A DNA stretch of 64,000 nucleotides, taken from positions 62,001-126,000 of the forward strand of contig NZ_OU343031.1 in the NCBI RefSeq assembly GCF_910593725.1, in the 5' to 3' direction. Positions 1 through 64,000 of this stretch are shown here, piece after piece. Under the pieces are notes generated by a model, which worked only from the letters and a program-made list of their open reading frames with translations, was not told where the DNA came from and searched no databases. Within the stretch, counting starts at the first letter, position 1; every line of letters starts with the position of its first letter. The position numbers and the translations under genes were made by a program. Source of the stretch: Candidatus Vallotiella hemipterorum. Lineage in GTDB: Bacteria > Pseudomonadota > Gammaproteobacteria > Burkholderiales > Burkholderiaceae.

Positions 1-398
1 ATCTGCATTGCGGCTAGCCAGCATATGATCAATATTTTTTTTCCGAAACAGTGACATAGGGCGGTACTCGGCAGCCGGAGAGCGGCGCAGCCGACCTCAG
101 TAAAAATGTCTATTCTAACTTACTAGCAGTTGATTCGGTGCTATTCTCTGTAATTCTCGGTAAGAATTACTATTGGTGGCAGTTGTAGTTAGCCAGTGCT
201 ATGTATTCACATGGCTAGTGGCTCTGATAGCCCAGGCTATCAGCATCTGACTCGCTAGAGTTTAGCGCTATCCAATAGGCCGAATGAGCAGCTTAAGTTA
301 GCGTGATCAGAATCCAGTAGATCATACTACACCCATCTATCTGTCTCAGCTGTCTGGCTTAATTGAGCGATATCCTTTGATTTGATACAATCTCGGCT
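1..398. other. non-coding stretch upstream of the SAH riboswitch
   Basis: No convincing reading frame or RNA gene is visible. It ends at the leader of the adenosylhomocysteinase gene, so the promoter of that transcript should lie in its right part, but I cannot pick a clear -35/-10 pair. Confidence 0.5.
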
Positions 399-511
399 TA
401 TTTCGAGGGGCGTTGCGACAGCTTATAGCCAACAGGCTCGAAATTCTTCGATCGGCAGTTTCGTTGCACTTATTTAACGCCTGCGGTCGTGGCTATAACG
501 GCGCTCACGTC
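399..511 (+). promoter_or_regulatory. S-adenosylhomocysteine (SAH) riboswitch
   Basis: A structured leader sits directly before adenosylhomocysteinase, where SAH riboswitches are known in Burkholderia and other proteobacteria. The P1 arms TTTCGAG (401-407) and CTCGAAA (437-443) are perfectly complementary. The first strand continues into GGGGCGTTGCGAC, resembling the conserved GG.GCG.TGC core. A variable hairpin pairs GATC-GCAG (450-458, one bulged base) with CTGCGGTC (481-488). The conserved 3' strand AACGGCGCTCACG follows at 497-509 and would form the pseudoknot with the core. The family switches expression on when SAH accumulates, which fits the gene behind it. I judged this by eye; a covariance-model hit would settle it. 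Confidence 0.82.
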
Positions 512-543
512 CTTTTATTGCTTTTGATGGAAAAGGAGGCGTG

Positions 544-1965
544 ATGAACGCCGTGGTCTACGAAAAAGGCTTCTCTAGGGGTTGTATTGTTGCTAACAAA
601 ACACTCGCCGCATGGGGCCGAAAAGAGTTAAACATCGCTGAGACCGAAATGCCAGGCCTCATTCAGCTGCGTAATGAGTATCGGGCTGATCAGCCGCTAA
701 AGGGCGCCCGCATAGCTGGGTCGCTACACATGACAATCCAGACTGGCGTACTAATTGAGACATTAAAGGCTCTAGGCGCAGATGTGCGCTGGACCTCGTG
801 CAACATCTTTTCCACACAGGATCACGCTGCGGCAGCAATTGCCGAAACTGGAACGCCAGTATTTGCATACAAAGGCGAGTCGCTTGATGAATACTGGGAA
901 TTTACACACCGGATCTTTGAATGGCCGGTCGGCCAGTTTGCTAATATGATTCTCGATGATGGTGGTGACGCCACGCGGCTACTAATAATTGGGGATCAGG
1001 CTAGCCAAGATCGCTCTGTGATCGCAAAACCTTCGAACGAAGAAGAGGTTGCATTGTACAATGCCATCGCTCGCCATCTTAACTCAGATCCACACTGGTA
1101 CTCCACGCGACTAGAACATATTCGAGGGGCAACCGAAGAAACGACAACTGGTGTTCATAGATTGTACGAGATGGAGCGCGAGGCTCGCTTACCATTCCCC
1201 GTTATCAATGTAAATGATTCAGTAACGAAATCTAAGTTTGATAACCTGTACGGTTGCCGAGAATCATTAGTAGACGGTATTAAGAGGGCAACTAATATAA
1301 TGATTGCTGGCAAAATCGCAGTAGTAGCCGGCTACGGTGATGTTGGCAAAGGCTGCGCACACTCTCTGCGAGGGCTTGGAGCCAGAGTATGGGTAACCGA
1401 GATTGATCCAATCTGCGCATTGCAGGCCGCTATGGAAGGTTATCGTGTCGTCACCGTAGACTACGCAGCAGATAAGGCCGATATTTTTGTGACAGCTACC
1501 GGTAACTTTCATGTGATCAACCACAACCACATGAAAGCGATGCGTCACAACGCAATCGTTTGCAATATTGGTCACTTCGATTTAGAAATAGATGTGGCAT
1601 CTACGCGCCAGTATCAATGGGAAAATATTAAGCCGCAGGTAGATCACATTATTTTTCCAGATGGTAAGCGAATCATTTTGTTAGCTGAGGGACGTCTTGT
1701 AAACCTTGGATGCGCTACTGGCCACCCATCGTTTGTGATGTCCAATTCATTCACGAATCAGACGCTCGCGCAGATCGAGTTATTCACGCATGGCACCCAG
1801 TATCAAAATAAGGTCTACCTACTGCCTAAGCATTTAGATGAAAAAGTCGCTCGTTTGCATCTCTCTCACATCGGAGCGACACTAACTGAGCTTAGCGCTG
1901 CGCAGGCAAAATATATTAGAGTAAACAAACATGGCCCGTTCAAACTAGATCACTATCGTTACTAA
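544..1965 (+). CDS. ahcY: adenosylhomocysteinase (S-adenosyl-L-homocysteine hydrolase)
   Basis: Cytosolic NAD-dependent enzyme that hydrolyses S-adenosylhomocysteine to adenosine and homocysteine, relieving product inhibition of methyltransferases and feeding the methyl cycle. The protein (473 residues from the ATG) is close to full-length Burkholderia AhcY throughout: substrate-domain motif [15 protein letters not shown] near residue 62, [16 protein letters not shown] mid-protein, Rossmann NAD site [12 protein letters not shown], and the C-terminal KxDHYRY end. A GTG lies three bases earlier at 541, but the GGAGG at 535-539 leaves only one base to it and four to the ATG at 544, so I prefer the ATG. 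Regulated by the SAH riboswitch just upstream; a small membrane protein gene and metF follow on the same strand, a conserved Burkholderia cluster. Confidence 0.97.
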
Positions 1966-2053
1966 CCGCATCTAGCCGCAGTGCGCTGTGGTGAAGTTAG
2001 CGAAATACCAGCCCGTCCACGTGTCCGAAGCCTCTTATCACAAGGAGCCATAA

Positions 2054-2419
2054 ATGACAGTATTGCTGACCTGGTTGATCAATGCGCTTGCGCTGCTGAT
2101 TATCAGATATATCGCGCCTTCGATTCAAATTAAGGGTTTCGGCACTGCATTAATCGTCGCGATTGTGCTAGGGTTAATTAATTCGATTATTCGGCCAGTT
2201 CTGATTCTGTTTACGCTGCCGCTGACGGTTCTTACCCTAGGGTTATTTATCCTAGTAATCAATGCGCTTTGCTTTTGGTTGTGTGCGATACTGCTCAAGG
2301 GGTTCGAAGTCTCCGGATTTTGGTCAGCATTCTGTGGATCATTCCTATACAGCGCCATAGCATATTTGTTGAGAGCGTTAATCTTTAGTCATCGCTTTGC
2401 TATTAACCGATGGTACTAG
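2054..2419 (+). CDS. phage holin family 4 / YvlD-like membrane protein
   Basis: Small integral membrane protein of 121 residues with about four hydrophobic segments and a central IRPVLILFTLPLTVLTLGLF block, which matches the widespread holin-superfamily-IV (YvlD/DUF360-type) proteins. Its function is not established; the name comes from similarity and does not imply phage origin. AAGGAG at 2042-2047 sits six bases before the ATG. It lies between ahcY and metF exactly as in Burkholderia, so it may be co-transcribed with the methyl-cycle genes. Confidence 0.85.
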   Translation: MTVLLTWLINALALLIIRYIAPSIQIKGFGTALIVAIVLGLINSIIRPVLILFTLPLTVLTLGLFILVINALCFWLCAILLKGFEVSGFWSAFCGSFLYSAIAYLLRALIFSHRFAINRWY

Positions 2420-2475
2420 TACACGCTGGCATAACACTCCTCTTTTCAATAGCTCTATCTTTTCCTTAAATCCCC

Positions 2476-3306
2476 ATGTCTTCTCCACAAATCTCGTTCG
2501 AGTTTTTTCCGCCGAAGACTGCGGAAGGAGCTGAGAAATTATATATAACGCGAGCTCGGCTAGCGTTGCTTAAGCCGAAGTTTATGTCAGTGACATTTGG
2601 TGCCGGTGGTTCGACGCAGAAAGGTACATTTGACACTGTACTCGAAATAGCAGGTGAAGGTTTTGACGCTGTGCCGCATCTGTCGTGCATTGGTGCATCT
2701 AAGCAGAGCTTGCGTGGAATTTTGACGCAGTACCGTATACATGGAATTCGGCATATCGTCGCGTTACGAGGCGACCTGCCCTCCGGCATGAAAGAAGTGG
2801 GCGAGCTGCGCTATGCCTGTGAACTAGTTAAATTCGTGAGAGCGGAGCACGGAGACTGGTTTCATATTGAAGTTGCTGCATATCCGGAATATCATCCCCA
2901 AGCAAGGTCGGCGCGAGCGGATATAGAGAATTTCGCTCATAAAGTAAAAGCTGGCGCAAATTCAGCAATTACACAGTATTTCTATAATGCGGACGCTTAC
3001 TTTCGATTTGTTGATGATGTGTGTAAGCTCGGCGTTGATGTACCGATCATGCCAGGCATCATGCCAATTACGAACTATATGCAACTGATGCGGTTTTCCG
3101 AAATGTGCGGTGCAGAAGTCCCGAAGTGGATTGCCAGGCGACTAGAGGGCTTCGGTGATGACCGTGATGCTATTAAGGCATTTGGACTTGATATTGTGAC
3201 CGCTATGTGCGAGAGACTGGTAATGAATGGCGCACCAGGATTGCATTTCTATACGCTAAATAACGCAGCGGACTGCAAATCGATATGCGAGCGGTTGCAC
3301 CTCTAA
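2476..3306 (+). CDS. metF: 5,10-methylenetetrahydrofolate reductase
   Basis: FAD enzyme reducing 5,10-methylene-THF to 5-methyl-THF, the methyl donor for methionine synthesis. The 276-residue product is standard length. Visible family blocks are SFEFFPPKT at residues 8-16 (with the catalytic Glu), VTFGAGGST, HIVALRGDLPSG, YPEYHP, FFNADAYFRF-type ITQYFYNADAYF, and PGIMPITNY. No good Shine-Dalgarno precedes the ATG, suggesting coupling to the upstream genes. With ahcY it forms part of the activated methyl cycle; methionine synthase is not in this window. Confidence 0.96.
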   Translation: MSSPQISFEFFPPKTAEGAEKLYITRARLALLKPKFMSVTFGAGGSTQKGTFDTVLEIAGEGFDAVPHLSCIGASKQSLRGILTQYRIHGIRHIVALRGDLPSGMKEVGELRYACELVKFVRAEHGDWFHIEVAAYPEYHPQARSARADIENFAHKVKAGANSAITQYFYNADAYFRFVDDVCKLGVDVPIMPGIMPITNYMQLMRFSEMCGAEVPKWIARRLEGFGDDRDAIKAFGLDIVTAMCERLVMNGAPGLHFYTLNNAADCKSICERLHL

Positions 3307-4320
3307 GCGCGGCACAAAGAACTTTGCACGTATCGATTCCTATTACAGGCTTATCGAGCGTGTATTTGTGTCTACCTTATTAATTTTGTAAGATCTAGTT
3401 CTTTTACGCAGGCTTACCTCAGCTTTTTATGAGAAATACCTAAGCCCATCCCAGCTGTATGTCTACATAAAAATCAGCTAATCTATTATTTTAATAACGC
3501 CTTTATAAGCGCTGATTAAGCAGAAGCTTGCTATTGATACTTATTTTATATGCCAATTTTTTATTTAGTTTACGGACGGGGTTCGGTAGTGGCTGAATGT
3601 AATGGAATATAATTACTAAATCGTTACTAACATATCTTAAATTTTAAAGAGTAATACGGGGTATCTTGCTGTAAAGCTTTAGCCAAATAATATCTTTAAG
3701 GTAGCGCTCATTTTAATTCCTGCGGTGCGCTTATTAATATTAGTCTTGTATATTCGATCTAATCTGCTTTTTTATAAAAACCTAAAATTTTTAATTTTTA
3801 AAGTATTGCTATATGCCACTAACCTGGCATTAAATACTCTAAGCTAATATAGCTTCATATAGTGCATGGCTTGCTCTAGAGCAGGTTGAAGGCAGGGACC
3901 GCACTAAAGCTTTTATTTTTTTAGAGAAGTACAAAGATTTATTGATTTAATAGTGCTCTATTGAGCCAGCAATATAGCTTACCAGAATCTGGATAAATTA
4001 ATCTTAGCAAAGCTATTGTTTCGCTTATTATTAAGATAGATAGAGTACTATCTATATATGCTATCTATTTCCATCGTCGAACTGATGCTAGCACTGCGCA
4101 TTGCTTGTGCTAGCGAGATGAGCTTGAGAATAATGCTATATATCTAGAGATGTCGGCTATAGATGAATAAGAAATCGGACTAGAAGCTGTTTTAACAATC
4201 CTGGCTAAGTCAGGGTCAAATATTAAAGAGGTAACGAGCGTAGTTTCCGCTCGCTGCATTTAGCCGTGTGACACGCTCACAAGCACTAGTCTACCGCTCT
4301 GAAAGTTTATCATACAGGGG
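3307..4320. other. gene desert, about 1.0 kb
   Basis: AT-rich, with stops in all frames and no recognisable protein remnant. Short hairpins such as ATAGATAG/CTATCTAT around 4036-4056 occur. It lies between two convergent genes (metF and the folate ligase), so it needs no promoter of its own. Confidence 0.5.
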
Positions 4321-4944
4321 TTAATAACAGATTGAATCTGTAGCAATAATGTCCAGGGGCAAGTCGTGCGCTTGGTGTGGAAGCGAGCTTATCCTTAAAC
4401 ATTCATATGCGATTCCAACTGTGACTGGCGAGCCCGCGTAATTCGGCCAAGCGGCTAGCGTCCGGTCAAAATAGCCACCTCCGTAGCCAAGTCGGTATCG
4501 TGATACGTCGTAGCCGATACATGGCACCATTAGAAGGTCTGGAACGATACTGTCTTCATGTGCTGGAACTGGAATCTGATGGCGTCCTTCTTTCATTGGT
4601 GAACTAGGTGTCCATGCATGGTAGACCATCGGCGCATGCTGCGCAACAATCACCGGCAATGCCGCACGGCGTGTGGCATTGCCTCTCAGCCAGCGAGAAA
4701 CCACTGCGCGTACGTCGAACTCCGCGAAAACCGGCCAGAATAGACCAACGCAGCACGGCGAGTACCACCACAGTATATTAGCCAATCGCGCTGCAAGTTC
4801 AATATCAGCCCATGTACGCTGTGGAGTACGTGAGAAGTGCATGCGTTTGACCAGTAACCTAGTGCGCAACTCTTTCTTCTCTGAAGAGGGCGTTGTGTTC
4901 TCTTGACTAGGCAGTTTAGACCCATGTATTATGCTTTTAAGCAT
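4321..4944 (-). CDS. 5-formyltetrahydrofolate cyclo-ligase
   Basis: ATP-dependent enzyme turning 5-formyl-THF into 5,10-methenyl-THF, returning a storage/inhibitory folate to the one-carbon pool. The C-terminal half carries the family signature RLGYGGGYFDRTLA and before it DLLMVPCIGYD, both diagnostic; the N-terminal KKELRTRLL helix is the usual start of the domain. At 207 residues it is slightly longer than typical, with about 20 extra N-terminal residues. The gene points away from cca; in Burkholderia, as I recall, a lytic transglycosylase gene belongs in the gap between them and is absent here. Confidence 0.93.
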   Translation of the reverse strand: MLKSIIHGSKLPSQENTTPSSEKKELRTRLLVKRMHFSRTPQRTWADIELAARLANILWWYSPCCVGLFWPVFAEFDVRAVVSRWLRGNATRRAALPVIVAQHAPMVYHAWTPSSPMKEGRHQIPVPAHEDSIVPDLLMVPCIGYDVSRYRLGYGGGYFDRTLAAWPNYAGSPVTVGIAYECLRISSLPHQAHDLPLDIIATDSICY

Positions 4945-6406
4945 TAACCGGATCTCTATTTAAACATAAGGAAGCTTCCGATTCCCTATTCATGAAGTAC
5001 ATGGCATAGTTAAAAGCGAGCTGATACCGGGAATTTTTATGTTCGCCAGCATTTTACGCTGTCGCTAACAATTTTTGGTGCGTCATATTTAATATATTAC
5101 TATGTATAATAAACTGTGTATCGGTGCACATAAAATATTAGTACTCAATTTATGTTGCGCTGACATGGTTAGTGAATTACGGAGCAGATGTGCTTAAATT
5201 ACTATTTGACACTCACTGTAACTAACAAAACTATGTAATCTAATGTGTGAGAGTTTACACTCGGCGAGTACAAGCAGTGTTAATACTATATGTAGAATTT
5301 AAGGTAGCACGGCTCTAAAAAGAGTTGGACATGTCTTATGCTCTATCATAACAGCCGTTAATACTATAGCAACGCTGAAATTAACTAGATATCCGTCTTA
5401 TCGGAGCATGTCTCATGCTACGATCATCAGCCATAGAGCCGAGTTCTCTCGGTATTAGGTACTAGTATTTTAATATTAGATCCACCTAATTTAGAATTGT
5501 ATAACCTAGTATTGGTAGGTAGCGCGGGAAAAGGCTATGCGCTAATACGCCTTATAACTGTCAAGCTATTTTTCCTACTATTGTCCGAGTGGTAGAAAGT
5601 GTAATGTATTAGTCGTCACGACTGTGCTTATAATACCAGGCAAATGGTACTAATCTTACTGCTGCAGGGTCCTGCGGGTCCCCCTTTATGCCTGCGTTCT
5701 AACTCGAGCTAATCATTAGGGGTATGCTATGGCTGTAATAAACCACACCTTTCCACAAGATGATATAGTCTACTGTGCACAGTATTTCACAGATGCTAAC
5801 GTTTATGTAATGAATAGGGTATTCTCAACCTTATACAAAGCACTTATCTTTGTTTATTAGACAATGTAGGGAGCCATCTAAAATACTATAGAGTAGACAT
5901 TAAATAATGTATACATATATTAATATGCTCTTTAAAGCTAGTATAGCTATTACTAGCTACCGTATAAATAATAGTAAAAAACTAGAATTTGTATGGTGTA
6001 GCGTGCGTAGACAAATAGCATCGATACAAACCTTTTACTCAGTATGAATTGCCCTTTTTATTTACCATATAGTTTCTATACCTAGACTATACTAATACTA
6101 GCTATCTGTAGCACTAGCTGTAGTTAGTAGAAAAATATTTCACCGATTGAGGGGGCGCTATCTTTTATAGAAACCATTCTATCGTTGGAGATAGGGTTCT
6201 ATTTGCTACTCTAAGCACGACCTACTATGTGACACACTATCTAATATAACAAGTATGTTCGAGCGCATGCGTCACCTGTCTCGGTTTACCGCGTTATATT
6301 TTAGAGGTGTACGGCTTATAGAACATTGCGTCACAATTGACGTACTAAAATCGTTTATAAGCATGCTCAGAATCTGTATAATAATAGCAAAAGGATATGG
6401 GTAGTA
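4945..6406. other. gene desert between the folate ligase and cca, about 1.5 kb
   Basis: No intact gene. By Burkholderia synteny, from memory, this position should hold a soluble lytic murein transglycosylase, but I could not recover its catalytic block in any frame. It must contain the promoters of the two divergent flanking genes. TATA-rich stretches are too numerous to choose one. Confidence 0.45.
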
Positions 6407-7687
6407 ATGAAGGTATATGCAGTAGGTGGTGCCATTCGAGATGAATTGCTAGGCAAGCCAGCCCAAGATCGTGATTACGTAGTAGTCGGGGCAACACCCG
6501 AACAGATGATAGCGCAAGGCTTTCGCCCTGTTGGCAAGAATTTTCCGGTATTCCTACACCCTCGTACTCAAGAGGAATATGCCTTAGCACGAACAGAGCA
6601 CAAGATAGAAGCTGGTTATCACGGTTTCCAGTTTTTCTATGCGCCGGATGTGACGCTTGAGGAGGATTTAGCTAGGCGCGATCTAACTATTAATGCGATG
6701 GCACAAGCAGTATCATGCGATGGGGTGATACATGGTCCTATAATCGATCCGTTTAGTGGCCAGACAGATCTTCGGTCTCGTGTTTTTCGCCATGTTAGTG
6801 ATGCATTTACCGAGGACCCGGTGCGTATTCTGCGCGTGGCTCGCTTTGCTTCGCGATTTACTAATTTTATCATCGCGCCGCAGACACTGTCATTGATGCG
6901 GCAAATGGTTATAGCAAAAGAAGTAGATTCTCTAGTGCCTGAACGTATATGGCAGGAGTTCGCACGCGGCTTAATGGAACAAAAGCCCTCTCGGATGTTT
7001 AATGTGCTGCGCCAATGCGGTGCTCTAGAGCGCATACTACCTGAAGTAGCAAGACTATTTAGTGTGTCTAAGGGTATCGATTATCAGCCGAAAACCAGTA
7101 CCGGCACACATGCGATGACAGTCATCGACTATGCGGCGGCGCGGCATTATGAACTACCGGTGCGCTTTGCCGTATTTGCGTATAACCTAGTCGAGACCGA
7201 TATTCTGCCCCATGTACTTTCACGCTATGCTGGATATAAGGCATGTGGCGTCGAGCATATCCTCCAGCTTTGCAAGCGCCTGAAGGTTCCTAGCGATTGC
7301 CGCGACTTAGCAGTGTTAGTAGCGCATGAAGATAGTAACGTCCATCGTGTGATGGAGATGAGCGCTACTGCGTTGCTACACATACTAGAGCGCAGCGATG
7401 CGTTACGTAGACCTGCTCGGTTTATGCAGGCTCTGCAAGCCTGTGAGGCAAATTTTCATGGACGTCTAAACTTCGAGTGTCATCCTTATCCTCAGGCTAA
7501 ACGATTACTCGGCGCGCTGATAGCTGCTCGAGGTATTAATGCCACTGCCATTTCTAGTCGTACGCCTGACAGGCCCTCTTGTATTAAGAGAGCTGTGCAT
7601 GCAGTACGTGTGCAAGCTATCGAGTATGCGATACGCGAAGGCGTATGTAAGCAACGAATGCCCCCTGCTCCTCACTTAAAGCAGTAA
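6407..7687 (+). CDS. cca: CCA tRNA nucleotidyltransferase with degenerate HD domain
   Basis: Adds or repairs the 3' CCA of tRNAs. The N-terminal nucleotidyltransferase core is intact: VGGAIRDELLG (5-16), catalytic DRDYVVVG (21-28), HPRTQEEYALARTE, RRDLTINAMA and the EDPVRILRVARFASR motif around 137-150. The length (426) fits the long proteobacterial form with a C-terminal HD phosphohydrolase domain. In that domain the metal-binding His-Asp pair, present in E. coli as CHDLGKG, reads AYNLVET (258-264), and the following HHGHG-type motif reads SRYAGY, so the phosphodiesterase/phosphatase activity is probably gone while CCA addition remains. AAAAGGAT about ten bases upstream is the likely ribosome site. 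Confidence 0.95.
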   Translation: MKVYAVGGAIRDELLGKPAQDRDYVVVGATPEQMIAQGFRPVGKNFPVFLHPRTQEEYALARTEHKIEAGYHGFQFFYAPDVTLEEDLARRDLTINAMAQAVSCDGVIHGPIIDPFSGQTDLRSRVFRHVSDAFTEDPVRILRVARFASRFTNFIIAPQTLSLMRQMVIAKEVDSLVPERIWQEFARGLMEQKPSRMFNVLRQCGALERILPEVARLFSVSKGIDYQPKTSTGTHAMTVIDYAAARHYELPVRFAVFAYNLVETDILPHVLSRYAGYKACGVEHILQLCKRLKVPSDCRDLAVLVAHEDSNVHRVMEMSATALLHILERSDALRRPARFMQALQACEANFHGRLNFECHPYPQAKRLLGALIAARGINATAISSRTPDRPSCIKRAVHAVRVQAIEYAIREGVCKQRMPPAPHLKQ

Positions 7688-7929
7688 ACAGGCTTACTAT
7701 ATTGCGCTACGAATTTAATAAAAAGGTATTAGTACCACTAACGTTTAGCACAGATTATCTGGCGAGCGTATCCACTTAACTATACTGCCGAGTACCTATA
7801 ATCTTATATATAAAAATCAGCAGGGACTTTAGTAATAACGTTGTAAAAAAATTTACTAATAAGTTGACTAGTCGTAGTCACGATTATCTCAGCTCAAGCA
7901 TTATAGTTACATTAATGTGATAATCGTGC

Positions 7930-7949
7930 TTAGGTATTATAATACCTAA
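7930..7949. repeat. perfect 20-bp palindrome
   Basis: TTAGGTATTA followed directly by TAATACCTAA, its exact reverse complement, with no loop. Sixteen bases further is a second palindrome at 7965-7986. Function unknown; the lack of a loop favours a DNA-level site or chance in AT-rich sequence over an RNA hairpin. Confidence 0.7.
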
Positions 7950-7964
7950 AAAATACTTTTTATC

Positions 7965-7986
7965 TGCTACTACTATAGTAGTAGCA
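7965..7986. repeat. perfect 22-bp palindrome
   Basis: TGCTACTACTA followed directly by TAGTAGTAGCA, an exact inverted repeat with no spacer. It is the second of a close pair (see 7930-7949). Confidence 0.7.
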
Positions 7987-8696
7987 TCATATATATTTTG
8001 CCAAATTCTTTAAATGTACTATATCTTATTTAAGTATAATAGGTAAAAAGCGACCTATAAGGGATGCACCTATATAGTCATACTATAAGTATGTAGCTTT
8101 CTGCCTTATATTATCTAACCACTATAAGTATATATAATTAGTTATCCGGCAAGATGTCCTAAATTAACATTCTCCCGAACCCTTTGCTTCCTGTAAAAAG
8201 TAATTATATGAACAGAATGTGCTATTATAAGTAGGCTAATACCATATCATCTTAAATACAATTTAATTAATTCAAGAATTTTTAATAAACATTATAGAAA
8301 GATGTAATTCTATGTAGCACTATTCTAATTTCTATGAATACTTCGCCAGTATGCTTCGTCGGTGACGATAAGTAATATGTGATCGACTACTAGATTTGAA
8401 CGGATGCCTAACCTTTTATTAAAAGAAGGCATGTTTTTCTTATAGAGAGTATTTTTTATTTTGTTTAAAAAAATCTATTTACATCTTATTTTGTATTAGC
8501 TATAAATATATAAGCTATTAAAATTAATAACTCACGTATTTCTTATAAATTGAAATATTTATTAGCAGAATGCATGTTACTTATATATTATTAGGTAGGC
8601 AAAAATATTCCATATCAATTCTTACTCAGAATTTAGTATAAAATATTCATAGCTCTGAATAATGTAATCACAAAGAAATAAAGAAAATATTATGTC

Positions 8697-8745
8697 TATA
8701 TAAACTATCTCTACCGAGGCATTCTCGATAGAGATAGTTTATATA
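8697..8745. repeat. long hairpin, 22-bp arms with 5-base loop
   Basis: Arms at 8697-8718 and 8724-8745 are complementary at 21 of 22 positions around the loop GCATT; the one mismatch is C.A on the plus strand and a G.T wobble on the minus strand. No T-run follows on the plus strand, and no gene ends nearby, so it is not an ordinary terminator. Confidence 0.75.
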
Positions 8746-10354
8746 AAATGTTATTTTTGAATGTTGACTACTACTTGTATTGCCTTCTTGATGCAAGAAA
8801 GTGCAATCGGTGTTTAAAAGCTAGTTATCAAAAATAGATTCCTAGTTGCAATTAATGCCCCCCCACAAGTATAAGCCCCCCCTTTTTTTCTAGTACTAGA
8901 ACAGCTTTCTACGGTAAAACACGAACTGCTGAAAACAGCTGATAAGCAGTTAATTGCAAACGAGGTTATATAGGTGTATTTACGCGCATGTATTTAGGTA
9001 TAATACTATTATAGATCTCCTAGAGAGAAGAATAAACTATAGTGTAAATTTCTCTAGAAACAATTGATTTCGTAGTGCTTAAATAGAATTCATGGTAATA
9101 TGCGGTGTACTTCATTAAAAACTATAAATTCAAGCCAAAAAATTGAGAGATTAGGTATTTAGAAATTACTATCTATTTGATAAGCTAACCTGGTAGGTTT
9201 AGAAAAAAAATTATAGATGAATTTGAATTTATCTATAAAAAACCTGCTATTACATAGCATAGTTTATTTACTATACAATATAAACTGACTTATAGCTTCA
9301 AATAAAGCTGTGTGAGAATATAATTCTATATAAAAAAATTAGTTAGTAAGAGTAAGGCCTATCTAAGGGATTTTTATATTTGATAGTCTTGCTTCTATAT
9401 GCTAGAAAGCACTCTTCTACCTCATTGTCTAGCCACACGTATATATATTTTCCTAGGTTTTCTTATCTGTAACTCATTAGCCGGGCTATCAAATACTCTA
9501 TTAATTAGAAGTATTAGATAGTTAGAATTTAACTGCTAATAAATAGCTATGCTAATATATGCATATTTTCATTATCACCCTAAGGATTAATAATACTAGC
9601 GCTTATGGGCTTCGTGTTTTATATGCCTATAAATCTTAGACATATCTTCTACATTAATAAATATTATATAAATTGGATTAGCTAGAAATATAATAATAAA
9701 ACTTCTTACTGGCTCTGTCGAGAAGTAATCGTAATATAATTATATCTTGAATAATGCAGCAATATGCGCTTTTCGCTTGCTTAGCTCCTTTTATATAAAT
9801 AAGGGCTCATAAAGCCATTAGTTACGAGTATATTCGGCTAACTAATTCTTCAAACAATTTAGAATATTAAGATAGGCGCTTTCTATCAAATGAATTTCGT
9901 TTATTTAGCTCGCTTTCTTAGCATTAACTCTTTCGAGAGACTAAATTATTTTATAGCCTAAATAGGCGCATACTCTTCTAATTAAAAGTTAAACTCCCGG
10001 CAAACTAATCACTCTTGCCTTGCGTTATTAGCTATAAATACTATCGCCTATAAGGCTTCTAAAAAATAAGAATAATTAATATAAATATTACACACTTTAT
10101 AAGTGTTATCTAAATAGAACGTAGACACTTATGACTATAAACTAGTAATAATCGTCTACTAGTGATGTCAACTGTAATAGATAGTAGATCTAGCATTGCA
10201 TTTTAATGCAATGTCAAATATGAAATATAAATATTTTTTTATTTAAATCAGTCAAATTCTGTGTTAAATTTAACAAAATTTCATTTTTATATGATTCTTA
10301 TTGTATTAATTGAATGCATATAAAACTGGGTCAGTTTACTACCTAAGGACCGCT

Positions 10355-10654
10355 ATGTCATCGTACCAAGATCTTCTTGCTCAGCGTGAAGAGCTCGAAA
10401 AGCAAATAGAAGAGGCGAAAGCTAAAGAGCTGGTTAGAATTATAAACGATATTAAACAAAAAATGTCTGATTATGGGCTTACCATCGCTGATCTCGGCTG
10501 TGGCAGAAGTAAAATAGTAAAACCAGGCCGACCTCGTTCAGGTGTAGCGCCGAAGTATCGAGATCCCGTCAGCGGCAGCACATGGTCTGGTCGTGGAAAA
10601 CCGCCTAAGTGGATTGCGGGAAGGGATCGAGATAAGTATTTGATTCAGCAATGA
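10355..10654 (+). CDS. H-NS family nucleoid-associated protein
   Basis: A 99-residue xenogeneic-silencer-type DNA-binding protein of the Burkholderia H-NS family. The N-terminal half is a charged coiled-coil oligomerisation segment (about residues 5-45, rich in Glu/Lys/Gln). The C-terminal domain has KYRDPVSG, then TWSGRGKPPKWI, which contains the short AT-hook-like minor-groove loop. The start is ATG 10355, five bases after AAGGA at 10345-10349; a longer frame begins at 10310 but lacks a ribosome site and adds residues not seen in the family. It is alone in a desert of almost 4.3 kb, which argues it is under selection. A regulator preferring AT-rich DNA would have many targets in these spacers (inference). 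Confidence 0.92.
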   Translation: MSSYQDLLAQREELEKQIEEAKAKELVRIINDIKQKMSDYGLTIADLGCGRSKIVKPGRPRSGVAPKYRDPVSGSTWSGRGKPPKWIAGRDRDKYLIQQ

Positions 10655-11989
10655 GAGTATACTGGCTATAGTGGAAAAAGTATAGTAAACCCCTACGAGG
10701 CAATCGCTAAGAAAAGGTTATGCACTCAATAAAGTCTACTATTTTTACTGCTATTCTCTCAAACTAGCGCCTTCAAAAATAAGCTGTGCTTTAAATATTT
10801 TAGATTTATACCGGTGCTATACCCTGACAAATACCGCGGAATTGTACATGCGCGCTCTGAGATACGTTGAAGACGTAAAATGTATTGCGCCGGCATGAAA
10901 TCAGAATCCTTTTTTGGGAAAGCTTGTAAGAGCAGTTCGAGCAAAGTTAGATAATATTATTTTCCTTCTAATCTCTACTCTAATCTATTGTATAGCCCCT
11001 CCATTTCTAAAATGCTAAATTGTTGCTTAGAGATATGTATTTCTAAGAAGAATCTCGATACAGTGCCAATGTTATTGCCGATTAATATCGGCATGCTTGT
11101 ATCTTATTAAGCCTTAATTAGAGGTATATTTGTTTAACAGCCTGGCATCTGAGACTTGGTTATGCTAATTGCTAATAGACATAGCATGGCTTATCCAGAT
11201 GCCAAGTACAACTCTATACAGCCGCTATCAAAAAGAGTTGGTTTGCTATTTTGATGATTTACTAATCATTTTTAGGAATAACTAAAATATGGCGTAGTGT
11301 ACGGTACAGTGCTCGATAAAAACTAGCCTGTACATGTTATCTAAGCTTGTTATCACAATAGCGGCGCTCTTTCGTTTATGTTACGCAGGAGTGGCAGATG
11401 CATTCTATTTGACCAATAGCTAATGTATAGTTATGCATTAGTTAATATAATATCTACTCTTGTAGTTATAGTTAGTATCGCTGGCAGCTTAACTAGTTAG
11501 CCTGGTTAGAAATAGCTGGAATGCGGTTGGGGAATAAATATCTACCAGACTAAAAATTCAATAGGTAAATGAGGACTTTATTCAATACCTTAGTACGTCA
11601 TTAAACATAGGTTATGTCAGTGCTAACCGGTCTCCCCACGTTTATGATCCTCCCGCACGCCTCGACGAGCCCCTGCTCAAGAGAGAGCGATGGCTAACCG
11701 CTTGCTATAATTAAAGTAATCTGGTATCGGTGGGTAGTGTAGTCAATGATAAAACCAGATTATAATAGATTATTGTATGCATCCTAGGGATGTTGTTGAC
11801 CTAGCGCACAAACTTCAACATATTATTTAATAAAGCCTGAGGCGCGCATGGCTATGTTTAATGGTTCTATGACGCATAGATACACTATAGAGCTCTATCT
11901 AGATAGTAATATATTAGACTAGATTGAGATCTTTTCCATACTATCAACACGATAGCTAATCAATTTCATGAGTCAATAACCACCCCTTA
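10655..11989. other. gene desert, about 1.3 kb, with one structured element
   Basis: No gene recognised. A minus-strand frame at 10759-10944 encodes 61 residues without any family resemblance and I do not call it. A nested inverted repeat lies at 11143-11204: outer arms TGGCATCTG / CAGATGCCA and inner arms ATGCTA / TAGCAT. Confidence 0.45.
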
Positions 11990-12601
11990 TTATTCCAGTT
12001 TTGTTTCGGATTTTGAGAGGCTTTCCGCTGAGGAGAAAAGTGTTTTTTGGTGAATACGTAACTCGGCAAGCATATTACAAAACAACGCCCCTTGTTCTAT
12101 GGCATCGTCAAGCGCAATATGCGTGTGCAGATCTGAATCGAACCAGTATTTAGGCAACCTCGGCTTGATCGATTTGCGATAAGGCAGCCCAGTCATTGCA
12201 AATGCTAACGTCTTAATATCTAGTGCAGACCAGGAAAATGGGCAGCGACCAGCAAAACGAATCATATACCAAAACATGAATGTAAAATCGAATCCGGCTG
12301 GATAGGCTACGAAAACAGGCTTGCCGGGTAAAGCCTCAACCCAGTCAACATAGGTAGGCAGTGCTTCTTTAGGCGAACGTGTATCTTTACGGCACGCCAC
12401 CCAGGCGTCGGGTTGTGTTTTCCACCACGCGTCTTGAAATGGATGCGGGGATGCGCCAGGTAGTGTTTCTAAGTTCGCAGCGAATGTAGCAGTCAGTTGT
12501 TTTCCCGCCGTATAAGCCGCAGACGCGAAGCTTAGCATTGAATGTGGGCCCGGAATTGGGCCATCAGCTTCAACATCGGTGCTGACATAGATTTCATCCA
12601 T
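11990..12601 (-). CDS. DEDDh-type 3'-5' exonuclease family protein
   Basis: Ribonuclease-H-like fold protein of 203 residues. The opening strand [10 protein letters not shown] (6-15) supplies the first Asp-Glu pair; GFDFTFMFW in the middle supplies the second conserved Asp; [11 protein letters not shown] near residue 160-170 supplies the final His-x4-Asp of the DEDDh subgroup. Such proteins trim DNA or RNA 3' ends; the substrate cannot be told from sequence. The ATG lies only 11 bases after the stop of the metallo-hydrolase gene, so the two are probably one transcript. Burkholderia has similar proteins usually labelled 'exonuclease'. Confidence 0.82.
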
Positions 12602-12612
12602 TAAATATCCAG

Positions 12613-13260
12613 TTAACTAGCAATAACGCGGTCAGTCACATATGGATTAGTACGTCGCTCTTCTCCAAAAGTCGACATTGGACCATGTCCGGGGACGAAG
12701 CGCACATCGTCTCCGAGAGGCCACAGCTTCTTTTGAATCGAAGAGATAAGAACTATATGATTACTACATGGGAAATCTGTTCTCCCAATCGATCCAGCCA
12801 ACAACACGTCGCCGACTAGCGCAAGTTGACTATCTCGATTAAGAAAGACTACATGTCCAGGCGTATGTCCGGGGCAGTGTATAACCTCAAGTGTCTCATT
12901 GCCAAACCGTATAATATCTCCATCATATAACCAGCGATCTGGTACGCATATTTGAGCCTCTGGTAATCCTAAAAGCCTGCTTTGTTGCGGAAGCAAGGAT
13001 AGCCAGAATTTCTCATCCGGATGCGGCCCCTCAATCGGTACACCATAATGCAATGCCAATGCGCTTGCACCTGCACAATAATCAACATGTCCGTGCGTTA
13101 ATAATACTTTTTCTACTCTCGCGTCATGCTTTTTTACCTGCTTCTGGATTAACTCTAGATCTTCTCCTGGATCGACAATAGCAGCGCGCATAGTGTGCTC
13201 ACACACAAGTAGCGAACAGTTTTGCATAAAAGTGGTAACTGGAATTAACTTTATTTGCAT
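12613..13260 (-). CDS. MBL-fold metallo-hydrolase (glyoxalase II-like), Zn motif altered
   Basis: Metallo-beta-lactamase-fold hydrolase of the YcbL/glyoxalase-II-like group, 215 residues from the chosen ATG ([11 protein letters not shown], matching family N-termini); the open frame extends upstream to 13365 but the added residues look unrelated. Motifs: AAIVDPGED (strand 2), THGHVDY (55-61), [23 protein letters not shown], and FVPGHGP. The canonical THxHxDH metal motif here ends in Tyr instead of His (codon TAT on the minus strand, 13078-13080), removing a zinc-2 ligand; other ligands are present. Activity may be reduced or mononuclear. Likely co-transcribed with the exonuclease downstream. 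Confidence 0.9.
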
Positions 13261-14308
13261 TATATAAAGGGAACTAACTAGGTGACTAAATGAGCGCAAG
13301 TAATCTTTTGGTTGGTGTATGCCGATCTGTGTATCCACATAACTTACGATAGAGTACTTTAACAAAAATAATTATATAAGTTAAATATAATAACAGAGTG
13401 CCTCTACTAGTATAGGACTATAACGGAGGTATTTTCTTTCTATACAAAATAATAGAAAGATGCTGTTTAGCAAAAATGCTACATTTAAAATAAAGTCGTA
13501 CCCAGAAATAAAGTGAATCTGATATATCTATCTGATAAAGCGTAGAACGTCTTATATCTAGCGTAGCTTAACACTAGCAGGAATTTTTTGCTGCTAGTGT
13601 TAAGCTATAATTTAAAAAATTAAATTGTCTTCTGTTTCTTAAACGTTGCTTACTATAATTCGCAGATCACTTATCTAGTAGTGGTTCTCACATACTTTTA
13701 TTTCGAGTGATGTCTATTTATGGCGGAGCATAATAGTAATAACCCACCCATAAAATATAATCGCCTGGGCACTAGAGGGGGCTACACCTCCCTGCTGAAG
13801 AGCATTATTGAGTAACAGACGTTGATCTTAAAGAGTCACTAAATAATACAAGTCTTTAGAGAGGCCGTAAGAGATCTTTGAATAAATCGATTGACACAGT
13901 GAAACATAAAATTTCTTACTTATTAAGTCTCAGCTATTGGTTCATAGATACGTTTGATATAGTAGACTTTAACTAGGAGGATCGTGTATTTTAGTATACT
14001 GATTTTTCTAAAGATAGCTTTCTATATACATAGCAAGGGCTTCGATAAAAATACTTAATTATTTGAAATTCTCATACATTTTTATATTCTTAAAAGAAAT
14101 CAGTTCTAGTACCAATTAATAATCATTATCTATATCACAGAGGACAGCTTATTTCAGTAGATGTTCTGAGGTAGTAGAATTTTAGAATTAGACAAGCCTA
14201 GCTAAAAGAGCTTATCAAGCAGAAAAATAATTATAGCGATACCCAATTAATAAATATTAGCTCGATTAGCTAGACTGCCAATGCCTCTTGAGGAATGCTA
14301 TAGTTCAG
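13261..14308. other. gene desert, about 1.0 kb, with a strong hairpin
   Basis: AT-rich, no recognisable coding remnant. The main feature is the 17-bp hairpin at 13564-13607. Confidence 0.45.
13564..13607. repeat. perfect 17-bp hairpin with T-rich loop
   Basis: TAGCTTAACACTAGCAG (13564-13580) pairs perfectly with 13591-13607 around the loop GAATTTTTTG. No T-run follows either arm, so it is not a standard terminator. It lies about 300 bases upstream of the metallo-hydrolase start and 700 downstream of rsmI, with no obvious partner gene. Confidence 0.75.
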
Positions 14309-15205
14309 CTAGGTCTTCTGTTTTCTTGATCCATCTTTTTTCAATTCTAATGCTCGCGCATAGATCACACGGCGTGATATGCCTGTTAGTGCAACTGATA
14401 GTCTCACCGCAGTGCTCAGTGACACTTCATCTAGGCATGTCATGAGTATTAAATCATGCTGATGTGTAATATGTTGTATGTATTCGGCGGCACCTTCAAC
14501 TACAAGTATAAACTCTCCACGTAGCCGATTCGGATCCATAGTAAGCCATGATTTCCCTTCCGAGAGCATGCACTGATGTATGCTCTCGTGTCGCTTAGTC
14601 ATTTCTCGAGCGATTAATATTCGACGCGATGGGCCAAGCGTTTCAGCTAACGCGCACACAGTTTCAAGCATACGGTGCGGTGCCTCATAAAAAATAAGCG
14701 CCTCCTCTCGTAAGGCTAATGCTTGAAGCCGAGCGGTTCTCTGCTTCGGCTTAGTCGGCAAAAAACCGGCGAAGGTAAACGTACCAGCCCAATCGCCGGT
14801 TACACTCAGCGCAGCGGTGATGGCACTAACGCCCGGTATTGGCATCAAGTCTAGCCCTGCATTGCGTACCGCATTAACTAGTCTCCCCCCCGGATCTGAG
14901 ATACCAGGCGTCCCTGCGTCGGATACATAGGCAATACGCTCGCCTGTGCGTAAGAAGTTAACGATACGCTGCGCAGCTTCACATTCGTTGTGTTTATGAA
15001 GCGCCAGTAATGGGCGTGTAATCTTATAGCGCGCGAGCAGTTGTGCAGTGTGGCGCGTATCCTCAGCCGCAATGCGATCCATTAGCTTTAGCACGTGCAA
15101 GGCGCGAAGCGTAATATCAGAGAAGTTGCCGATCGGCGTCGCCGTCACATAAAGTGCTGATGCCGGATAGTTCTGATTCTCAGTAAGCGCAAGGGTTTTA
15201 ATCAA
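14309..15205 (-). CDS. rsmI: 16S rRNA 2'-O-ribose C1402 methyltransferase
   Basis: SAM-dependent enzyme of the tetrapyrrole-methylase superfamily that methylates C1402 of 16S rRNA in the decoding centre. Family motifs in order: LYVTATPIGNFSDITLRAL, AEDTRHTAQLL, LHKHNE, YVSDAGTPGISDPGGRLV, PIPGVSAITAAL, FAGFLPTKPKQR, and FYEAPHRMLET. At 298 residues it is full length. The start is TTG at 15205; that start gives the same distance to the conserved YPAS segment as in Burkholderia homologues and a GAG lies about eight bases upstream, while the nearby ATG at 15210 is out of frame. Confidence 0.95.
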   Translation of the reverse strand: MIKTLALTENQNYPASALYVTATPIGNFSDITLRALHVLKLMDRIAAEDTRHTAQLLARYKITRPLLALHKHNECEAAQRIVNFLRTGERIAYVSDAGTPGISDPGGRLVNAVRNAGLDLMPIPGVSAITAALSVTGDWAGTFTFAGFLPTKPKQRTARLQALALREEALIFYEAPHRMLETVCALAETLGPSRRILIAREMTKRHESIHQCMLSEGKSWLTMDPNRLRGEFILVVEGAAEYIQHITHQHDLILMTCLDEVSLSTAVRLSVALTGISRRVIYARALELKKDGSRKQKT

Positions 15206-16639
15206 TACATGTCTCAGAAAAAGCGATAAGTAGCGTAATATTTATTATTGACACGACATAGTATCAGGGGGGGGCTGGCACTCACTGTCAGGTAGCACTG
15301 CTGGCATAGTGAGCAACTATTGGCTGTTTAGTATTCAGAAGAGTGTAATTATGTCTTTGAGTCGAATATGCTAATTGTACTATTTGAGTTACTACCGGTT
15401 AAATATTATTGACGCATTACATGCATTTTGTCAGCTCGTGGATATTAGGCTTGTTATAAAAGGCCCAATCTCAATATAAAAATATGTTTGCTCAGCTCCA
15501 CTATTGCAGTCAAGTGTATATTAGTGTCGAGATATCTATACATCCTAAGCTTAGCCGATCGCTTAATAAGCGTAAGTACCTGATGCTTCCGTTCTCCTTT
15601 ATACTAGTTTAGTGTTTTTATGACTCACTTGAGCCGATATTAGGCCACTGCCCCTCATTAACTAATATTAATATCTAATTATATGTCCTAATAGCGGTAG
15701 GTTCGAGTTTATGTATTTCAGGTACTAGCAACCTACTACTATTAGACTGAGATTAATATAATGTTATTTTCGGAAGAAAACTAATTAAATTAGATGGGCC
15801 TGTCAATAAGCTCTAATCTTCTCTATAAAACGCTTATGCTGACGGGGGGGGTAGTCGTAACTGTGGCCTATCGCTTTATAGCTGCTGCGGGCTCTACTTT
15901 TCTAAGGGGCCACTTGCTAGCGGCACGCCAATAGCCGTTAATCAGAGCACATTTGAAGCCCAGACAGAAGACCGCGAGATTCATATCAAGTTATTAAATC
16001 GGAGATAGTAAGGCACTTATATATAAGTAGAGACTGACTGAGTCAATTTAACGGTCTATAATCGTCGCTCGCTCTTAACTGGAGGGTGCTAGATGAAGCC
16101 ACGAAGCTAGGGAGCTAAGTCGACCGAACGCGTAGTACTAGCAACGTACACGGGATCTGTAATAAAATTGAGTCAAGCCGGTAAGCTTTTTTCTGCACGT
16201 GCCAGAGATATATATGTTGGTAGCAACGTACAGATTTCTCTATTCAGTAGCAAGAATATTTTATTCTTCCACTATAGTGTATAGCATTGTTTATTTTATT
16301 TATGATAGGTTGAGTGATGGTTTGTGCAGGCAATCTGGACTCGGATGTTGTTAGTCGGATGATTAGTATCAAAGCGGTTATTAAACTTATTCAATATCTG
16401 AGGTTCAAGAATGTATAGTCTCTAGTAGCAGCACCAGCATCCAACATCATCATACCTTCCAGATAAATAATAAAGAAATTGACAAGATTAACAGTAGGCG
16501 AAGTTCTATTAATACAGATGACTGCGCTATCACTTGTCAAAATCTAGGCGCATATTTAAAACTTAGTAATTAAGACTGAATGAAAGGTAATGGGTTGCCT
16601 CCGCAGGCTATATTACTGCTATAATTAACAGACTGCTTT
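15206..16639. other. gene desert, about 1.4 kb
   Basis: No reading frame or known RNA. Contains G7 at about 15269 and a G8 tract near 15843. It ends at the tRNA-Ala gene, whose promoter should lie in the last 60 bases. Confidence 0.45.
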
Positions 16640-16715
<76 letters not shown>

Positions 16716-18386
16716 AAGAAGTATATAACAGTTAATGGTATTTATTATATTTTATTTATTGTGCCTGTAAATTGTTAATTTAGGAATCGAGTACCAATCA
16801 CACTGATTGAAAAAAGTTAATTTAGATCACAGTAAAGACTGGCTACTAATTAATCAGGGTATAAAGTAAGCCGCTTAATCGAAAAATACCCCAAGCCCGC
16901 GCGTCATTACGGATAAAAACTGAAGCATCAAGCTAACGTTGTATTGTACTTAACACCGGTGGGGGTACCATGTCGCGCTTGTTTATCTTATGCACTTATT
17001 AGGTTGTACTGACTATAGAGTTCTCTCTGCTCTATATAAACAAGAATATTTACATTTAAATTATAAAAATAATTTTTACTTTAAGTTCTAGATTAGACAA
17101 GATAGCAAGTCTTAGGTACAGCGTATATATTTTATAATATCAAATAAAACTTTATATTTTATAAATACTTGTTTCTGGAAGCAGCTTACATTCTTCTATA
17201 ATAGGCGTAACTAATCTCAGTAAAAAGATGCACCACTAAAAATAGTATTATTATAATTTTGACTACTAAGACAAGTAACTTGCTATCGGATATGCGTTAG
17301 GCAAAAATTTTAGAGTAATGCGGTAGGTATCGCATATACATGCCGTATTTAACTACAATAGTTATTGTATTTTATCCACTATATTGTCGGTACGTTTTTA
17401 CTGACGATTTATCTATAATTATTTTTATACTATACTTTACAGTAACCGACTTTCATTTTTTTATAAAGTATAGAGGAGGATTATTGAATCTATATAAGAA
17501 GAGCTTACTTGCTGATATACTGATCGTCTTACTCGACCTTATTTACTTGAGACTAGAATCTCCTCGGAATTTGAGCTTAGCGTTCGCAGCAAACAGCAGC
17601 TACCCTCAAACTATCTAAAAGTACTAAAAACATATCTTAAATATTCTAGAATAGAATACACATATATTTATTACATATGGAAAATATATTATAGATATAT
17701 TTGTAATAATTTAGCTAGCTAGTAGGATTGTTAACTAGCATTATAGTAAGCCATGAAGTATCTAATTTGCTATTAATCGCTTTAAAGGTATCTCAAAGAT
17801 TACAACTATGTTTATATATAGTACTACTACTATATAGTAAAAATAATATTAATTTAATTTATTTACTACCAATATTAAAAATACGCACTCAATAAATATA
17901 AAAGTACAAAAAATAGTCATATGATGTATATATAGAATATATATTCTATATATACGTTACTATTTATATGTCGTTAGTATAATAGTTACGCGATGTCCGG
18001 CCTAATATTGGGCGAGTAGTGTATAGTTTTGATTAATTATAGGTATATACTATTAATAGTATCTATAGTAATCTGGTTAGTTAGTAACCTAAGCCCACTA
18101 CTTATTAAACAGACCTATTATGGAGCGTAAGAATAAAGATCAAGTGCTTTAATGCTAATAATTTTTTAAACTTTATGCTTTTCTTAAACTGTACGAGAGG
18201 CGCTTATACTCAATGCAGTACAACACGAACCCTACCGCCTAGATATAAAGATTCATATGTAATTAATACATATAAGCTACTTTACTTATAGAGTATATTC
18301 TAGGTAGTTTTATAGAGAACAAACAAGTTCACTAACGGGATGTGGTTTGTCGAAAAGGCGCGAATTGATATATATACATGACAATA
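16716..18386. other. gene desert, about 1.7 kb, downstream of bioD
   Basis: Very AT-rich. In Burkholderia bioB normally follows bioD at the right edge of this gap (minus strand); no biotin-synthase Cys motif or other remnant is recognisable. A 92-codon plus-strand frame at 17340-17618 has an odd composition and no family resemblance and is not called. Holds the perfect palindrome at 17926-17955. Confidence 0.5.
17926..17955. repeat. perfect 30-bp palindrome, no loop
   Basis: GTATATATAGAATAT is followed at once by its exact reverse complement (17941-17955). The composition is almost purely A/T. It could be a protein-binding or cruciform-forming site or simply a product of AT drift. Confidence 0.75.
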
Positions 18387-19091
18387 TTAAAGGCGCTTAA
18401 GTAATGCATCAATATTAATATACGATACCGCCGATTTATCGGAGTACTGTCCGTCGAGATGTGGAATTATACCAAGTAGTGGTGCGCCGTACTGTCGATC
18501 TAGGCGGCATTTAATAGCCTCAATGTTCTCAGTAGGGAATGCCATATCTGGGTCGACTGTGTTAGCGATCCATCCAGATAGCACAAGGCCGCGTGCTGCA
18601 ATTGCCTCAGCACTGAGAAGTGCATGGTTAATGCAACCTAGTTTCAACCCAACAACCAATAAAATTGGTAACTTGAGCACAGTTGCTAGGTCCGATGTAT
18701 CCAGGATCTCATCCAGTGGTACGCAAACACCCCCTACGCCTTCGACGATAACCACATCAGCGAGTTGTACGACCTCATAATAGCATGCTTGAATATAAGA
18801 AATGTCCAGAGGGACACCTTGATGTGCGGCCCCAATATTTGGGGCGACTGACTCGCGCAGCAAATAAGGTGTAGCTAAGTGCGGCTGCAGTGCAACATTA
18901 GACGCTTCTAGTAAAAGATCCGTATCTTCGTTATGCCAAACCCCATTGCGCAGTACCGCACCAGCGGCAATCGGCTTAAAAGCTGCAACGCGATGGTACC
19001 GTGCACAAAATCCGTATAATAATGCACATGATACGAACGTCTTGCCGATTCCCGTATCAGTTCCGGTAACAAATAGCGAAAGCACTTTCAT
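18387..19091 (-). CDS. bioD: dethiobiotin synthetase
   Basis: ATP-dependent carboxylase closing the ureido ring of biotin (DAPA to dethiobiotin). 234 residues, standard length. The P-loop TGTDTGIGKTF (9-19) and the KPIAAGA strand with its Lys are present, as is VEGVGGVCVPLDE, the family's second nucleotide/substrate motif. It begins 86 bases after bioA on the same strand and probably shares its transcript. In Burkholderia bioF normally sits between bioA and bioD; here it is cleanly absent. Confidence 0.95.
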   Translation of the reverse strand: MKVLSLFVTGTDTGIGKTFVSCALLYGFCARYHRVAAFKPIAAGAVLRNGVWHNEDTDLLLEASNVALQPHLATPYLLRESVAPNIGAAHQGVPLDISYIQACYYEVVQLADVVIVEGVGGVCVPLDEILDTSDLATVLKLPILLVVGLKLGCINHALLSAEAIAARGLVLSGWIANTVDPDMAFPTENIEAIKCRLDRQYGAPLLGIIPHLDGQYSDKSAVSYINIDALLKRL

Positions 19092-19177
19092 TTCAGTAGC
19101 CCCTAAATCTCGTTCCGCAACATACTAACCTAAAACTAACTACACCTTACGCAGTATCCTAGTTTACATATTACCCT

Positions 19178-20551
19178 TTAATTATGGATATTCCTGCGCG
19201 TGCTCTCTAACTCGGCAAGAACTGTCAGGAGTGTTTCGCGTAATCGTGTAGTGAGCAGAACCTGTTCGTCCTCCTTGAGGATATAGGGCGGAACTAGGTA
19301 GACGGTAGTACCGATCGGGCGTAGCAGTAGCTCGTTCTCGAGTGCGCACTCGAAGAAACGACACGAGAAACGATGTGCCAGTTCAGCTGGTATCGATACG
19401 TCGAACGCGAATAACGTTCCACATCGTCTTAAGTGTTGTACGGATGGATGGTCACGAAGCGGCTCAAGCAACGCGCTGAGTGCGTTTGACATGACACGGT
19501 TGTGCGCTAGCACATCGTGTGTATCGAATAATTCAAGTGTAGCCAGACCTGCACGGCAGGCTAGTGGATTTCCTGTATACGAATGCGAGTGCAGGAAACT
19601 ACGTGTAATTTCATCGTCGTAGAATGCTGCATATATCGCGTCGCGTGTAAGTACAATAGACAATGGCAAGTATCCGCCGCTAATACCTTTAGAAAGACAT
19701 AAAAAGTCTGGCCATACATACGCTTGCTCACAGGCAAAAAATGTTCCAGTTCGACCACAACCAACTGCAATCTCGTCAGCAATCCAATGTACGTGATATT
19801 CGTCGCATAGTGCTCGCAATCCAGTGAGGTAGGAGGGATCATGCATCGCGAAGCCAGTGGCGCACTGCACTAGTGGCTCAACAATTAAAGCGGCGATTTG
19901 TTCAGAACGCTTAGTAAACAGCCGTTTGACGTCATCTAGTGCCCTAACGACTACGTCTGCTGCTTGTTCGCCGATGCGCACTTGGCGCATGTCTGGTGAG
20001 GCAACTACGTGCGCGGTCCGGATTATTGGATCATATGCGTCTTTGAATAGCGCAACGTTCGTAACACCTAGTGCACCAATTGTCTCTCCGTGGTAACCGT
20101 TAGCGACACAAACGAACTCGCATTTCCGGCTGAAGCCGCTGTTGCGCCAGAAGTGAAAGCTCATTTTTAGTGCAATCTCTACAGCTGATGCCCCATCGGA
20201 CGCGAAGAATGCATGGCCGAGCACTTGACCAGTCAAGTCTGATAAACGTTCGGCCAACTCAACTGCTGGCTCATGCGTGCAGCCGACAAGCATCGCATGT
20301 TCCAGTGTATCTAGTTGAGCCTTTAGTTGAGCGTTGATATGAGTGTTAGCATGACCAAATAGGTTGACCCACCACGAACTAATTGCGTCGAGGTAACGTT
20401 TTTCATCGAGATCGTAGAGCCATGCTCCAGCGCCCCGTGCAATAGCAATTAATGGCAGCTGCTCATGATCTTTTATTTGCGTACAAGGATGCCACACTGC
20501 GTTCAAACTGCGGGCAATCAGCTTAGATGAACTATTCTCAGAAGAAGACAT
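19178..20551 (-). CDS. bioA: adenosylmethionine-8-amino-7-oxononanoate aminotransferase
   Basis: PLP enzyme transferring the amino group of SAM to KAPA, giving DAPA in biotin synthesis. 457 residues, slightly longer than the E. coli enzyme. Visible are WHPCTQIKDHE (substrate N-terminal motif), DAISSWWVNLFGH, SDGASAVEIALKM, NGYHGETIGALG, the cofactor Asp in IADEIAVGCGRTG, the Schiff-base Lys in LSKGISGG, and HSHSYTGNPLACRAG. All expected residues are kept, so it looks functional. First gene of the residual bio operon, followed by bioD. Confidence 0.96.
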   Translation of the reverse strand: MSSSENSSSKLIARSLNAVWHPCTQIKDHEQLPLIAIARGAGAWLYDLDEKRYLDAISSWWVNLFGHANTHINAQLKAQLDTLEHAMLVGCTHEPAVELAERLSDLTGQVLGHAFFASDGASAVEIALKMSFHFWRNSGFSRKCEFVCVANGYHGETIGALGVTNVALFKDAYDPIIRTAHVVASPDMRQVRIGEQAADVVVRALDDVKRLFTKRSEQIAALIVEPLVQCATGFAMHDPSYLTGLRALCDEYHVHWIADEIAVGCGRTGTFFACEQAYVWPDFLCLSKGISGGYLPLSIVLTRDAIYAAFYDDEITRSFLHSHSYTGNPLACRAGLATLELFDTHDVLAHNRVMSNALSALLEPLRDHPSVQHLRRCGTLFAFDVSIPAELAHRFSCRFFECALENELLLRPIGTTVYLVPPYILKEDEQVLLTTRLRETLLTVLAELESTRRNIHN

Positions 20552-21648
20552 ACATACTTTTATAGGCGCTAATTATTAGTCAAAAGGGTGATCAAGCAAT
20601 ATCTACTCTAGATATTTAGTATAGATTGTAGCTATCTTTCTAAGAATAGCTAAGAGACCGATATTGGGGTTATCGGCTCTTACAATTTATGCCTATGCAT
20701 GACTCGCCTGATAAAGCAAGGCTTAGATACTATTTCTGGAATATTGAATATCCTTATAGTTTCTGCTCTTTAAAGGGATAGATACCAATCGTATTGCTAT
20801 GTTTATAGTTGGTCAACTACAAAATTGTGGTAATGAGAATAGGTTATTCTTATTATAAAACCATAGTGGCAATAGACAAATACACGCAGTACTATTATAT
20901 ACAGCAGATGCGTACGTTAAAAACGTAGCTCGTTTTTATCTAATATTCTACACGGTGCAATTCAAAATATTATAAAGTACGGTGTACTTTCTTGGCTTTA
21001 GGTAATTTTCTAATGAGTTTTAAGTACCCTAGACTTCAATCAATCGATCTATAGATGTTCAAAGTCCAGGTATTTGGATTGCACTGATCACTAGCACGGT
21101 ACTAACCAGAGATTTTCTAGCCCTGCGATCAAGCCTGTGTAGGAGAAGTAGAGGCGATGCTTAGACCGTACTTTCCACTCTCGCATGTTGGTTGCGTTCT
21201 TTATTGCCTTATCATGAAGTTGCAAAGGGAAATCAATAAATTCACATAGTAGCTAGTATAGAGTTTGCTAAATATTAATCCTGATCTCAGCCTACAACAC
21301 GCAATATATATTGCAATACGATTTCTACTCAAAATTAATGCACTTATCAGATAAAAAACAGCTTGGATGCGTCGCACTAAAGTTATCGGTTAATTTTTTC
21401 CAAATTAATACTTTGAGTACAGTATTTAATACTCTACTTTATTAGATGGTGTGTGTTATTTGAGATACAAGTTTATTAGGATTGTTGACAGATTAGCGAA
21501 AAATTAGTAAACAAATAATACTACACTACACTATATAGTTTAGTTACAGCAGTATTTTATTAAAATACATAATAGTGAGTACCCATATAATTCCTTAATT
21601 ATCCCCCCCAGGGTAATAGTGATTGTACATTTTCTAAATACCTAATCT
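20552..21648. other. gene desert between bioA and the dsbA remnant, about 1.1 kb
   Basis: No gene recognised. In Burkholderia a short-chain dehydrogenase gene often lies downstream of dsbA; nothing of it can be read here. A C7 tract occurs near 21603. It must contain the bioA promoter at its left end. Confidence 0.45.
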
Positions 21649-22095
21649 TTAACAGGCTGCATCCTTTTTTGCAACTGCTTGTCTAACTAAATATTCGAGT
21701 ACTTTAACAATGCTTGCTAAGCTGTTATACGCCTTGCAGTTTGATGGTGATAAGAAATGCATGGTAGGCGCGTCAAGATACTTTTTCTTATCTACGCCTT
21801 TCTTTGCCAGGAAATCTGCTTGTTCACCTATATTTAGCAATCGGTTGCGTCTAAGGTGGATCTCCTCAAAAATCGCTGGTGTGAGTTTAGAACTCAAGCC
21901 AAGCATATCAAGCGCGAGCAACATTTTTGACTGTGGAATAAACTGATCGCTAAACGCAACTGGCACGCGTCGGAACACGATGGTTTTACCTTGCTTGCCT
22001 TTCCACTGCTTAAGATTCGACTCGAACTTACCGAAATGCAGGCAGCTATACCATATAAATTCTATTACCTCTACTTTACTAGCCGGAACCTGCAC
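21649..22095 (-). pseudogene. dsbA: remnant of periplasmic thiol:disulfide oxidoreductase DsbA
   Basis: A 148-codon frame that still aligns with Burkholderia DsbA: KVEVIEFIWYSC, IVFRRVPVAFSDQFIPQSK, LTPAIFEEIH, QADFLAKKGVDKKKYLDA, then KVLEYLVRQ. It is clearly broken. An in-frame TAA just upstream removes the signal peptide; the active-site CPHC reads CLHF (residues 18-21, TTC at 22033-22035), so the second cysteine is gone; and an in-frame deletion removes the part before the cis-Pro segment, whose VPT now reads APT. It cannot be exported or do disulfide exchange in the DsbA manner. Position after the SPOR gene matches Burkholderia synteny. Confidence 0.85.
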
Positions 22096-22333
22096 CGGTT
22101 AAGCTTATAAAAGCACCGTATAGTCCTTCCTAACAACTGTCGTGAAAGGTGAAGCTTGGATAAATAGAGGGCTATGCAGATAGCGATAGGGACCATAAGC
22201 AGGGTGATACCAAAAATTTTGATATAGCGCACGGTAGCAAAAGCCGTAAAAAACGGGCGTGCAATATTTAACCAGTATAAATAGGATCGATTTGAGAGAA
22301 TATGGCGCGCTGATGTAGCATCTGGATATATAT

Positions 22334-23074
22334 TTATTGTTTCATAACGCGGATTACAGTAGTACTAACACCAGCATTGGACATCTGATGCTGAGCATTT
22401 TCTATATCCTCGAAGCCTAAGAATGGGCCAATTCGCACACGGTAATATACGACCTCCCCGGCGCTTCGCTGAGTGACCTTAGGCTCGAATCCTTGCAGCG
22501 CTAGCTCTGCACGTCGCCGTTCCGCATCCTGTTCTGTATGGTACGCACCAACCTGTAAGAAATAGACGGTGTTGACGTTACTTACGTTGCCTAGATTTTG
22601 TGAGGCAGCAGAGGACCTGGCCAATGTAACAAAGTTAGGTGTTTTGCCGATGCATCCAGACGAAACTAGAGTGTCTTCTGGTTTTAAAGGTTTCTCGGGC
22701 TTTAGTTGTGCTGCTGTATCGCTAGTCGTGGATGGAATCTCGATAATCTGGGGTTCTTCTAGAAGAGCACTCATTAGATGAGATTGTGGCACCATCTCAC
22801 CTAGCGCTGTACCTAATGGAAGCTGGATAACCGAGGGAGTTGCTGATTTGCCAGATAATGCTCGATTCGGATCAAACGGAACATTATTATTTGATGTACT
22901 GCAAGTTGATTCGGGTAAGTTAACTTTAGAGAGGAAAGGTGTTGGAGCTTCTCTAAGGTATATTGCTACTATGATCGCTATCGATAGGCCGACGATCAAT
23001 CCTAATGCGATTCCAGGAAGGATACCGCTACGCCTCTTCGGATTCTGCGAGGAAGATCGTCGTGATTTTTCCAT
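22334..23074 (-). CDS. SPOR-domain membrane protein (FtsN-like)
   Basis: Bitopic inner-membrane protein with a short basic cytoplasmic N-terminus (KSRRSS..KRRSG), one transmembrane helix (about residues 20-42, GIALGLIVGLSIAIIVAIYL), a low-complexity Pro/Ser/Thr-rich periplasmic linker, and a C-terminal SPOR domain (YFLQVGAYHTEQDAERRRAELALQG ... YYRVRIGPFLGFEDIENA). SPOR domains bind denuded septal peptidoglycan, so a role at cell division is likely. The start is uncertain: the frame opens at 23101 (TTG then ATG), but the ATG at 23074 (MEKSRRSS) gives the N-terminus seen in Burkholderia. Lies 114 bases after argS on the same strand. Confidence 0.85.
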   Translation of the reverse strand: MEKSRRSSSQNPKRRSGILPGIALGLIVGLSIAIIVAIYLREAPTPFLSKVNLPESTCSTSNNNVPFDPNRALSGKSATPSVIQLPLGTALGEMVPQSHLMSALLEEPQIIEIPSTTSDTAAQLKPEKPLKPEDTLVSSGCIGKTPNFVTLARSSAASQNLGNVSNVNTVYFLQVGAYHTEQDAERRRAELALQGFEPKVTQRSAGEVVYYRVRIGPFLGFEDIENAQHQMSNAGVSTTVIRVMKQ

Positions 23075-23188
23075 CGTATTAATTAACCGTGTGTGCATCA
23101 AACCGTGCCTGTCTGCTGCTGTCGCAGCAGAGATGGTTGACTAGAGGAGCTTGATGCTGTCATTCTCGAGCTGTATTTATGCTACTCC

Positions 23189-24997
23189 CTACATCTTTGT
23201 CGGTGCTGACACTCCGATTGTCGCTAGCCCGTTAGCCAACACTTGGCGCGTCGCAGACAATAGTGCAGCCCTAGCCATACGCTCGCATGCATCGTCTACA
23301 AGTACCCGCTCAGTCCGAGCGTTGTAAAACGCATGAAATTCGCCTGCTAAATCACGCAGATAGAATGCAACCATATGAGGGGCTAGTTCATTTGTTGCAT
23401 ATTCCAGCATCTGAGGATATTCCGAGAGTTTCTGAAGAAGCGCTTTAGATCGCTGAGTACTTAGCGGTGTTAAAGAAACCTGCGACCAATCTTCGGGATC
23501 GCCTGTATAGCGTGAACGCAATTCTGTTAAGATCGAGCAGATCCGCGCATGGGCATATTGTATATAGTACACTGGATTCTCCTCGTTCTGTTGCATTGCG
23601 AGGTTAATATCGAATGTGAATTCAGTATCGGCCTTACGCGAAATAAGAAAAAAGCGCACCGCGTCTCGACCTCTGCGCAGTAAGTTGCCATCTAGCTGAT
23701 TTGCACTTAGCGCGGAAGAAAACTGGTTTGGATTACTACCGCTAGACCATGCAATGAGATCCCGTATAGTAACGTAACCACCTGCTCGCTTAGAGAGTCT
23801 AATCTCGTGGCCGTTTCGCATCACAGTGACCATTTTGTGCAGTATATATTCTGGATAGCCGCTTGGAATGCCGATATCTAGCGCTTGCAGACCGGCTCGA
23901 ACGCGCGAGATTGTTCCATGATGATCTGAACCCTGTACGTTGATGGCTTTTGTGAATCCGCGCTCCCACTTTGTGACATGATAGACGATGTCTGGTACGA
24001 AGTACGTATAGGTACCATCTTTCTTACGCATCACTCGGTTTTTATCGTCACCATAGTCCATAGTACGCAGCCATAGCGCGCCATCATCTTCATAAGTTTT
24101 TCCGGCAGTGACTAGTGCCTGAATTGCGCGCTTGACTCGGCCTTCGTCGTACAGTGACGACTCTAGATAGTACTGGTCAAACTCGATACCAAATGCTTTT
24201 AAATCGATGTCTTGCTCGTGCCGCAAGTAAGTCACAGCAAAGCGCTGGATTTCACCAAGATTTCCAACATCGCCGGCCCCACTTACAGGCGAGCCATCGC
24301 TGGCCAACACCGTTTTGCGGGCGATATAATCTCGTGCAATATCGGCAATGTAGTCGCCATTGTAGGCCGCTTCTGGCCATTGCGTATCGCCCGGTTTGTA
24401 CCCGCGAGCTCGTGCTTGCACTGAGACAGCAAGCGCGTTGATCTGAGCACCTGCATCGTTATAGTAGAACTCTCGGTGCACGATCCAGCCCTGTGTCTGC
24501 ATTAGGCGGCCTATCGCATCGCCTAATGCCGCTTGGCGGCCATGGCCTACGTGCAGCGGCCCAGTCGGATTAGCTGACACGAACTCGATTAGTACCCGTT
24601 GACCATGGCCGCGGCAGCGGGGCGGGGCAAATCCAAAGCGCTCGCGTTTTTCCAGCACCGCATGCACGGTCTTTTGTTTTGCAGCGTCAGTTAGGCGCAG
24701 GTTTAAAAAACCTGCGCCAGCCACTTCCGCACTAGAAATAAATCCTGGAGCGAGTGAATGTGTGAGAGTAGCTTTGGCTAGTTGTTGCGCTAGTACAAGC
24801 GGATTCGTACCCAGGGATTTCGCCAACTGCATCGCTAAGTTTGACGCGATATCGCCATGTGCGCTGATCTTAGGCCGTTTCAGCGAGATGAGCGGCGGAA
24901 TAAAGGCCGTATTGCCGGCTATTGGAAATGCCTTGGCGACTTCAGCAACAGCATCTGCCAAGATTAATTCGATAAGATATTTCTGTGCGGGTAGCAT
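23189..24997 (-). CDS. argS: arginyl-tRNA synthetase
   Basis: Class I aminoacyl-tRNA synthetase charging tRNA-Arg. 602 residues, full length. The N-terminal Add-1 domain contains [21 protein letters not shown]; the HIGH signature appears as [12 protein letters not shown] and the class-I tail motif as [12 protein letters not shown]; the C-terminal anticodon-binding domain ends with [17 protein letters not shown]. The gene is followed by the SPOR protein and the dsbA remnant as in Burkholderia. Confidence 0.97.
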
Positions 24998-26357
24998 GGA
25001 ATAGCGGCAGTAGTTGAAATAGGCGAAAGCGAGTAACTAATTAGCTGGCTCTATTTACGAAACATGCTGTAAAACAAAGTTGACATATTATAACAGGCGT
25101 TAAACTTCTGAATTCCGATAGGGTATTCAGCCGATGCGGTGAGGGTACAATGCCATATTTCTTCTTTACTATCGATAAAACAAATAAGGAGTTACCATCT
25201 CAATAATGTTCATTATGTTTCACTCTGTCGCAATTAAAGGTGTATCGGTTAAAAACTATTCATAATAAATATGACAGTTATGGTGAGTAGTCACACATCA
25301 TGTAAGATGAGTAATGTAGTATCTAATGTATTACTTATCATAAACAGGTTGTATTAACTTAGATACTCCGAACGCTTTTAGATATCAAGACGAGTGCTAA
25401 CTGCTAGCACATTATGTGGCGCAAGTTTTAAACAGTTAGTTCTTGCCCCACTTGATATCGTCATATTGAAGTCTCTATGACGCTAATCTCAACTACTTCT
25501 ACCGCATATTAGCTATTAATACCGTAGTCACCATAAACTCGTATATATACGATGATTGCTGATCCTATAGGTGTACATAATTGAATTAGCTCAACGGCAG
25601 TAAGTCTGTATTTTTATATCTGTTAGAAATTTCATGGAAATTGCGCCGCCATTTCTAATAACCTCTAGTATTGGCAATGTCCTATAGGGTTCTAACTTAA
25701 AATTTTAAAAAAACGCACGTGTTCGAGTTCTGCCAACAGCAGGCTGATATGATTGCTTGAAAGTCGTAGATATCTAAGCTCTACGCGATTATCGACAATA
25801 GTCTGGAAGTAAACAACCGAGATCAATAGCAATGTATTTAGATCAGGAAGTAAGGAACTATAACGTAATACAGTGCTTGCTAGAAATCCCGCGCAGAATG
25901 CTCTAAAGACAATATCAAGCGCAAAAATATAGTTTTCGCATTTAGTGCATTAAAATCGTTTTTACTAAAAGCGCAGATACATGTTGAGATAACTCTACAC
26001 TCTTGTATATAGAGGGCTGTTTTAGTACCTAGATTTTTGCGTTAACACAATAAATTGGGCTAGAAACGTAGGCTATATAATATTGAATACTGGGTGCATG
26101 CGGCACGTATTAACATTAAGCGTGATACTAAGGCTTAGTGTAAAAATTATATGCCAGAATATAAAGCTTTAGGTATCTGGTACTACCGAATCAGAAAGCG
26201 TACTACTATATCTAGTAGTAGAAAATACTAGGTAACGTAGTAGAGCGGGCAGATCTCATTTTGTATAGAATAAATACACTGATTGTGTGCTAGTCATGAC
26301 ACTTATATTATAAGGATTAGATCCGGTGCCTACGCAGAATCCGCCAGCAATCAAAAA
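24998..26357. other. gene desert, about 1.4 kb
   Basis: No coding remnant or RNA gene recognised in either strand. Should contain the argS promoter near its left end. Confidence 0.45.
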
Positions 26358-26615
26358 TTAGTGAAGCACAACAGGCTGGTTCATTAGGCTGTTGAATTGC
26401 CCAAGGAATGCATCGACCTCTTCCAGCGAAGGTTGCTTTTGGATTAACCGCTGCACGTGCTCACGGAAGCGAGCCGCCATCGAGCCATCGATGAATATCT
26501 CGCGTTGAGTATTTTTATCAACGATCTCAAATCCGCCAGATAGCATAGTGCAGTGCTCGGCTTGTGCAGCGAATTCAACTACGCAGTAGTTAGGGCTGTT
26601 GTAGATCATTTGCAT
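26358..26615 (-). CDS. DUF3567 family protein
   Basis: An 85-residue protein nearly specific to Burkholderiales: MQMIYNSPNYCVVEF at the start, SGGFEIVDKNTQREIFIDGSMAARFREHV in the middle, and EVDAFLGQFNSLMNQPVVLH at the end are all hallmark segments. Function unknown. The start is ATG 26615, with GAGGAG about eight bases upstream; the frame is open five codons further but without need. Its survival alone in a desert suggests it matters to the cell. It is useful as a taxonomic marker for the window. Confidence 0.92.
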   Translation of the reverse strand: MQMIYNSPNYCVVEFAAQAEHCTMLSGGFEIVDKNTQREIFIDGSMAARFREHVQRLIQKQPSLEEVDAFLGQFNSLMNQPVVLH

Positions 26616-26862
26616 GGCGACACTCCTCAATGCTGTTGCTCTGCAACGGTTGGCGCTGTAGATGGAGAGACTTAGTTAGAAATTCAAGAGGCTGACCGGG
26701 AAAGGATATTGCTCGAACTGCATGACCTTGTATTATTTTCGTAAACTAATGCCCTTATATAAACGCTATTCTAGCGGCGGTTTAAAGAATAACTCGACGA
26801 AAGCTGTTATTAGTACGAGTCGCGTCACGATTCTTTCAGAATTTTCTGTGGAGATAATTCGG

Positions 26863-26940
26863 TATAGTCTATGTTTATATAGATAAATTATGCATCGGTG
26901 ATCTATGGGTGCCGGCTACTTACTTAGCCGGCAGTTTTTT
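26863..26940 (+). ncRNA. candidate small RNA ending in an orphan terminator
   Basis: TATAGT at 26863-26868 could be a -10 box (the -35 is poor), giving a transcript of roughly 65 bases ending in the strong terminator at 26910-26940. No open frame fits. It matches no RNA family I recognise. It may equally be the surviving terminator of a deleted plus-strand gene. Confidence 0.25.
26910..26940 (+). terminator. rho-independent terminator (plus strand)
   Basis: Perfect 9-bp GC-rich stem TGCCGGCTA / TAGCCGGCA with loop CTTACT, followed by G and six Ts. It is the best terminator in the window, yet the nearest plus-strand frame upstream is more than 3 kb away. Confidence 0.85.
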
Positions 26941-27605
26941 ATGATCCAGAGATTAATTTGTATACTATTTAGCTCCTTTAAATAGACTGGCCCTATAGAT
27001 AAGTATGTACAGGGCTTATGGGCCCAATACACTAATAGTTGTTGTTACAGCGACGTAGCAGGCGCATTAATGCCTTACTAATAAGCGCCAAAACCAATAT
27101 TCCACTAAATATCTCGATTGATTTTTTGCTAGCGCTGGAATCGGTTATATGGAAACTAGCATGTGAGAGTCCAGTATATAGATAGATTTGTTACTGTATA
27201 TAAGGTCGAGTAATTTCCTCTCCATACTTAGTCAGCTTTATATACCTTTAGATAGAGCGGCGTAATTTGAAGCGAGCGTGCGAACGCCCTATCTTCTAGC
27301 TTGCGCCTGTCGTATTCGAAGAGCATAAGGTATCAGTCTCGGTACCTGCATTATTTAATACTAGAGTTACTAAGAGTAGCTCTAGGTATATGCTTATTGC
27401 AGATCAAGATCTATGTGTGTCTACACAGCACCTTTATTTAGCCGACTACCTACTAATAAACACTATCGGCTGTTTATAAAAAGTGTTATATCAGATATCT
27501 AGACTCGAGCTGGCTACGCTCACATAAAATCTAGAGTTTTAATGTCCATGACGAGTATGCAACGCAGTTTATGCTTTTAGGTTAATAGAGTGGCACTATA
27601 AACAC

Positions 27606-28479
27606 CTGCTCTATCTGGAACTCTATCGCTCGCTTGAGGCGGTTCGCTGGGATATGGAAAAGAATATCCCATGGAATAAGTTTTCTGTGTCGATGTTAAC
27701 GGAGGCATAGGCACATACGATTAAGATTAACGCGATTATCGAATGGTTGGCATTACCAGCAACGGAAATGTTCCTGCGCGGTAACTATAACGACAGTGAT
27801 TTCTGCTAATTTATAAGCATCTGGTTCTTTGAGGAAAAAAGCATACTCTAGTGTTAATGGAATATTTACGGTGCTTCCGCCCAGAGCTCGAACTAACCGA
27901 GCAAGAGACACACGCAGTACGCCTCCTATCTGATCCAGCGCTACTGCTGGAAACAGTGATTCTGTATTTCTATGGCGAGATTCGCTTGAACTACCACTGG
28001 TACCGGCGCGCCGGCGTTTGGCATACAGAGCCTACTATTAAGTATATCTACAAGACAATTTTTGAGATGAGGCGCGGCATGGTGGCAGCGCCTACCTTCG
28101 ATATATGAAGAAAGCCCTGACTACGGCCGGCGACTCCGCTTATGCCGCATTCTCGAAGATCGGCGTACTAATAGTGTCAGCCCGACGTACAGAGAAACTA
28201 CTGCATCCCATAAACCTACATGTAAATCAACAATTATTTCCTCAGGATACTGTTCAATCACGGCTTCCAGATCTCAAATGGCTGGAACATTGGCCAGATA
28301 AACAGATACAATGTCGACGACATGTGGGAGAAAAAGTCATTGATTTAATCTTCTACAATCTCTCCCTTTTATTCAGGCGAACATTTCTAATAGCACTGGA
28401 ATTGAACCATTATCGCAAGGAGTTAGCAAAGCGACTATGGAGCGATACTGATGTAATTGGAACAGTCAAGCGGGTGTAA
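27606..28479 (+). pseudogene. ferritin-like domain protein, frameshifted pseudogene
   Basis: Three consecutive pieces match the Burkholderia ferritin-like (diiron helical bundle) protein of about 280 residues. The first piece (frame of 27606) reads LYLELYRSLEAVRWDMEKN and ITEWSALPATEMFL-like IIEWLALPATEMFL, but contains TAG at 27708 and TAA at 27807. A missing A in the A-run 27835-27840 shifts frame at FFEEKKH, which then continues as VLMEYLRCFRPE, GEIRLNYHWYRR and WHTEPTIK. A second shift near 28066 restores ARHGG..YLRYMKKAL and the remainder to LNHYRKELAKRL. The start codon is now CTG. Two stops and two shifts make it non-functional. The metal motifs (EExxH, DEARH) are still partly visible, so decay is recent. 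Confidence 0.9.
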
Positions 28480-28483
28480 GTTT

Positions 28484-28999
28484 ATGCCGGCTTCGTTCGA
28501 GCGCAAGATCGTCGAGTGGAAAACCTTGCTAGCTCGCCGAGCTTTACTTGCTGCGCCACTCTTATTTACTAATGGTGTATTCGATATCCTGCATCGTGGG
28601 CATGTAACGTATTTGGACAATGCCCGAGCATTAGGTGCCTCTCTAGTAGTAGGCGTTAATAGCGACGCTTCGGCAAGGCGGCTTGGCAAGGGCTACGATC
28701 GCCCGATCAACTTAGAGGCAGATCGCATGGCATTGCTTGCCGCCCTGGAGAGCGTTGATTATGTGGTAATGTTTAATGATTTAACTCCAATCAAGTTGAT
28801 TCGGCTATTACGTCCAGATATTCTAGTCAAGGGCGGCGACTACGACATGGATAAGCTACCAGAATCGTCATTAGTACGAAGTTGGGGCGGTCGCACACTA
28901 GCGATTCCTTTTGAGCATGACCACTCGACAACAAAACTACTATGGCGCATACGACCCACGGATCACTGTGGCTTAAAAAAGCAGGCGACAAAATTATAG
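28484..28999 (+). CDS. rfaE2: D-glycero-beta-D-manno-heptose 1-phosphate adenylyltransferase
   Basis: Nucleotidyltransferase adding AMP to heptose-1-phosphate to make ADP-heptose for the inner core of lipopolysaccharide. This is the stand-alone second domain of E. coli HldE, as usual in Burkholderia. 171 residues from ATG 28484 (MPASFERK, the family start); the frame opens a few codons earlier at 28457. The nucleotide site LFTNGVFDILHRGHV, VGVNSDASARRLGKG, ADRMALLAALE and KGGDYDMDKLPES are all present. It starts just after the ferritin-like pseudogene. Retention suggests LPS core is still made. Confidence 0.94.
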   Translation: MPASFERKIVEWKTLLARRALLAAPLLFTNGVFDILHRGHVTYLDNARALGASLVVGVNSDASARRLGKGYDRPINLEADRMALLAALESVDYVVMFNDLTPIKLIRLLRPDILVKGGDYDMDKLPESSLVRSWGGRTLAIPFEHDHSTTKLLWRIRPTDHCGLKKQATKL

Positions 29000-29177
29000 A
29001 CTTCCAGACTAACCTGCTAATAAAGGAACTGCAGCTTATACCGGGTCAAAAGCCGCATAGGCAGAGAATCCTTAATAAACTCAGCACTAAGTATTTCAAA
29101 GTACGTCTATTCTAGAAATTTAAGTCATTAACGAATAATATTATCTATTTTTGTTTTTCTTCCCTATAGGGGTTGTA

Positions 29178-30023
29178 TTAGACTCTATGTTTGTGCGCCA
29201 TTACCTCATCTTGAGCAATCAGAGCAAGCCCAGATAATATTAAATGATCGTGCCGCGTATATGGCAAAGTTAATGTCGCCGCCATTATATCGCCGCCCCC
29301 GCCGCCAAGAATCATGCGTACCGGCGCCCCACCCAATTCAGAGCGCCATGTCAGGTAAGCATGTTCTATTAAGTTAGCTTGCGCAAGCGCACATCCAGTA
29401 GATAGCGACGTTGGCGTATCCGTACCAAATAGAAGATTCGGCCTGCTAGCTAAAACCGATCGTGCGCCTGCCGGTGTCAGCATCGGTAACTGTGCTGTAT
29501 GCTCTCCGAGAGAGCGCATCATTAATGACCATCCTGGTGCAATTAGGCCACCGACAAAAATTCCGTCGGCACGCAGTGCCTCGATCGTCGTTGCAGTGCC
29601 AAGCGTGACGATTAGTAAATGCTCATGCGGATACGCTGCCCTTGCGCCGATCATACCAGCCCAACGATCTGTGCCGAGTTGTGTTGGTTCGCTATATCCA
29701 TTCCTCACCCCACACTGTGACGAGCGAGATACAATAGTCGTACGCGTAATGCCCGGCCATCTCACGTCAAGCATTTCAGATAAGCGCGCCGCGACGTTCT
29801 GCCCAGCAGCGTTAGAAATCCAAATATCGGCTGGCGCTAAAAAATCGACCTCCCGTAGTCCTCCTATGCGCGACGGGAGATCGCCCTGCGCGTTCTCATG
29901 CGAGAATACGCCAAGTGTCTGCAGACCGCCATCGGCATGGACCAGAGCCCATTTAGTGCGGCTATTGCCAGCATCGATTACTAGGCGGTAATTAGTCGTG
30001 CCTGCAAGGTCATGGTCGATCAT
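29178..30023 (-). CDS. coaX: type III pantothenate kinase
   Basis: First step of coenzyme A synthesis, pantothenate to 4'-phosphopantothenate, by the ASKHA-fold type III enzyme that needs a monovalent cation. Motifs: [13 protein letters not shown] (phosphate 1), [22 protein letters not shown] and GGLIAPGW. I place the start at ATG 30023 (MIDHDLAG), seven bases after the birA stop; the frame stays open to 30101 inside birA, but those residues are unrelated to the family. 281 residues, a little longer than usual. Probably translated from the birA transcript. With coaD in this window it marks retained CoA synthesis. Confidence 0.93.
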
Positions 30024-30030
30024 TAGTGGA

Positions 30031-31182
30031 TTAGGCGTCGTCGTTGTATAGCTGTTGTTTATGCGCGCATCCAGTAGCTGGCTGCGCGCTGGAACTTGCA
30101 AGCGTGGTAACGGATAAGTGAGACACAGGCGCGGCGCCAGTAGTTAATCTAGATGAGTACTGTCCTATAATAGATGTATTGGCTGCTGGCAATTCATTTA
30201 TGTATGCCTCGTAAGTAAATACACCGGATGCTTGCTGTGCTGATATATTGACATTTTCAGAAAGCCGTAGAGACACGTCGCCCGCGGCAATTGCTAGGAT
30301 TTCTTGTGGTGTACGTATTAATAGTCGTCCTTGTTCATCAACACTGTATACGATACCCCGCGCTATTTCCTCTCCCTGCCCCGAGATAACTACTTCCTGG
30401 CCCATATAGGCATGAACAGCGATCCAGGCATCACGGAACGGCCCGAAGCCATACTGTCCAAATCGCTCTAGCCCGACTGCTAACGCATTGAGTACAGCGC
30501 CAAGTACAGGAGTCGGAGAAGCGTTCGGCCACGCACTAGATAGTGCGCTAGGCATAAGCGGAAAAGTAGGGAGAAAAGTTTCGAACGAAGATGCGATTTG
30601 CTTCGCTAAACCGTCAACGCTATTAATGTTTAGGCCCACTCCAACTATCAGTGCGGTGGAGTCGCGTGTGCTCCACGCGGTTTCTACAAGCACTCCCGCT
30701 AACTTCGCTCCATCTAACAGGATGTCATTTGGCCACTTGATTAATAGTCGTCGACTGTCATCTAGAGGTAAAGTACGCAGCCCCTCTACGATTGTTGCGC
30801 CGAGTGCTAAACTTAACCCAGCAAGCCGGTCTGGAGTACGTGGCATTAAGTGAGCAAGAGAGAATAGCAGCGCATTTCCTGGGGAATCTAACCACGGACG
30901 GCTACGCCGTCCTCGTCCCGCTGTCTGCGAATAAGCGACGCGTACACGCGGATTAAACGGTATCCAGCGTGCTGCCTTTAGCTGCGCAGCAAGATCTGCA
31001 TTAGTCGAGCCGGTTTTATAGACTACTTCGAGCGCCCACCGTGAGGGCTGTGGATCAAGTAGCTCAAGAAGCCTCTTGCGTTCGATGCCTCCGTCTACTG
31101 CGGCTAATATCGATCCGTGACTAGCAACGCTAGTCTCACTTAGGATGCTAGGCAAATTTTTTGGGGGGGAATAATCAAACAT
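30031..31182 (-). CDS. birA: biotin--[acetyl-CoA-carboxylase] ligase, with C-terminal extension
   Basis: Attaches biotin to the carrier protein of acetyl-CoA carboxylase. No N-terminal helix-turn-helix is present, so it should not repress bio genes as E. coli BirA does. Catalytic segments: [19 protein letters not shown] (family GRGRRGRxW, one Gly now Ser), [29 protein letters not shown], and the C-terminal SH3-like domain ending GDVSLR. Beyond that point about 75 residues of Ser/Ala/Thr-rich sequence run to the stop, almost touching coaX; homologues end close to GDVSLR, so this tail may result from loss of the original stop. The gene opens a birA-coaX pair. Confidence 0.92.
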
Positions 31183-32368
31183 TTTACTATTGTAGCGAGG
31201 CAGTGCTGTGCATTTCGATACAATGATACAAAAATTAGGGTTTTGTTATACCTGATTTAGAGTTTCGAGCACCGTTATTAACTCCCTATAAATGTCTCAA
31301 AATCGCAACGTTTCTATGCAACCAAATACGTAATGATTTTCTATAGAAACTAATAGAACACCTTCTCTAGCGCCGGATTACTGGGATAGCTGAGTTGTAA
31401 TCAATCTAGGCACGATGCAAAAATATCGGAATGTCTCTGCGACTATTCTCTGAGGCACGCGCTGTCAATGTGGCCTGGGAAGACCAGTATAGAGATACCC
31501 GCCTACTACTTAACCTAAGAGTAACTAGTATGTGGCGGGGATCTTCGCTCAGATTATGTGGTTCTAGGCAGAGTACTACTTAAAGTAACGCTCGAATACA
31601 CTAACAAACATCGGCAATTATGCTAATTGTTTAGCTTGTCATATTCTCATATCCCGGAGCTTATAGTGCCGAATTGTGTCGCCTAGCGGCCTTGTAGTAG
31701 GAATAAGGGTTCTTATTACCAAGTTCAGGACTTGTAAAAGCGACACCCCTGCGTCTTTAAGCCTCTACGGGGAAGGCTTCATCTATAAGATATATATCAC
31801 CGTGTGGCACAGTGTGATAAGTATCTCTAGCGAATTCTAACTAATTTTTCTGAGAGAAATCGAACTGACCAGCGGAATGCTAACTGGGCTAGTAGAGTTT
31901 AATATCCACGATTAAGCTTTTGATCCCTTGATAGCTAAACGTTGCGCTAGCAGCTGATAGTATATTTAAATATAATAAAGCATAATTTATATGCTTATGG
32001 AACGAGCGACTTACATATATAAATATTGTTGCTAATGTCTATGCGTGTAATAAAACCTACACTAATCAAAGCTAATCTTCGTCGAAGAGACCGATTAAAA
32101 AGGTTGCTAACGTTGACCTCTGATTCGTAGCACCCTGGATCATCTTAAATGAGAGAATTGTATTTATTCTAATATTCTCTAATTTTTTAGACGAGTTACA
32201 ATAACGCAACTATACTTACATTGTATCGAAAAGTAGCAGTGTACAATACTGCTACTTTTTCCTGAACATAGCAAAGTTTAATTAACTTGCAAGTGCAATT
32301 AATTAACGATCAGCCTTCGTAGTAGTCGGCTGCCAGAACTCTCTATATTTAACGTTTATTCGATTACC
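31183..32368. other. gene desert between divergent birA and dacA, about 1.2 kb
   Basis: No coding remnant. It must hold both promoters. A symmetric hairpin with A- and T-runs lies at 32229-32259, about 110 bases before dacA. Confidence 0.5.
32229..32259. terminator. bidirectional terminator-like hairpin
   Basis: AAAAGTAGCAGT and ACTGCTACTTTT form a 12-bp stem around GTACAAT, with a T-run on the plus strand and an A-run on the other side, so it could stop transcription from either direction. It lies between two divergent genes, where no transcript is expected to end. Confidence 0.6.
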
Positions 32369-33577
32369 ATGTGTTTGATTTTTGTCCGGCGCGTCGCCGA
32401 TTACGGCGCGAGGCTTGCTATTCTCTCTGCCGTACTTTTTTCCTCCGCTCTCATTATTCACACAGATGCGCTCGCGCAAATTCCACCGCCGTTAGTTCAT
32501 GCGCGCTCCTGGGTGCTTGTCGATGTGAACAGCATGCAGACTCTCGCGTCGGCCAACGCTGACGAGCGGGTTGAGCCCGCTTCATTAACTAAACTAATGA
32601 CGGCGTACTTAGTTTTCGATATGTTGAAGAGTAAAAAAATTTCGATGGAGCAAATTGTAGTACCAAGCAAGTCAATCCGTCGCATGCATACAGACGAATC
32701 TCGCATGTTTATCGAGGCGAAAAAGCCAGTGACTGTGCACGACTTAGTATATGGAATGATCGTACAGTCTGGAAATGACGCCGCCATCGCGCTAGCCGAG
32801 TGTATTGGCGGGAGCGAGGTACATTTCGTTCAGATGATGAACGAAGCGGTACAAAAGCTCGGTATGAAGAATACGCATTACGTCGACGTAAGTGGTATGC
32901 CCAATTCTCTGCACTACACAAGCGCAGCTGACCTGGCTGTGCTGTCAGCGCATCTAATGCTAGACTATCCCGAGTATTATTCGATATTTTCGGTGAAAAA
33001 TTTCACATATAATAAAATTAAACAGCTAAACCGTAACCGGTTGCTATGGGTTGATCCGTCTGTAGATGGACTTAAAACGGGCTATACTAAGGCGGCAGGT
33101 TACTGCCTAATCGCCAGCTCCAAACGGCCCATGCTAGGGGTGTCAAACGCATCTCGCCGGTTGGTAAGTGTGATGATGGGAGAGCCAAAAGAGTATTATC
33201 GCACGCAAGACAGCTTGAATATGCTCAACTACGGCTACGCTGCGTATGACACAATGCAATTATATAAAGCTAACCAGATTATTGATTTGCCTCGCGTGTA
33301 CAAAGGCCAGACGCGTACGGTTCCCGTAGGGGTTAAGAGCGATCGGTACATAACAGTTCCTCATGGTATGGGCGACAGAATTATGCCAATGTTAGAGCGC
33401 CATGGCCCTCTTATTGGGCCGATTCCTGATGGGCAAGTAGTAGGAACAGTCAAAGTCATCGTCGACAATAAAGTGCTAGCGCACTTCCCAGCTGTGGCTC
33501 TACAGACTGTTCCAGAGGCCGGTATCTTTGGGCGTTTGTGGGATGCGGCGCTACTAATATTTTCCAAGAAGACGTAA
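32369..33577 (+). CDS. D-alanyl-D-alanine carboxypeptidase (PBP5/6 type)
   Basis: Trims the terminal D-Ala of peptidoglycan stem peptides in the periplasm. N-terminal signal peptide (basic RRVADYGAR, hydrophobic LAILSAVLFSSALII, cleavage after DALAQ). The three active-site motifs are in order: SLTK (catalytic Ser-Lys), SGN, and KTG in DGLKTGYTKAAGY. A C-terminal beta domain and an end resembling the amphipathic membrane anchor (FGRLWDAALLIFSKK) complete the PBP5 architecture; 402 residues is normal. The neighbour order dacA-(dat-DUF493)-lipB-lipA of Burkholderia is kept except for the bracketed genes. Confidence 0.95.
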   Translation: MCLIFVRRVADYGARLAILSAVLFSSALIIHTDALAQIPPPLVHARSWVLVDVNSMQTLASANADERVEPASLTKLMTAYLVFDMLKSKKISMEQIVVPSKSIRRMHTDESRMFIEAKKPVTVHDLVYGMIVQSGNDAAIALAECIGGSEVHFVQMMNEAVQKLGMKNTHYVDVSGMPNSLHYTSAADLAVLSAHLMLDYPEYYSIFSVKNFTYNKIKQLNRNRLLWVDPSVDGLKTGYTKAAGYCLIASSKRPMLGVSNASRRLVSVMMGEPKEYYRTQDSLNMLNYGYAAYDTMQLYKANQIIDLPRVYKGQTRTVPVGVKSDRYITVPHGMGDRIMPMLERHGPLIGPIPDGQVVGTVKVIVDNKVLAHFPAVALQTVPEAGIFGRLWDAALLIFSKKT

Positions 33578-33992
33578 AAACATAAGTATAATAAGCAGCT
33601 ACTAAAAGCACTAAAAAAGTGTATGCCTCATAAACTAAGGAATTAAATAGCCTAGATTTATAAACTTCTAATATATATAAAACATAGGAGTGTCCAGTCG
33701 TTTCTGGATGATATCTATATCTTTCCTTAAATGTCTCTAGCAAAGTTTTGAGATAGACAAACTGTACCTTACGGGGCTTTAGGAATCTATCTTGTACAAC
33801 CCGATACATACATTCTATGCCTATACCAGTCGAGACTGCTGTTCCACTGCTATATTGACTGGTATACTAAAGGTGTGTTTTAAGTTTTATTTAAGTAGTC
33901 GCCAGCAGACAAGATAAGCTTATCAATAAACCAATAGAATTATGTCTGTGCCATCAATTAACCTAATTACAAAGCTGGTTATCTTATAGAAG
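33578..33992. other. spacer where dat and DUF493 would sit, about 0.4 kb
   Basis: In Burkholderia a D-amino-acid aminotransferase and a DUF493 gene usually separate the carboxypeptidase from lipB (from memory of the synteny). Neither can be recognised here. Confidence 0.4.
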
Positions 33993-34691
33993 ATGTTTAA
34001 CAACATCATTGTGCGTTGGCGTGGTGTCGAATCTTATGAGATAAGCTTTAAGGCAATGCGTGCGTTTACCGCTAAACGCACGCCGTTTACTCTGGATGAA
34101 ATTTGGTTAGTTGAACACCTTCCAGTCTACACACTGGGACAGGCGGGCAATCCCGCTCACTTGCTGGCCTTGCACAACAATATAATGCTTGTTCAGGTCG
34201 ATCGGGGCGGTCAGATTACTTACCATGGTCCAGGCCAGGTTGTTGCTTATATCCTAGCTAATCTACGTCGACGGCAGCTATGGGTTCGTGATTTAGTGAT
34301 GCGCATTGAGCAGGCGGTAATTGATACTCTGGCGACATATAATCTAGTTGGTAAGCGACAAGCGGGCGCGCCCGGTATCTATGTAGTACATAAGTCTTCG
34401 AATCAAAATAATCTTTCAAAGATCGCAGCTATTGGATTAAAAATCCGAAATGGTTGTTCATATCATGGCACAAGTCTTAACCTCCGAATGGATCTTAAAC
34501 CATTCTACGATATTAACCCATGTGGCTACGTCGGTCTCGAAACGGTCGATATGGCTTCGCTTGGCGTATCAGCAGATTGGAATGATGTAGCACAGACACT
34601 TGCTGAGCGACTGACGATAAACCTACCTCCGATCGTCGTTGCTTCATCGCCTAATGAAACGTGTGAAAACGCTAACTTTGTAGACGGCTGA
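33993..34691 (+). CDS. lipB: lipoyl(octanoyl) transferase
   Basis: Transfers octanoate from acyl carrier protein to the lipoyl domains of 2-oxoacid dehydrogenases and the glycine cleavage H protein. 232 residues. The substrate-binding [12 protein letters not shown], the catalytic Lys segment KIAAIGLKI and the acyl-thioester Cys in [12 protein letters not shown] are all intact. The N-terminus at ATG 33993 aligns a few residues short of Burkholderia LipB. lipA follows after 42 bases, so the two form the usual lipoate operon. Confidence 0.95.
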
Positions 34692-34733
34692 GACGGATGT
34701 AGTCATCCATACCATACTAAATTCAATTTCAAT

Positions 34734-35747
34734 ATGACGACTACCCCTCCTCATCTGTTTATTCCTCTTACTGTATCGGGAGAGAATACCTTTTACTCTA
34801 AGCCTAATCAGGGCATAAAACAAAAATCTTGGGCTAAGACCTCGAGGATCCCTATTAAGATAGTGCCGGCTGAGAAGTTAAAGAAACCAGATTGGATTCG
34901 AGTAAAAGCTGCAACTAGTCACTCCCGCTTCTATGAGATTAAACACATCCTACGTAAGTATAGCCTGCATACAGTCTGTGAAGAAGGTAGTTGCCCAAAC
35001 ATCGGCGAATGCTTTGGTAAAGGGACGGCAACGTTTATGATTATGGGTGATATATGTACGCGTCGCTGCCCGTTTTGTGACGTTGGGCATGGACGACCAA
35101 ATCCCCTAGATGTAGATGAGCCAGTGAAATTAGCGCATGTCATTTCTATTCTGCAGCTGCGTTACATCGTAATTACTAGTGTAGACCGAGACGATTTACG
35201 CGACGGCGGTGCTGGACATTTTGTGGAATGTATTCGGCAGATTCGAAAGCTGTCACCAAAAACCCAGATTGAGATATTGACCCCAGACTTTCGGGGACGG
35301 TTGGAGCGCGCCCTAACCATTCTAAATACGGCGCCTCCAGACGTAATGAATCATAATCTTGAAACTGTACCGAGACTCTATAAAGAAGTGCGTCCGGGCT
35401 CAGACTACTCCCACTCCTTAAAGCTATTGAAAAATTTTAAGGCACTGCATCCAGATGTCATGACGAAGTCTGGATTAATGGTTGGGCTGGGCGAAACTGA
35501 AGAGGAAATCTTACAGGTTATGCGAGATTTACGGGCACATAATGTTGATATGCTAACGATAGGTCAGTATCTTCAACCCTCAGAGTATCATTTACCGGTT
35601 CGAACCTATGTACATCCAGACAGCTTTAAGATATATGAACAAGAAGCGTATACAATGGGTTTCTCATATGCAGCTATCGGTGCAATGGTGCGCTCCAGCT
35701 ATCACGCAGACATACAGGCATTAGGAGCGGGTGCCGTTGTAAACTAA
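34734..35747 (+). CDS. lipA: lipoyl synthase
   Basis: Radical-SAM enzyme inserting two sulfurs into octanoyl groups on lipoyl domains. 337 residues. The auxiliary-cluster cysteines [12 protein letters not shown], the radical-SAM [22 protein letters not shown], and the C-terminal VRSSYHA with the serine ligand are all present. The long N-terminal extension (about 80 residues) before the first cluster is normal for Burkholderia. Translated just behind lipB. Confidence 0.97.
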
Positions 35748-36629
35748 GAGGCGAAGGGAGGTATAGACCATAAAACAGATATAGGCGGATAGACTTTATT
35801 ATTGCTATTAACTATGCTCTTGCGAGCAGCATAAACACTCTTAGATTGTTTATATTTTAAAAACATATACGTTTCTAAATTAAGGTAGACTAGACTGATC
35901 TTTAGATTTTCTTGCCGATTATAATCATGGTTATATCAATCACATATTGATTAGCTTATAGTAATAAGTTAAATATTTTTGATTTAATCCATTGCCTGTT
36001 TGAATTATGCAAGTAATCCTTTGCAAGGAGATCAAGGTACACTATAACCCTATAGGTCTACTACAATTTTAGTTAGTCTTTTTAATCAACTAGATAGCAG
36101 TATATTGTTTACGCCGCGTTCCGTGCTTAATATGTGCTAATAAGTAGTTTTTATCTAAAATATGTACCACGTGCAGTGCTAGTTGCTTTATAGCAGAACC
36201 CATATTTAGACGTGAAACGTATCTCTAGGTACTATATGTGCGACCCGATGCATCTCGTTGAGATTTTTGGTGCAAAGTAGAGGTAGAGGAAAACGTGCGT
36301 CTTAAAGGATAGGGTATACGCTGGACTAAAATCCATCTTACACCCAAAACTATAGTAGTTAAACGCCCCCCCCCTTTAGACCAAGCTAAAGAATCTATAA
36401 ATTACTATTTAGTCGGTATTTTACCGTATCTCATACGGGTCATACCCTAGATAATAATCTGAATATACTAGATATGTATGCGTGCTGTTAATTTTCCTCT
36501 ATATGACACCAGTAGATGTACGTATTAATCCAGTGAATGCTATGCTCAAATAGTCTCTACATTAGGCATGTATTACCCGTGCTACGCGATAATGCATTCT
36601 AGATAGCTACTCGGCCGTAAAAACAACCT
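35748..36629. other. gene desert where gshA would be, about 0.9 kb
   Basis: Glutamate-cysteine ligase (gshA) commonly precedes gshB in Burkholderia, but no trace is readable. Contains a C9 tract at 36366-36374. Confidence 0.45.
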
Positions 36630-37580
36630 ATGGATATCTTATTTATTACTGACTCACTATCACAATTTAAGATTTATAAAGATACAACATACGCGATAAT
36701 GGCCGAGGTCGCACGTCGTAGCTACGTACTTTATACGTGCGAGCCTCGGCACCTCGCATATACAGGGGGTAGTGTCGAAGCTAGGGTGCAGCGTTTTTCG
36801 ATCGTCGGTGATTATACAAACCTTGGCCAATGGTACAACTTAGAGCATTCGGAAAATCGCTCCCTAAGTACATTCAGTGCAGTTTTAATGAGAAAAGACC
36901 CTCCATTCGATATGGAGTATATAACATCAACCTGGCTTTTAGAGATCGCTGAGCGGCAGGGTGCACGAGTTTTTAATAAGCCTCGAGCGATTCGAGATCA
37001 TTCGGAAAAGATAGCGATTAGCGAGTTCGCACAGTTCGCTGCACCCACACTAGTTACGTGCGATACAGCACGTCTGAGAGCATTCCATAGCGAATACCGC
37101 GATGTGATCTTTAAGCCATTAGATGGTATGGGTGGCAGAGGTATATTCCGAATACGTGAAGATTACATGAATCTGGGTTCAACGATTGAGATGCTTAGCT
37201 CGAATGGCTCGCGAAACGTGATGGCTCAGCAGTATATTCCAGAAATTAAGGATGGTGATAAGCGGATCCTACTAATCGGCGGAAAACCAGTACCCTACTC
37301 ACTTGCACGGATTCCGCAGGGCACTGAGATCCGAGGCAACATAGCCGCTGGTGGGGTTGGTTATGGACAGTTACTGGGGTTGCGAGATTTAGAGATTGCT
37401 GCCGCGCTTGGCCCTGTTCTAGCCGACCGCGGCCTCCTCTTAGTTGGTCTAGACGTAATTGGCTATTGGCTAACAGAGATTAATGTAACAAGTCCAACAT
37501 GTTTTCGAGAGATCACTAAACAAACAGGGTTTGATATAGCGGCTATATTTGTCAACGCCCTGGAACACGAGATTAGCTAA
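36630..37580 (+). CDS. gshB: glutathione synthetase
   Basis: ATP-grasp enzyme joining glycine to gamma-glutamylcysteine. 316 residues, full length. Family blocks seen: ITDSLSQFKIYKDTTYAIM at the N-terminus, LMRKDPPFDMEYI, FNKPRAIRDHSEKIAI, the ATP-grasp KPLDGMGGRGIFR, and WLTEINVTSPTCFREI near the end. All core residues look retained. It lacks a clear Shine-Dalgarno. The upstream gshA and downstream PTS EIIA genes of the Burkholderia block are missing. Confidence 0.96.
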   Translation: MDILFITDSLSQFKIYKDTTYAIMAEVARRSYVLYTCEPRHLAYTGGSVEARVQRFSIVGDYTNLGQWYNLEHSENRSLSTFSAVLMRKDPPFDMEYITSTWLLEIAERQGARVFNKPRAIRDHSEKIAISEFAQFAAPTLVTCDTARLRAFHSEYRDVIFKPLDGMGGRGIFRIREDYMNLGSTIEMLSSNGSRNVMAQQYIPEIKDGDKRILLIGGKPVPYSLARIPQGTEIRGNIAAGGVGYGQLLGLRDLEIAAALGPVLADRGLLLVGLDVIGYWLTEINVTSPTCFREITKQTGFDIAAIFVNALEHEIS

Positions 37581-38205
37581 GACCGAGGTCGGGAAAATCT
37601 ATGTCATCCCAGTAAACTTTTGTTAAATCCATAGAGATTTTGATAAAAATATAGCCCACTTATTGCTCATACAGCATTAGCATAGGCATTGTAAAATTGC
37701 ATGATCTATTTTTATAACTATCTGCCGCCGAGCATCATGGAGCTATATGTAATACAAAACTGCGACCCAGATAGCGGCACTGGTAATTTATGAGCACAAA
37801 TGCAATAAGTGACCGACTACAGTTCCACCAGTATTACCTAGTATGCTTGGTGCAGTACTAACCTCCAACGTTAGGAGTATTGTCTTATATTTAGGTCATG
37901 TCAGGCGTGAGCATAAAGATACTAGCACATGCTGTGTGCTTCTTTATGAGATTTTACCTATTAATAGGATAGCGAAGAACTTGAAGGTAGTTTAAAGTGA
38001 TTAAAAGATATGCATCTTATTCTGATATAAGTGTATTAGGCATACTAATATAGATTTCCCATCCTGTACCGCAATAATTTTATTCCATTATGGTATTGGG
38101 TTAACGCTTCACGGTACTTATCTTTTAGTCGATTACGAAACGGAAGAGGCACCAAACCTTTTTCGCCCAATGTAAACTCTTTATTATCTTAATCTTAATT
38201 GAAAT
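37581..38205. other. spacer where a PTS EIIA gene would be, about 0.6 kb
   Basis: A mannose-type EIIA gene normally sits between gshB and ptsH in Burkholderia; no remnant is readable. Should include the ptsH promoter. Confidence 0.45.
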
Positions 38206-38472
38206 ATGCTTCAAAAAGAAGTAACAATTATTAATAAATTAGGTCTTCATGCACGGGCGTCTGCTAAGCTAACGGAATTAGCTAGAAACTTTCGTTGTGC
38301 AATCTGGATATCGCGTCATGAACAACGGATTAACGCAAAAAGCATTATAGGAGTCATGCTGTTAGCAGCAGGCATTAATAGCTCGATTACCATTGAGACT
38401 GAGGGTCCTGATGAGAAATTAGCCATGAATGCAATCCTTGCGCTAATCGCAGATAAGTTCGGCGAGTCTTAA
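38206..38472 (+). CDS. ptsH: phosphocarrier protein HPr
   Basis: Small cytosolic phosphocarrier that takes phosphate from Enzyme I. 88 residues. The active-site histidine is in KLGLHARASAKL (His15 of the family) and the regulatory serine region reads NAKSIIGVMLLAA (Ser46 position kept). Followed by ptsI after a 224-base gap. No sugar-specific or regulatory EII component lies in this window, so its phosphate acceptor is unknown. Confidence 0.95.
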   Translation: MLQKEVTIINKLGLHARASAKLTELARNFRCAIWISRHEQRINAKSIIGVMLLAAGINSSITIETEGPDEKLAMNAILALIADKFGES

Positions 38473-38702
38473 TAATATGAGATTTAATTAGCGATAGCGG
38501 TTAAGTTCTGTAGAAACATATAATAATTCCTGGCTTCGAAACTGCAGGTTTCAGAAAAATATAGAACAAACTCATCATAGTTATATCTAGCCAAGACTGT
38601 ATTAGATGCCTATTAAATACGGGTTAGCCGCATCTGGTGCGGGTTAGCTTCTAAGCAATTCGATATCTCTTAAGTGCCCCATACAAACTAGAGGAGGTGC
38701 GT

Positions 38703-40448
38703 GTGCCCTTCACGCTGCATGGAATTCCTGTATCTCAAGGCATCGCTATCGGCCGAGCATACTTGATTCAGAGTGCTGTGCTGGATATTAATCGTTACCT
38801 AGTCGAGCCTAAATATGTTGAGACCGAGATAGCTCGCTTCGTCGCTGCGCAGCAGGCTATTTATAACGAACTAGTTATGTTGCGCTCTGAATTGCAGGCG
38901 GATACGCTAAGCGAGATAGGCGCATTTCTTGATGTTCAGATCCTAATTTTAGGCGATGAGATGCTAGTCGAAGCGGTAATTAAATGCATTCGGGTACGGA
39001 AGCTTAATGCTGAATGGGCACTTACTGAGCAACTAAAGATCCTAGATAAGCATTTTGATGGCATCAATGACGGGTATCTACGCGAGCGCAAGGCAGACCT
39101 AGCGCAAGTTGTTGATCGAGTACTTAAAGAGTTAACTGGATTATCAACAGTCTCTGTAATAGCCGATGGCATGCGGTGCGATACCGATGAGATGATTATA
39201 GTCGCACACGATATCGCACCAGCAGACATGCTGAAATTCAAGATGCAGAGGTCTCTTGGGTTTGTTACAGACCTTGGCGGGTGTACCTCGCATACTGCTA
39301 TCGTCGCGCGCAGCTTAGGCATTCCAGCCGCAGTAGGCATGCAGCAGGCAAGCGTACTAATTCAGCAGAACGATATGATTATCGTTGATGGAGACCGTGG
39401 AGTGGTTATCGTTGATCCAACTCCGCTTATTCTAGAAGAATATACATCCCGACAAAGCAAAAAATGGTTTACGCAATATCAGTTGCAGAGCTTAAAATTG
39501 TTGCCGACACTAACTGTATGCGGCACAAAAATTGATCTTCTAGCAAATATCGAGATGCCAGATGATGCGCGAGCTGCGTTAGATGCTGGTGCAGTCGGAA
39601 TTGGGCTGTTCCGTACCGAATTCCTATTTATGAACCCACGAGGCGAGTTTCCTCAAGAGGAACAGCAATTTAACTCGTATCGCCGCGTTGTGCAGACGAT
39701 GAATGGTTGGCCAGTGACAATTCGTACAATCGACGTTGGTGCTGATAAGCTTATCGGTTCGACTGATAGGCGGACAATAGAACCCGACTCGGCACTTGGA
39801 TTGCGCGCAATTCGCTGGAGCCTGTCTAAGCCACAAATATTTCTCTCCCAGTTACGGCCCATTCTGCGTGCCTCAGCCTTTGGACCTGTAAGGATTCTCG
39901 TCCCGATGCTTTCTCATGCGTTTGAGATTGATCAAACACTAGATTTGATTGAGAAAGCTAAGAAACAACTAGACGATGCAGGCCTAGCATTCGATCCGAA
40001 TATACAAGTCGGCGCAATGATTGAAATCCCAGCTGCTGTAATCGCGCTACCTATGTTTTTGGAGCGACTTGACTTTTTATCAATCGGAACGAATGACTTG
40101 ATTCAATACACCCTAGCAATTGATCGAACGGACAACTCAGTTGCGCATTTGTATGACCCACTGCATCCTGCGGTATTGCGGCTAATCAGTATGACACTAC
40201 GCGAAACTCAGCGTGCTGGCGTACCGATATCAGTATGCGGGGAAATGGCTGGCGATCCAGCGCTGACACGGCTACTCCTAGGGATGGGACTAACCGAGTT
40301 TTCAATGCATCCGAGCCAGTTACTACTGGTTAAGCAAGAGGTACTGCGTGTTCAGTTGGAGAGTTTAAAAAATCCGGTTGAGGAGGCGCTGGCGTCATAC
40401 GAGCCGGAAAAAATCCAGGCGGCGATCGACCGCTTGCTGAAGGCATGA
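38703..40448 (+). CDS. ptsI: phosphoenolpyruvate-protein phosphotransferase (Enzyme I)
   Basis: Autophosphorylates from PEP and passes phosphate to HPr. 581 residues. The phospho-His lies in GGCTSHTAIVARSLGIPA; the PEP-binding barrel shows GAVGIGLFRTEFLFM, SIGTNDLIQYTLAIDR and the catalytic Cys in ISVCGEMAGDP. A GTG at 38697 overlaps the GGAGG at 38693-38697 and cannot be used with it, whereas GTG 38703 is five bases downstream and yields the family N-terminus (PFTLHGIPVSQGIAIG). The last 119 bases overlap the convergent ThiF-family gene. Confidence 0.96.
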   Translation: MPFTLHGIPVSQGIAIGRAYLIQSAVLDINRYLVEPKYVETEIARFVAAQQAIYNELVMLRSELQADTLSEIGAFLDVQILILGDEMLVEAVIKCIRVRKLNAEWALTEQLKILDKHFDGINDGYLRERKADLAQVVDRVLKELTGLSTVSVIADGMRCDTDEMIIVAHDIAPADMLKFKMQRSLGFVTDLGGCTSHTAIVARSLGIPAAVGMQQASVLIQQNDMIIVDGDRGVVIVDPTPLILEEYTSRQSKKWFTQYQLQSLKLLPTLTVCGTKIDLLANIEMPDDARAALDAGAVGIGLFRTEFLFMNPRGEFPQEEQQFNSYRRVVQTMNGWPVTIRTIDVGADKLIGSTDRRTIEPDSALGLRAIRWSLSKPQIFLSQLRPILRASAFGPVRILVPMLSHAFEIDQTLDLIEKAKKQLDDAGLAFDPNIQVGAMIEIPAAVIALPMFLERLDFLSIGTNDLIQYTLAIDRTDNSVAHLYDPLHPAVLRLISMTLRETQRAGVPISVCGEMAGDPALTRLLLGMGLTEFSMHPSQLLLVKQEVLRVQLESLKNPVEEALASYEPEKIQAAIDRLLKA

Positions 40449-41202
40449 CGCATGGCACCGAACTACAAACGAGGCAATCAGCTTGACGCGCAATACGTAT
40501 TGTCTGCCAGTGCATGGTCATCGCGTTAAGCATCATTAGTCTTCCAACTAGTGTACATCCAACTCCTGCGATTATACGCAACGCTTCGGCCGCCTGCATA
40601 GCGCCGATAATGCCCACTAATGGGGAGAAAACGCCCATCGTCGAACATGCGACTTCATTGAATAGTGGGTCTGGCGGAAAGATGCATGCATAGCATGGTG
40701 AATCTAAGTCGCGCGTATCAAATGTACTAATTTGTCCGTCAAAGCGCAACGCTGCGCCGGATACTAGTGGTATACGATTCCGTACACACACGCGATTTAC
40801 CATATGACGGGTAGTAAAATTATCGGTGCAATCAAGAATGATGTGGGCGTGGAGCGCCCACTTCTGCAGAAGAGCATCATCAGCTTGCGAGTGAATTGCA
40901 TTAACACACACGTCTGGATTGAGACGTGCAATCGTCGTGCGTGCTGATATAACCTTAGTTTGTCCAATGCTATTACTGGAATGTAGGATCTGTCGTTGCA
41001 AGTTAGTTAGTTCAACAGTATCAGCGTCGACTAAAGTTAACGTCCCGATGCCTGCTGAGGCCAAGTATATCGCTGCTGGCGAGCCTAGCCCACCAACTCC
41101 TATAATCAATACATGTGCATTTAGAAAGCGCTTCTGTGCCTCAATACCAATTTCGTCAAGTAGGATGTGGCGAGAATAGCGCAGCAGTTGAGCATCATTC
41201 AT
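40330..41202 (-). CDS. ThiF/MoeB/HesA-family adenylyltransferase
   Basis: E1-like enzyme that adenylates the C-terminus of a sulfur-carrier protein (MoaD or ThiS type). Rossmann ATP motif VGVGGLGSPAAIYLASAGIG, NLQRQILH with the catalytic Arg, DCTDNFTTRHMVN, CSTMGVFSPLVG with the candidate active Cys, and zinc pairs SPCYAC and DCLVC. Homologues end shortly after the last CxxC; here 44 more codons follow, nearly all antisense to the end of ptsI, so the natural stop may have been lost. Which carrier it serves cannot be decided; no moaD or thiS is in the window. S41 peptidase gene ctpA lies just upstream on the same strand. Confidence 0.9.
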   Translation of the reverse strand: MNDAQLLRYSRHILLDEIGIEAQKRFLNAHVLIIGVGGLGSPAAIYLASAGIGTLTLVDADTVELTNLQRQILHSSNSIGQTKVISARTTIARLNPDVCVNAIHSQADDALLQKWALHAHIILDCTDNFTTRHMVNRVCVRNRIPLVSGAALRFDGQISTFDTRDLDSPCYACIFPPDPLFNEVACSTMGVFSPLVGIIGAMQAAEALRIIAGVGCTLVGRLMMLNAMTMHWQTIRIARQADCLVCSSVPCVMPSASGRSPPGFFPARMTPAPPQPDFLNSPTEHAVPLA

Positions 41203-41391
41203 TGCAGTATATATCGTAGTCAGTCATAGTACGTTTGAGCAGCAGCAAAACACACGCGGAATGGCCTAACTATAATGTGCACTAGGAGACCTTGTGTAGC
41301 GTGGATATACTAGATGATAAGCGGGCCTTACCACGATGACTTTAGATGCGGAGTGACCAGTGATTTATTTTCTGACATTGTTTTGATCGAT

Positions 41392-42819
41392 CTACGAATA
41401 AGATACTTTTACTGGTTCGTTTTTAAGCTGGTGCATTGCCTGTTGCAGCATAAAGTCATCTTTTTCTCCGAATGTGATTGATAAATTGTTGAGTTTTTTT
41501 TCATACTGCTCGCGAGTTTTCTTCAAATCAAGCTGACGCAATTGATATAGCTGATTCTGCTTGTACTTTTTTTGCTCAGTTATCTCGCTTGAATCCTGCT
41601 TATTAGATAAGTGATTCGCATAATCGATCTCACGCATGACTAAAGTATCATTCAGATCACCACCCTTGAATTGGTCAACCAGGATATCAGGAGAGATGCC
41701 TTTATTTTGTATAGAACGGCCGCTCGGCGTATAGTAATAGGCAGTCGTCAGGCACAGTGCAGTGCCGACGGTCATCGGACATACAGTCTGCACTGATCCT
41801 TTGCCGAATGTAGTTTTACCCATAATTAGCGCACGATGATGGTCTTGCAGTGCACCGGAGACAATTTCAGAGGCTGATGCTGAATACGCATTAACTAGCA
41901 CTACTATCGGAACCGTCTTGTATATAGAAGGTATATTTTTTAGCGGGTCATAGATACAGGTCGATAATCGATAGTTCTCGAACGTATTATAATAGATTCG
42001 CTTAGAATCGGACATTTGGCCACTAGTTGATACGATTACCGAATTTGGCATTAAAAAAGCGCTAGCTACGCCAATCGCGCTTCGCAGTAGACCACCGCTA
42101 TTATTACGCAAATCAAGAATTAGACCATTAAGCCGCGGCTTGTGATGCGCAATTTCTATGAGTTTAGCTGCCAAATCTACTGCTGTGCGCTCTTGGAAGC
42201 TTGTGATCCGAACCCATACATAGCCAGGCTGAATGGTTTTAGCTTTCACACTTTGCGCTTTAATTATTGCTCGGGCAAGAGTAATCGGGAAAGTTCGCGC
42301 GTCACTCTTACGATAGAATGTCAGCGTAACCTTACTATTTGGCTGACCACGCATATACTTTACTACGCGATCAAGTGTCATACCGAATATTGACTTATTA
42401 TTAACCTGTGTAATTAAATCGCCAGGACGAATGCCCGCTCGAAAAGCTGGTGTATCCTCGATCGTGGAGATAACCTTTACTAGGCCATCTTCCTGGGAGA
42501 TTTGAATACCTAACCCTATAAATAGACCTTTAGTCTGCTCCTGAAGCTCTTGATAGTCGCTTTTATCTAGGTACGATGAATGTGGATCTAAGCTGGATAC
42601 CATACCTTTCATCGCCGCAGTACATAGCTTTTCATCGTTGACTGCTTCGACGTACTCATTTTTAATATGCTTGAATACCGAAGTGAGCAGCCGAAACTGA
42701 TCCGGCGGTAACAGCGCAGTCGTTCCGATCTCTGCAGACACCGAGATTTGGAGCATAATAAACATGCCGGTTGCGAGGCCAGCAGCAATTAGCCCTGCGT
42801 TTTTCAGAGTCTTACACAT
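41392..42819 (-). CDS. ctpA: S41-family C-terminal processing peptidase
   Basis: Periplasmic serine protease with PDZ domain that degrades or processes envelope proteins from their C-termini. 475 residues: signal anchor (GLIAAGLATGMFIMLQISV), conserved SSLDPHSSYLD, PDZ domain (about 95-180, with GLGIQISQEDGLV and GIRPGDLITQVN), ILDLRNNSGGLL, catalytic Ser in NAYSASASEIVSGAL and Lys in GKTTFGKGSVQ, and a Lys/Gln-rich C-terminal tail. Everything needed for catalysis is present. In Burkholderia it sits between the thiF and gpmA genes, as here. Confidence 0.94.
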   Translation of the reverse strand: MCKTLKNAGLIAAGLATGMFIMLQISVSAEIGTTALLPPDQFRLLTSVFKHIKNEYVEAVNDEKLCTAAMKGMVSSLDPHSSYLDKSDYQELQEQTKGLFIGLGIQISQEDGLVKVISTIEDTPAFRAGIRPGDLITQVNNKSIFGMTLDRVVKYMRGQPNSKVTLTFYRKSDARTFPITLARAIIKAQSVKAKTIQPGYVWVRITSFQERTAVDLAAKLIEIAHHKPRLNGLILDLRNNSGGLLRSAIGVASAFLMPNSVIVSTSGQMSDSKRIYYNTFENYRLSTCIYDPLKNIPSIYKTVPIVVLVNAYSASASEIVSGALQDHHRALIMGKTTFGKGSVQTVCPMTVGTALCLTTAYYYTPSGRSIQNKGISPDILVDQFKGGDLNDTLVMREIDYANHLSNKQDSSEITEQKKYKQNQLYQLRQLDLKKTREQYEKKLNNLSITFGEKDDFMLQQAMHQLKNEPVKVSYS

Positions 42820-42935
42820 AAGTGAGCAACAGTTACAGTAGCGTGTTATAGCGCATAGCTAGTGAGCGAAGCATTAAAAATGTAGGTGTTCTTAGCTAGC
42901 GCTAATATGGTTATAAACATATGGGGGGCTTTATT

Positions 42936-43640
42936 TTAGTGCGCCGATTCAGCAGTTAGATAGTAGTATGTAATAGGTTTTAGTGATTCGTCTAGCTTGT
43001 AAATAAGTGGCACGCCATTGGGGATATTTAGTCCGACAATATCGGTATCTGATACCTCGTTTAGGTATTTGACGAGCGCTCGGATAGAGTTTCCATGCGC
43101 AGTGATTAAAACGCTTCGACCTGCCTGGATCGCTGGGGCAATAGATTTGTTCCAAATAGGTAGTGCGCGCCCGACTGCATCTTTAAGGCTTTCCGTGAGT
43201 GGAATCAGTTCTCGTGGAACGTCAGCGTAGCGTGCGTCGTAGTACGACGTTCGCGGATCAGATGGATTAAGTGCTGGTGGTGGTGTATCGTAGCTTCGAC
43301 GCCATATTAACACCTGTTCGTTACCATACTTGGCTGCTGTTTCAGCCTTATTTAGTCCGGAAAGCGCGCCATAGTGCCGTTCATTCAGGCGCCATGAGTG
43401 CACGACAGGGATATACATCAGATCCATTTTATCCTGCACATGCCAAAGCGTGCGAATAGCTCGCTTGAGAACGGAGGTATATGCGACATCAAAAGTATAG
43501 CCAGCCTGCTTAAGCAGCATACCAGCTTGCTGGGCTTCGGCTATGCCTTTATGAGTGAGGTCAACGTCGATCCAGCCGGTAAAGCGGTTTTCGTTGTTCC
43601 ATGTCGATTGGCCATGTCGGATGAGAACGAGTTGATACAT
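42936..43640 (-). CDS. gpmA: 2,3-bisphosphoglycerate-dependent phosphoglycerate mutase
   Basis: Glycolytic/gluconeogenic interconversion of 3- and 2-phosphoglycerate. 234 residues. Phospho-His motif [10 protein letters not shown] (7-16), [12 protein letters not shown], the acid catalyst in [15 protein letters not shown], and the second His in [11 protein letters not shown] are kept. Divergent from the rhodanese gene, with a 99-base promoter region between them. Confidence 0.97.
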
Positions 43641-43700
43641 ATAAATATATAGATAGTAGGGAGGGCGGTGAACTGCTGTCGTACGCCAGATAATTTATTT

Positions 43701-43706
43701 TATAAT
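43701..43706 (+). promoter_or_regulatory. possible -10 box of the rhodanese-grxC-secB transcript
   Basis: TATAAT, a consensus -10 hexamer, lies 34 bases before the GTG of the rhodanese gene in the 99-base gap to divergent gpmA. No good -35 is seen 16-18 bases upstream, so this is tentative. Confidence 0.35.
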
Positions 43707-43739
43707 AACTAGATCATCTTCTTTAAATAAATTTAATCT

Positions 43740-44153
43740 GTGAAATTTTTCACCGAACCAGCCAATATTATATTGATCGCTACTGTTTTAATCTCCGGGG
43801 TCTTATTAGTATGGCCCGTGTGGTTATCACTTAACGAGACCAACGTCTATACACCTCAGGAGGCTATACAACTTATTAACCGTCGCAATGCAGTCATCCT
43901 CGACCTGCGCTATGATGATGAATTTATGCGAGGCCACCTACCACAGGCGCGTCATCTGCTGTTCAATGAGTTAAATAGTAAAGTTTCACAAGCAGTTAAG
44001 AATAAAAAAATACCGGTACTGCTAGTCTGTCAAAATGGAAGGTATTCTGCTAGGGCGCGGAACATGCTGAAAAAAGCTGGCTATTTAGAAGTGTTTACTT
44101 TACAAGGCGGTATCGAGGCCTGGCAGAGATCTGACCTACCAGTCGTCAAGTAA
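43740..44153 (+). CDS. rhodanese-like domain protein, membrane-anchored
   Basis: 137 residues with an N-terminal transmembrane segment (about 10-30, NIILIATVLISGVLLVWPVWL) and a single rhodanese domain. The active-site loop is VCQNGRYSARA, with the persulfide-forming Cys and an Arg. EFMRGHLPQARHLL is the usual domain start. Single-domain rhodaneses move sulfur or reduce thiosulfate; the substrate is unknown. It starts with GTG and is followed by grxC after 11 bases, suggesting a thiol-redox mini-operon. Confidence 0.9.
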   Translation: MKFFTEPANIILIATVLISGVLLVWPVWLSLNETNVYTPQEAIQLINRRNAVILDLRYDDEFMRGHLPQARHLLFNELNSKVSQAVKNKKIPVLLVCQNGRYSARARNMLKKAGYLEVFTLQGGIEAWQRSDLPVVK

Positions 44154-44164
44154 GGAGTCATGAA

Positions 44165-44440
44165 GTGAGAAAAGTGGTAATGTATAGTACGCAAGTCTGT
44201 CCGTACTGCCAGATGGCCGTGCGCTTATTGCAGTCATACGGTGTTGAACACATTGAGAAGGTGCTCATCGATCTAGATCCTAAAAGTCGGATAGAAATGA
44301 TAAAGCGTACTGGCAGGTGTACAGTACCTCAGATCTTTATAGGTCAAACTTATGTCGGCGGCTATGCTGATTTGTCCGTACGTGCCCGTACCGGTGAATT
44401 AAGACCACTGCTTGAGGCGGTCTGCACCCCTCCTTCTTAG
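44165..44440 (+). CDS. grxC: glutaredoxin 3
   Basis: Small dithiol glutaredoxin of 91 residues reducing disulfides and mixed disulfides with glutathione. Active site CPYC (12-15), cis-Pro in TVPQIFIG, and GGYADL glutathione-binding turn. Starts with GTG; AGGAG at 44153-44157 overlaps the stop of the rhodanese gene and is seven bases before the start, so translation is likely coupled. Its function depends on glutathione, consistent with retained gshB. Confidence 0.95.
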   Translation: MRKVVMYSTQVCPYCQMAVRLLQSYGVEHIEKVLIDLDPKSRIEMIKRTGRCTVPQIFIGQTYVGGYADLSVRARTGELRPLLEAVCTPPS

Positions 44441-44588
44441 ACTTGATAACCCCCGCTAATTCCTACATAGCGTTCGTTCGGGTAATGTACATCTGAGATG
44501 TCTAACCCTTACCGAGTATACCATTTGCATAGCGAGCAGTAGTAGCTCAATATTAGGCACAGTCGCCTATTTCACCTAAGAAAAGCTC

Positions 44589-45074
44589 ATGTCTGTTCAA
44601 GAGAATAAGCAACCATGCTTTCATATCCAGTGCATTTACTTAAAAGATCTATCGCTCGAACAGCCAAATTCGCCGGCCATCTTCCTGGATCAGGAGATAC
44701 CTGGTATTGAAATCGAGGTTGATGTAGATGTACAGCAGCTTGCTGACAGCATATTTGAGATAGTCTTAACAAGCACAGTAACAGCCAGGATTTCTAATAG
44801 GATTGCTTTCCTTGTTGAGGCTAAGCAGGCCGGCATCTTTGATATAAGCAACGTTCCAAACGAGCAAATGGATACGCTGATAGGTGTAGCATGTCCAACG
44901 ATTATTTTTCCATATTTACGGGCAAACATAGCTGATATAATTACTCGCGCCGGTTTTCCACCAATTCATTTAGTTGAAATAAACTTTCAGGCACTATACG
45001 AGCAACGCTTATCGCAAGTTAATAAGCAGCAAAGAAATAGTATAGCTAATGATGGCTCTAAAATAACGCACTGA
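44589..45074 (+). CDS. secB: protein-export chaperone SecB
   Basis: Tetrameric cytosolic chaperone keeping preproteins unfolded and handing them to SecA. 161 residues. Recognised from [19 protein letters not shown], the [10 protein letters not shown] strand, [46 protein letters not shown]. The C-terminal tail is longer and less acidic than usual. Follows grxC as in Burkholderia; gpsA, which normally comes next, is missing. Confidence 0.95.
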
Positions 45075-46139
45075 ATGTAGTGCAGAGCACTGACGGATAG
45101 CGGTAAAAAGATTTATTCTATTCGCTTTATATAGGTGTTTAATATTTTCTCATGCGAGTAACGCGCTAATCAAGGCTCTAATTTTCCCGGGTTTGAGTGA
45201 TTTTTATTTTAACCTGAGACTGACCATTTCTCTCTCGTCGACCGCTAGTAAGCAATTAAAAGACGGACATATTCTAAGCAAGATTCAGACTCTATGACTA
45301 GCAGTATTAGAGATTGCACGTTAGAGCAAGATCGAAATACTCTGCTCAGCAGAAGTCTAGGCGTTTATGTGACCAGTGTGCACGATATAGAATGATATTA
45401 CTAAATCGGTATAAAACCGCTAATCGACAGTTTCTAGGGGGTCGTTATACAGCAATTTACTGGTGTGGTTATCCTGCTCATCGTTTAAGTGTATTTTCTC
45501 TTTTCAACGGCTTCCCACTGTCGAATTTTATCGATGCCTTACTTTGTTTAGCTTGATAGGCAGTATAGTAGACTAGGTTGCGTGCTGATGTCTGCCACTG
45601 CATTCTTCCATTAGAGAATAGCCCCCTTGATCGCAGCATTGTATTTGAGTTAATCGGTAAAAAGATTAGAAACTTTTAATTATTTCAGACATAAACTGGA
45701 TCATATTATCCATGCTTTACATGCGGCAATGTAATATTTAAGCATAGGCATTAGCGTAATTTAGAATTTTTGTATGAGTAGAATATATGCCGATCAGTAG
45801 TAAAGTCTTGATGCTGTATAGATCTGATAGTTCGGCAGTAAATATTGCCTAATTAGTGCAAAACTAGTGCTTCGATATAGTCTAAACTACACGTGATAGT
45901 GTAAATGTATACATATCTCGTGTATGTTTTTAACAATTAAGAGTCGCGCACATATTTCAAGCTTTTGAAATCTAGCATCACTAACTTGGCGAGCATTGCT
46001 AAATCATTAATCCGATATATTATAGCGGGCTGGGGTAATCCACGAAGTGGTCTGCTGCATTAGAAATAAAAAATGAAAGGATACTAGATTGTAGTGTATA
46101 CAATATGTATACTACGGCCCTTCCCGAAGGCCTATTTTC
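45075..46139. other. gene desert after secB, about 1.1 kb
   Basis: Burkholderia usually carries gpsA, a tRNA methyltransferase and a comF gene between secB and the BioC-like gene (from memory). None is intact. A plus-strand frame at 45314-45556 contains LCDQCARY, faintly reminiscent of the Cys-pair region of ComF, too weak to call. Confidence 0.45.
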
Positions 46140-47153
46140 ATGTCAATTAATCACGACTATACGGTAGAGAAAAACACAGATTTACATGTGGAGCGGACTC
46201 GGAAATTACGCCAGCTTAGGCAGGTTTTTGACCGTCATGCAGCACAATGCCAGGATGTAGCATTTCTGCCGAGAGAAATAGCACGGCGTATGCATGAACG
46301 CTTACGATACATTAAACCACAACCAGCGTATGTGCTCGATGCGGGGTGTGGTGCTGGCGAAGATATTAATATACTACGAACACTCTACTCTAAGGCAACT
46401 ATTTATGGTGTGGATCTATCGCACGCCATGCTTCATGCAAGACATTCGTTAGGTCGATGTAGTCTCTCTAGCTGGCGACGCTTTCTGCCAGCTGTATTAC
46501 ATAATCTTGCACTAGGTCGCATCCAACAACGCAACTGCATACAAGCTGACTTTAGCTCTCTGCCATTTAAATCGGAGTACTTTAATTTACTATGGTCAAA
46601 TCTAGCACTTCAGTGGCATGAGTGTCCGGACCTAGTATTTCTAGAGTGGCAGCGAGTACTAAAAACTGGTGGAATGCTAATATTCTCTACACTTGGTCCT
46701 GATACACTACGCGAGTTGCGTAGTGCAAGAGCGGCTGCAGATAGTGGTAATTCCCCGACGAATGTACATAAATTTATTGACATGCATGACTATGGCGATA
46801 TGCTAGCTGCTAGCGGCTTTGAGATCCCAGTAATAGACATGGATATACTTACAATTACATACTCGTCTCCGCATATGCTTCTAGCAGATGTGCGACTATG
46901 GGGGACAATACCACAGCAGCATATTCGACGCGGCCATGTATTACACAGTTCGATTTCACGAAGCATATATCATCGCCTAATCGATGCACTAGAAGTACAA
47001 CGCCGGCCTGATGGTATGATACCGCTTACTTTTGAGGTACTCTATGGTTATGCCCGGAAGGCGGTAGGCCATATAACACCAGAAGGTTATAACATCATTC
47101 GCGTTGATGATATCGGCCATAAGTTGCACGATATACCCATAAAACCTTCCTAA
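46140..47153 (+). CDS. BioC-type SAM-dependent methyltransferase
   Basis: Class I methyltransferase of 337 residues. The SAM site VLDAGCGAGEDINIL (about 65-79) is followed by YGVDLSHAML, then ADFSSLPFKSEYFNLLWSNLALQW, and WQRVLKTGGMLIFSTLGPDTLRELR, a combination typical of malonyl-ACP O-methyltransferase (BioC), which starts pimelate synthesis for biotin. The N-terminal VFDRHAAQCQDVAFLPREIARRM also fits BioC (RFDRAA..Y). Assignment to BioC rather than a related methyltransferase is probable but not certain; with bioA and bioD it would give entry and two late steps of biotin synthesis. Confidence 0.82.
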   Translation: MSINHDYTVEKNTDLHVERTRKLRQLRQVFDRHAAQCQDVAFLPREIARRMHERLRYIKPQPAYVLDAGCGAGEDINILRTLYSKATIYGVDLSHAMLHARHSLGRCSLSSWRRFLPAVLHNLALGRIQQRNCIQADFSSLPFKSEYFNLLWSNLALQWHECPDLVFLEWQRVLKTGGMLIFSTLGPDTLRELRSARAAADSGNSPTNVHKFIDMHDYGDMLAASGFEIPVIDMDILTITYSSPHMLLADVRLWGTIPQQHIRRGHVLHSSISRSIYHRLIDALEVQRRPDGMIPLTFEVLYGYARKAVGHITPEGYNIIRVDDIGHKLHDIPIKPS

Positions 47154-48025
47154 TATATTTATGTTCCGTGACATATAGTTAGAACGAATACTTAGTTATG
47201 GCAAAAAATGCCGATAATATGACATATAAAAACTAAGGTAGATAAATCAGAGACTTATTAAGCAATAAGTTTGGGATAGTTTGAAATTAGCTAGTCGCTA
47301 TAAATCATAGCATTGTATAGCTATATAGTATGGTTAGCCCAGCCAAGGCTAACACAACTAACACTCATTTATTACCTAAGGGGTAATATAAAAAAGATAA
47401 GTAATGTCTTATAAGAAGTAGTAATAAAAAATTTTATAATCGGTCTGGTATTGCAAAATTATCGCTATTTTCTGATATCGCTATTTCTAGCGGTATAGGC
47501 AGCGTATCAGGTCTGACATTAATATCTACCGAATATATTTACATTCTCACAGCGCACCAGGAAGCTTTTGGCCGAGTTTCGTGAATACTAAAGTAGTTCC
47601 TGTCTTTTTCTAAAACTGGGATAAATAGAAAATCTATAAGCAAAATAATCATTTAGTTTATAGCAGACGATTACAAAATTTGTAGGGTCCTTATTGAGTA
47701 AGCTATCTGATAAAGTGCCCAGTAAGTCTCAGGAAATATGCAGGGGTTAATAATATAACGAATTAATTAAGTCTCTATTTAATAGAATATCTAGGTGGTT
47801 TATGGTTATTAAATTGTATTAAGACGATAAATTAGATGTCATATAAATAATCTAGCACTGATCGGTTGTCTAGTCATCAATGTGCTTGCTCTAAAGCGCG
47901 TACAGAAGATATACTATTAACATTTACTTAACATCTAATATGAGTACGCAATCGGCGAGCACATACAAAAACACATAGAAATCTATATATTTAGATATAT
48001 TGCGGATATTAAGGAGGGTACAAAC
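47154..48025. other. gene desert, about 0.9 kb
   Basis: No gene recognised. It lies between convergent genes (BioC-like and the cyd operon), so no promoters are expected. Confidence 0.45.
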
Positions 48026-48187
48026 TTACTGAGATGAATGTAGCTCGTCAGTATTAAGAAACACCTCCTTTTCTGCTTTAGACTTTCGTATATTTTCTGC
48101 GTCGTAATACAATTCAAGCCACATCCCATTAATAACAGCGAATGCAAGTGCGACACCAATACCCAATATCCAGCTAAAATACCACAT
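48026..48187 (-). CDS. cydX: cytochrome bd oxidase small subunit CydX
   Basis: A 53-codon gene recognisable from MWYFSWILGIGVALAFAVIN, the hallmark start of CydX, a single-helix membrane protein that stabilises the haem site of cytochrome bd. The Glu at position 25 (GMWLELYY), important in E. coli CydX, is kept. The hydrophilic tail (ENIRKSKAEKE...) is longer than the 37-residue E. coli protein, as in Burkholderiales. It starts 33 bases after cydB and is the last gene of cydP-A-B-X. Too short for most ORF callers. Confidence 0.9.
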   Translation of the reverse strand: MWYFSWILGIGVALAFAVINGMWLELYYDAENIRKSKAEKEVFLNTDELHSSQ

Positions 48188-48220
48188 TTTTATTAAGTTG
48201 ATTAGTTAAGTAAACGCTAT

Positions 48221-49360
48221 TTAATACATTGAGTGTATATTATTTTTTACCTCTTGTTCTGTTACCTTGCCACGCATTACACGATATACCCAGCCAGTGT
48301 ATAGAACGATAAGTGGAATAAATATAATAACTACAAATAGCATAATGCTCAATGTTTGATAACTTGATGTTGAATCCCATAATGTTAAGCTACTGGCTGG
48401 ATTTATTGAGGATGGCATAATAAACGGGAACATTGAGATGCCCGCGGTTAGAATTATACCAATTACTAGAAGTCCGGTCACAATGAAATTCCATATGGTA
48501 AATCGTGATAAAGCAAGCATTGGCGCAAGCATACCAGCTATAATGCCAAGCGCAGGTGCAAGCATCGTCCACGGGTACGCAGTATAGTTAGACATCCATA
48601 GACCGGGTGATGTAAATACGCGCTTGAGCAGCGGGTTAGCCGCTGCATCCAGTGGCGCGGCCTGAGTAATCTTAAAGCCGGTGATTCGAGTAGCCACGAG
48701 AATGCCTGCTATAATAAATAATACGGCTGCGATCAGTGCTGCGATGAACAATATGCGCGTTGCCCGGTGCGCTATTACTCCATCAGTTTTTATTCGTAAA
48801 AACGCGGCTCCGTGTGCAATCAGCATGCTGCTGCTGATTGCACCACATAGTAATGCGAACGGATTTAGTAGTTCGAAAAAATTTCCTTGATAACTTATTC
48901 GCATCTCTTCATCTAGGTAGAATGGCACGCCTTGTAGAAGGTTGCCAAACGCGATTCCAAATACTAGTACTGGAATTGCACTACCAGCGAACAAGGCCCA
49001 GTCCCAACTTGCTCGCCACCGTGGATCGTCACGTTTAGCACGGTACTCAAAGCCGACTGGTCGCATAAATAGCGCGAATAATACTAATAGCATGGCGAAA
49101 TAGAAGCTGGAAAAAGAAGCCGCATAGACTATCGGCCACGCAGCGAACATTGCACCGCCAGCCGTAATTAGCCATACCTGATTACCCTCCCAGGTTGGAC
49201 CAATTGCATTAATAATCACACGACGTTCAGTATCAGTTTTACCAATAAACGGTAGAAGTGTGCCAACACCCATATCAAATCCATCAGTGAGAGCAAAGCC
49301 AAGCAGCAAGAATCCGATTAGCGCCCACCAAATAACTTTTAAGGTTGGATAGTCAATCAT
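48221..49360 (-). CDS. cydB: cytochrome bd ubiquinol oxidase subunit II
   Basis: Membrane subunit of the high-affinity quinol oxidase, with eight or nine transmembrane segments visible as repeated hydrophobic stretches. N-terminal [30 protein letters not shown] and [12 protein letters not shown] are diagnostic. 379 residues is normal. It follows cydA by 102 bases. With cydA and cydX it gives the cell a low-oxygen, non-proton-pumping terminal oxidase. Confidence 0.97.
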
Positions 49361-49462
49361 AGTGATTTTTTTAGTAACATTGACTTCGATGTATAACAGC
49401 GCACAGCTTATATTTTTTATGTGAGATAACTATTAGTTTTTGTAAGCTACTGCGACATCATA

Positions 49463-51022
49463 CTAATGTAGTTGCTCATGGTAATATCTTCCAGTATGGA
49501 GCGACGACGGTCCAAGCTTTGCATACTTAAACATAAGTTTTATCTCGATAACAAATAATGCCGTATAAAATATAACGAATCCGCTAATACTTAGGTATAG
49601 GTCCGAAGGTGCGAGGCTAGAGGCTGATGAGAAAGTAGGCAGCACACCAGTGATTGTCCACGGCTGACGGCCCATTTCTGCGACAATCCATCCACACTCA
49701 GAAGCGAGCCACGGTAATGGGATTGCCCAAGCGCACCAGCGTAAGAACCACCGCCTGCGCTGGTGCGCTAGGCTCCGTGTAGCGCAGAACCAAAAGGCGA
49801 GCAGAAATGTTATAAAGAATAAGATCCCTAGCCCGACCATCAGCCGGAATGACCAAAATACTGGCGTTACGGGGGGGATAGAGTGCTTGGCTGTCTCAGC
49901 AATTTGCGCATTAGTTACGTTTAATACATCCGGTGCATAGCGCCTGACAAGCAGCCCATAACCGAGATTCTTTTTATGGGCATCAAACACTGCGTGCGTC
50001 TCATCGGATATATCACCTTGCTTCATCTTTTGTAGGGCCCGGTATGCCACGATACCATCATGAATACGTTGTTCATTACGAGAGATTAAATCGCGTAGCC
50101 CAATAACAGGTTCATCGATTGATCGTGTAGCGATTAGACCCAGAGCGTAAGGTATGCGTAATGCATAATCCGTGCGTTGTTTATCTTGGTTTGGCAATCC
50201 AAATATAGTGAATGTGGCCGGGGGCGGCTCGGTAGTCCATTCAGATTCAATTGCAGCAAGCTTTTCTTTCTGGACTTTGCCAATTGTGAAACCCGACTCA
50301 TCGCCGAGTACAATCACACCCAAAGTTGAAGCTAAGCCAAAGGCGGCTGCGATAGCAAAAGAACGCCATGCAAAAGTAATATCACGCTTCTTCAACAGGT
50401 ACCATGAAGATACCCCAAGCACAAACATTGCTGCCGTGACATAACCAGCAGAAACAGTATGAACAAACTTAAGCTGAGCTACTGGATTTAACATAACCTC
50501 AGACAGGTTAGTGAGCTCCATTCGCATAGTTTTATAATTAAACGCAGCGCCAACTGGATGATTCATCCAGCCGTTAGCGATAAGAATCCACAATGCCGAT
50601 AGGTTTGAGCCAAGTGCGACAAGGAAAGTAACTATCAAATGACCGATACGCGATAGCCGATTCCAGCCAAAAAACATTAGCCCAACGAAAGTAGACTCCA
50701 GGAAAAATGCCATCAGACCCTCTACTGCAAGAGGCACTCCGAAAATGTCTCCGACATAGTGTGAGTAGTAAGACCAATTTGTACCAAACTGAAACTCAAG
50801 CGTAATACCCGTTACTACGCCCATCGCAAAGTTAATACCAAACAGCTTAGCCCAGAACCGGGACATATCCTTATAGACTTGTTTGTGGGTCATCACATAA
50901 AGAGATTCCATGATGACTAATAACCAGGATAAGCCCAGCGTTAACGGGACAAAAAGAAAGTGGTACAGTGCAGTAATGGCAAACTGCAGCCGTGAAAGGT
51001 CAACGACTTCGCTACTTATCAT
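49463..51022 (-). CDS. cydA: cytochrome bd ubiquinol oxidase subunit I
   Basis: Carries the three haems and quinol site. 519 residues. Haem ligand His in ITALYHFLFVPLTLGLSW, VEGLMAFFLESTF with the conserved Glu pair, LKFVHTVSAGYV with the second His, quinol-loop region between about 255 and 375 (long Q-loop form), and GRQPWTITGVL. The start overlaps cydP by 11 bases, so translation is probably coupled. A seven-C/G tract in the gene (49868-49875) encodes the Ile-Pro-Pro part of the loop and could be a slippage site. Confidence 0.97.
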   Translation of the reverse strand: MISSEVVDLSRLQFAITALYHFLFVPLTLGLSWLLVIMESLYVMTHKQVYKDMSRFWAKLFGINFAMGVVTGITLEFQFGTNWSYYSHYVGDIFGVPLAVEGLMAFFLESTFVGLMFFGWNRLSRIGHLIVTFLVALGSNLSALWILIANGWMNHPVGAAFNYKTMRMELTNLSEVMLNPVAQLKFVHTVSAGYVTAAMFVLGVSSWYLLKKRDITFAWRSFAIAAAFGLASTLGVIVLGDESGFTIGKVQKEKLAAIESEWTTEPPPATFTIFGLPNQDKQRTDYALRIPYALGLIATRSIDEPVIGLRDLISRNEQRIHDGIVAYRALQKMKQGDISDETHAVFDAHKKNLGYGLLVRRYAPDVLNVTNAQIAETAKHSIPPVTPVFWSFRLMVGLGILFFITFLLAFWFCATRSLAHQRRRWFLRWCAWAIPLPWLASECGWIVAEMGRQPWTITGVLPTFSSASSLAPSDLYLSISGFVIFYTALFVIEIKLMFKYAKLGPSSLHTGRYYHEQLH

Positions 51023-51308
51023 AATGATTACCTGAAGCTGACGGATTTAAGGCTGAGATAGACAATAGCGCTTGCGCGACCTGGGCTGGCGGCAGTTCCA
51101 TGTAAAGTGTCTGAGGTTGACTAAACAACGTATACTTAAGGACGAGTAGAAAAATAAATTTTGCTATTATTACTGCCGTTAAATCTCGAGCCAATTTCGA
51201 GCGTCGAGCCAATTTCGAGCGTTTTGGTGTCCGTGTTAGTATACCCGGTCGCTGCGAAAGGGCGGTGTGATTAGTATCGGTACTATGACAACCGTCATAA
51301 CTGAGCAT
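51012..51308 (-). CDS. cydP: cytochrome oxidase putative small subunit CydP
   Basis: A 98-residue single-helix protein upstream of cydA, as in Burkholderiales. The core KLARDLTAVIIAKFIFLLVLKYTLF plus LPPAQVAQALL matches CydP: a basic stretch, one transmembrane helix, short periplasmic tail. The N-terminal part contains an 18-base tandem duplication (51186-51203 and 51204-51221) that repeats RSKLAR, so the basic region before the membrane is longer than normal. The first 30 residues are not conserved and the true start could lie downstream at a non-ATG codon. Confidence 0.8.
   Translation of the reverse strand: MLSYDGCHSTDTNHTALSQRPGILTRTPKRSKLARRSKLARDLTAVIIAKFIFLLVLKYTLFSQPQTLYMELPPAQVAQALLSISALNPSASGNHYDK
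51186..51221. repeat. 18-bp perfect tandem duplication inside cydP
   Basis: Two adjacent identical 18-base units (TCGAGCCAATTTCGAGCG) encode the hexapeptide RSKLAR twice. In frame, so the gene stays open; two exact copies point to a recent slippage event. Confidence 0.9.
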
Positions 51309-51514
51309 AATATTTCGTATGCTGCCTTAAAAAAATAGACCTTAAAGAAACTTTTTTGTAAACTAAGTGCGTAAGAGGCGATAAGCATAACTCGCCGAAC
51401 TTCTGCAGATTCACTACATTGTGTTGGTCGCTCGCATATTATTGTTGATCGATTTATTAAAATGCAAGAAAATTCCAGCCCGTTTCTAATTCTAACAGGT
51501 AGCGTGGAAAAATA

Positions 51515-52441
51515 TCATGCGTAATTCTGCAGTGCACCGCGCATTTTTTTCATCGCACTCACCTCAATTTGGCGGATTCGCTCAGCGGAGACGTTGAACT
51601 CGGCTGCTAGCTCATGCAGCGTCGAGCCGCCTGAGCCGTCGTCCTGCACATGTAGCCAGCGCGCTTCTATGATGCGACGACTACGCGTATCAAGGGATTT
51701 CAAGGCATCAGCTAGACCTTCTGTCTGCATTAAATCGCTCTGGCGTGAGGCAAGCACCGCAGTCGGCTCAGTACGCGAGTCGGCCAGGTAGGCAATCGGT
51801 GCAAATGATTCCTCTCCGTTTTCGAACTGCGATTCGAGCGCGATATCGCCACCAGCTAGCCGCCTTTCCATCTCGGTTACTTCTTCACGTTTGACATTTA
51901 AGTCTTTCGCAAGTCCCGAAATCTCGTCCGGTGTAAATGGTTGAATTCCTCGCTTGTGACTGCGAAGGTTAAAGAACAGTTTACGTTGTGCTTTCGTCGT
52001 CGCAACCTTTACCATTCTCCAGTTACGAAGGATGTATTCGTGGATCTCAGCTTTAATCCAATGAATAGCATAAGACACCAGCCGTACGTTTTGGCGCGGA
52101 TCGAAGCGCTTAACAGCTTTCATCAAACCAATATTTCCTTCTTGGATTAGATCCGCATGAGGTAACCCATAACCCATATAGTTTCGAGCGACTGATACAA
52201 CTAGACGCAGATGCGATAGCACAAGCTTTCGCGCGGCATCTAGATTGTTTTGTTCACGATATTCAGTCGCAAGACGCGTTTCATCAGCCTGCGACAATAG
52301 CGATATACGATTGACGGCCTGAATATAGGAGTCTAGGTTGCCCAACGCACCTGGAAGTATTGGCTTCGCAGAAAGCGACTGCCCCCCTCCCGCTGACACT
52401 AGGCCTGCAGAGGTCTCTAGAGGGGTTATTTTATTGCTCAC
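51515..52441 (-). CDS. rpoH: RNA polymerase sigma-32 (heat-shock) factor
   Basis: Alternative sigma factor for heat-shock promoters. 308 residues: region 2.1-2.4 (HLRLVVSVARNYMGYGLPHADLIQEGNIGLMKAVKRFDP..), the RpoH box QRKLFFNLRSHK (diagnostic), and region 4.2 (TLHELAAEFNVSAERIRQIEVSAMKKMR). The start is GTG 52441 preceded by AAGGAG with seven bases between. Retention of this regulator, when few transcription factors are seen in the window, fits the heavy chaperone dependence of symbionts. Gene order rpoH-cydP is kept; ftsX and ftsE that normally lie upstream are gone. Confidence 0.97.
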   Translation of the reverse strand: MSNKITPLETSAGLVSAGGGQSLSAKPILPGALGNLDSYIQAVNRISLLSQADETRLATEYREQNNLDAARKLVLSHLRLVVSVARNYMGYGLPHADLIQEGNIGLMKAVKRFDPRQNVRLVSYAIHWIKAEIHEYILRNWRMVKVATTKAQRKLFFNLRSHKRGIQPFTPDEISGLAKDLNVKREEVTEMERRLAGGDIALESQFENGEESFAPIAYLADSRTEPTAVLASRQSDLMQTEGLADALKSLDTRSRRIIEARWLHVQDDGSGGSTLHELAAEFNVSAERIRQIEVSAMKKMRGALQNYA

Positions 52442-53184
52442 TCGTATCTCCTTATATAGACAAATTATGTACTGCTATGAAAACGGGGCTTTCAGGCATT
52501 TTAGCATCCAATACTACCTGGGATGCCTTAACTATTAAGTTAATTGGGGCGCGGCAGATTTTATTAACTACGAGTAGATATTCTATCTGGTTGTTGGTAT
52601 TTAACTGTGGGATGCAGGCAGGAGTTTCTTGAAGAGTGTAGCCTGATATCTGGAATATAGCTAATAGGTGCTGTTTATTATTACATATTGCTTAATATTC
52701 TAGGGTTGATGCTAGCCGTGCTAAGGCGCGTCATTCAGCCAATACATAGTGCTTATTCGCTTATATCTATCAAATCTACTATTAGCCACTAGCCTCGCTA
52801 TATAGCACCTAGTTTAGGTGTAAGTATGTAGCGCCTCCTCGGAATCCGAAGGAACTATGAAAATGATAATGTATTGTAAAATAACGAGTACTGTTACTAC
52901 CAGTATCAGGCGGGTTTTAACGAATTATGCAGATAGCTAGAAGTCGCCTACATAAGAAATTAGTGATTAGCTATACACACCGATTCTTGTCTAATTATGC
53001 GGCGTGCAGCACGGTTGTAATACACAGAACTGCAACACTAACTAAGCCGAAACCCCATGTCTTTTTGACAACACATTTTAACTAAACTGATTATACTACG
53101 CTGCATTCATAAGGCATTAGTTATACGCCGAATAAGCATCTATATTACAAATACTAACCCAAAAGTTTACATTGTACTATGCGT
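52442..53184. other. spacer where ftsE/ftsX would sit, about 0.7 kb
   Basis: In Burkholderia ftsE and ftsX lie between ftsY and rpoH (from memory). The gap is shorter than those genes would need (about 1.6 kb) and shows no ABC-ATPase motif, so they were deleted. It must hold the rpoH promoter. Confidence 0.5.
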
Positions 53185-54135
53185 TTACCCGAGCAACGCA
53201 TCAGCAAATTCAGTAGCAATAAAAGGCTGCAAATCTTCAAGTTTCTCGCCAATACCGATGAAATATACTGGTACTGGGTGTTGGCGGGCAATTGCAGCTA
53301 AAATTCCTCCCTTAGCAGTACCATCTAGCTTAGTGATAATGAGTCCGGTTAACCCAAGTGACTCGTCAAACGCTTTTACTTGGGCCAGTGAGTTCTGACC
53401 AGTATTTGCATCAAGTACTAGTAGTATTTCATGAGGAGCACCCTCCATCGCTTTTCCGATTACTCTCTTGACCTTACAAAGCTCCTGCATTAGATGGATC
53501 TGAGTTGGCAAACGTCCAGCGGTATCTGCTATTAGCACGTCTATACCGCGCGAGCGAGAAGCATAGATTGCGTCAAAGATTACTGCAGCAGGGTCAGCGC
53601 TTTCCTGATGGATCACTGCGACATTATTACGCTGGCCCCAGATTATTAACTGCTCACGCGCAGCAGCGCGGAACGTGTCGCCAGACGCTAGCATTACCGA
53701 CTGATTAAATAACTGTAGGTACTTGGTGAGTTTGCCAATACTCGTAGTCTTACCAGCCCCGTTGACACCGGCAATCATTATGACTAGCGGTTGCGCACGA
53801 CCAAGAACTATAGATAGTTCAAGCGGCATAAGTAATTCGATTAACAACCCGCGTAATGCTTGCTTAACCTGTTGTGCATCAGTGATATGTCCGCTGCGGA
53901 CCTTTTGTCGCAGGGCATTAAGTAGATAAGTAGTAGCATCTAGGCCGGTATCAGCCATCAATAATACGGTTTCGAGCTCTTCAAATAGAGCTTCATTACA
54001 CTTCAGACTACTAAAAATTCCTCTTAAGCCTAAGCTGGTTTTGTGCAGACCCGATTTCAACCGTCTCAGCCATGAGCGCTTTGTATCTGGCTCGACAGCA
54101 GAGGGCGGCATAATTTTAATACTTTCTTTGCTCAT
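53185..54135 (-). CDS. ftsY: signal recognition particle receptor FtsY (NG domain)
   Basis: SRP-receptor GTPase that docks translating ribosomes at the membrane. 316 residues comprising the N four-helix domain (from WLRRLKSGLHKTSLGLRGIF, the membrane/SRP-contact helix) and the G domain: GVNGAGKTTSIGKL (P-loop), DTFRAAAREQL, DTAGRLP, TKLDGTAKGG. The conserved start MFSFxKRF of Burkholderia FtsY lies in the same frame at 54531, but TAG at 54151-54153 separates it from this ORF; translation would restart at ATG 54135. The NG part alone is known to be able to support SRP function in E. coli. Confidence 0.95.
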   Translation of the reverse strand: MSKESIKIMPPSAVEPDTKRSWLRRLKSGLHKTSLGLRGIFSSLKCNEALFEELETVLLMADTGLDATTYLLNALRQKVRSGHITDAQQVKQALRGLLIELLMPLELSIVLGRAQPLVIMIAGVNGAGKTTSIGKLTKYLQLFNQSVMLASGDTFRAAAREQLIIWGQRNNVAVIHQESADPAAVIFDAIYASRSRGIDVLIADTAGRLPTQIHLMQELCKVKRVIGKAMEGAPHEILLVLDANTGQNSLAQVKAFDESLGLTGLIITKLDGTAKGGILAAIARQHPVPVYFIGIGEKLEDLQPFIATEFADALLG

Positions 54136-54150
54136 ACTATTGTTAATAAG

Positions 54151-54531
54151 CTACACCGTATCAGTTTTGACGTACACGCCTTGTGATGCTGAGCTGAATG
54201 AGGGTCGGATTGAGACTGCCGAAAAAGGCGCCGAGACTAAATGCTTTGCGGCGCTGAGAGAAGTGCACCCCATCGCACCTTCCACGACCGAACGAACTAA
54301 TAGCGATATAGCGGCTACTATACGCGAAGTAGCGGCTAGAGTTTGTAATGCTGCAGATTCCGATAATATCTCGGACTCTAATAAGATAATCGGGTTCGCT
54401 AACTTAATAAAAGAGGATAGTGGTTCTAGTGTGCTAGGTGTTTGGGGGATCAGAGCGTAGTTTGATATGGGTACGTCTTGCTGTTGGTTGAGTATAGCAC
54501 CATTCTTAAATCGCTTTATAAAACTAAACAT
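54151..54531 (-). pseudogene. ftsY: severed N-terminal A region of ftsY
   Basis: A 126-codon frame starting MFSFIKRFKNG, the N-terminal signature of Burkholderia FtsY, in the same reading frame as the NG ORF and ending in TAG only 15 bases before the NG start codon. The middle is less acidic than an A domain should be, hinting that a frameshift also occurred. Either a decaying A region or a separately translated fragment. Confidence 0.65.
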
Positions 54532-54761
54532 AGTTTACTATAGGACGTATTCGGACATACCTATACTACTAGTAAGGGAGCATAAATAGAGCACTAATTA
54601 TAGTGCTGCCTATTCTAGCAAAGCGCTACATATGTTTCCGAGGTTTACCATTTTTATAGTAAAGTTGCGATCTTTTCGTCTATAGCGCGGGAAGATAGTG
54701 GATAGTTTGCGATGAAATCTCAACCGTTCCCGTACTATAACAGTTTAATTGGATAAAAGCG

Positions 54762-55475
54762 ATGAGCTATATATTCAACGAGCGCAGACGTGTGCCTTTT
54801 GCTAAATCTACTATCCCGAATAAGCGCATTGCGGATTCTCGAGGATCGCGGCATATTAATGTGCGGCGTCATGCACCGCAGCAGGTCCGACTTATTGGCG
54901 GTATCTGGAAGCGTACGCTATTACCGGTTCTCGATCTGGTATCGTTGAGGCCAACGCTAGATATTGTGCGCGAAACCTTATTTAACTGGCTGGGTCAGAA
55001 ACTAGATGGTCTTGTATGCCTAGATCTATTTGCTGGCACTGGGGCACTAGGTTTTGAAGCCGCCTCGCGCGGCGCGCAACGTGTAGTAATGGTTGAGCAC
55101 GATGCGCGTATAATTTTTCAGATAAGCAAGATCCAAAAAAAATTGAATGCGCAATCAATTAAAATAGTACAGGCTGATGCCTTACAATTACTAACCAATC
55201 TAGCCTCTGCAGAGTTTGATATTGCATTTCTTGATCCGCCATTCGATAGCGACCTACTTAGACGTACGTTGCCGTTCGTGTTACCACTAATGGTACCTAG
55301 TGGAACGATCTATATCGAATCTAATACATCATTAGCTGGGATATGGAACACTCAAACGTCACCTGGCTGTTACTCCGCACTTGACTGGTCGTTCATGCAA
55401 GAGTGGTATATCGTACGCTACGGCCGAACCGGAGCAGTGCATTATCATTTGATACGCCGCAAGAGTAGTAAATAA
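54762..55475 (+). CDS. rsmD: 16S rRNA m2G966 methyltransferase
   Basis: Methylates G966 in the 30S P-site region. 237 residues with a basic, poorly conserved N-terminal extension of about 45 residues, then VRLIGGIWKRTLLPV, LRPTLDIVRETLFNWLG, the SAM site CLDLFAGTGALGFEAASRGA, VMVEHD, and catalytic FLDPPF. Followed by coaD as in Burkholderia; the M16 peptidase gene expected between ftsY and rsmD is absent. Confidence 0.94.
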   Translation: MSYIFNERRRVPFAKSTIPNKRIADSRGSRHINVRRHAPQQVRLIGGIWKRTLLPVLDLVSLRPTLDIVRETLFNWLGQKLDGLVCLDLFAGTGALGFEAASRGAQRVVMVEHDARIIFQISKIQKKLNAQSIKIVQADALQLLTNLASAEFDIAFLDPPFDSDLLRRTLPFVLPLMVPSGTIYIESNTSLAGIWNTQTSPGCYSALDWSFMQEWYIVRYGRTGAVHYHLIRRKSSK

Positions 55476-55624
55476 TTCATATCCTCTAAATAAGCTATCT
55501 ATATTTACTGGTGATATAGTTTTGACTACATTATATTATGTTACCGCTGACTATCAGGCGTTATCGTTAAGTGTCAGCATAACTATGCATACAGTACCGC
55601 CATGCCCTTAGAGGGGAAATATTA

Positions 55625-56212
55625 ATGATAGTCGCTGTCTACCCAGGTACTTTCGATCCTCTTACTCGTGGTCACGAAGATCTTGTCCGACGGGCCTCCC
55701 GTATTTTCGATACGCTAGTAGTTGGGGTGGCTAATAACCCAAACAAAAAGCCATTTTTCTTATTGCAGGAGCGCCTAGCAATCGCTCAAGAGGCACTAAG
55801 TCACCATACGAATATAAAAGTGATGAGTTTCTCTGGATTGCTTAAGGACTTTGTTCGTGCTAACAATGCGCGAGTGATCGTGCGAGGCTTGCGTGCAGTA
55901 TCAGACTTCGAATATGAATTTCAGATGGCGGGAATGAATCGCTACCTGCTACCAGACGTTGAAATGATGTTTATGACACCATCCGATCAATACCAATTTA
56001 TTTCGGGCACTATAGTACGAGAAATCGCCCAATTAGGCGGGGATGTTAGTAAGTTCGTATTTCCCTCGGTTGAGAAGTGGCTTAGGAATAAATTTGCTCA
56101 AGCTTCTCACGCTGATACTATCAACCTAAGCCTATTATCGCCTACTAATACTACGGCGACGAGGATTATAGAAGTATCGGAATATACAACATCTAGCTCG
56201 GCGAGCATTTAA
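55625..56212 (+). CDS. coaD: pantetheine-phosphate adenylyltransferase
   Basis: Penultimate step in CoA synthesis. The active-site T/HxGH reads [39 protein letters not shown] and [17 protein letters not shown] are all present. The enzyme normally ends about residue 165; here about 30 further residues (Thr/Ser-rich) follow, possibly from loss of the old stop. GAGGGG nine bases before the ATG is the ribosome site. A perfect hairpin begins right after the stop. Confidence 0.95.
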
Positions 56213-56500
<288 letters not shown>

Positions 56501-56657
56501 TGGTTTAAAACCCATGATAAGCCCATGGAAAAAGTATCGTAAATTGATTGTAGCCCCAGCGAGCTAGCTACTCACAAGCCTTGAGCTGGCTTTTTAATTT
56601 TTTATATAGCCCCATCCCCTGCTCTATATTTTTTATATCCCTCTATACGTGTTGTAG

Positions 56658-57251
56658 TTATTTCATCATTGCACGAGCACGATCTAACTCTCCTCTAATG
56701 ATTAATGGAATTAGAGCGAGACTTTTATTAATAGCGGTATCGATAATTTTTTTTTCTTCTAAGCTCGGTTTTTTTAAAACAAAATTGATTACATCAAGTT
56801 TAGAATGCGTGAGTTTGCTTTTCTGGATTATGTCTCGTGGATGGCCAATACCGATACGCAGACGCCAATATTGCCAAGTCGATAAATATTCGGCAATGTT
56901 TTTCAGGCCATTATGGCCCCCACTGCTTCCGCCTAACTTTAGTTTAGTAATACCTGGCATTAAATCCAACTCGTCATGAACAACAAGAATAGATTGAGGT
57001 AAAATCTCAAAAAATTGTGCTAACGCTGTCACAGATAACCCAGACTGGTTCATGAATGTGTTGGGTTTCAGCAAGTAAACTTCTTTACCGTCTAGGCTGG
57101 CTTTTATATAGGCGCCGTGGAAACGACGATTGTCATGTAGCTTAACATTTACTTCTTTCGCAAGCTGATCGATAAACCAAAATCCTGCATTATGCCGTGT
57201 AGCCACATACTTGGAGCCTGGATTTCCAATTCCGGTAATTAATTTAATCAT
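56658..57251 (-). CDS. pth: peptidyl-tRNA hydrolase
   Basis: Rescues tRNAs from drop-off peptidyl-tRNA. 197 residues from ATG 57251 (MIKLITGIGNPG, the family start); the frame runs open to 57299 without support. Active-site residues: Asn in GNPG, His in TRHNAGFW, Asp in HDELDLMPG, and Asn in GGHNGLKN. Order pth-rplY-prs is conserved in Burkholderia. Confidence 0.96.
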   Translation of the reverse strand: MIKLITGIGNPGSKYVATRHNAGFWFIDQLAKEVNVKLHDNRRFHGAYIKASLDGKEVYLLKPNTFMNQSGLSVTALAQFFEILPQSILVVHDELDLMPGITKLKLGGSSGGHNGLKNIAEYLSTWQYWRLRIGIGHPRDIIQKSKLTHSKLDVINFVLKKPSLEEKKIIDTAINKSLALIPLIIRGELDRARAMMK

Positions 57252-57431
57252 GAAGGTCTTGCTGTTCATGAATTTATTCAAAAGCTTGCTACCTAGCATA
57301 GGTCTAGCAGAGCTGCTTTATCATTCCAATGACTTCATCATATTTTATTCGTAAATCGAAGGATGAGTCTTATTGTTTGATAGATGTTGATATTGCGCCT
57401 TGTATATGGGTCATAAATATGGGTCATAATA

Positions 57432-58049
57432 TCATGTGACCGGCGCTCCACCTTCTAAAAACTCATCCGCGTTATCTAGCACCATACTAGCAGGTAGGGT
57501 TGTAGAAACAATTACCGGGTTTTCCTGAGCAAAGTGAAGTGTTAGATCGACACCGGACGGTAACTTAACATCTTGTGCATGTAATGATTGGTTTAATTCA
57601 AGGTTGCCTAAATCTACCTCGATAAACTCAGGTAAATTGCTTGGTAAGCACGATGCTTCAATTTCGTTTAACACATGCATAATCACGCCTCCACTGAGCT
57701 TTACTGCAGGTGATACCTCTTGGCTCATATAGTGTAACGGGATCTTTACTGTAATTTTTTTCTTTTCATCAACACGTTGAAAGTCTACATGGAGCACAAG
57801 CCGACGGAACGGATGATACTGAACATCTCGCAGTAGTACTTTTTCAGTCACACCGGCAATTTCGAGATCTAGAATTGATGAATGAAATGCTTCTTTGTTT
57901 ATTGCGTGATACAGCGCATTATGATCTAACTCAATCAACTTCGGTGCAGTACTAGCGCCATATATAATACCCGGCATTTTTCCAGAATTGCGCAGGCGGC
58001 GGCTTGCGCCTGTTCCCTGCTGGCTACGCGCGAAAGCGACTACTTTCAT
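57432..58049 (-). CDS. rplY: 50S ribosomal protein L25/general stress protein Ctc
   Basis: 5S-rRNA-binding protein of the large subunit, long (Ctc/TL5) form with an extra C-terminal beta domain. 205 residues. N-terminal [24 protein letters not shown] and the [22 protein letters not shown] block define it; the C-terminal domain has [27 protein letters not shown] eight bases before the ATG is a modest ribosome site. Confidence 0.95.
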
Positions 58050-58241
58050 ATTATCTCTCTAATAACTGCCTGCGACCATACGGTGGGTCCAGACAAAGTG
58101 CTTAAGTTATTAAACAGGGCTATCTAATTCAAAACGAATCGAGCCAGCCCTGAAATACGCGGCGCGTATTTTTGATTGCACAGCGTGGCCCCTCGGTAGT
58201 CGGCATTTAATGGTAGAATTTCTAAAATGGGGCTACTATTC

Positions 58242-59195
58242 TTAATGCTCGGCAAATAGTGATATTACCGATTCACCGCGGCGAATTCTCGAGAAAGTTT
58301 CAGCAAGTAAGGCAGCGCATGATAGTGTTCGAATCCGTGGGCATTGAAATGCATGCCTGCTTAGCGGAATCGTATCTGTAACGACTAACTCATCCAGTTC
58401 TGATTCTGCAATGCGCTGGATCGCGTTACCAGAGAGTACCGGGTGAGTTGCATACGCAAATACTTTTTTCGTGCCACGCTCTTTTAGTACTTTTGCGGCT
58501 TTGCACAGCGTGCCGGCAGTATCAACCATATCATCCATGATTACGCATGTGCGGCCCTCAACTTCACCAATAATATTCATCACCTTGGAAATATTTGCCT
58601 TTGGGCGGCGTTTATCAATAATTGCCAGATCTGTGTCGAGCTGCTTTGCTAGAGCGCGAGCGCGTACTACGCCACCGACGTCTGGTGATACAACTAGAAG
58701 ATCGTTGTAGGCTTGCTTGCGCAGATCCCCGAGTAGCATCGGCGTTGCATAAATATTATCAACGGGAATATCGAAAAAACCTTGAATCTGATCAGCATGC
58801 AGATCCATAGTGATGATACGTTCAACACCGGCAATTTCTAGCATATTAGCAATAACTTTCGCGGAAATTGCAACGCGTGCTGAGCGCGGTCGACGATCCT
58901 GTCGGGCATAACCAAAATATGGAATAGCTGCCGTGATCCGTCCAGCCGATGCGCGCTTGAGTGCATCGACCATAATCATTAACTCCATTAGGTTATCGTT
59001 CGTCGGCGCACAAGTGGACTGTAAAACAAATACATCTTTACCTCGGACGTTTTCTTGTATCTCGACTTGAATTTCTCCATCCGAGAAGCGGCTAACCATT
59101 GCCTTGCCAAGAAGAATGCCTAAAATTTTGACAACTTCTTGCGCAAGTGATGGATTCGCGTTTCCAGTAAATACCATAAGGCCGTCACTGTTCAT
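58242..59195 (-). CDS. prs: ribose-phosphate pyrophosphokinase
   Basis: Makes PRPP for nucleotides, histidine, tryptophan and NAD. 317 residues from ATG 59195 ([14 protein letters not shown]), which matches the family; the frame opens at 59225. [20 protein letters not shown], the ATP-binding [10 protein letters not shown], the flexible-loop region DKRRPKAN, and the PRPP signature [12 protein letters not shown] are intact. Downstream of tRNA-Gln on the same strand, the conserved Burkholderia arrangement. Confidence 0.97.
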
Positions 59196-59277
59196 CGTAT
59201 ATCTTCTACCCGGTGGGCATTGCATTGAATCGAGTGTATAACACTAAGGTATAAGCCACGCTTACGATATAGATAAT

Positions 59278-59354
59278 TGGCAGGGGAGGAAGGATTCGAA
59301 CCTTCGAATGCCGGAATCAAAATCCGGTGCCTTAACCAACTTGGCGACTCCCCT
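59278..59354 (-). tRNA. tRNA-Gln (anticodon TTG)
   Basis: On the minus strand: acceptor AGGGGAG/CTCCCCT, D-stem GCC/GGC, anticodon stem CCGGA/TCCGG with loop TTTTGAT (anticodon TTG), T-arm GAAGG-TTCGAAT-CCTTC, discriminator G and encoded CCA (59278-59280). Lies between ispE and prs as in other Burkholderia. Confidence 0.97.
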
Positions 59355-59415
59355 ACATAAATCATTTTCTCAACCGAGACTCTGGCACTTGACGTGACGA
59401 AAGTTTTATGAACGA

Positions 59416-60312
59416 TTATGAGGCGAAAGTATATAGCGGATGATAGTCTAAACTTGACACTACTATACTCTCCCAGCCAGAAAGAAGCTTTGCTTGTATT
59501 GCTTCTGACCTGCTAGAAAATGCCGCAAACACGGCAGAACCCGACCCAGTTATACGCGCTGGCCTGATTGCTGACAACCAATCTAATACTCTTGCTACTT
59601 CTACATATTTTTTAACAACAACTTCCTGCATGTCGTTTTGGCCAAAATTATCTGGCCAACTTCCTGTAAGTGTTGCATTGGAATTAGCAATATTCTGCTG
59701 TGCAAGAAAGTCCATAATTTTTATGCGTTTGGTGTCTCTTGTCAACGTCTCAGAGCTGAAAATTTCTGAGGTTAAAATATGCACCGCTGGTTTAACCACT
59801 AGGAATGTACGTGCCGGCAGATGAACTGGCTGCAGTTGCTCGCCTATGCCTTGAGCAAATGCATTTCGCCCAAATATAAAGAACGGAACATCAGCGCCAA
59901 GTTTTAGTGCTAGAGCCTGTAGTATCGTACGCGGTAAATACAGCCGCCATAACCGGTTTAGTGCGAGCAGTGTGGTTGCCGCATCCGAACTGCCTCCGCC
60001 AATTCCCGCTCCTATCGGCAGGCGCTTGTCGATGTATATCTCTACACCATAATGGCAGCCGCTATGATGTTGTAACAGCTTTGCCGCTTGAACACTAAGC
60101 TCAGTCCGTTCTGGAATGCCGTCTAGCGGCTGTAAATAGCGCACTTCTCCATCGTCTCGGCGTCGGAAATGCAGTACATCACCCCAGTCCAGCAACTGAA
60201 ATACTGTCTGCAGTTCGTGGTACCTATCGTCTCGGCGGCTAATCACATGCAAGAAAAGATTAAGTTTCGCTGGGGCTAAACAGTCAAACAGCGTTTCCTC
60301 AGTTTCAATCAT
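59416..60312 (-). CDS. ispE: 4-diphosphocytidyl-2-C-methyl-D-erythritol kinase
   Basis: GHMP kinase of the non-mevalonate isoprenoid pathway. 298 residues from ATG 60312 ([16 protein letters not shown]), the same distance to DCLAPAK as in Burkholderia; the frame starts at a TTG at 60327. Substrate motif [13 protein letters not shown] loop [15 protein letters not shown], catalytic [10 protein letters not shown], and C-terminal [12 protein letters not shown]. lolB, which normally precedes it in the operon, is absent. Confidence 0.95.
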
Positions 60313-62549
60313 GTAGGTCTTGCTCAATATTCATCTATATTCGGTTTATTAGTTCAGTATTAGTTAGATTGATAATTGTGATACCTGCCGCGTCAGGCAC
60401 CATTACTTGACCCAGCTTTCTGTAACAGTTAGTGTAGTAGCTCAGATATTTAATTTTTAGCCATCCTGCCTGATGCATCTAAAGTGATTAGCATCGTTGG
60501 TTGATGTCAGTGTGAGAAAATATAGGAATACCGATGCTCAAAACTAATACCGAAGTTCTATCTCTAGCAGTAAGAAGCCCAGCGTACTTATCATATTAGC
60601 CCCCTCCCGATATGCTTGACGCCATTTGTTATTTTTTTTAAACAACTAGAGAGGGTCTAATTCCAGTCCGCATACAATTATAGCTAGTGTTTTGCTGAAC
60701 GGGTTCAACAATTTTAGATTGATAGTATAGCCGGTCTTAGCCAATCAAAATTTCTATAAGCGTTTTGCAATTGCCGACTCTAGGATAGAGATAACCTCGA
60801 AGCGTCCATGTTACATGGGCTCTAGATGTAACACTGGTGTTGTCTAAAACTATCTCAGAAGGCTATGCGCGTCGAATAGATAAAAATTAGGATGAGTTCT
60901 CTGCACATACACTAAATAAAAGTAACGAAGCCAACATCGCCTAATGCAACTGGTTATCGATACGGCATAGTTTTTTTGTTTTTGAATGGCGTATATTTGA
61001 TCTTCTCTAAGACCTACCGCACTAACTAAGCTTATTTTAGTCACTTTTTAGTACTTCTTATACGGAAGCGTACTACTAGTTTCTGAATCTGTCTGAAAGT
61101 ATACGCACAACACGGTGCATTCAACGAATTAAATCTATCGCCATAGTCTATTAATCCTAGAGATACTAATCATCACAAAAGTACTATTGTATAGCTACAA
61201 TAATAATCTCTTGATGAGTGTACAGCTCCTATAAGCCACTACTTATAGTGCATAAAGAATAACTAAGTGTATTATAAGCTAGCTCGGTGCTAAGTGACAG
61301 TTAGATAAAATCAGGAAATTTTAATTTACTCCTTTAATTTAAACATGATTGATGCTAGATATAGATATACCTAACCTAGATTATTTTTTAGCTTCTCACC
61401 GCCGAAAAGCGTTGTTATACAGCTGCCACTTAGCGTTTAGCGAGTTTCTTTGATAAGACTAAATTGGCGCGAGTGGTATTTATGCATGTATTAAAGACCC
61501 TCGCTGTTAGCGTTAGCTAGTCATTCTAGCTTTTGTGCCGGTTTTTTCTCCAACTGAGAGAGTAGGGAGGGTAAAGGACTTTTTCTGTTGTACAGTTTAC
61601 AGCGAGTGGCTGATTCGAATAGATAGCAAGCTTGTTTTTCTCGGGGTTTTCCAGACGCACTAACAGTGAGGGTCGGTACTAATAGTGAGTAATCTATTTG
61701 TGTGCATACACTATATCAGTGGAGTTGTACAAAAAACGACGAAATTTTTGCGTCTCACTCTATGCTGGGCGGGCTAACAGCTATTAGCTGAACTCGCTAA
61801 GAATATAATAGCGGCGCTTAATGGATAAGGCTATTAATCAGTAATAGAAGACTCGTCTTTTGCTTATCTAGCATCGGTATGCTAATCAATTTAAGTAAAC
61901 GCCTATATAGTTATTATTTCTTCTTCCATGAAGACTAAAACTTTTATAAGTTTCGATAATATGCCACTGAATTAAGCATATATTACTAGATAAGGCACGC
62001 AGCACGTCGAGATGCGATTGGATTGGGTACTATTTGATTAGGCAGCAACTAGCGCTAGTTGCTCTAGATTAAGTAGGATACACGGGGTAGAAAAGCGCAG
62101 AAAACAGTTGCTATTTAAGCTTGGGAGTAAAGGGTTCCTTATGCACTTATATATGCTTGAACTTCGTAGATTTTGCAAAATTTACCAGTCATTTTCTACC
62201 CGTACTGATCAGATGTAGCTCGTTTAAATATAAGTTAGTAGTCAGACCTAGGGTCGAGCCTTCTGGGCGCGGCTATATAGTCCACCATGGTACTAATCAG
62301 GAGGACGTTTATAAGCGTTAGTAAATAATATAGTGTCTATGTATAGATGCGGTATTTATACATTCGAGGGTCTATTTCAGGCCTTGGTTAGCAGTATATC
62401 GGGAGAAGTTATTTTAGGTGTACATATTTTATTTATAAATAAGCTTTCCTATCTATAACTCACTTGTTTGGCATAGCGCATGAAAAGTATAGCTATCGCT
62501 TATTACCGAAGGCCTTGCCAGATCTAAATCAATCTATTCATAGGGGTAC
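60313..62549. other. gene desert between ispE and mutY, about 2.2 kb
   Basis: In Burkholderia lolB, a TPR-protein gene and mutM lie between ispE and mutY (from memory). None is readable; short frames at 60850-61044 and 62121-62321 have no family resemblance. It must contain the promoters of the divergent flanking genes. Confidence 0.5.
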
Positions 62550-62615
62550 AATATAGAATCGGTTAACTTTGCGCTGCATCTAATCGCATGGCAACGTATT
62601 CATGGACGGCATCAC

Positions 62616-63677
62616 TTGCCGTGGCAACACAACCGGGATCCATATCGGATATGGTTGTCTGAGATTATGTTGCAGCAAACGCAGGTCTCAACAGTAATTC
62701 CTTATTATTCAAGGTTCCTCGCGCGTTTTCCTAATGTTCACACCTTAGCAGATGCTGCATCTGATGATGTGATGGCACTATGGAGTGGACTGGGTTACTA
62801 CGCTCGCGCGAGAAACTTGCACCAGTGTGCAAAAATTATTGTGCAGCAGCAATATAACGGTGTGTTTCCAAGGACTATTGAGCAACTTAGATCACTACCG
62901 GGCATTGGCCGATCAACGGCAGCGGCAATTGCTGTATTTGCATATGGCATACACTCGCCCATTTTGGATAGCAATGTCAAGAGAGTACTCTCCAGGATTT
63001 TTGGGATTAACGGCTTCCTAGGTGATAAACGTGTAGAGACCACGATGTGGACGCTAGCTGAATCATTGCTGCCTGCAGTTTATAAGCCCCCCCTAGCAGG
63101 AGCTATGAATAATATCGAGCAATGCACCGGCACGCCGGTCGAGCCCATTATCGCCTATACGCAAGGACTGATGGATCTAGGGGCAATGCTATGCCTACAC
63201 AGCCGCCCAGATTGTAAATGCTGCCCATTCACGCACGTGTGCGTAGCCAATTTAACGAATCGACAGAGCGAGTTACCGACTCCTGCTCTCAGGAAGTTTA
63301 TACCAACGCGTCGCACAAAAATGCTGATGCTGCGCAGTACTAATCAGGTACTGCTTGAAAAACGACCACCGTTTGGTATCTGGGGCGGGCTCTGGAGTTT
63401 ACCTGAGGCAGATGATTTATATAAGCTCGCTGAGCGTGCTAAGCAACTTAGTGGAAAAGCCGTCGTACTAACACCTCTTGCGTCGCTGGTACATACATTT
63501 ACGCATTTTCGCCTAGAAATTGAGGTGCAGTTTGCGCAACTAGCTGCTGACGCACCGAAGCCCGATTCTCAAGCAGATATAGCATGGGTTCGATTCGATA
63601 TTATTAGCGACTATGGCTTGCCTTCGCCGGTAAGAAAGCTCCTTCATAGGACCTTAGCTAGCCTCAACCTAGGATAA
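62616..63677 (+). CDS. mutY: A/G-specific adenine DNA glycosylase
   Basis: Removes adenine mispaired with 8-oxoguanine. Catalytic Glu in WLSEIMLQQTQV, helix-hairpin-helix LPGIGRSTAAAIA, catalytic Asp in ILDSNVKRVL (the usual Gly is Ser), cluster cysteines CLHSRPDCKCCPFTHVC, and the C-terminal NUDIX-like 8-oxoG recognition domain (GIWGGLWSLPE, HTFTHFRLE). The conserved N-terminus (HLIAWQRIHGRHHLPWQ) extends upstream of the TTG at 62616 in the same frame to a TAG near 62541, but offers no ATG, GTG or TTG, so the start is unclear. There is also an insertion of about a dozen residues (GAMNNIEQCTGT) before the Fe-S region. Probably functional, start codon unresolved. Confidence 0.9.
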   Translation: MPWQHNRDPYRIWLSEIMLQQTQVSTVIPYYSRFLARFPNVHTLADAASDDVMALWSGLGYYARARNLHQCAKIIVQQQYNGVFPRTIEQLRSLPGIGRSTAAAIAVFAYGIHSPILDSNVKRVLSRIFGINGFLGDKRVETTMWTLAESLLPAVYKPPLAGAMNNIEQCTGTPVEPIIAYTQGLMDLGAMLCLHSRPDCKCCPFTHVCVANLTNRQSELPTPALRKFIPTRRTKMLMLRSTNQVLLEKRPPFGIWGGLWSLPEADDLYKLAERAKQLSGKAVVLTPLASLVHTFTHFRLEIEVQFAQLAADAPKPDSQADIAWVRFDIISDYGLPSPVRKLLHRTLASLNLG

Positions 63678-64000
63678 GTCCCACAAAGTCGATAGCTATT
63701 CATAGCCGCGGCTGATTAGCTTTAACTCTATCTTGATTTTTTTAAACCTCGAGTCGTCGTATGCTGCACTAAGGGTAGCAAGAAACACGACATGTAGTGT
63801 TTCTTGAGGTACTCAGACGCGTGATATATAGGCAGCAAGCTGTAGGTAGTGGCTATACAAAATTAACATGGTAAATAGTATAATAGAGTAGTACATACAT
63901 CAAAGCAGTAATTTTAGCACTGCTGCTGCACTTCCATCTACAACTAAAGCAGCGCAGTTCAATCACAATTAGCTGCCCAGGCATGTTGCAAAAGAGATCC
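63678..64000. other. non-coding end of the window
   Basis: No gene recognised. A 10-bp perfect hairpin CAAGAAACAC / GTGTTTCTTG with an 8-base loop lies at 63779-63806, about 100 bases after mutY, without a following T-run; it may mark the end of the mutY transcript. Confidence 0.5.

Follow-up and report, generated by a model that had tools for sequence, protein, structure and literature searches.

The CCA-adding enzyme (Cca) of "Candidatus Vallotia tarda" is most probably (about 0.82) still a working CCA-adding enzyme, whose HD phosphohydrolase site died by relaxed selection on the stem of a clade of symbionts and whose dead domain is kept as a scaffold. The species is reported to be a symbiont of larch adelgids, which are aphid-like insects, with a chromosome of 1,123,864 bases and a plasmid of 72,431 bases (PMC8692619). 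Within the window, by which we mean the whole 64,000 nt stretch of DNA that was analysed, the cca gene occupies positions 6407–7687 of the forward strand, starts with ATG and encodes 426 aa in an uninterrupted frame, open to the C-terminus as the initial annotation stated. The NCBIfam model of multifunctional Cca (NF008137) matches residues 1–408 with 542.4 bits, at a cut-off of 451. Two shorter CCA transferase models, NF009812 and NF009811, which we take to be HD-less from their lengths of 364 and 360, stay below their cut-offs in V. tarda Cca (356 bits versus 624, and 219 versus 469).

The nucleotidyltransferase half (residues 1–215, positions 6407–7051), with its head and RNA-binding domains, matches PF01743 and PF12627 above cut-off. 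Bacterial class II CCA-adding enzymes carry the motifs GG..R[D/E], DxD, RRD and EDxxRxxR, and all of these are intact on the forward strand of this region as GGAIRD (residues 7–12), DRD (21–23), RRD (90–92) and EDPVRILR (136–143). In particular, G7, G8, R11, D12, D21, R22, D23, R90, R91, D92, E136, D137, R140 and R143 are invariant across 27 aligned rows. V. tarda Cca therefore belongs to class II by its domain matches and head motifs, and the description of this half as intact in the initial annotation holds. Antisense to the same region lies an open frame of 132 aa (6637–7035, reverse strand), which is probably a by-product of cca codon use.

The Cca alignment comprises 111 rows, the window and 110 loci, the PcnB locus L002 having dropped out. 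The HD dyad is present in 106 rows (103 distinct sequences); the five rows without it, V. tarda included, amount to three distinct genes, those of V. tarda, V. lariciata and a third Vallotia genome, G002. Residues 216–315 include eight His/Asp positions that are shared by 105 or all 106 of the HD-bearing rows: H227, D231, H235, H259, D260, H274, H277 and H309, the last in 105 and hence not absolute. By the HD superfamily pattern, these eight presumably include the metal-binding residues. V. tarda Cca changes seven of them (H227Q, D231S, H259Y, D260N, H274Y, H277Y and H309D) and keeps only H235 (7109–7111); H313, conserved in 103 of the 106 rows, is also still present. At residues 259–264 (7181–7198), YNLVET replaces HDLGKA (H259Y, D260N, G262V, K263E), at the place and in the letters first noted. 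The next motif, given as SRYAGY in the initial annotation, is found at residues 272–277, where relatives have PRHxGH; here RYAGYK (273–278, 7223–7240) stands for RHxGHE (H274Y, H277Y, E278K). Further along, HED (307–309, 7325–7333) replaces REH (R307H, H309D). The losses of H227, D231, H274 and H309 come in addition to those noted before at H259, D260 and H277.

Judged from these residues, V. tarda Cca is predicted to have lost its HD phosphohydrolase activity. At E 0.1, none of the three HD-dead Vallotia proteins is matched by the Pfam HD model PF01966, and that of V. tarda is not matched even at E 1; the model scores 30.3 bits in Paraburkholderia (L006; cut-off 22) and 19.6 bits, below the cut-off, in the HD-bearing Vallotia-group genome G005. 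In M. tuberculosis Cca, the HD-motif change H298A is reported to abolish phosphatase activity, while a change in the transferase DLD motif spares it (PMC10673834). The losses in V. tarda are concentrated in one half of the protein, as only one of 12 equally conserved His/Asp positions in the N half is changed (D45). Further, of the sites that do not vary across eight HD-bearing relatives, those that deviate in each of the three HD-dead genomes number 20 of 118 for the C half and 4 of 154 for the N half (p = 4.6e-5 by Fisher's test, with sites that are not independent). Sequencing error is a very unlikely source of the substitutions because three genomes agree. Free-living relatives sharing them, which the initial annotation had named as evidence against its claim, were not encountered: the rows of Mycetohabitans and Paraburkholderia that were read all have the dyad. 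Overall, its proposal that the HD site was lost selectively while the transferase stayed is supported, with the qualifications that the loss of activity is predicted from residues, that the C half is not free of selection, and that the loss is not special to V. tarda.

To our knowledge, what the HD site of Cca does in vivo is little understood. The N-terminal half of HD-bearing relatives completes tRNA 3′ ends with C, C and A; their HD site, judging by homologous enzymes that have been characterised, uses a divalent metal to strip 2′,3′-cyclic or other 3′ phosphates from ends that are damaged. In the clade formed by V. tarda, V. lariciata and G002, residues of this site would have been substituted on the stem, most likely because end-cleaning had ceased to pay for a sheltered insect symbiont subject to strong drift. 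The CCA-adding half would have stayed under selection, its importance growing with the loss of encoded CCA from several tRNA genes, and the dead domain would have been kept for packing against the enzyme or helping to hold tRNA.

The HD site most likely died only once, on the stem of this clade, because substitutions are shared and the HD-dead genomes form a clade with the intact-site G005 outside it. In particular, D260N, K263E, H277Y, E278K and R307H are common to V. tarda (G000), V. lariciata (G004) and G002. A tree built from N-half DNA only unites the three genomes as a clade (support 100/99), with G005 just outside and Mycetohabitans further out; the N-half protein tree recovers these groups, though less well supported (84/95 for the clade; 94/92). 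From its tree position and a published account (PMC8857208), G005, which like G002 is a small genome of this genus group, may be V. cooleyia, of the Douglas-fir lineage. Other replacements vary across the three HD-dead genomes (259 is Y/H/H, 274 is Y/R/Y and 309 is D/Y/Y); moreover, V. lariciata Cca lacks 7 residues at about 221–227 and G002 Cca has 2 extra residues before 272.

Because some tRNA genes of the clade have no encoded CCA, CCA addition must stay, and V. tarda Cca is predicted to continue it. Among the tRNA genes read, which are mostly the higher-scoring ones, with CCA scored after the discriminator base, those without CCA number 8 of 36 in V. tarda (41 in the genome), 6 of 37 in G002 (43) and 8 of 39 in V. 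lariciata (43), versus 1 of 31 in G005 (43) and 0 of 30 in Mycetohabitans G007 (48); the unread genes are mostly lower-scoring. Four genes, Arg-TCT, Val-TAC, Ala-GGC and Ser-GCT, are without CCA in all three HD-dead genomes and with CCA in G005. Hansen and Moran reportedly dealt with tRNA 3′ maturation in reduced symbionts in 2012. The loss of encoded CCA in reduced genomes is already known (PMC5143459), and a study of minimal translation describes cca as present to compensate for it (PMC9035817). RNase Z (TIGR02651) was above cut-off in none of the six genomes searched (four Vallotia and two Mycetohabitans). As a candidate for taking over from the HD site, ThpR/LigT (TIGR02258), a 2H phosphoesterase family, was rejected: it matches both Mycetohabitans genomes (G003 and G007) and none of the four Vallotia genomes (G000, G002, G004 and G005), so that a second RNA-end enzyme family is missing from Vallotia too. 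An initiator-like tRNA gene (CGCGGGG...CCCCGCAA) is the only gene without CCA among the 31 read in G005, where CAA follows; an initiator-like gene in G002 also lacks CCA and is followed by CCC. Both go against the published trend, as initiator tRNA genes are described as the class that most consistently templates CCA in reduced genomes (PMC5143459).

These tRNA genes raise a rival explanation, in which the two losses are causally linked: with CCA no longer encoded, Cca would turn from repair to obligatory synthesis, and end-cleaning would become useless. A single branch can accommodate both changes, as the four shared genes illustrate, and the pooled genes without CCA number 22 of 112 in the HD-dead genomes versus 1 of 61 in G005 and G007 (Fisher p = 3.7e-4, with genes that are not independent). 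However, this is a single coincidence, and the link is not supported outside the clade. "Candidatus Pandoraea novymonadis" (G016), a trypanosomatid symbiont, lost the dyad separately, yet all 28 of its counted tRNA genes (of 42) encode CCA; in M. tuberculosis, the Cca HD site is reported to be active although 32 of 45 tRNA genes lack CCA (PMC10673834). In the class sample of 369 genomes, 97 of the 111 without an HD match have more than 15 hits to a pattern of T-arm plus CCA, while 15 or fewer hits also occur in four genomes that do match the HD part. We therefore regard a causal link as unlikely.

A general rule connecting HD loss with encoded-CCA loss was tried on the same 369 genomes, with an HD-only protein query, the T-arm-plus-CCA pattern and tables read by eye, and was rejected: it is a weak trend at best, uncorrected for kinship, and G016 contradicts it. 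Eighteen genomes have 15 or fewer pattern hits. Ten of these, from five families, match Cca and not the HD part (G190, G202, G233, G298, G303, G315, G341, G398, G410 and G418); four, from three families, match the HD part (G308, G313, G383 and G403); and four have no Cca match (G078, G160, G228 and G336). Some low-CCA genomes are incomplete (G298 at 55%, G403 at 72%).

Cca without an HD dyad recurs in Burkholderiales and in the class, large genomes included, which lowers the novelty of the V. tarda case. Among Burkholderiales relatives, 57 of 61 genomes (G000 counted) have a Cca match, and the 50 Cca proteins read include 30 with the dyad and 20 without it, a sample that is biased, the choice of 20 having been guided by weak or partial matches, with 7 of the 57 unread, so that it gives no unbiased rate; the dyad-less relatives include genomes of 4.0–4.9 Mb (G046, G038 and G058). 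In the class sample, 344 of the 369 genomes match the full Cca protein and 258 the HD part, although matching the HD-only query says little about whether the dyad is intact, G000 itself matching at 4.2e-28. Forty class genomes were picked for small size or a weak HD match, and 30 of them were read, 10 with the dyad and 20 without. The dyad was lost by point changes in a mostly kept domain in G374, G368, G138 and G077, and by deletion in others. Cca of G374, a 4.1 Mb genome, has YD at the dyad position, and G151, under the same genus label (g142), matches the HD part at 3.6e-32; G374 is a possible case of recent HD loss in a large-genome bacterium. In the titles and abstract openings of open-licence PMC literature, we found nothing on HD loss in symbiont Cca or on CCA templating in Vallotia.

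Compared with the E. coli-type Cca with an HD domain (NF008137/PRK10885), V. tarda Cca has the same order of parts, a full-length match and intact transferase motifs, but it is without the HD dyad that makes this type multifunctional. The automatic name consequently overstates its function, and this is a wider naming problem, as the NCBI equivalog model also places G016 Cca (459 bits) above its cut-off. Dyad-less proteobacterial Cca proteins, many of about 350–400 aa, resemble V. tarda Cca in presumably adding CCA without an HD hydrolase; however, many have the HD segment deleted or unrecognisable, whereas in V. tarda the domain is nearly full length and carries point substitutions. A parallel is offered by G016, published as six contigs totalling 1.16 Mb (PMC5632650). 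Its genome is likewise reduced and its HD residues are point-substituted (IHSLGKE and RNIAYE), but the origin is separate, and the HD segment is preceded by an internal gap of 16 residues; all 13 other members of the genus Pandoraea that were read (the 12 drawn and G036) keep HDLGKG. We regard the V. tarda case as an informative midway stage of a recurring process, not as a novel type of enzyme. More tentatively, the clade may show Cca in mid-conversion from repair to obligatory CCA synthesis, with tRNA genes starting to shed their encoded tails on the branch where the HD site died and with the dead HD domain kept for holding tRNA or for packing; it would then be a natural step on the way to the Cca proteins of many Proteobacteria that have no HD segment.

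Selection on the two halves was compared with a purpose-written codon model (GY94 type, F3x4) with background, post-loss, stem and G005 branch classes; base composition varies among the rows, and the model ignores these differences. The N half served as the rate control because only two genes besides cca had orthologues in all eight genomes. The background omega is 0.063 for the N half and 0.060 for the C half, and rises after the loss to 0.219 and 0.464, respectively. For the post-loss C half, the model rejects both an omega of 1 (2ΔlnL = 25.3) and an omega of 0.219 (2ΔlnL = 23.4). On the G005 branch, where the site is kept, the halves are alike (N 0.19, C 0.205), and a model without a separate G005 class gives a similar result. 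A smaller taxon set under two codon-frequency settings gives post-loss values of 0.165–0.19 (N) and 0.38–0.42 (C), with a background omega somewhat higher in the C half than in the N half (0.132 versus 0.089; 0.168 versus 0.142). The C half is therefore relaxed but not neutral since the loss (omega 0.38–0.46 versus 0.17–0.22 for the N half), and the comparison of halves across related symbionts, proposed with the claim of selective loss, backs it with an omega about twice as high in the C half.

Pairwise counting is less uniform. For each of the three pairs within the clade, dN is higher in the C half (no contrary result in 1000 bootstraps), while the C-half dN/dS ratio is clearly higher in only two of the three (P = 0.000, 0.158 and 0.020); the HD-bearing pair Mycetohabitans–Paraburkholderia also has a faster C half (dN 0.162 versus 0.076). 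On the G016 branch, the codon model gives tip lengths of 4 and 12, meaning that synonymous changes are saturated.

Relaxed selection on an accessory activity is the cause best in line with this evidence, with drift as its probable driver. The loss could instead have been adaptive, for example if a phosphatase with nothing to do squandered nucleotides or hindered CCA addition, and the recurrent absence of the dyad, in large genomes too, speaks for this. No stem omega exceeds 1, however (HD core 0.574, C half 0.274; an average that may hide a few selected sites), and we consider an adaptive loss improbable, although for one event on one branch drift and adaptation are inseparable.

An omega below 1 in the C half indicates that something is selected there, and the site might still hydrolyse phosphates through other ligands (H235, N260, D309, H313 or their neighbours) or act on a new substrate. 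H235 and H313 do remain; but V. tarda has substitutions at the two dyad residues and at five more conserved His/Asp positions, and at 259, 274 and 309 the three genomes do not carry the same replacements, as they should if a new site were being preserved. Moreover, the C-terminal helical tail (residues 316–405, positions 7352–7621) is as constrained as the HD core, with post-loss omegas of 0.471 and 0.449; the tail is itself relaxed but not neutral (2ΔlnL = 12.1 against an omega of 1) and is modelled with block pLDDT values of 82–95. Model confidence also drops at the former site. In particular, AlphaFold2 gives residues 261–280 pLDDT values of 59 and 56 in V. tarda versus 87 and 82 in a G005 control with the same 27 rows, and residues 221–230 a value of 52 versus 71. 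Together these points make residual or new hydrolysis quite improbable.

As far as one pair of models goes, the AlphaFold2 results are in keeping with a fold that is retained and a former active site that has loosened locally. The mean pLDDT is 84.4 for V. tarda and 89.2 for G005, and the V. tarda blocks that flank the former site are predicted with confidence (86–96 for residues 231–260 and 90–96 for 281–320); a short C-terminal extension past the ends of most relatives (residues 413–426, positions 7643–7684) has low confidence at 414–426. A Foldseek search of the PDB, which covers the HD part only as a portion of the whole model, returns tRNA nucleotidyltransferases and CCA-adding enzymes at the top (best E 1.5e-10). 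CCA-adding enzymes and related tRNA-processing nucleotidyltransferases fill ranks 1–46, and the first phosphodiesterases appear at ranks 48–50 (E 0.13 or worse). The dead HD domain probably survives as a scaffold, for structure and packing or for tRNA binding. A possible precedent for such a scaffold or tRNA-handling role is the beta subunit of E. coli glycyl-tRNA synthetase, a different enzyme and no relative of Cca, whose HD fold is reported to have Ser-Lys instead of the dyad and cavity residues that affect tRNA charging (PMC8464048).

It is highly improbable that the whole gene is decaying as a young pseudogene with neither activity left, since the raised post-loss omega of the N half, which could suggest it, reflects symbiosis in general, being nearly as high on the HD-bearing G005 branch, while N-half neutrality is rejected (2ΔlnL = 88.6), the transferase motifs are invariant, the frame is kept in three genomes and tRNA genes without CCA need the enzyme. 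On the preferred reading of a working enzyme with a dead HD site, the close pair of G005 (with the site) and V. tarda (without it), together with the further losses in the class, makes the purpose of the HD site, and what accompanies it, testable.

Two observations concern the surroundings of the gene. Long stretches on both sides of cca (4945–6406 and 7688–10309) contain no ORF of at least 100 aa, in line with the coding density of 64.9% published for the V. tarda chromosome (PMC8692619). Further upstream, an SAH riboswitch (RF01057; 41.8 bits, cut-off 37) at positions 399–513 lies immediately upstream of an ORF at 541–1965, a regulatory RNA retained by a reduced symbiont genome.
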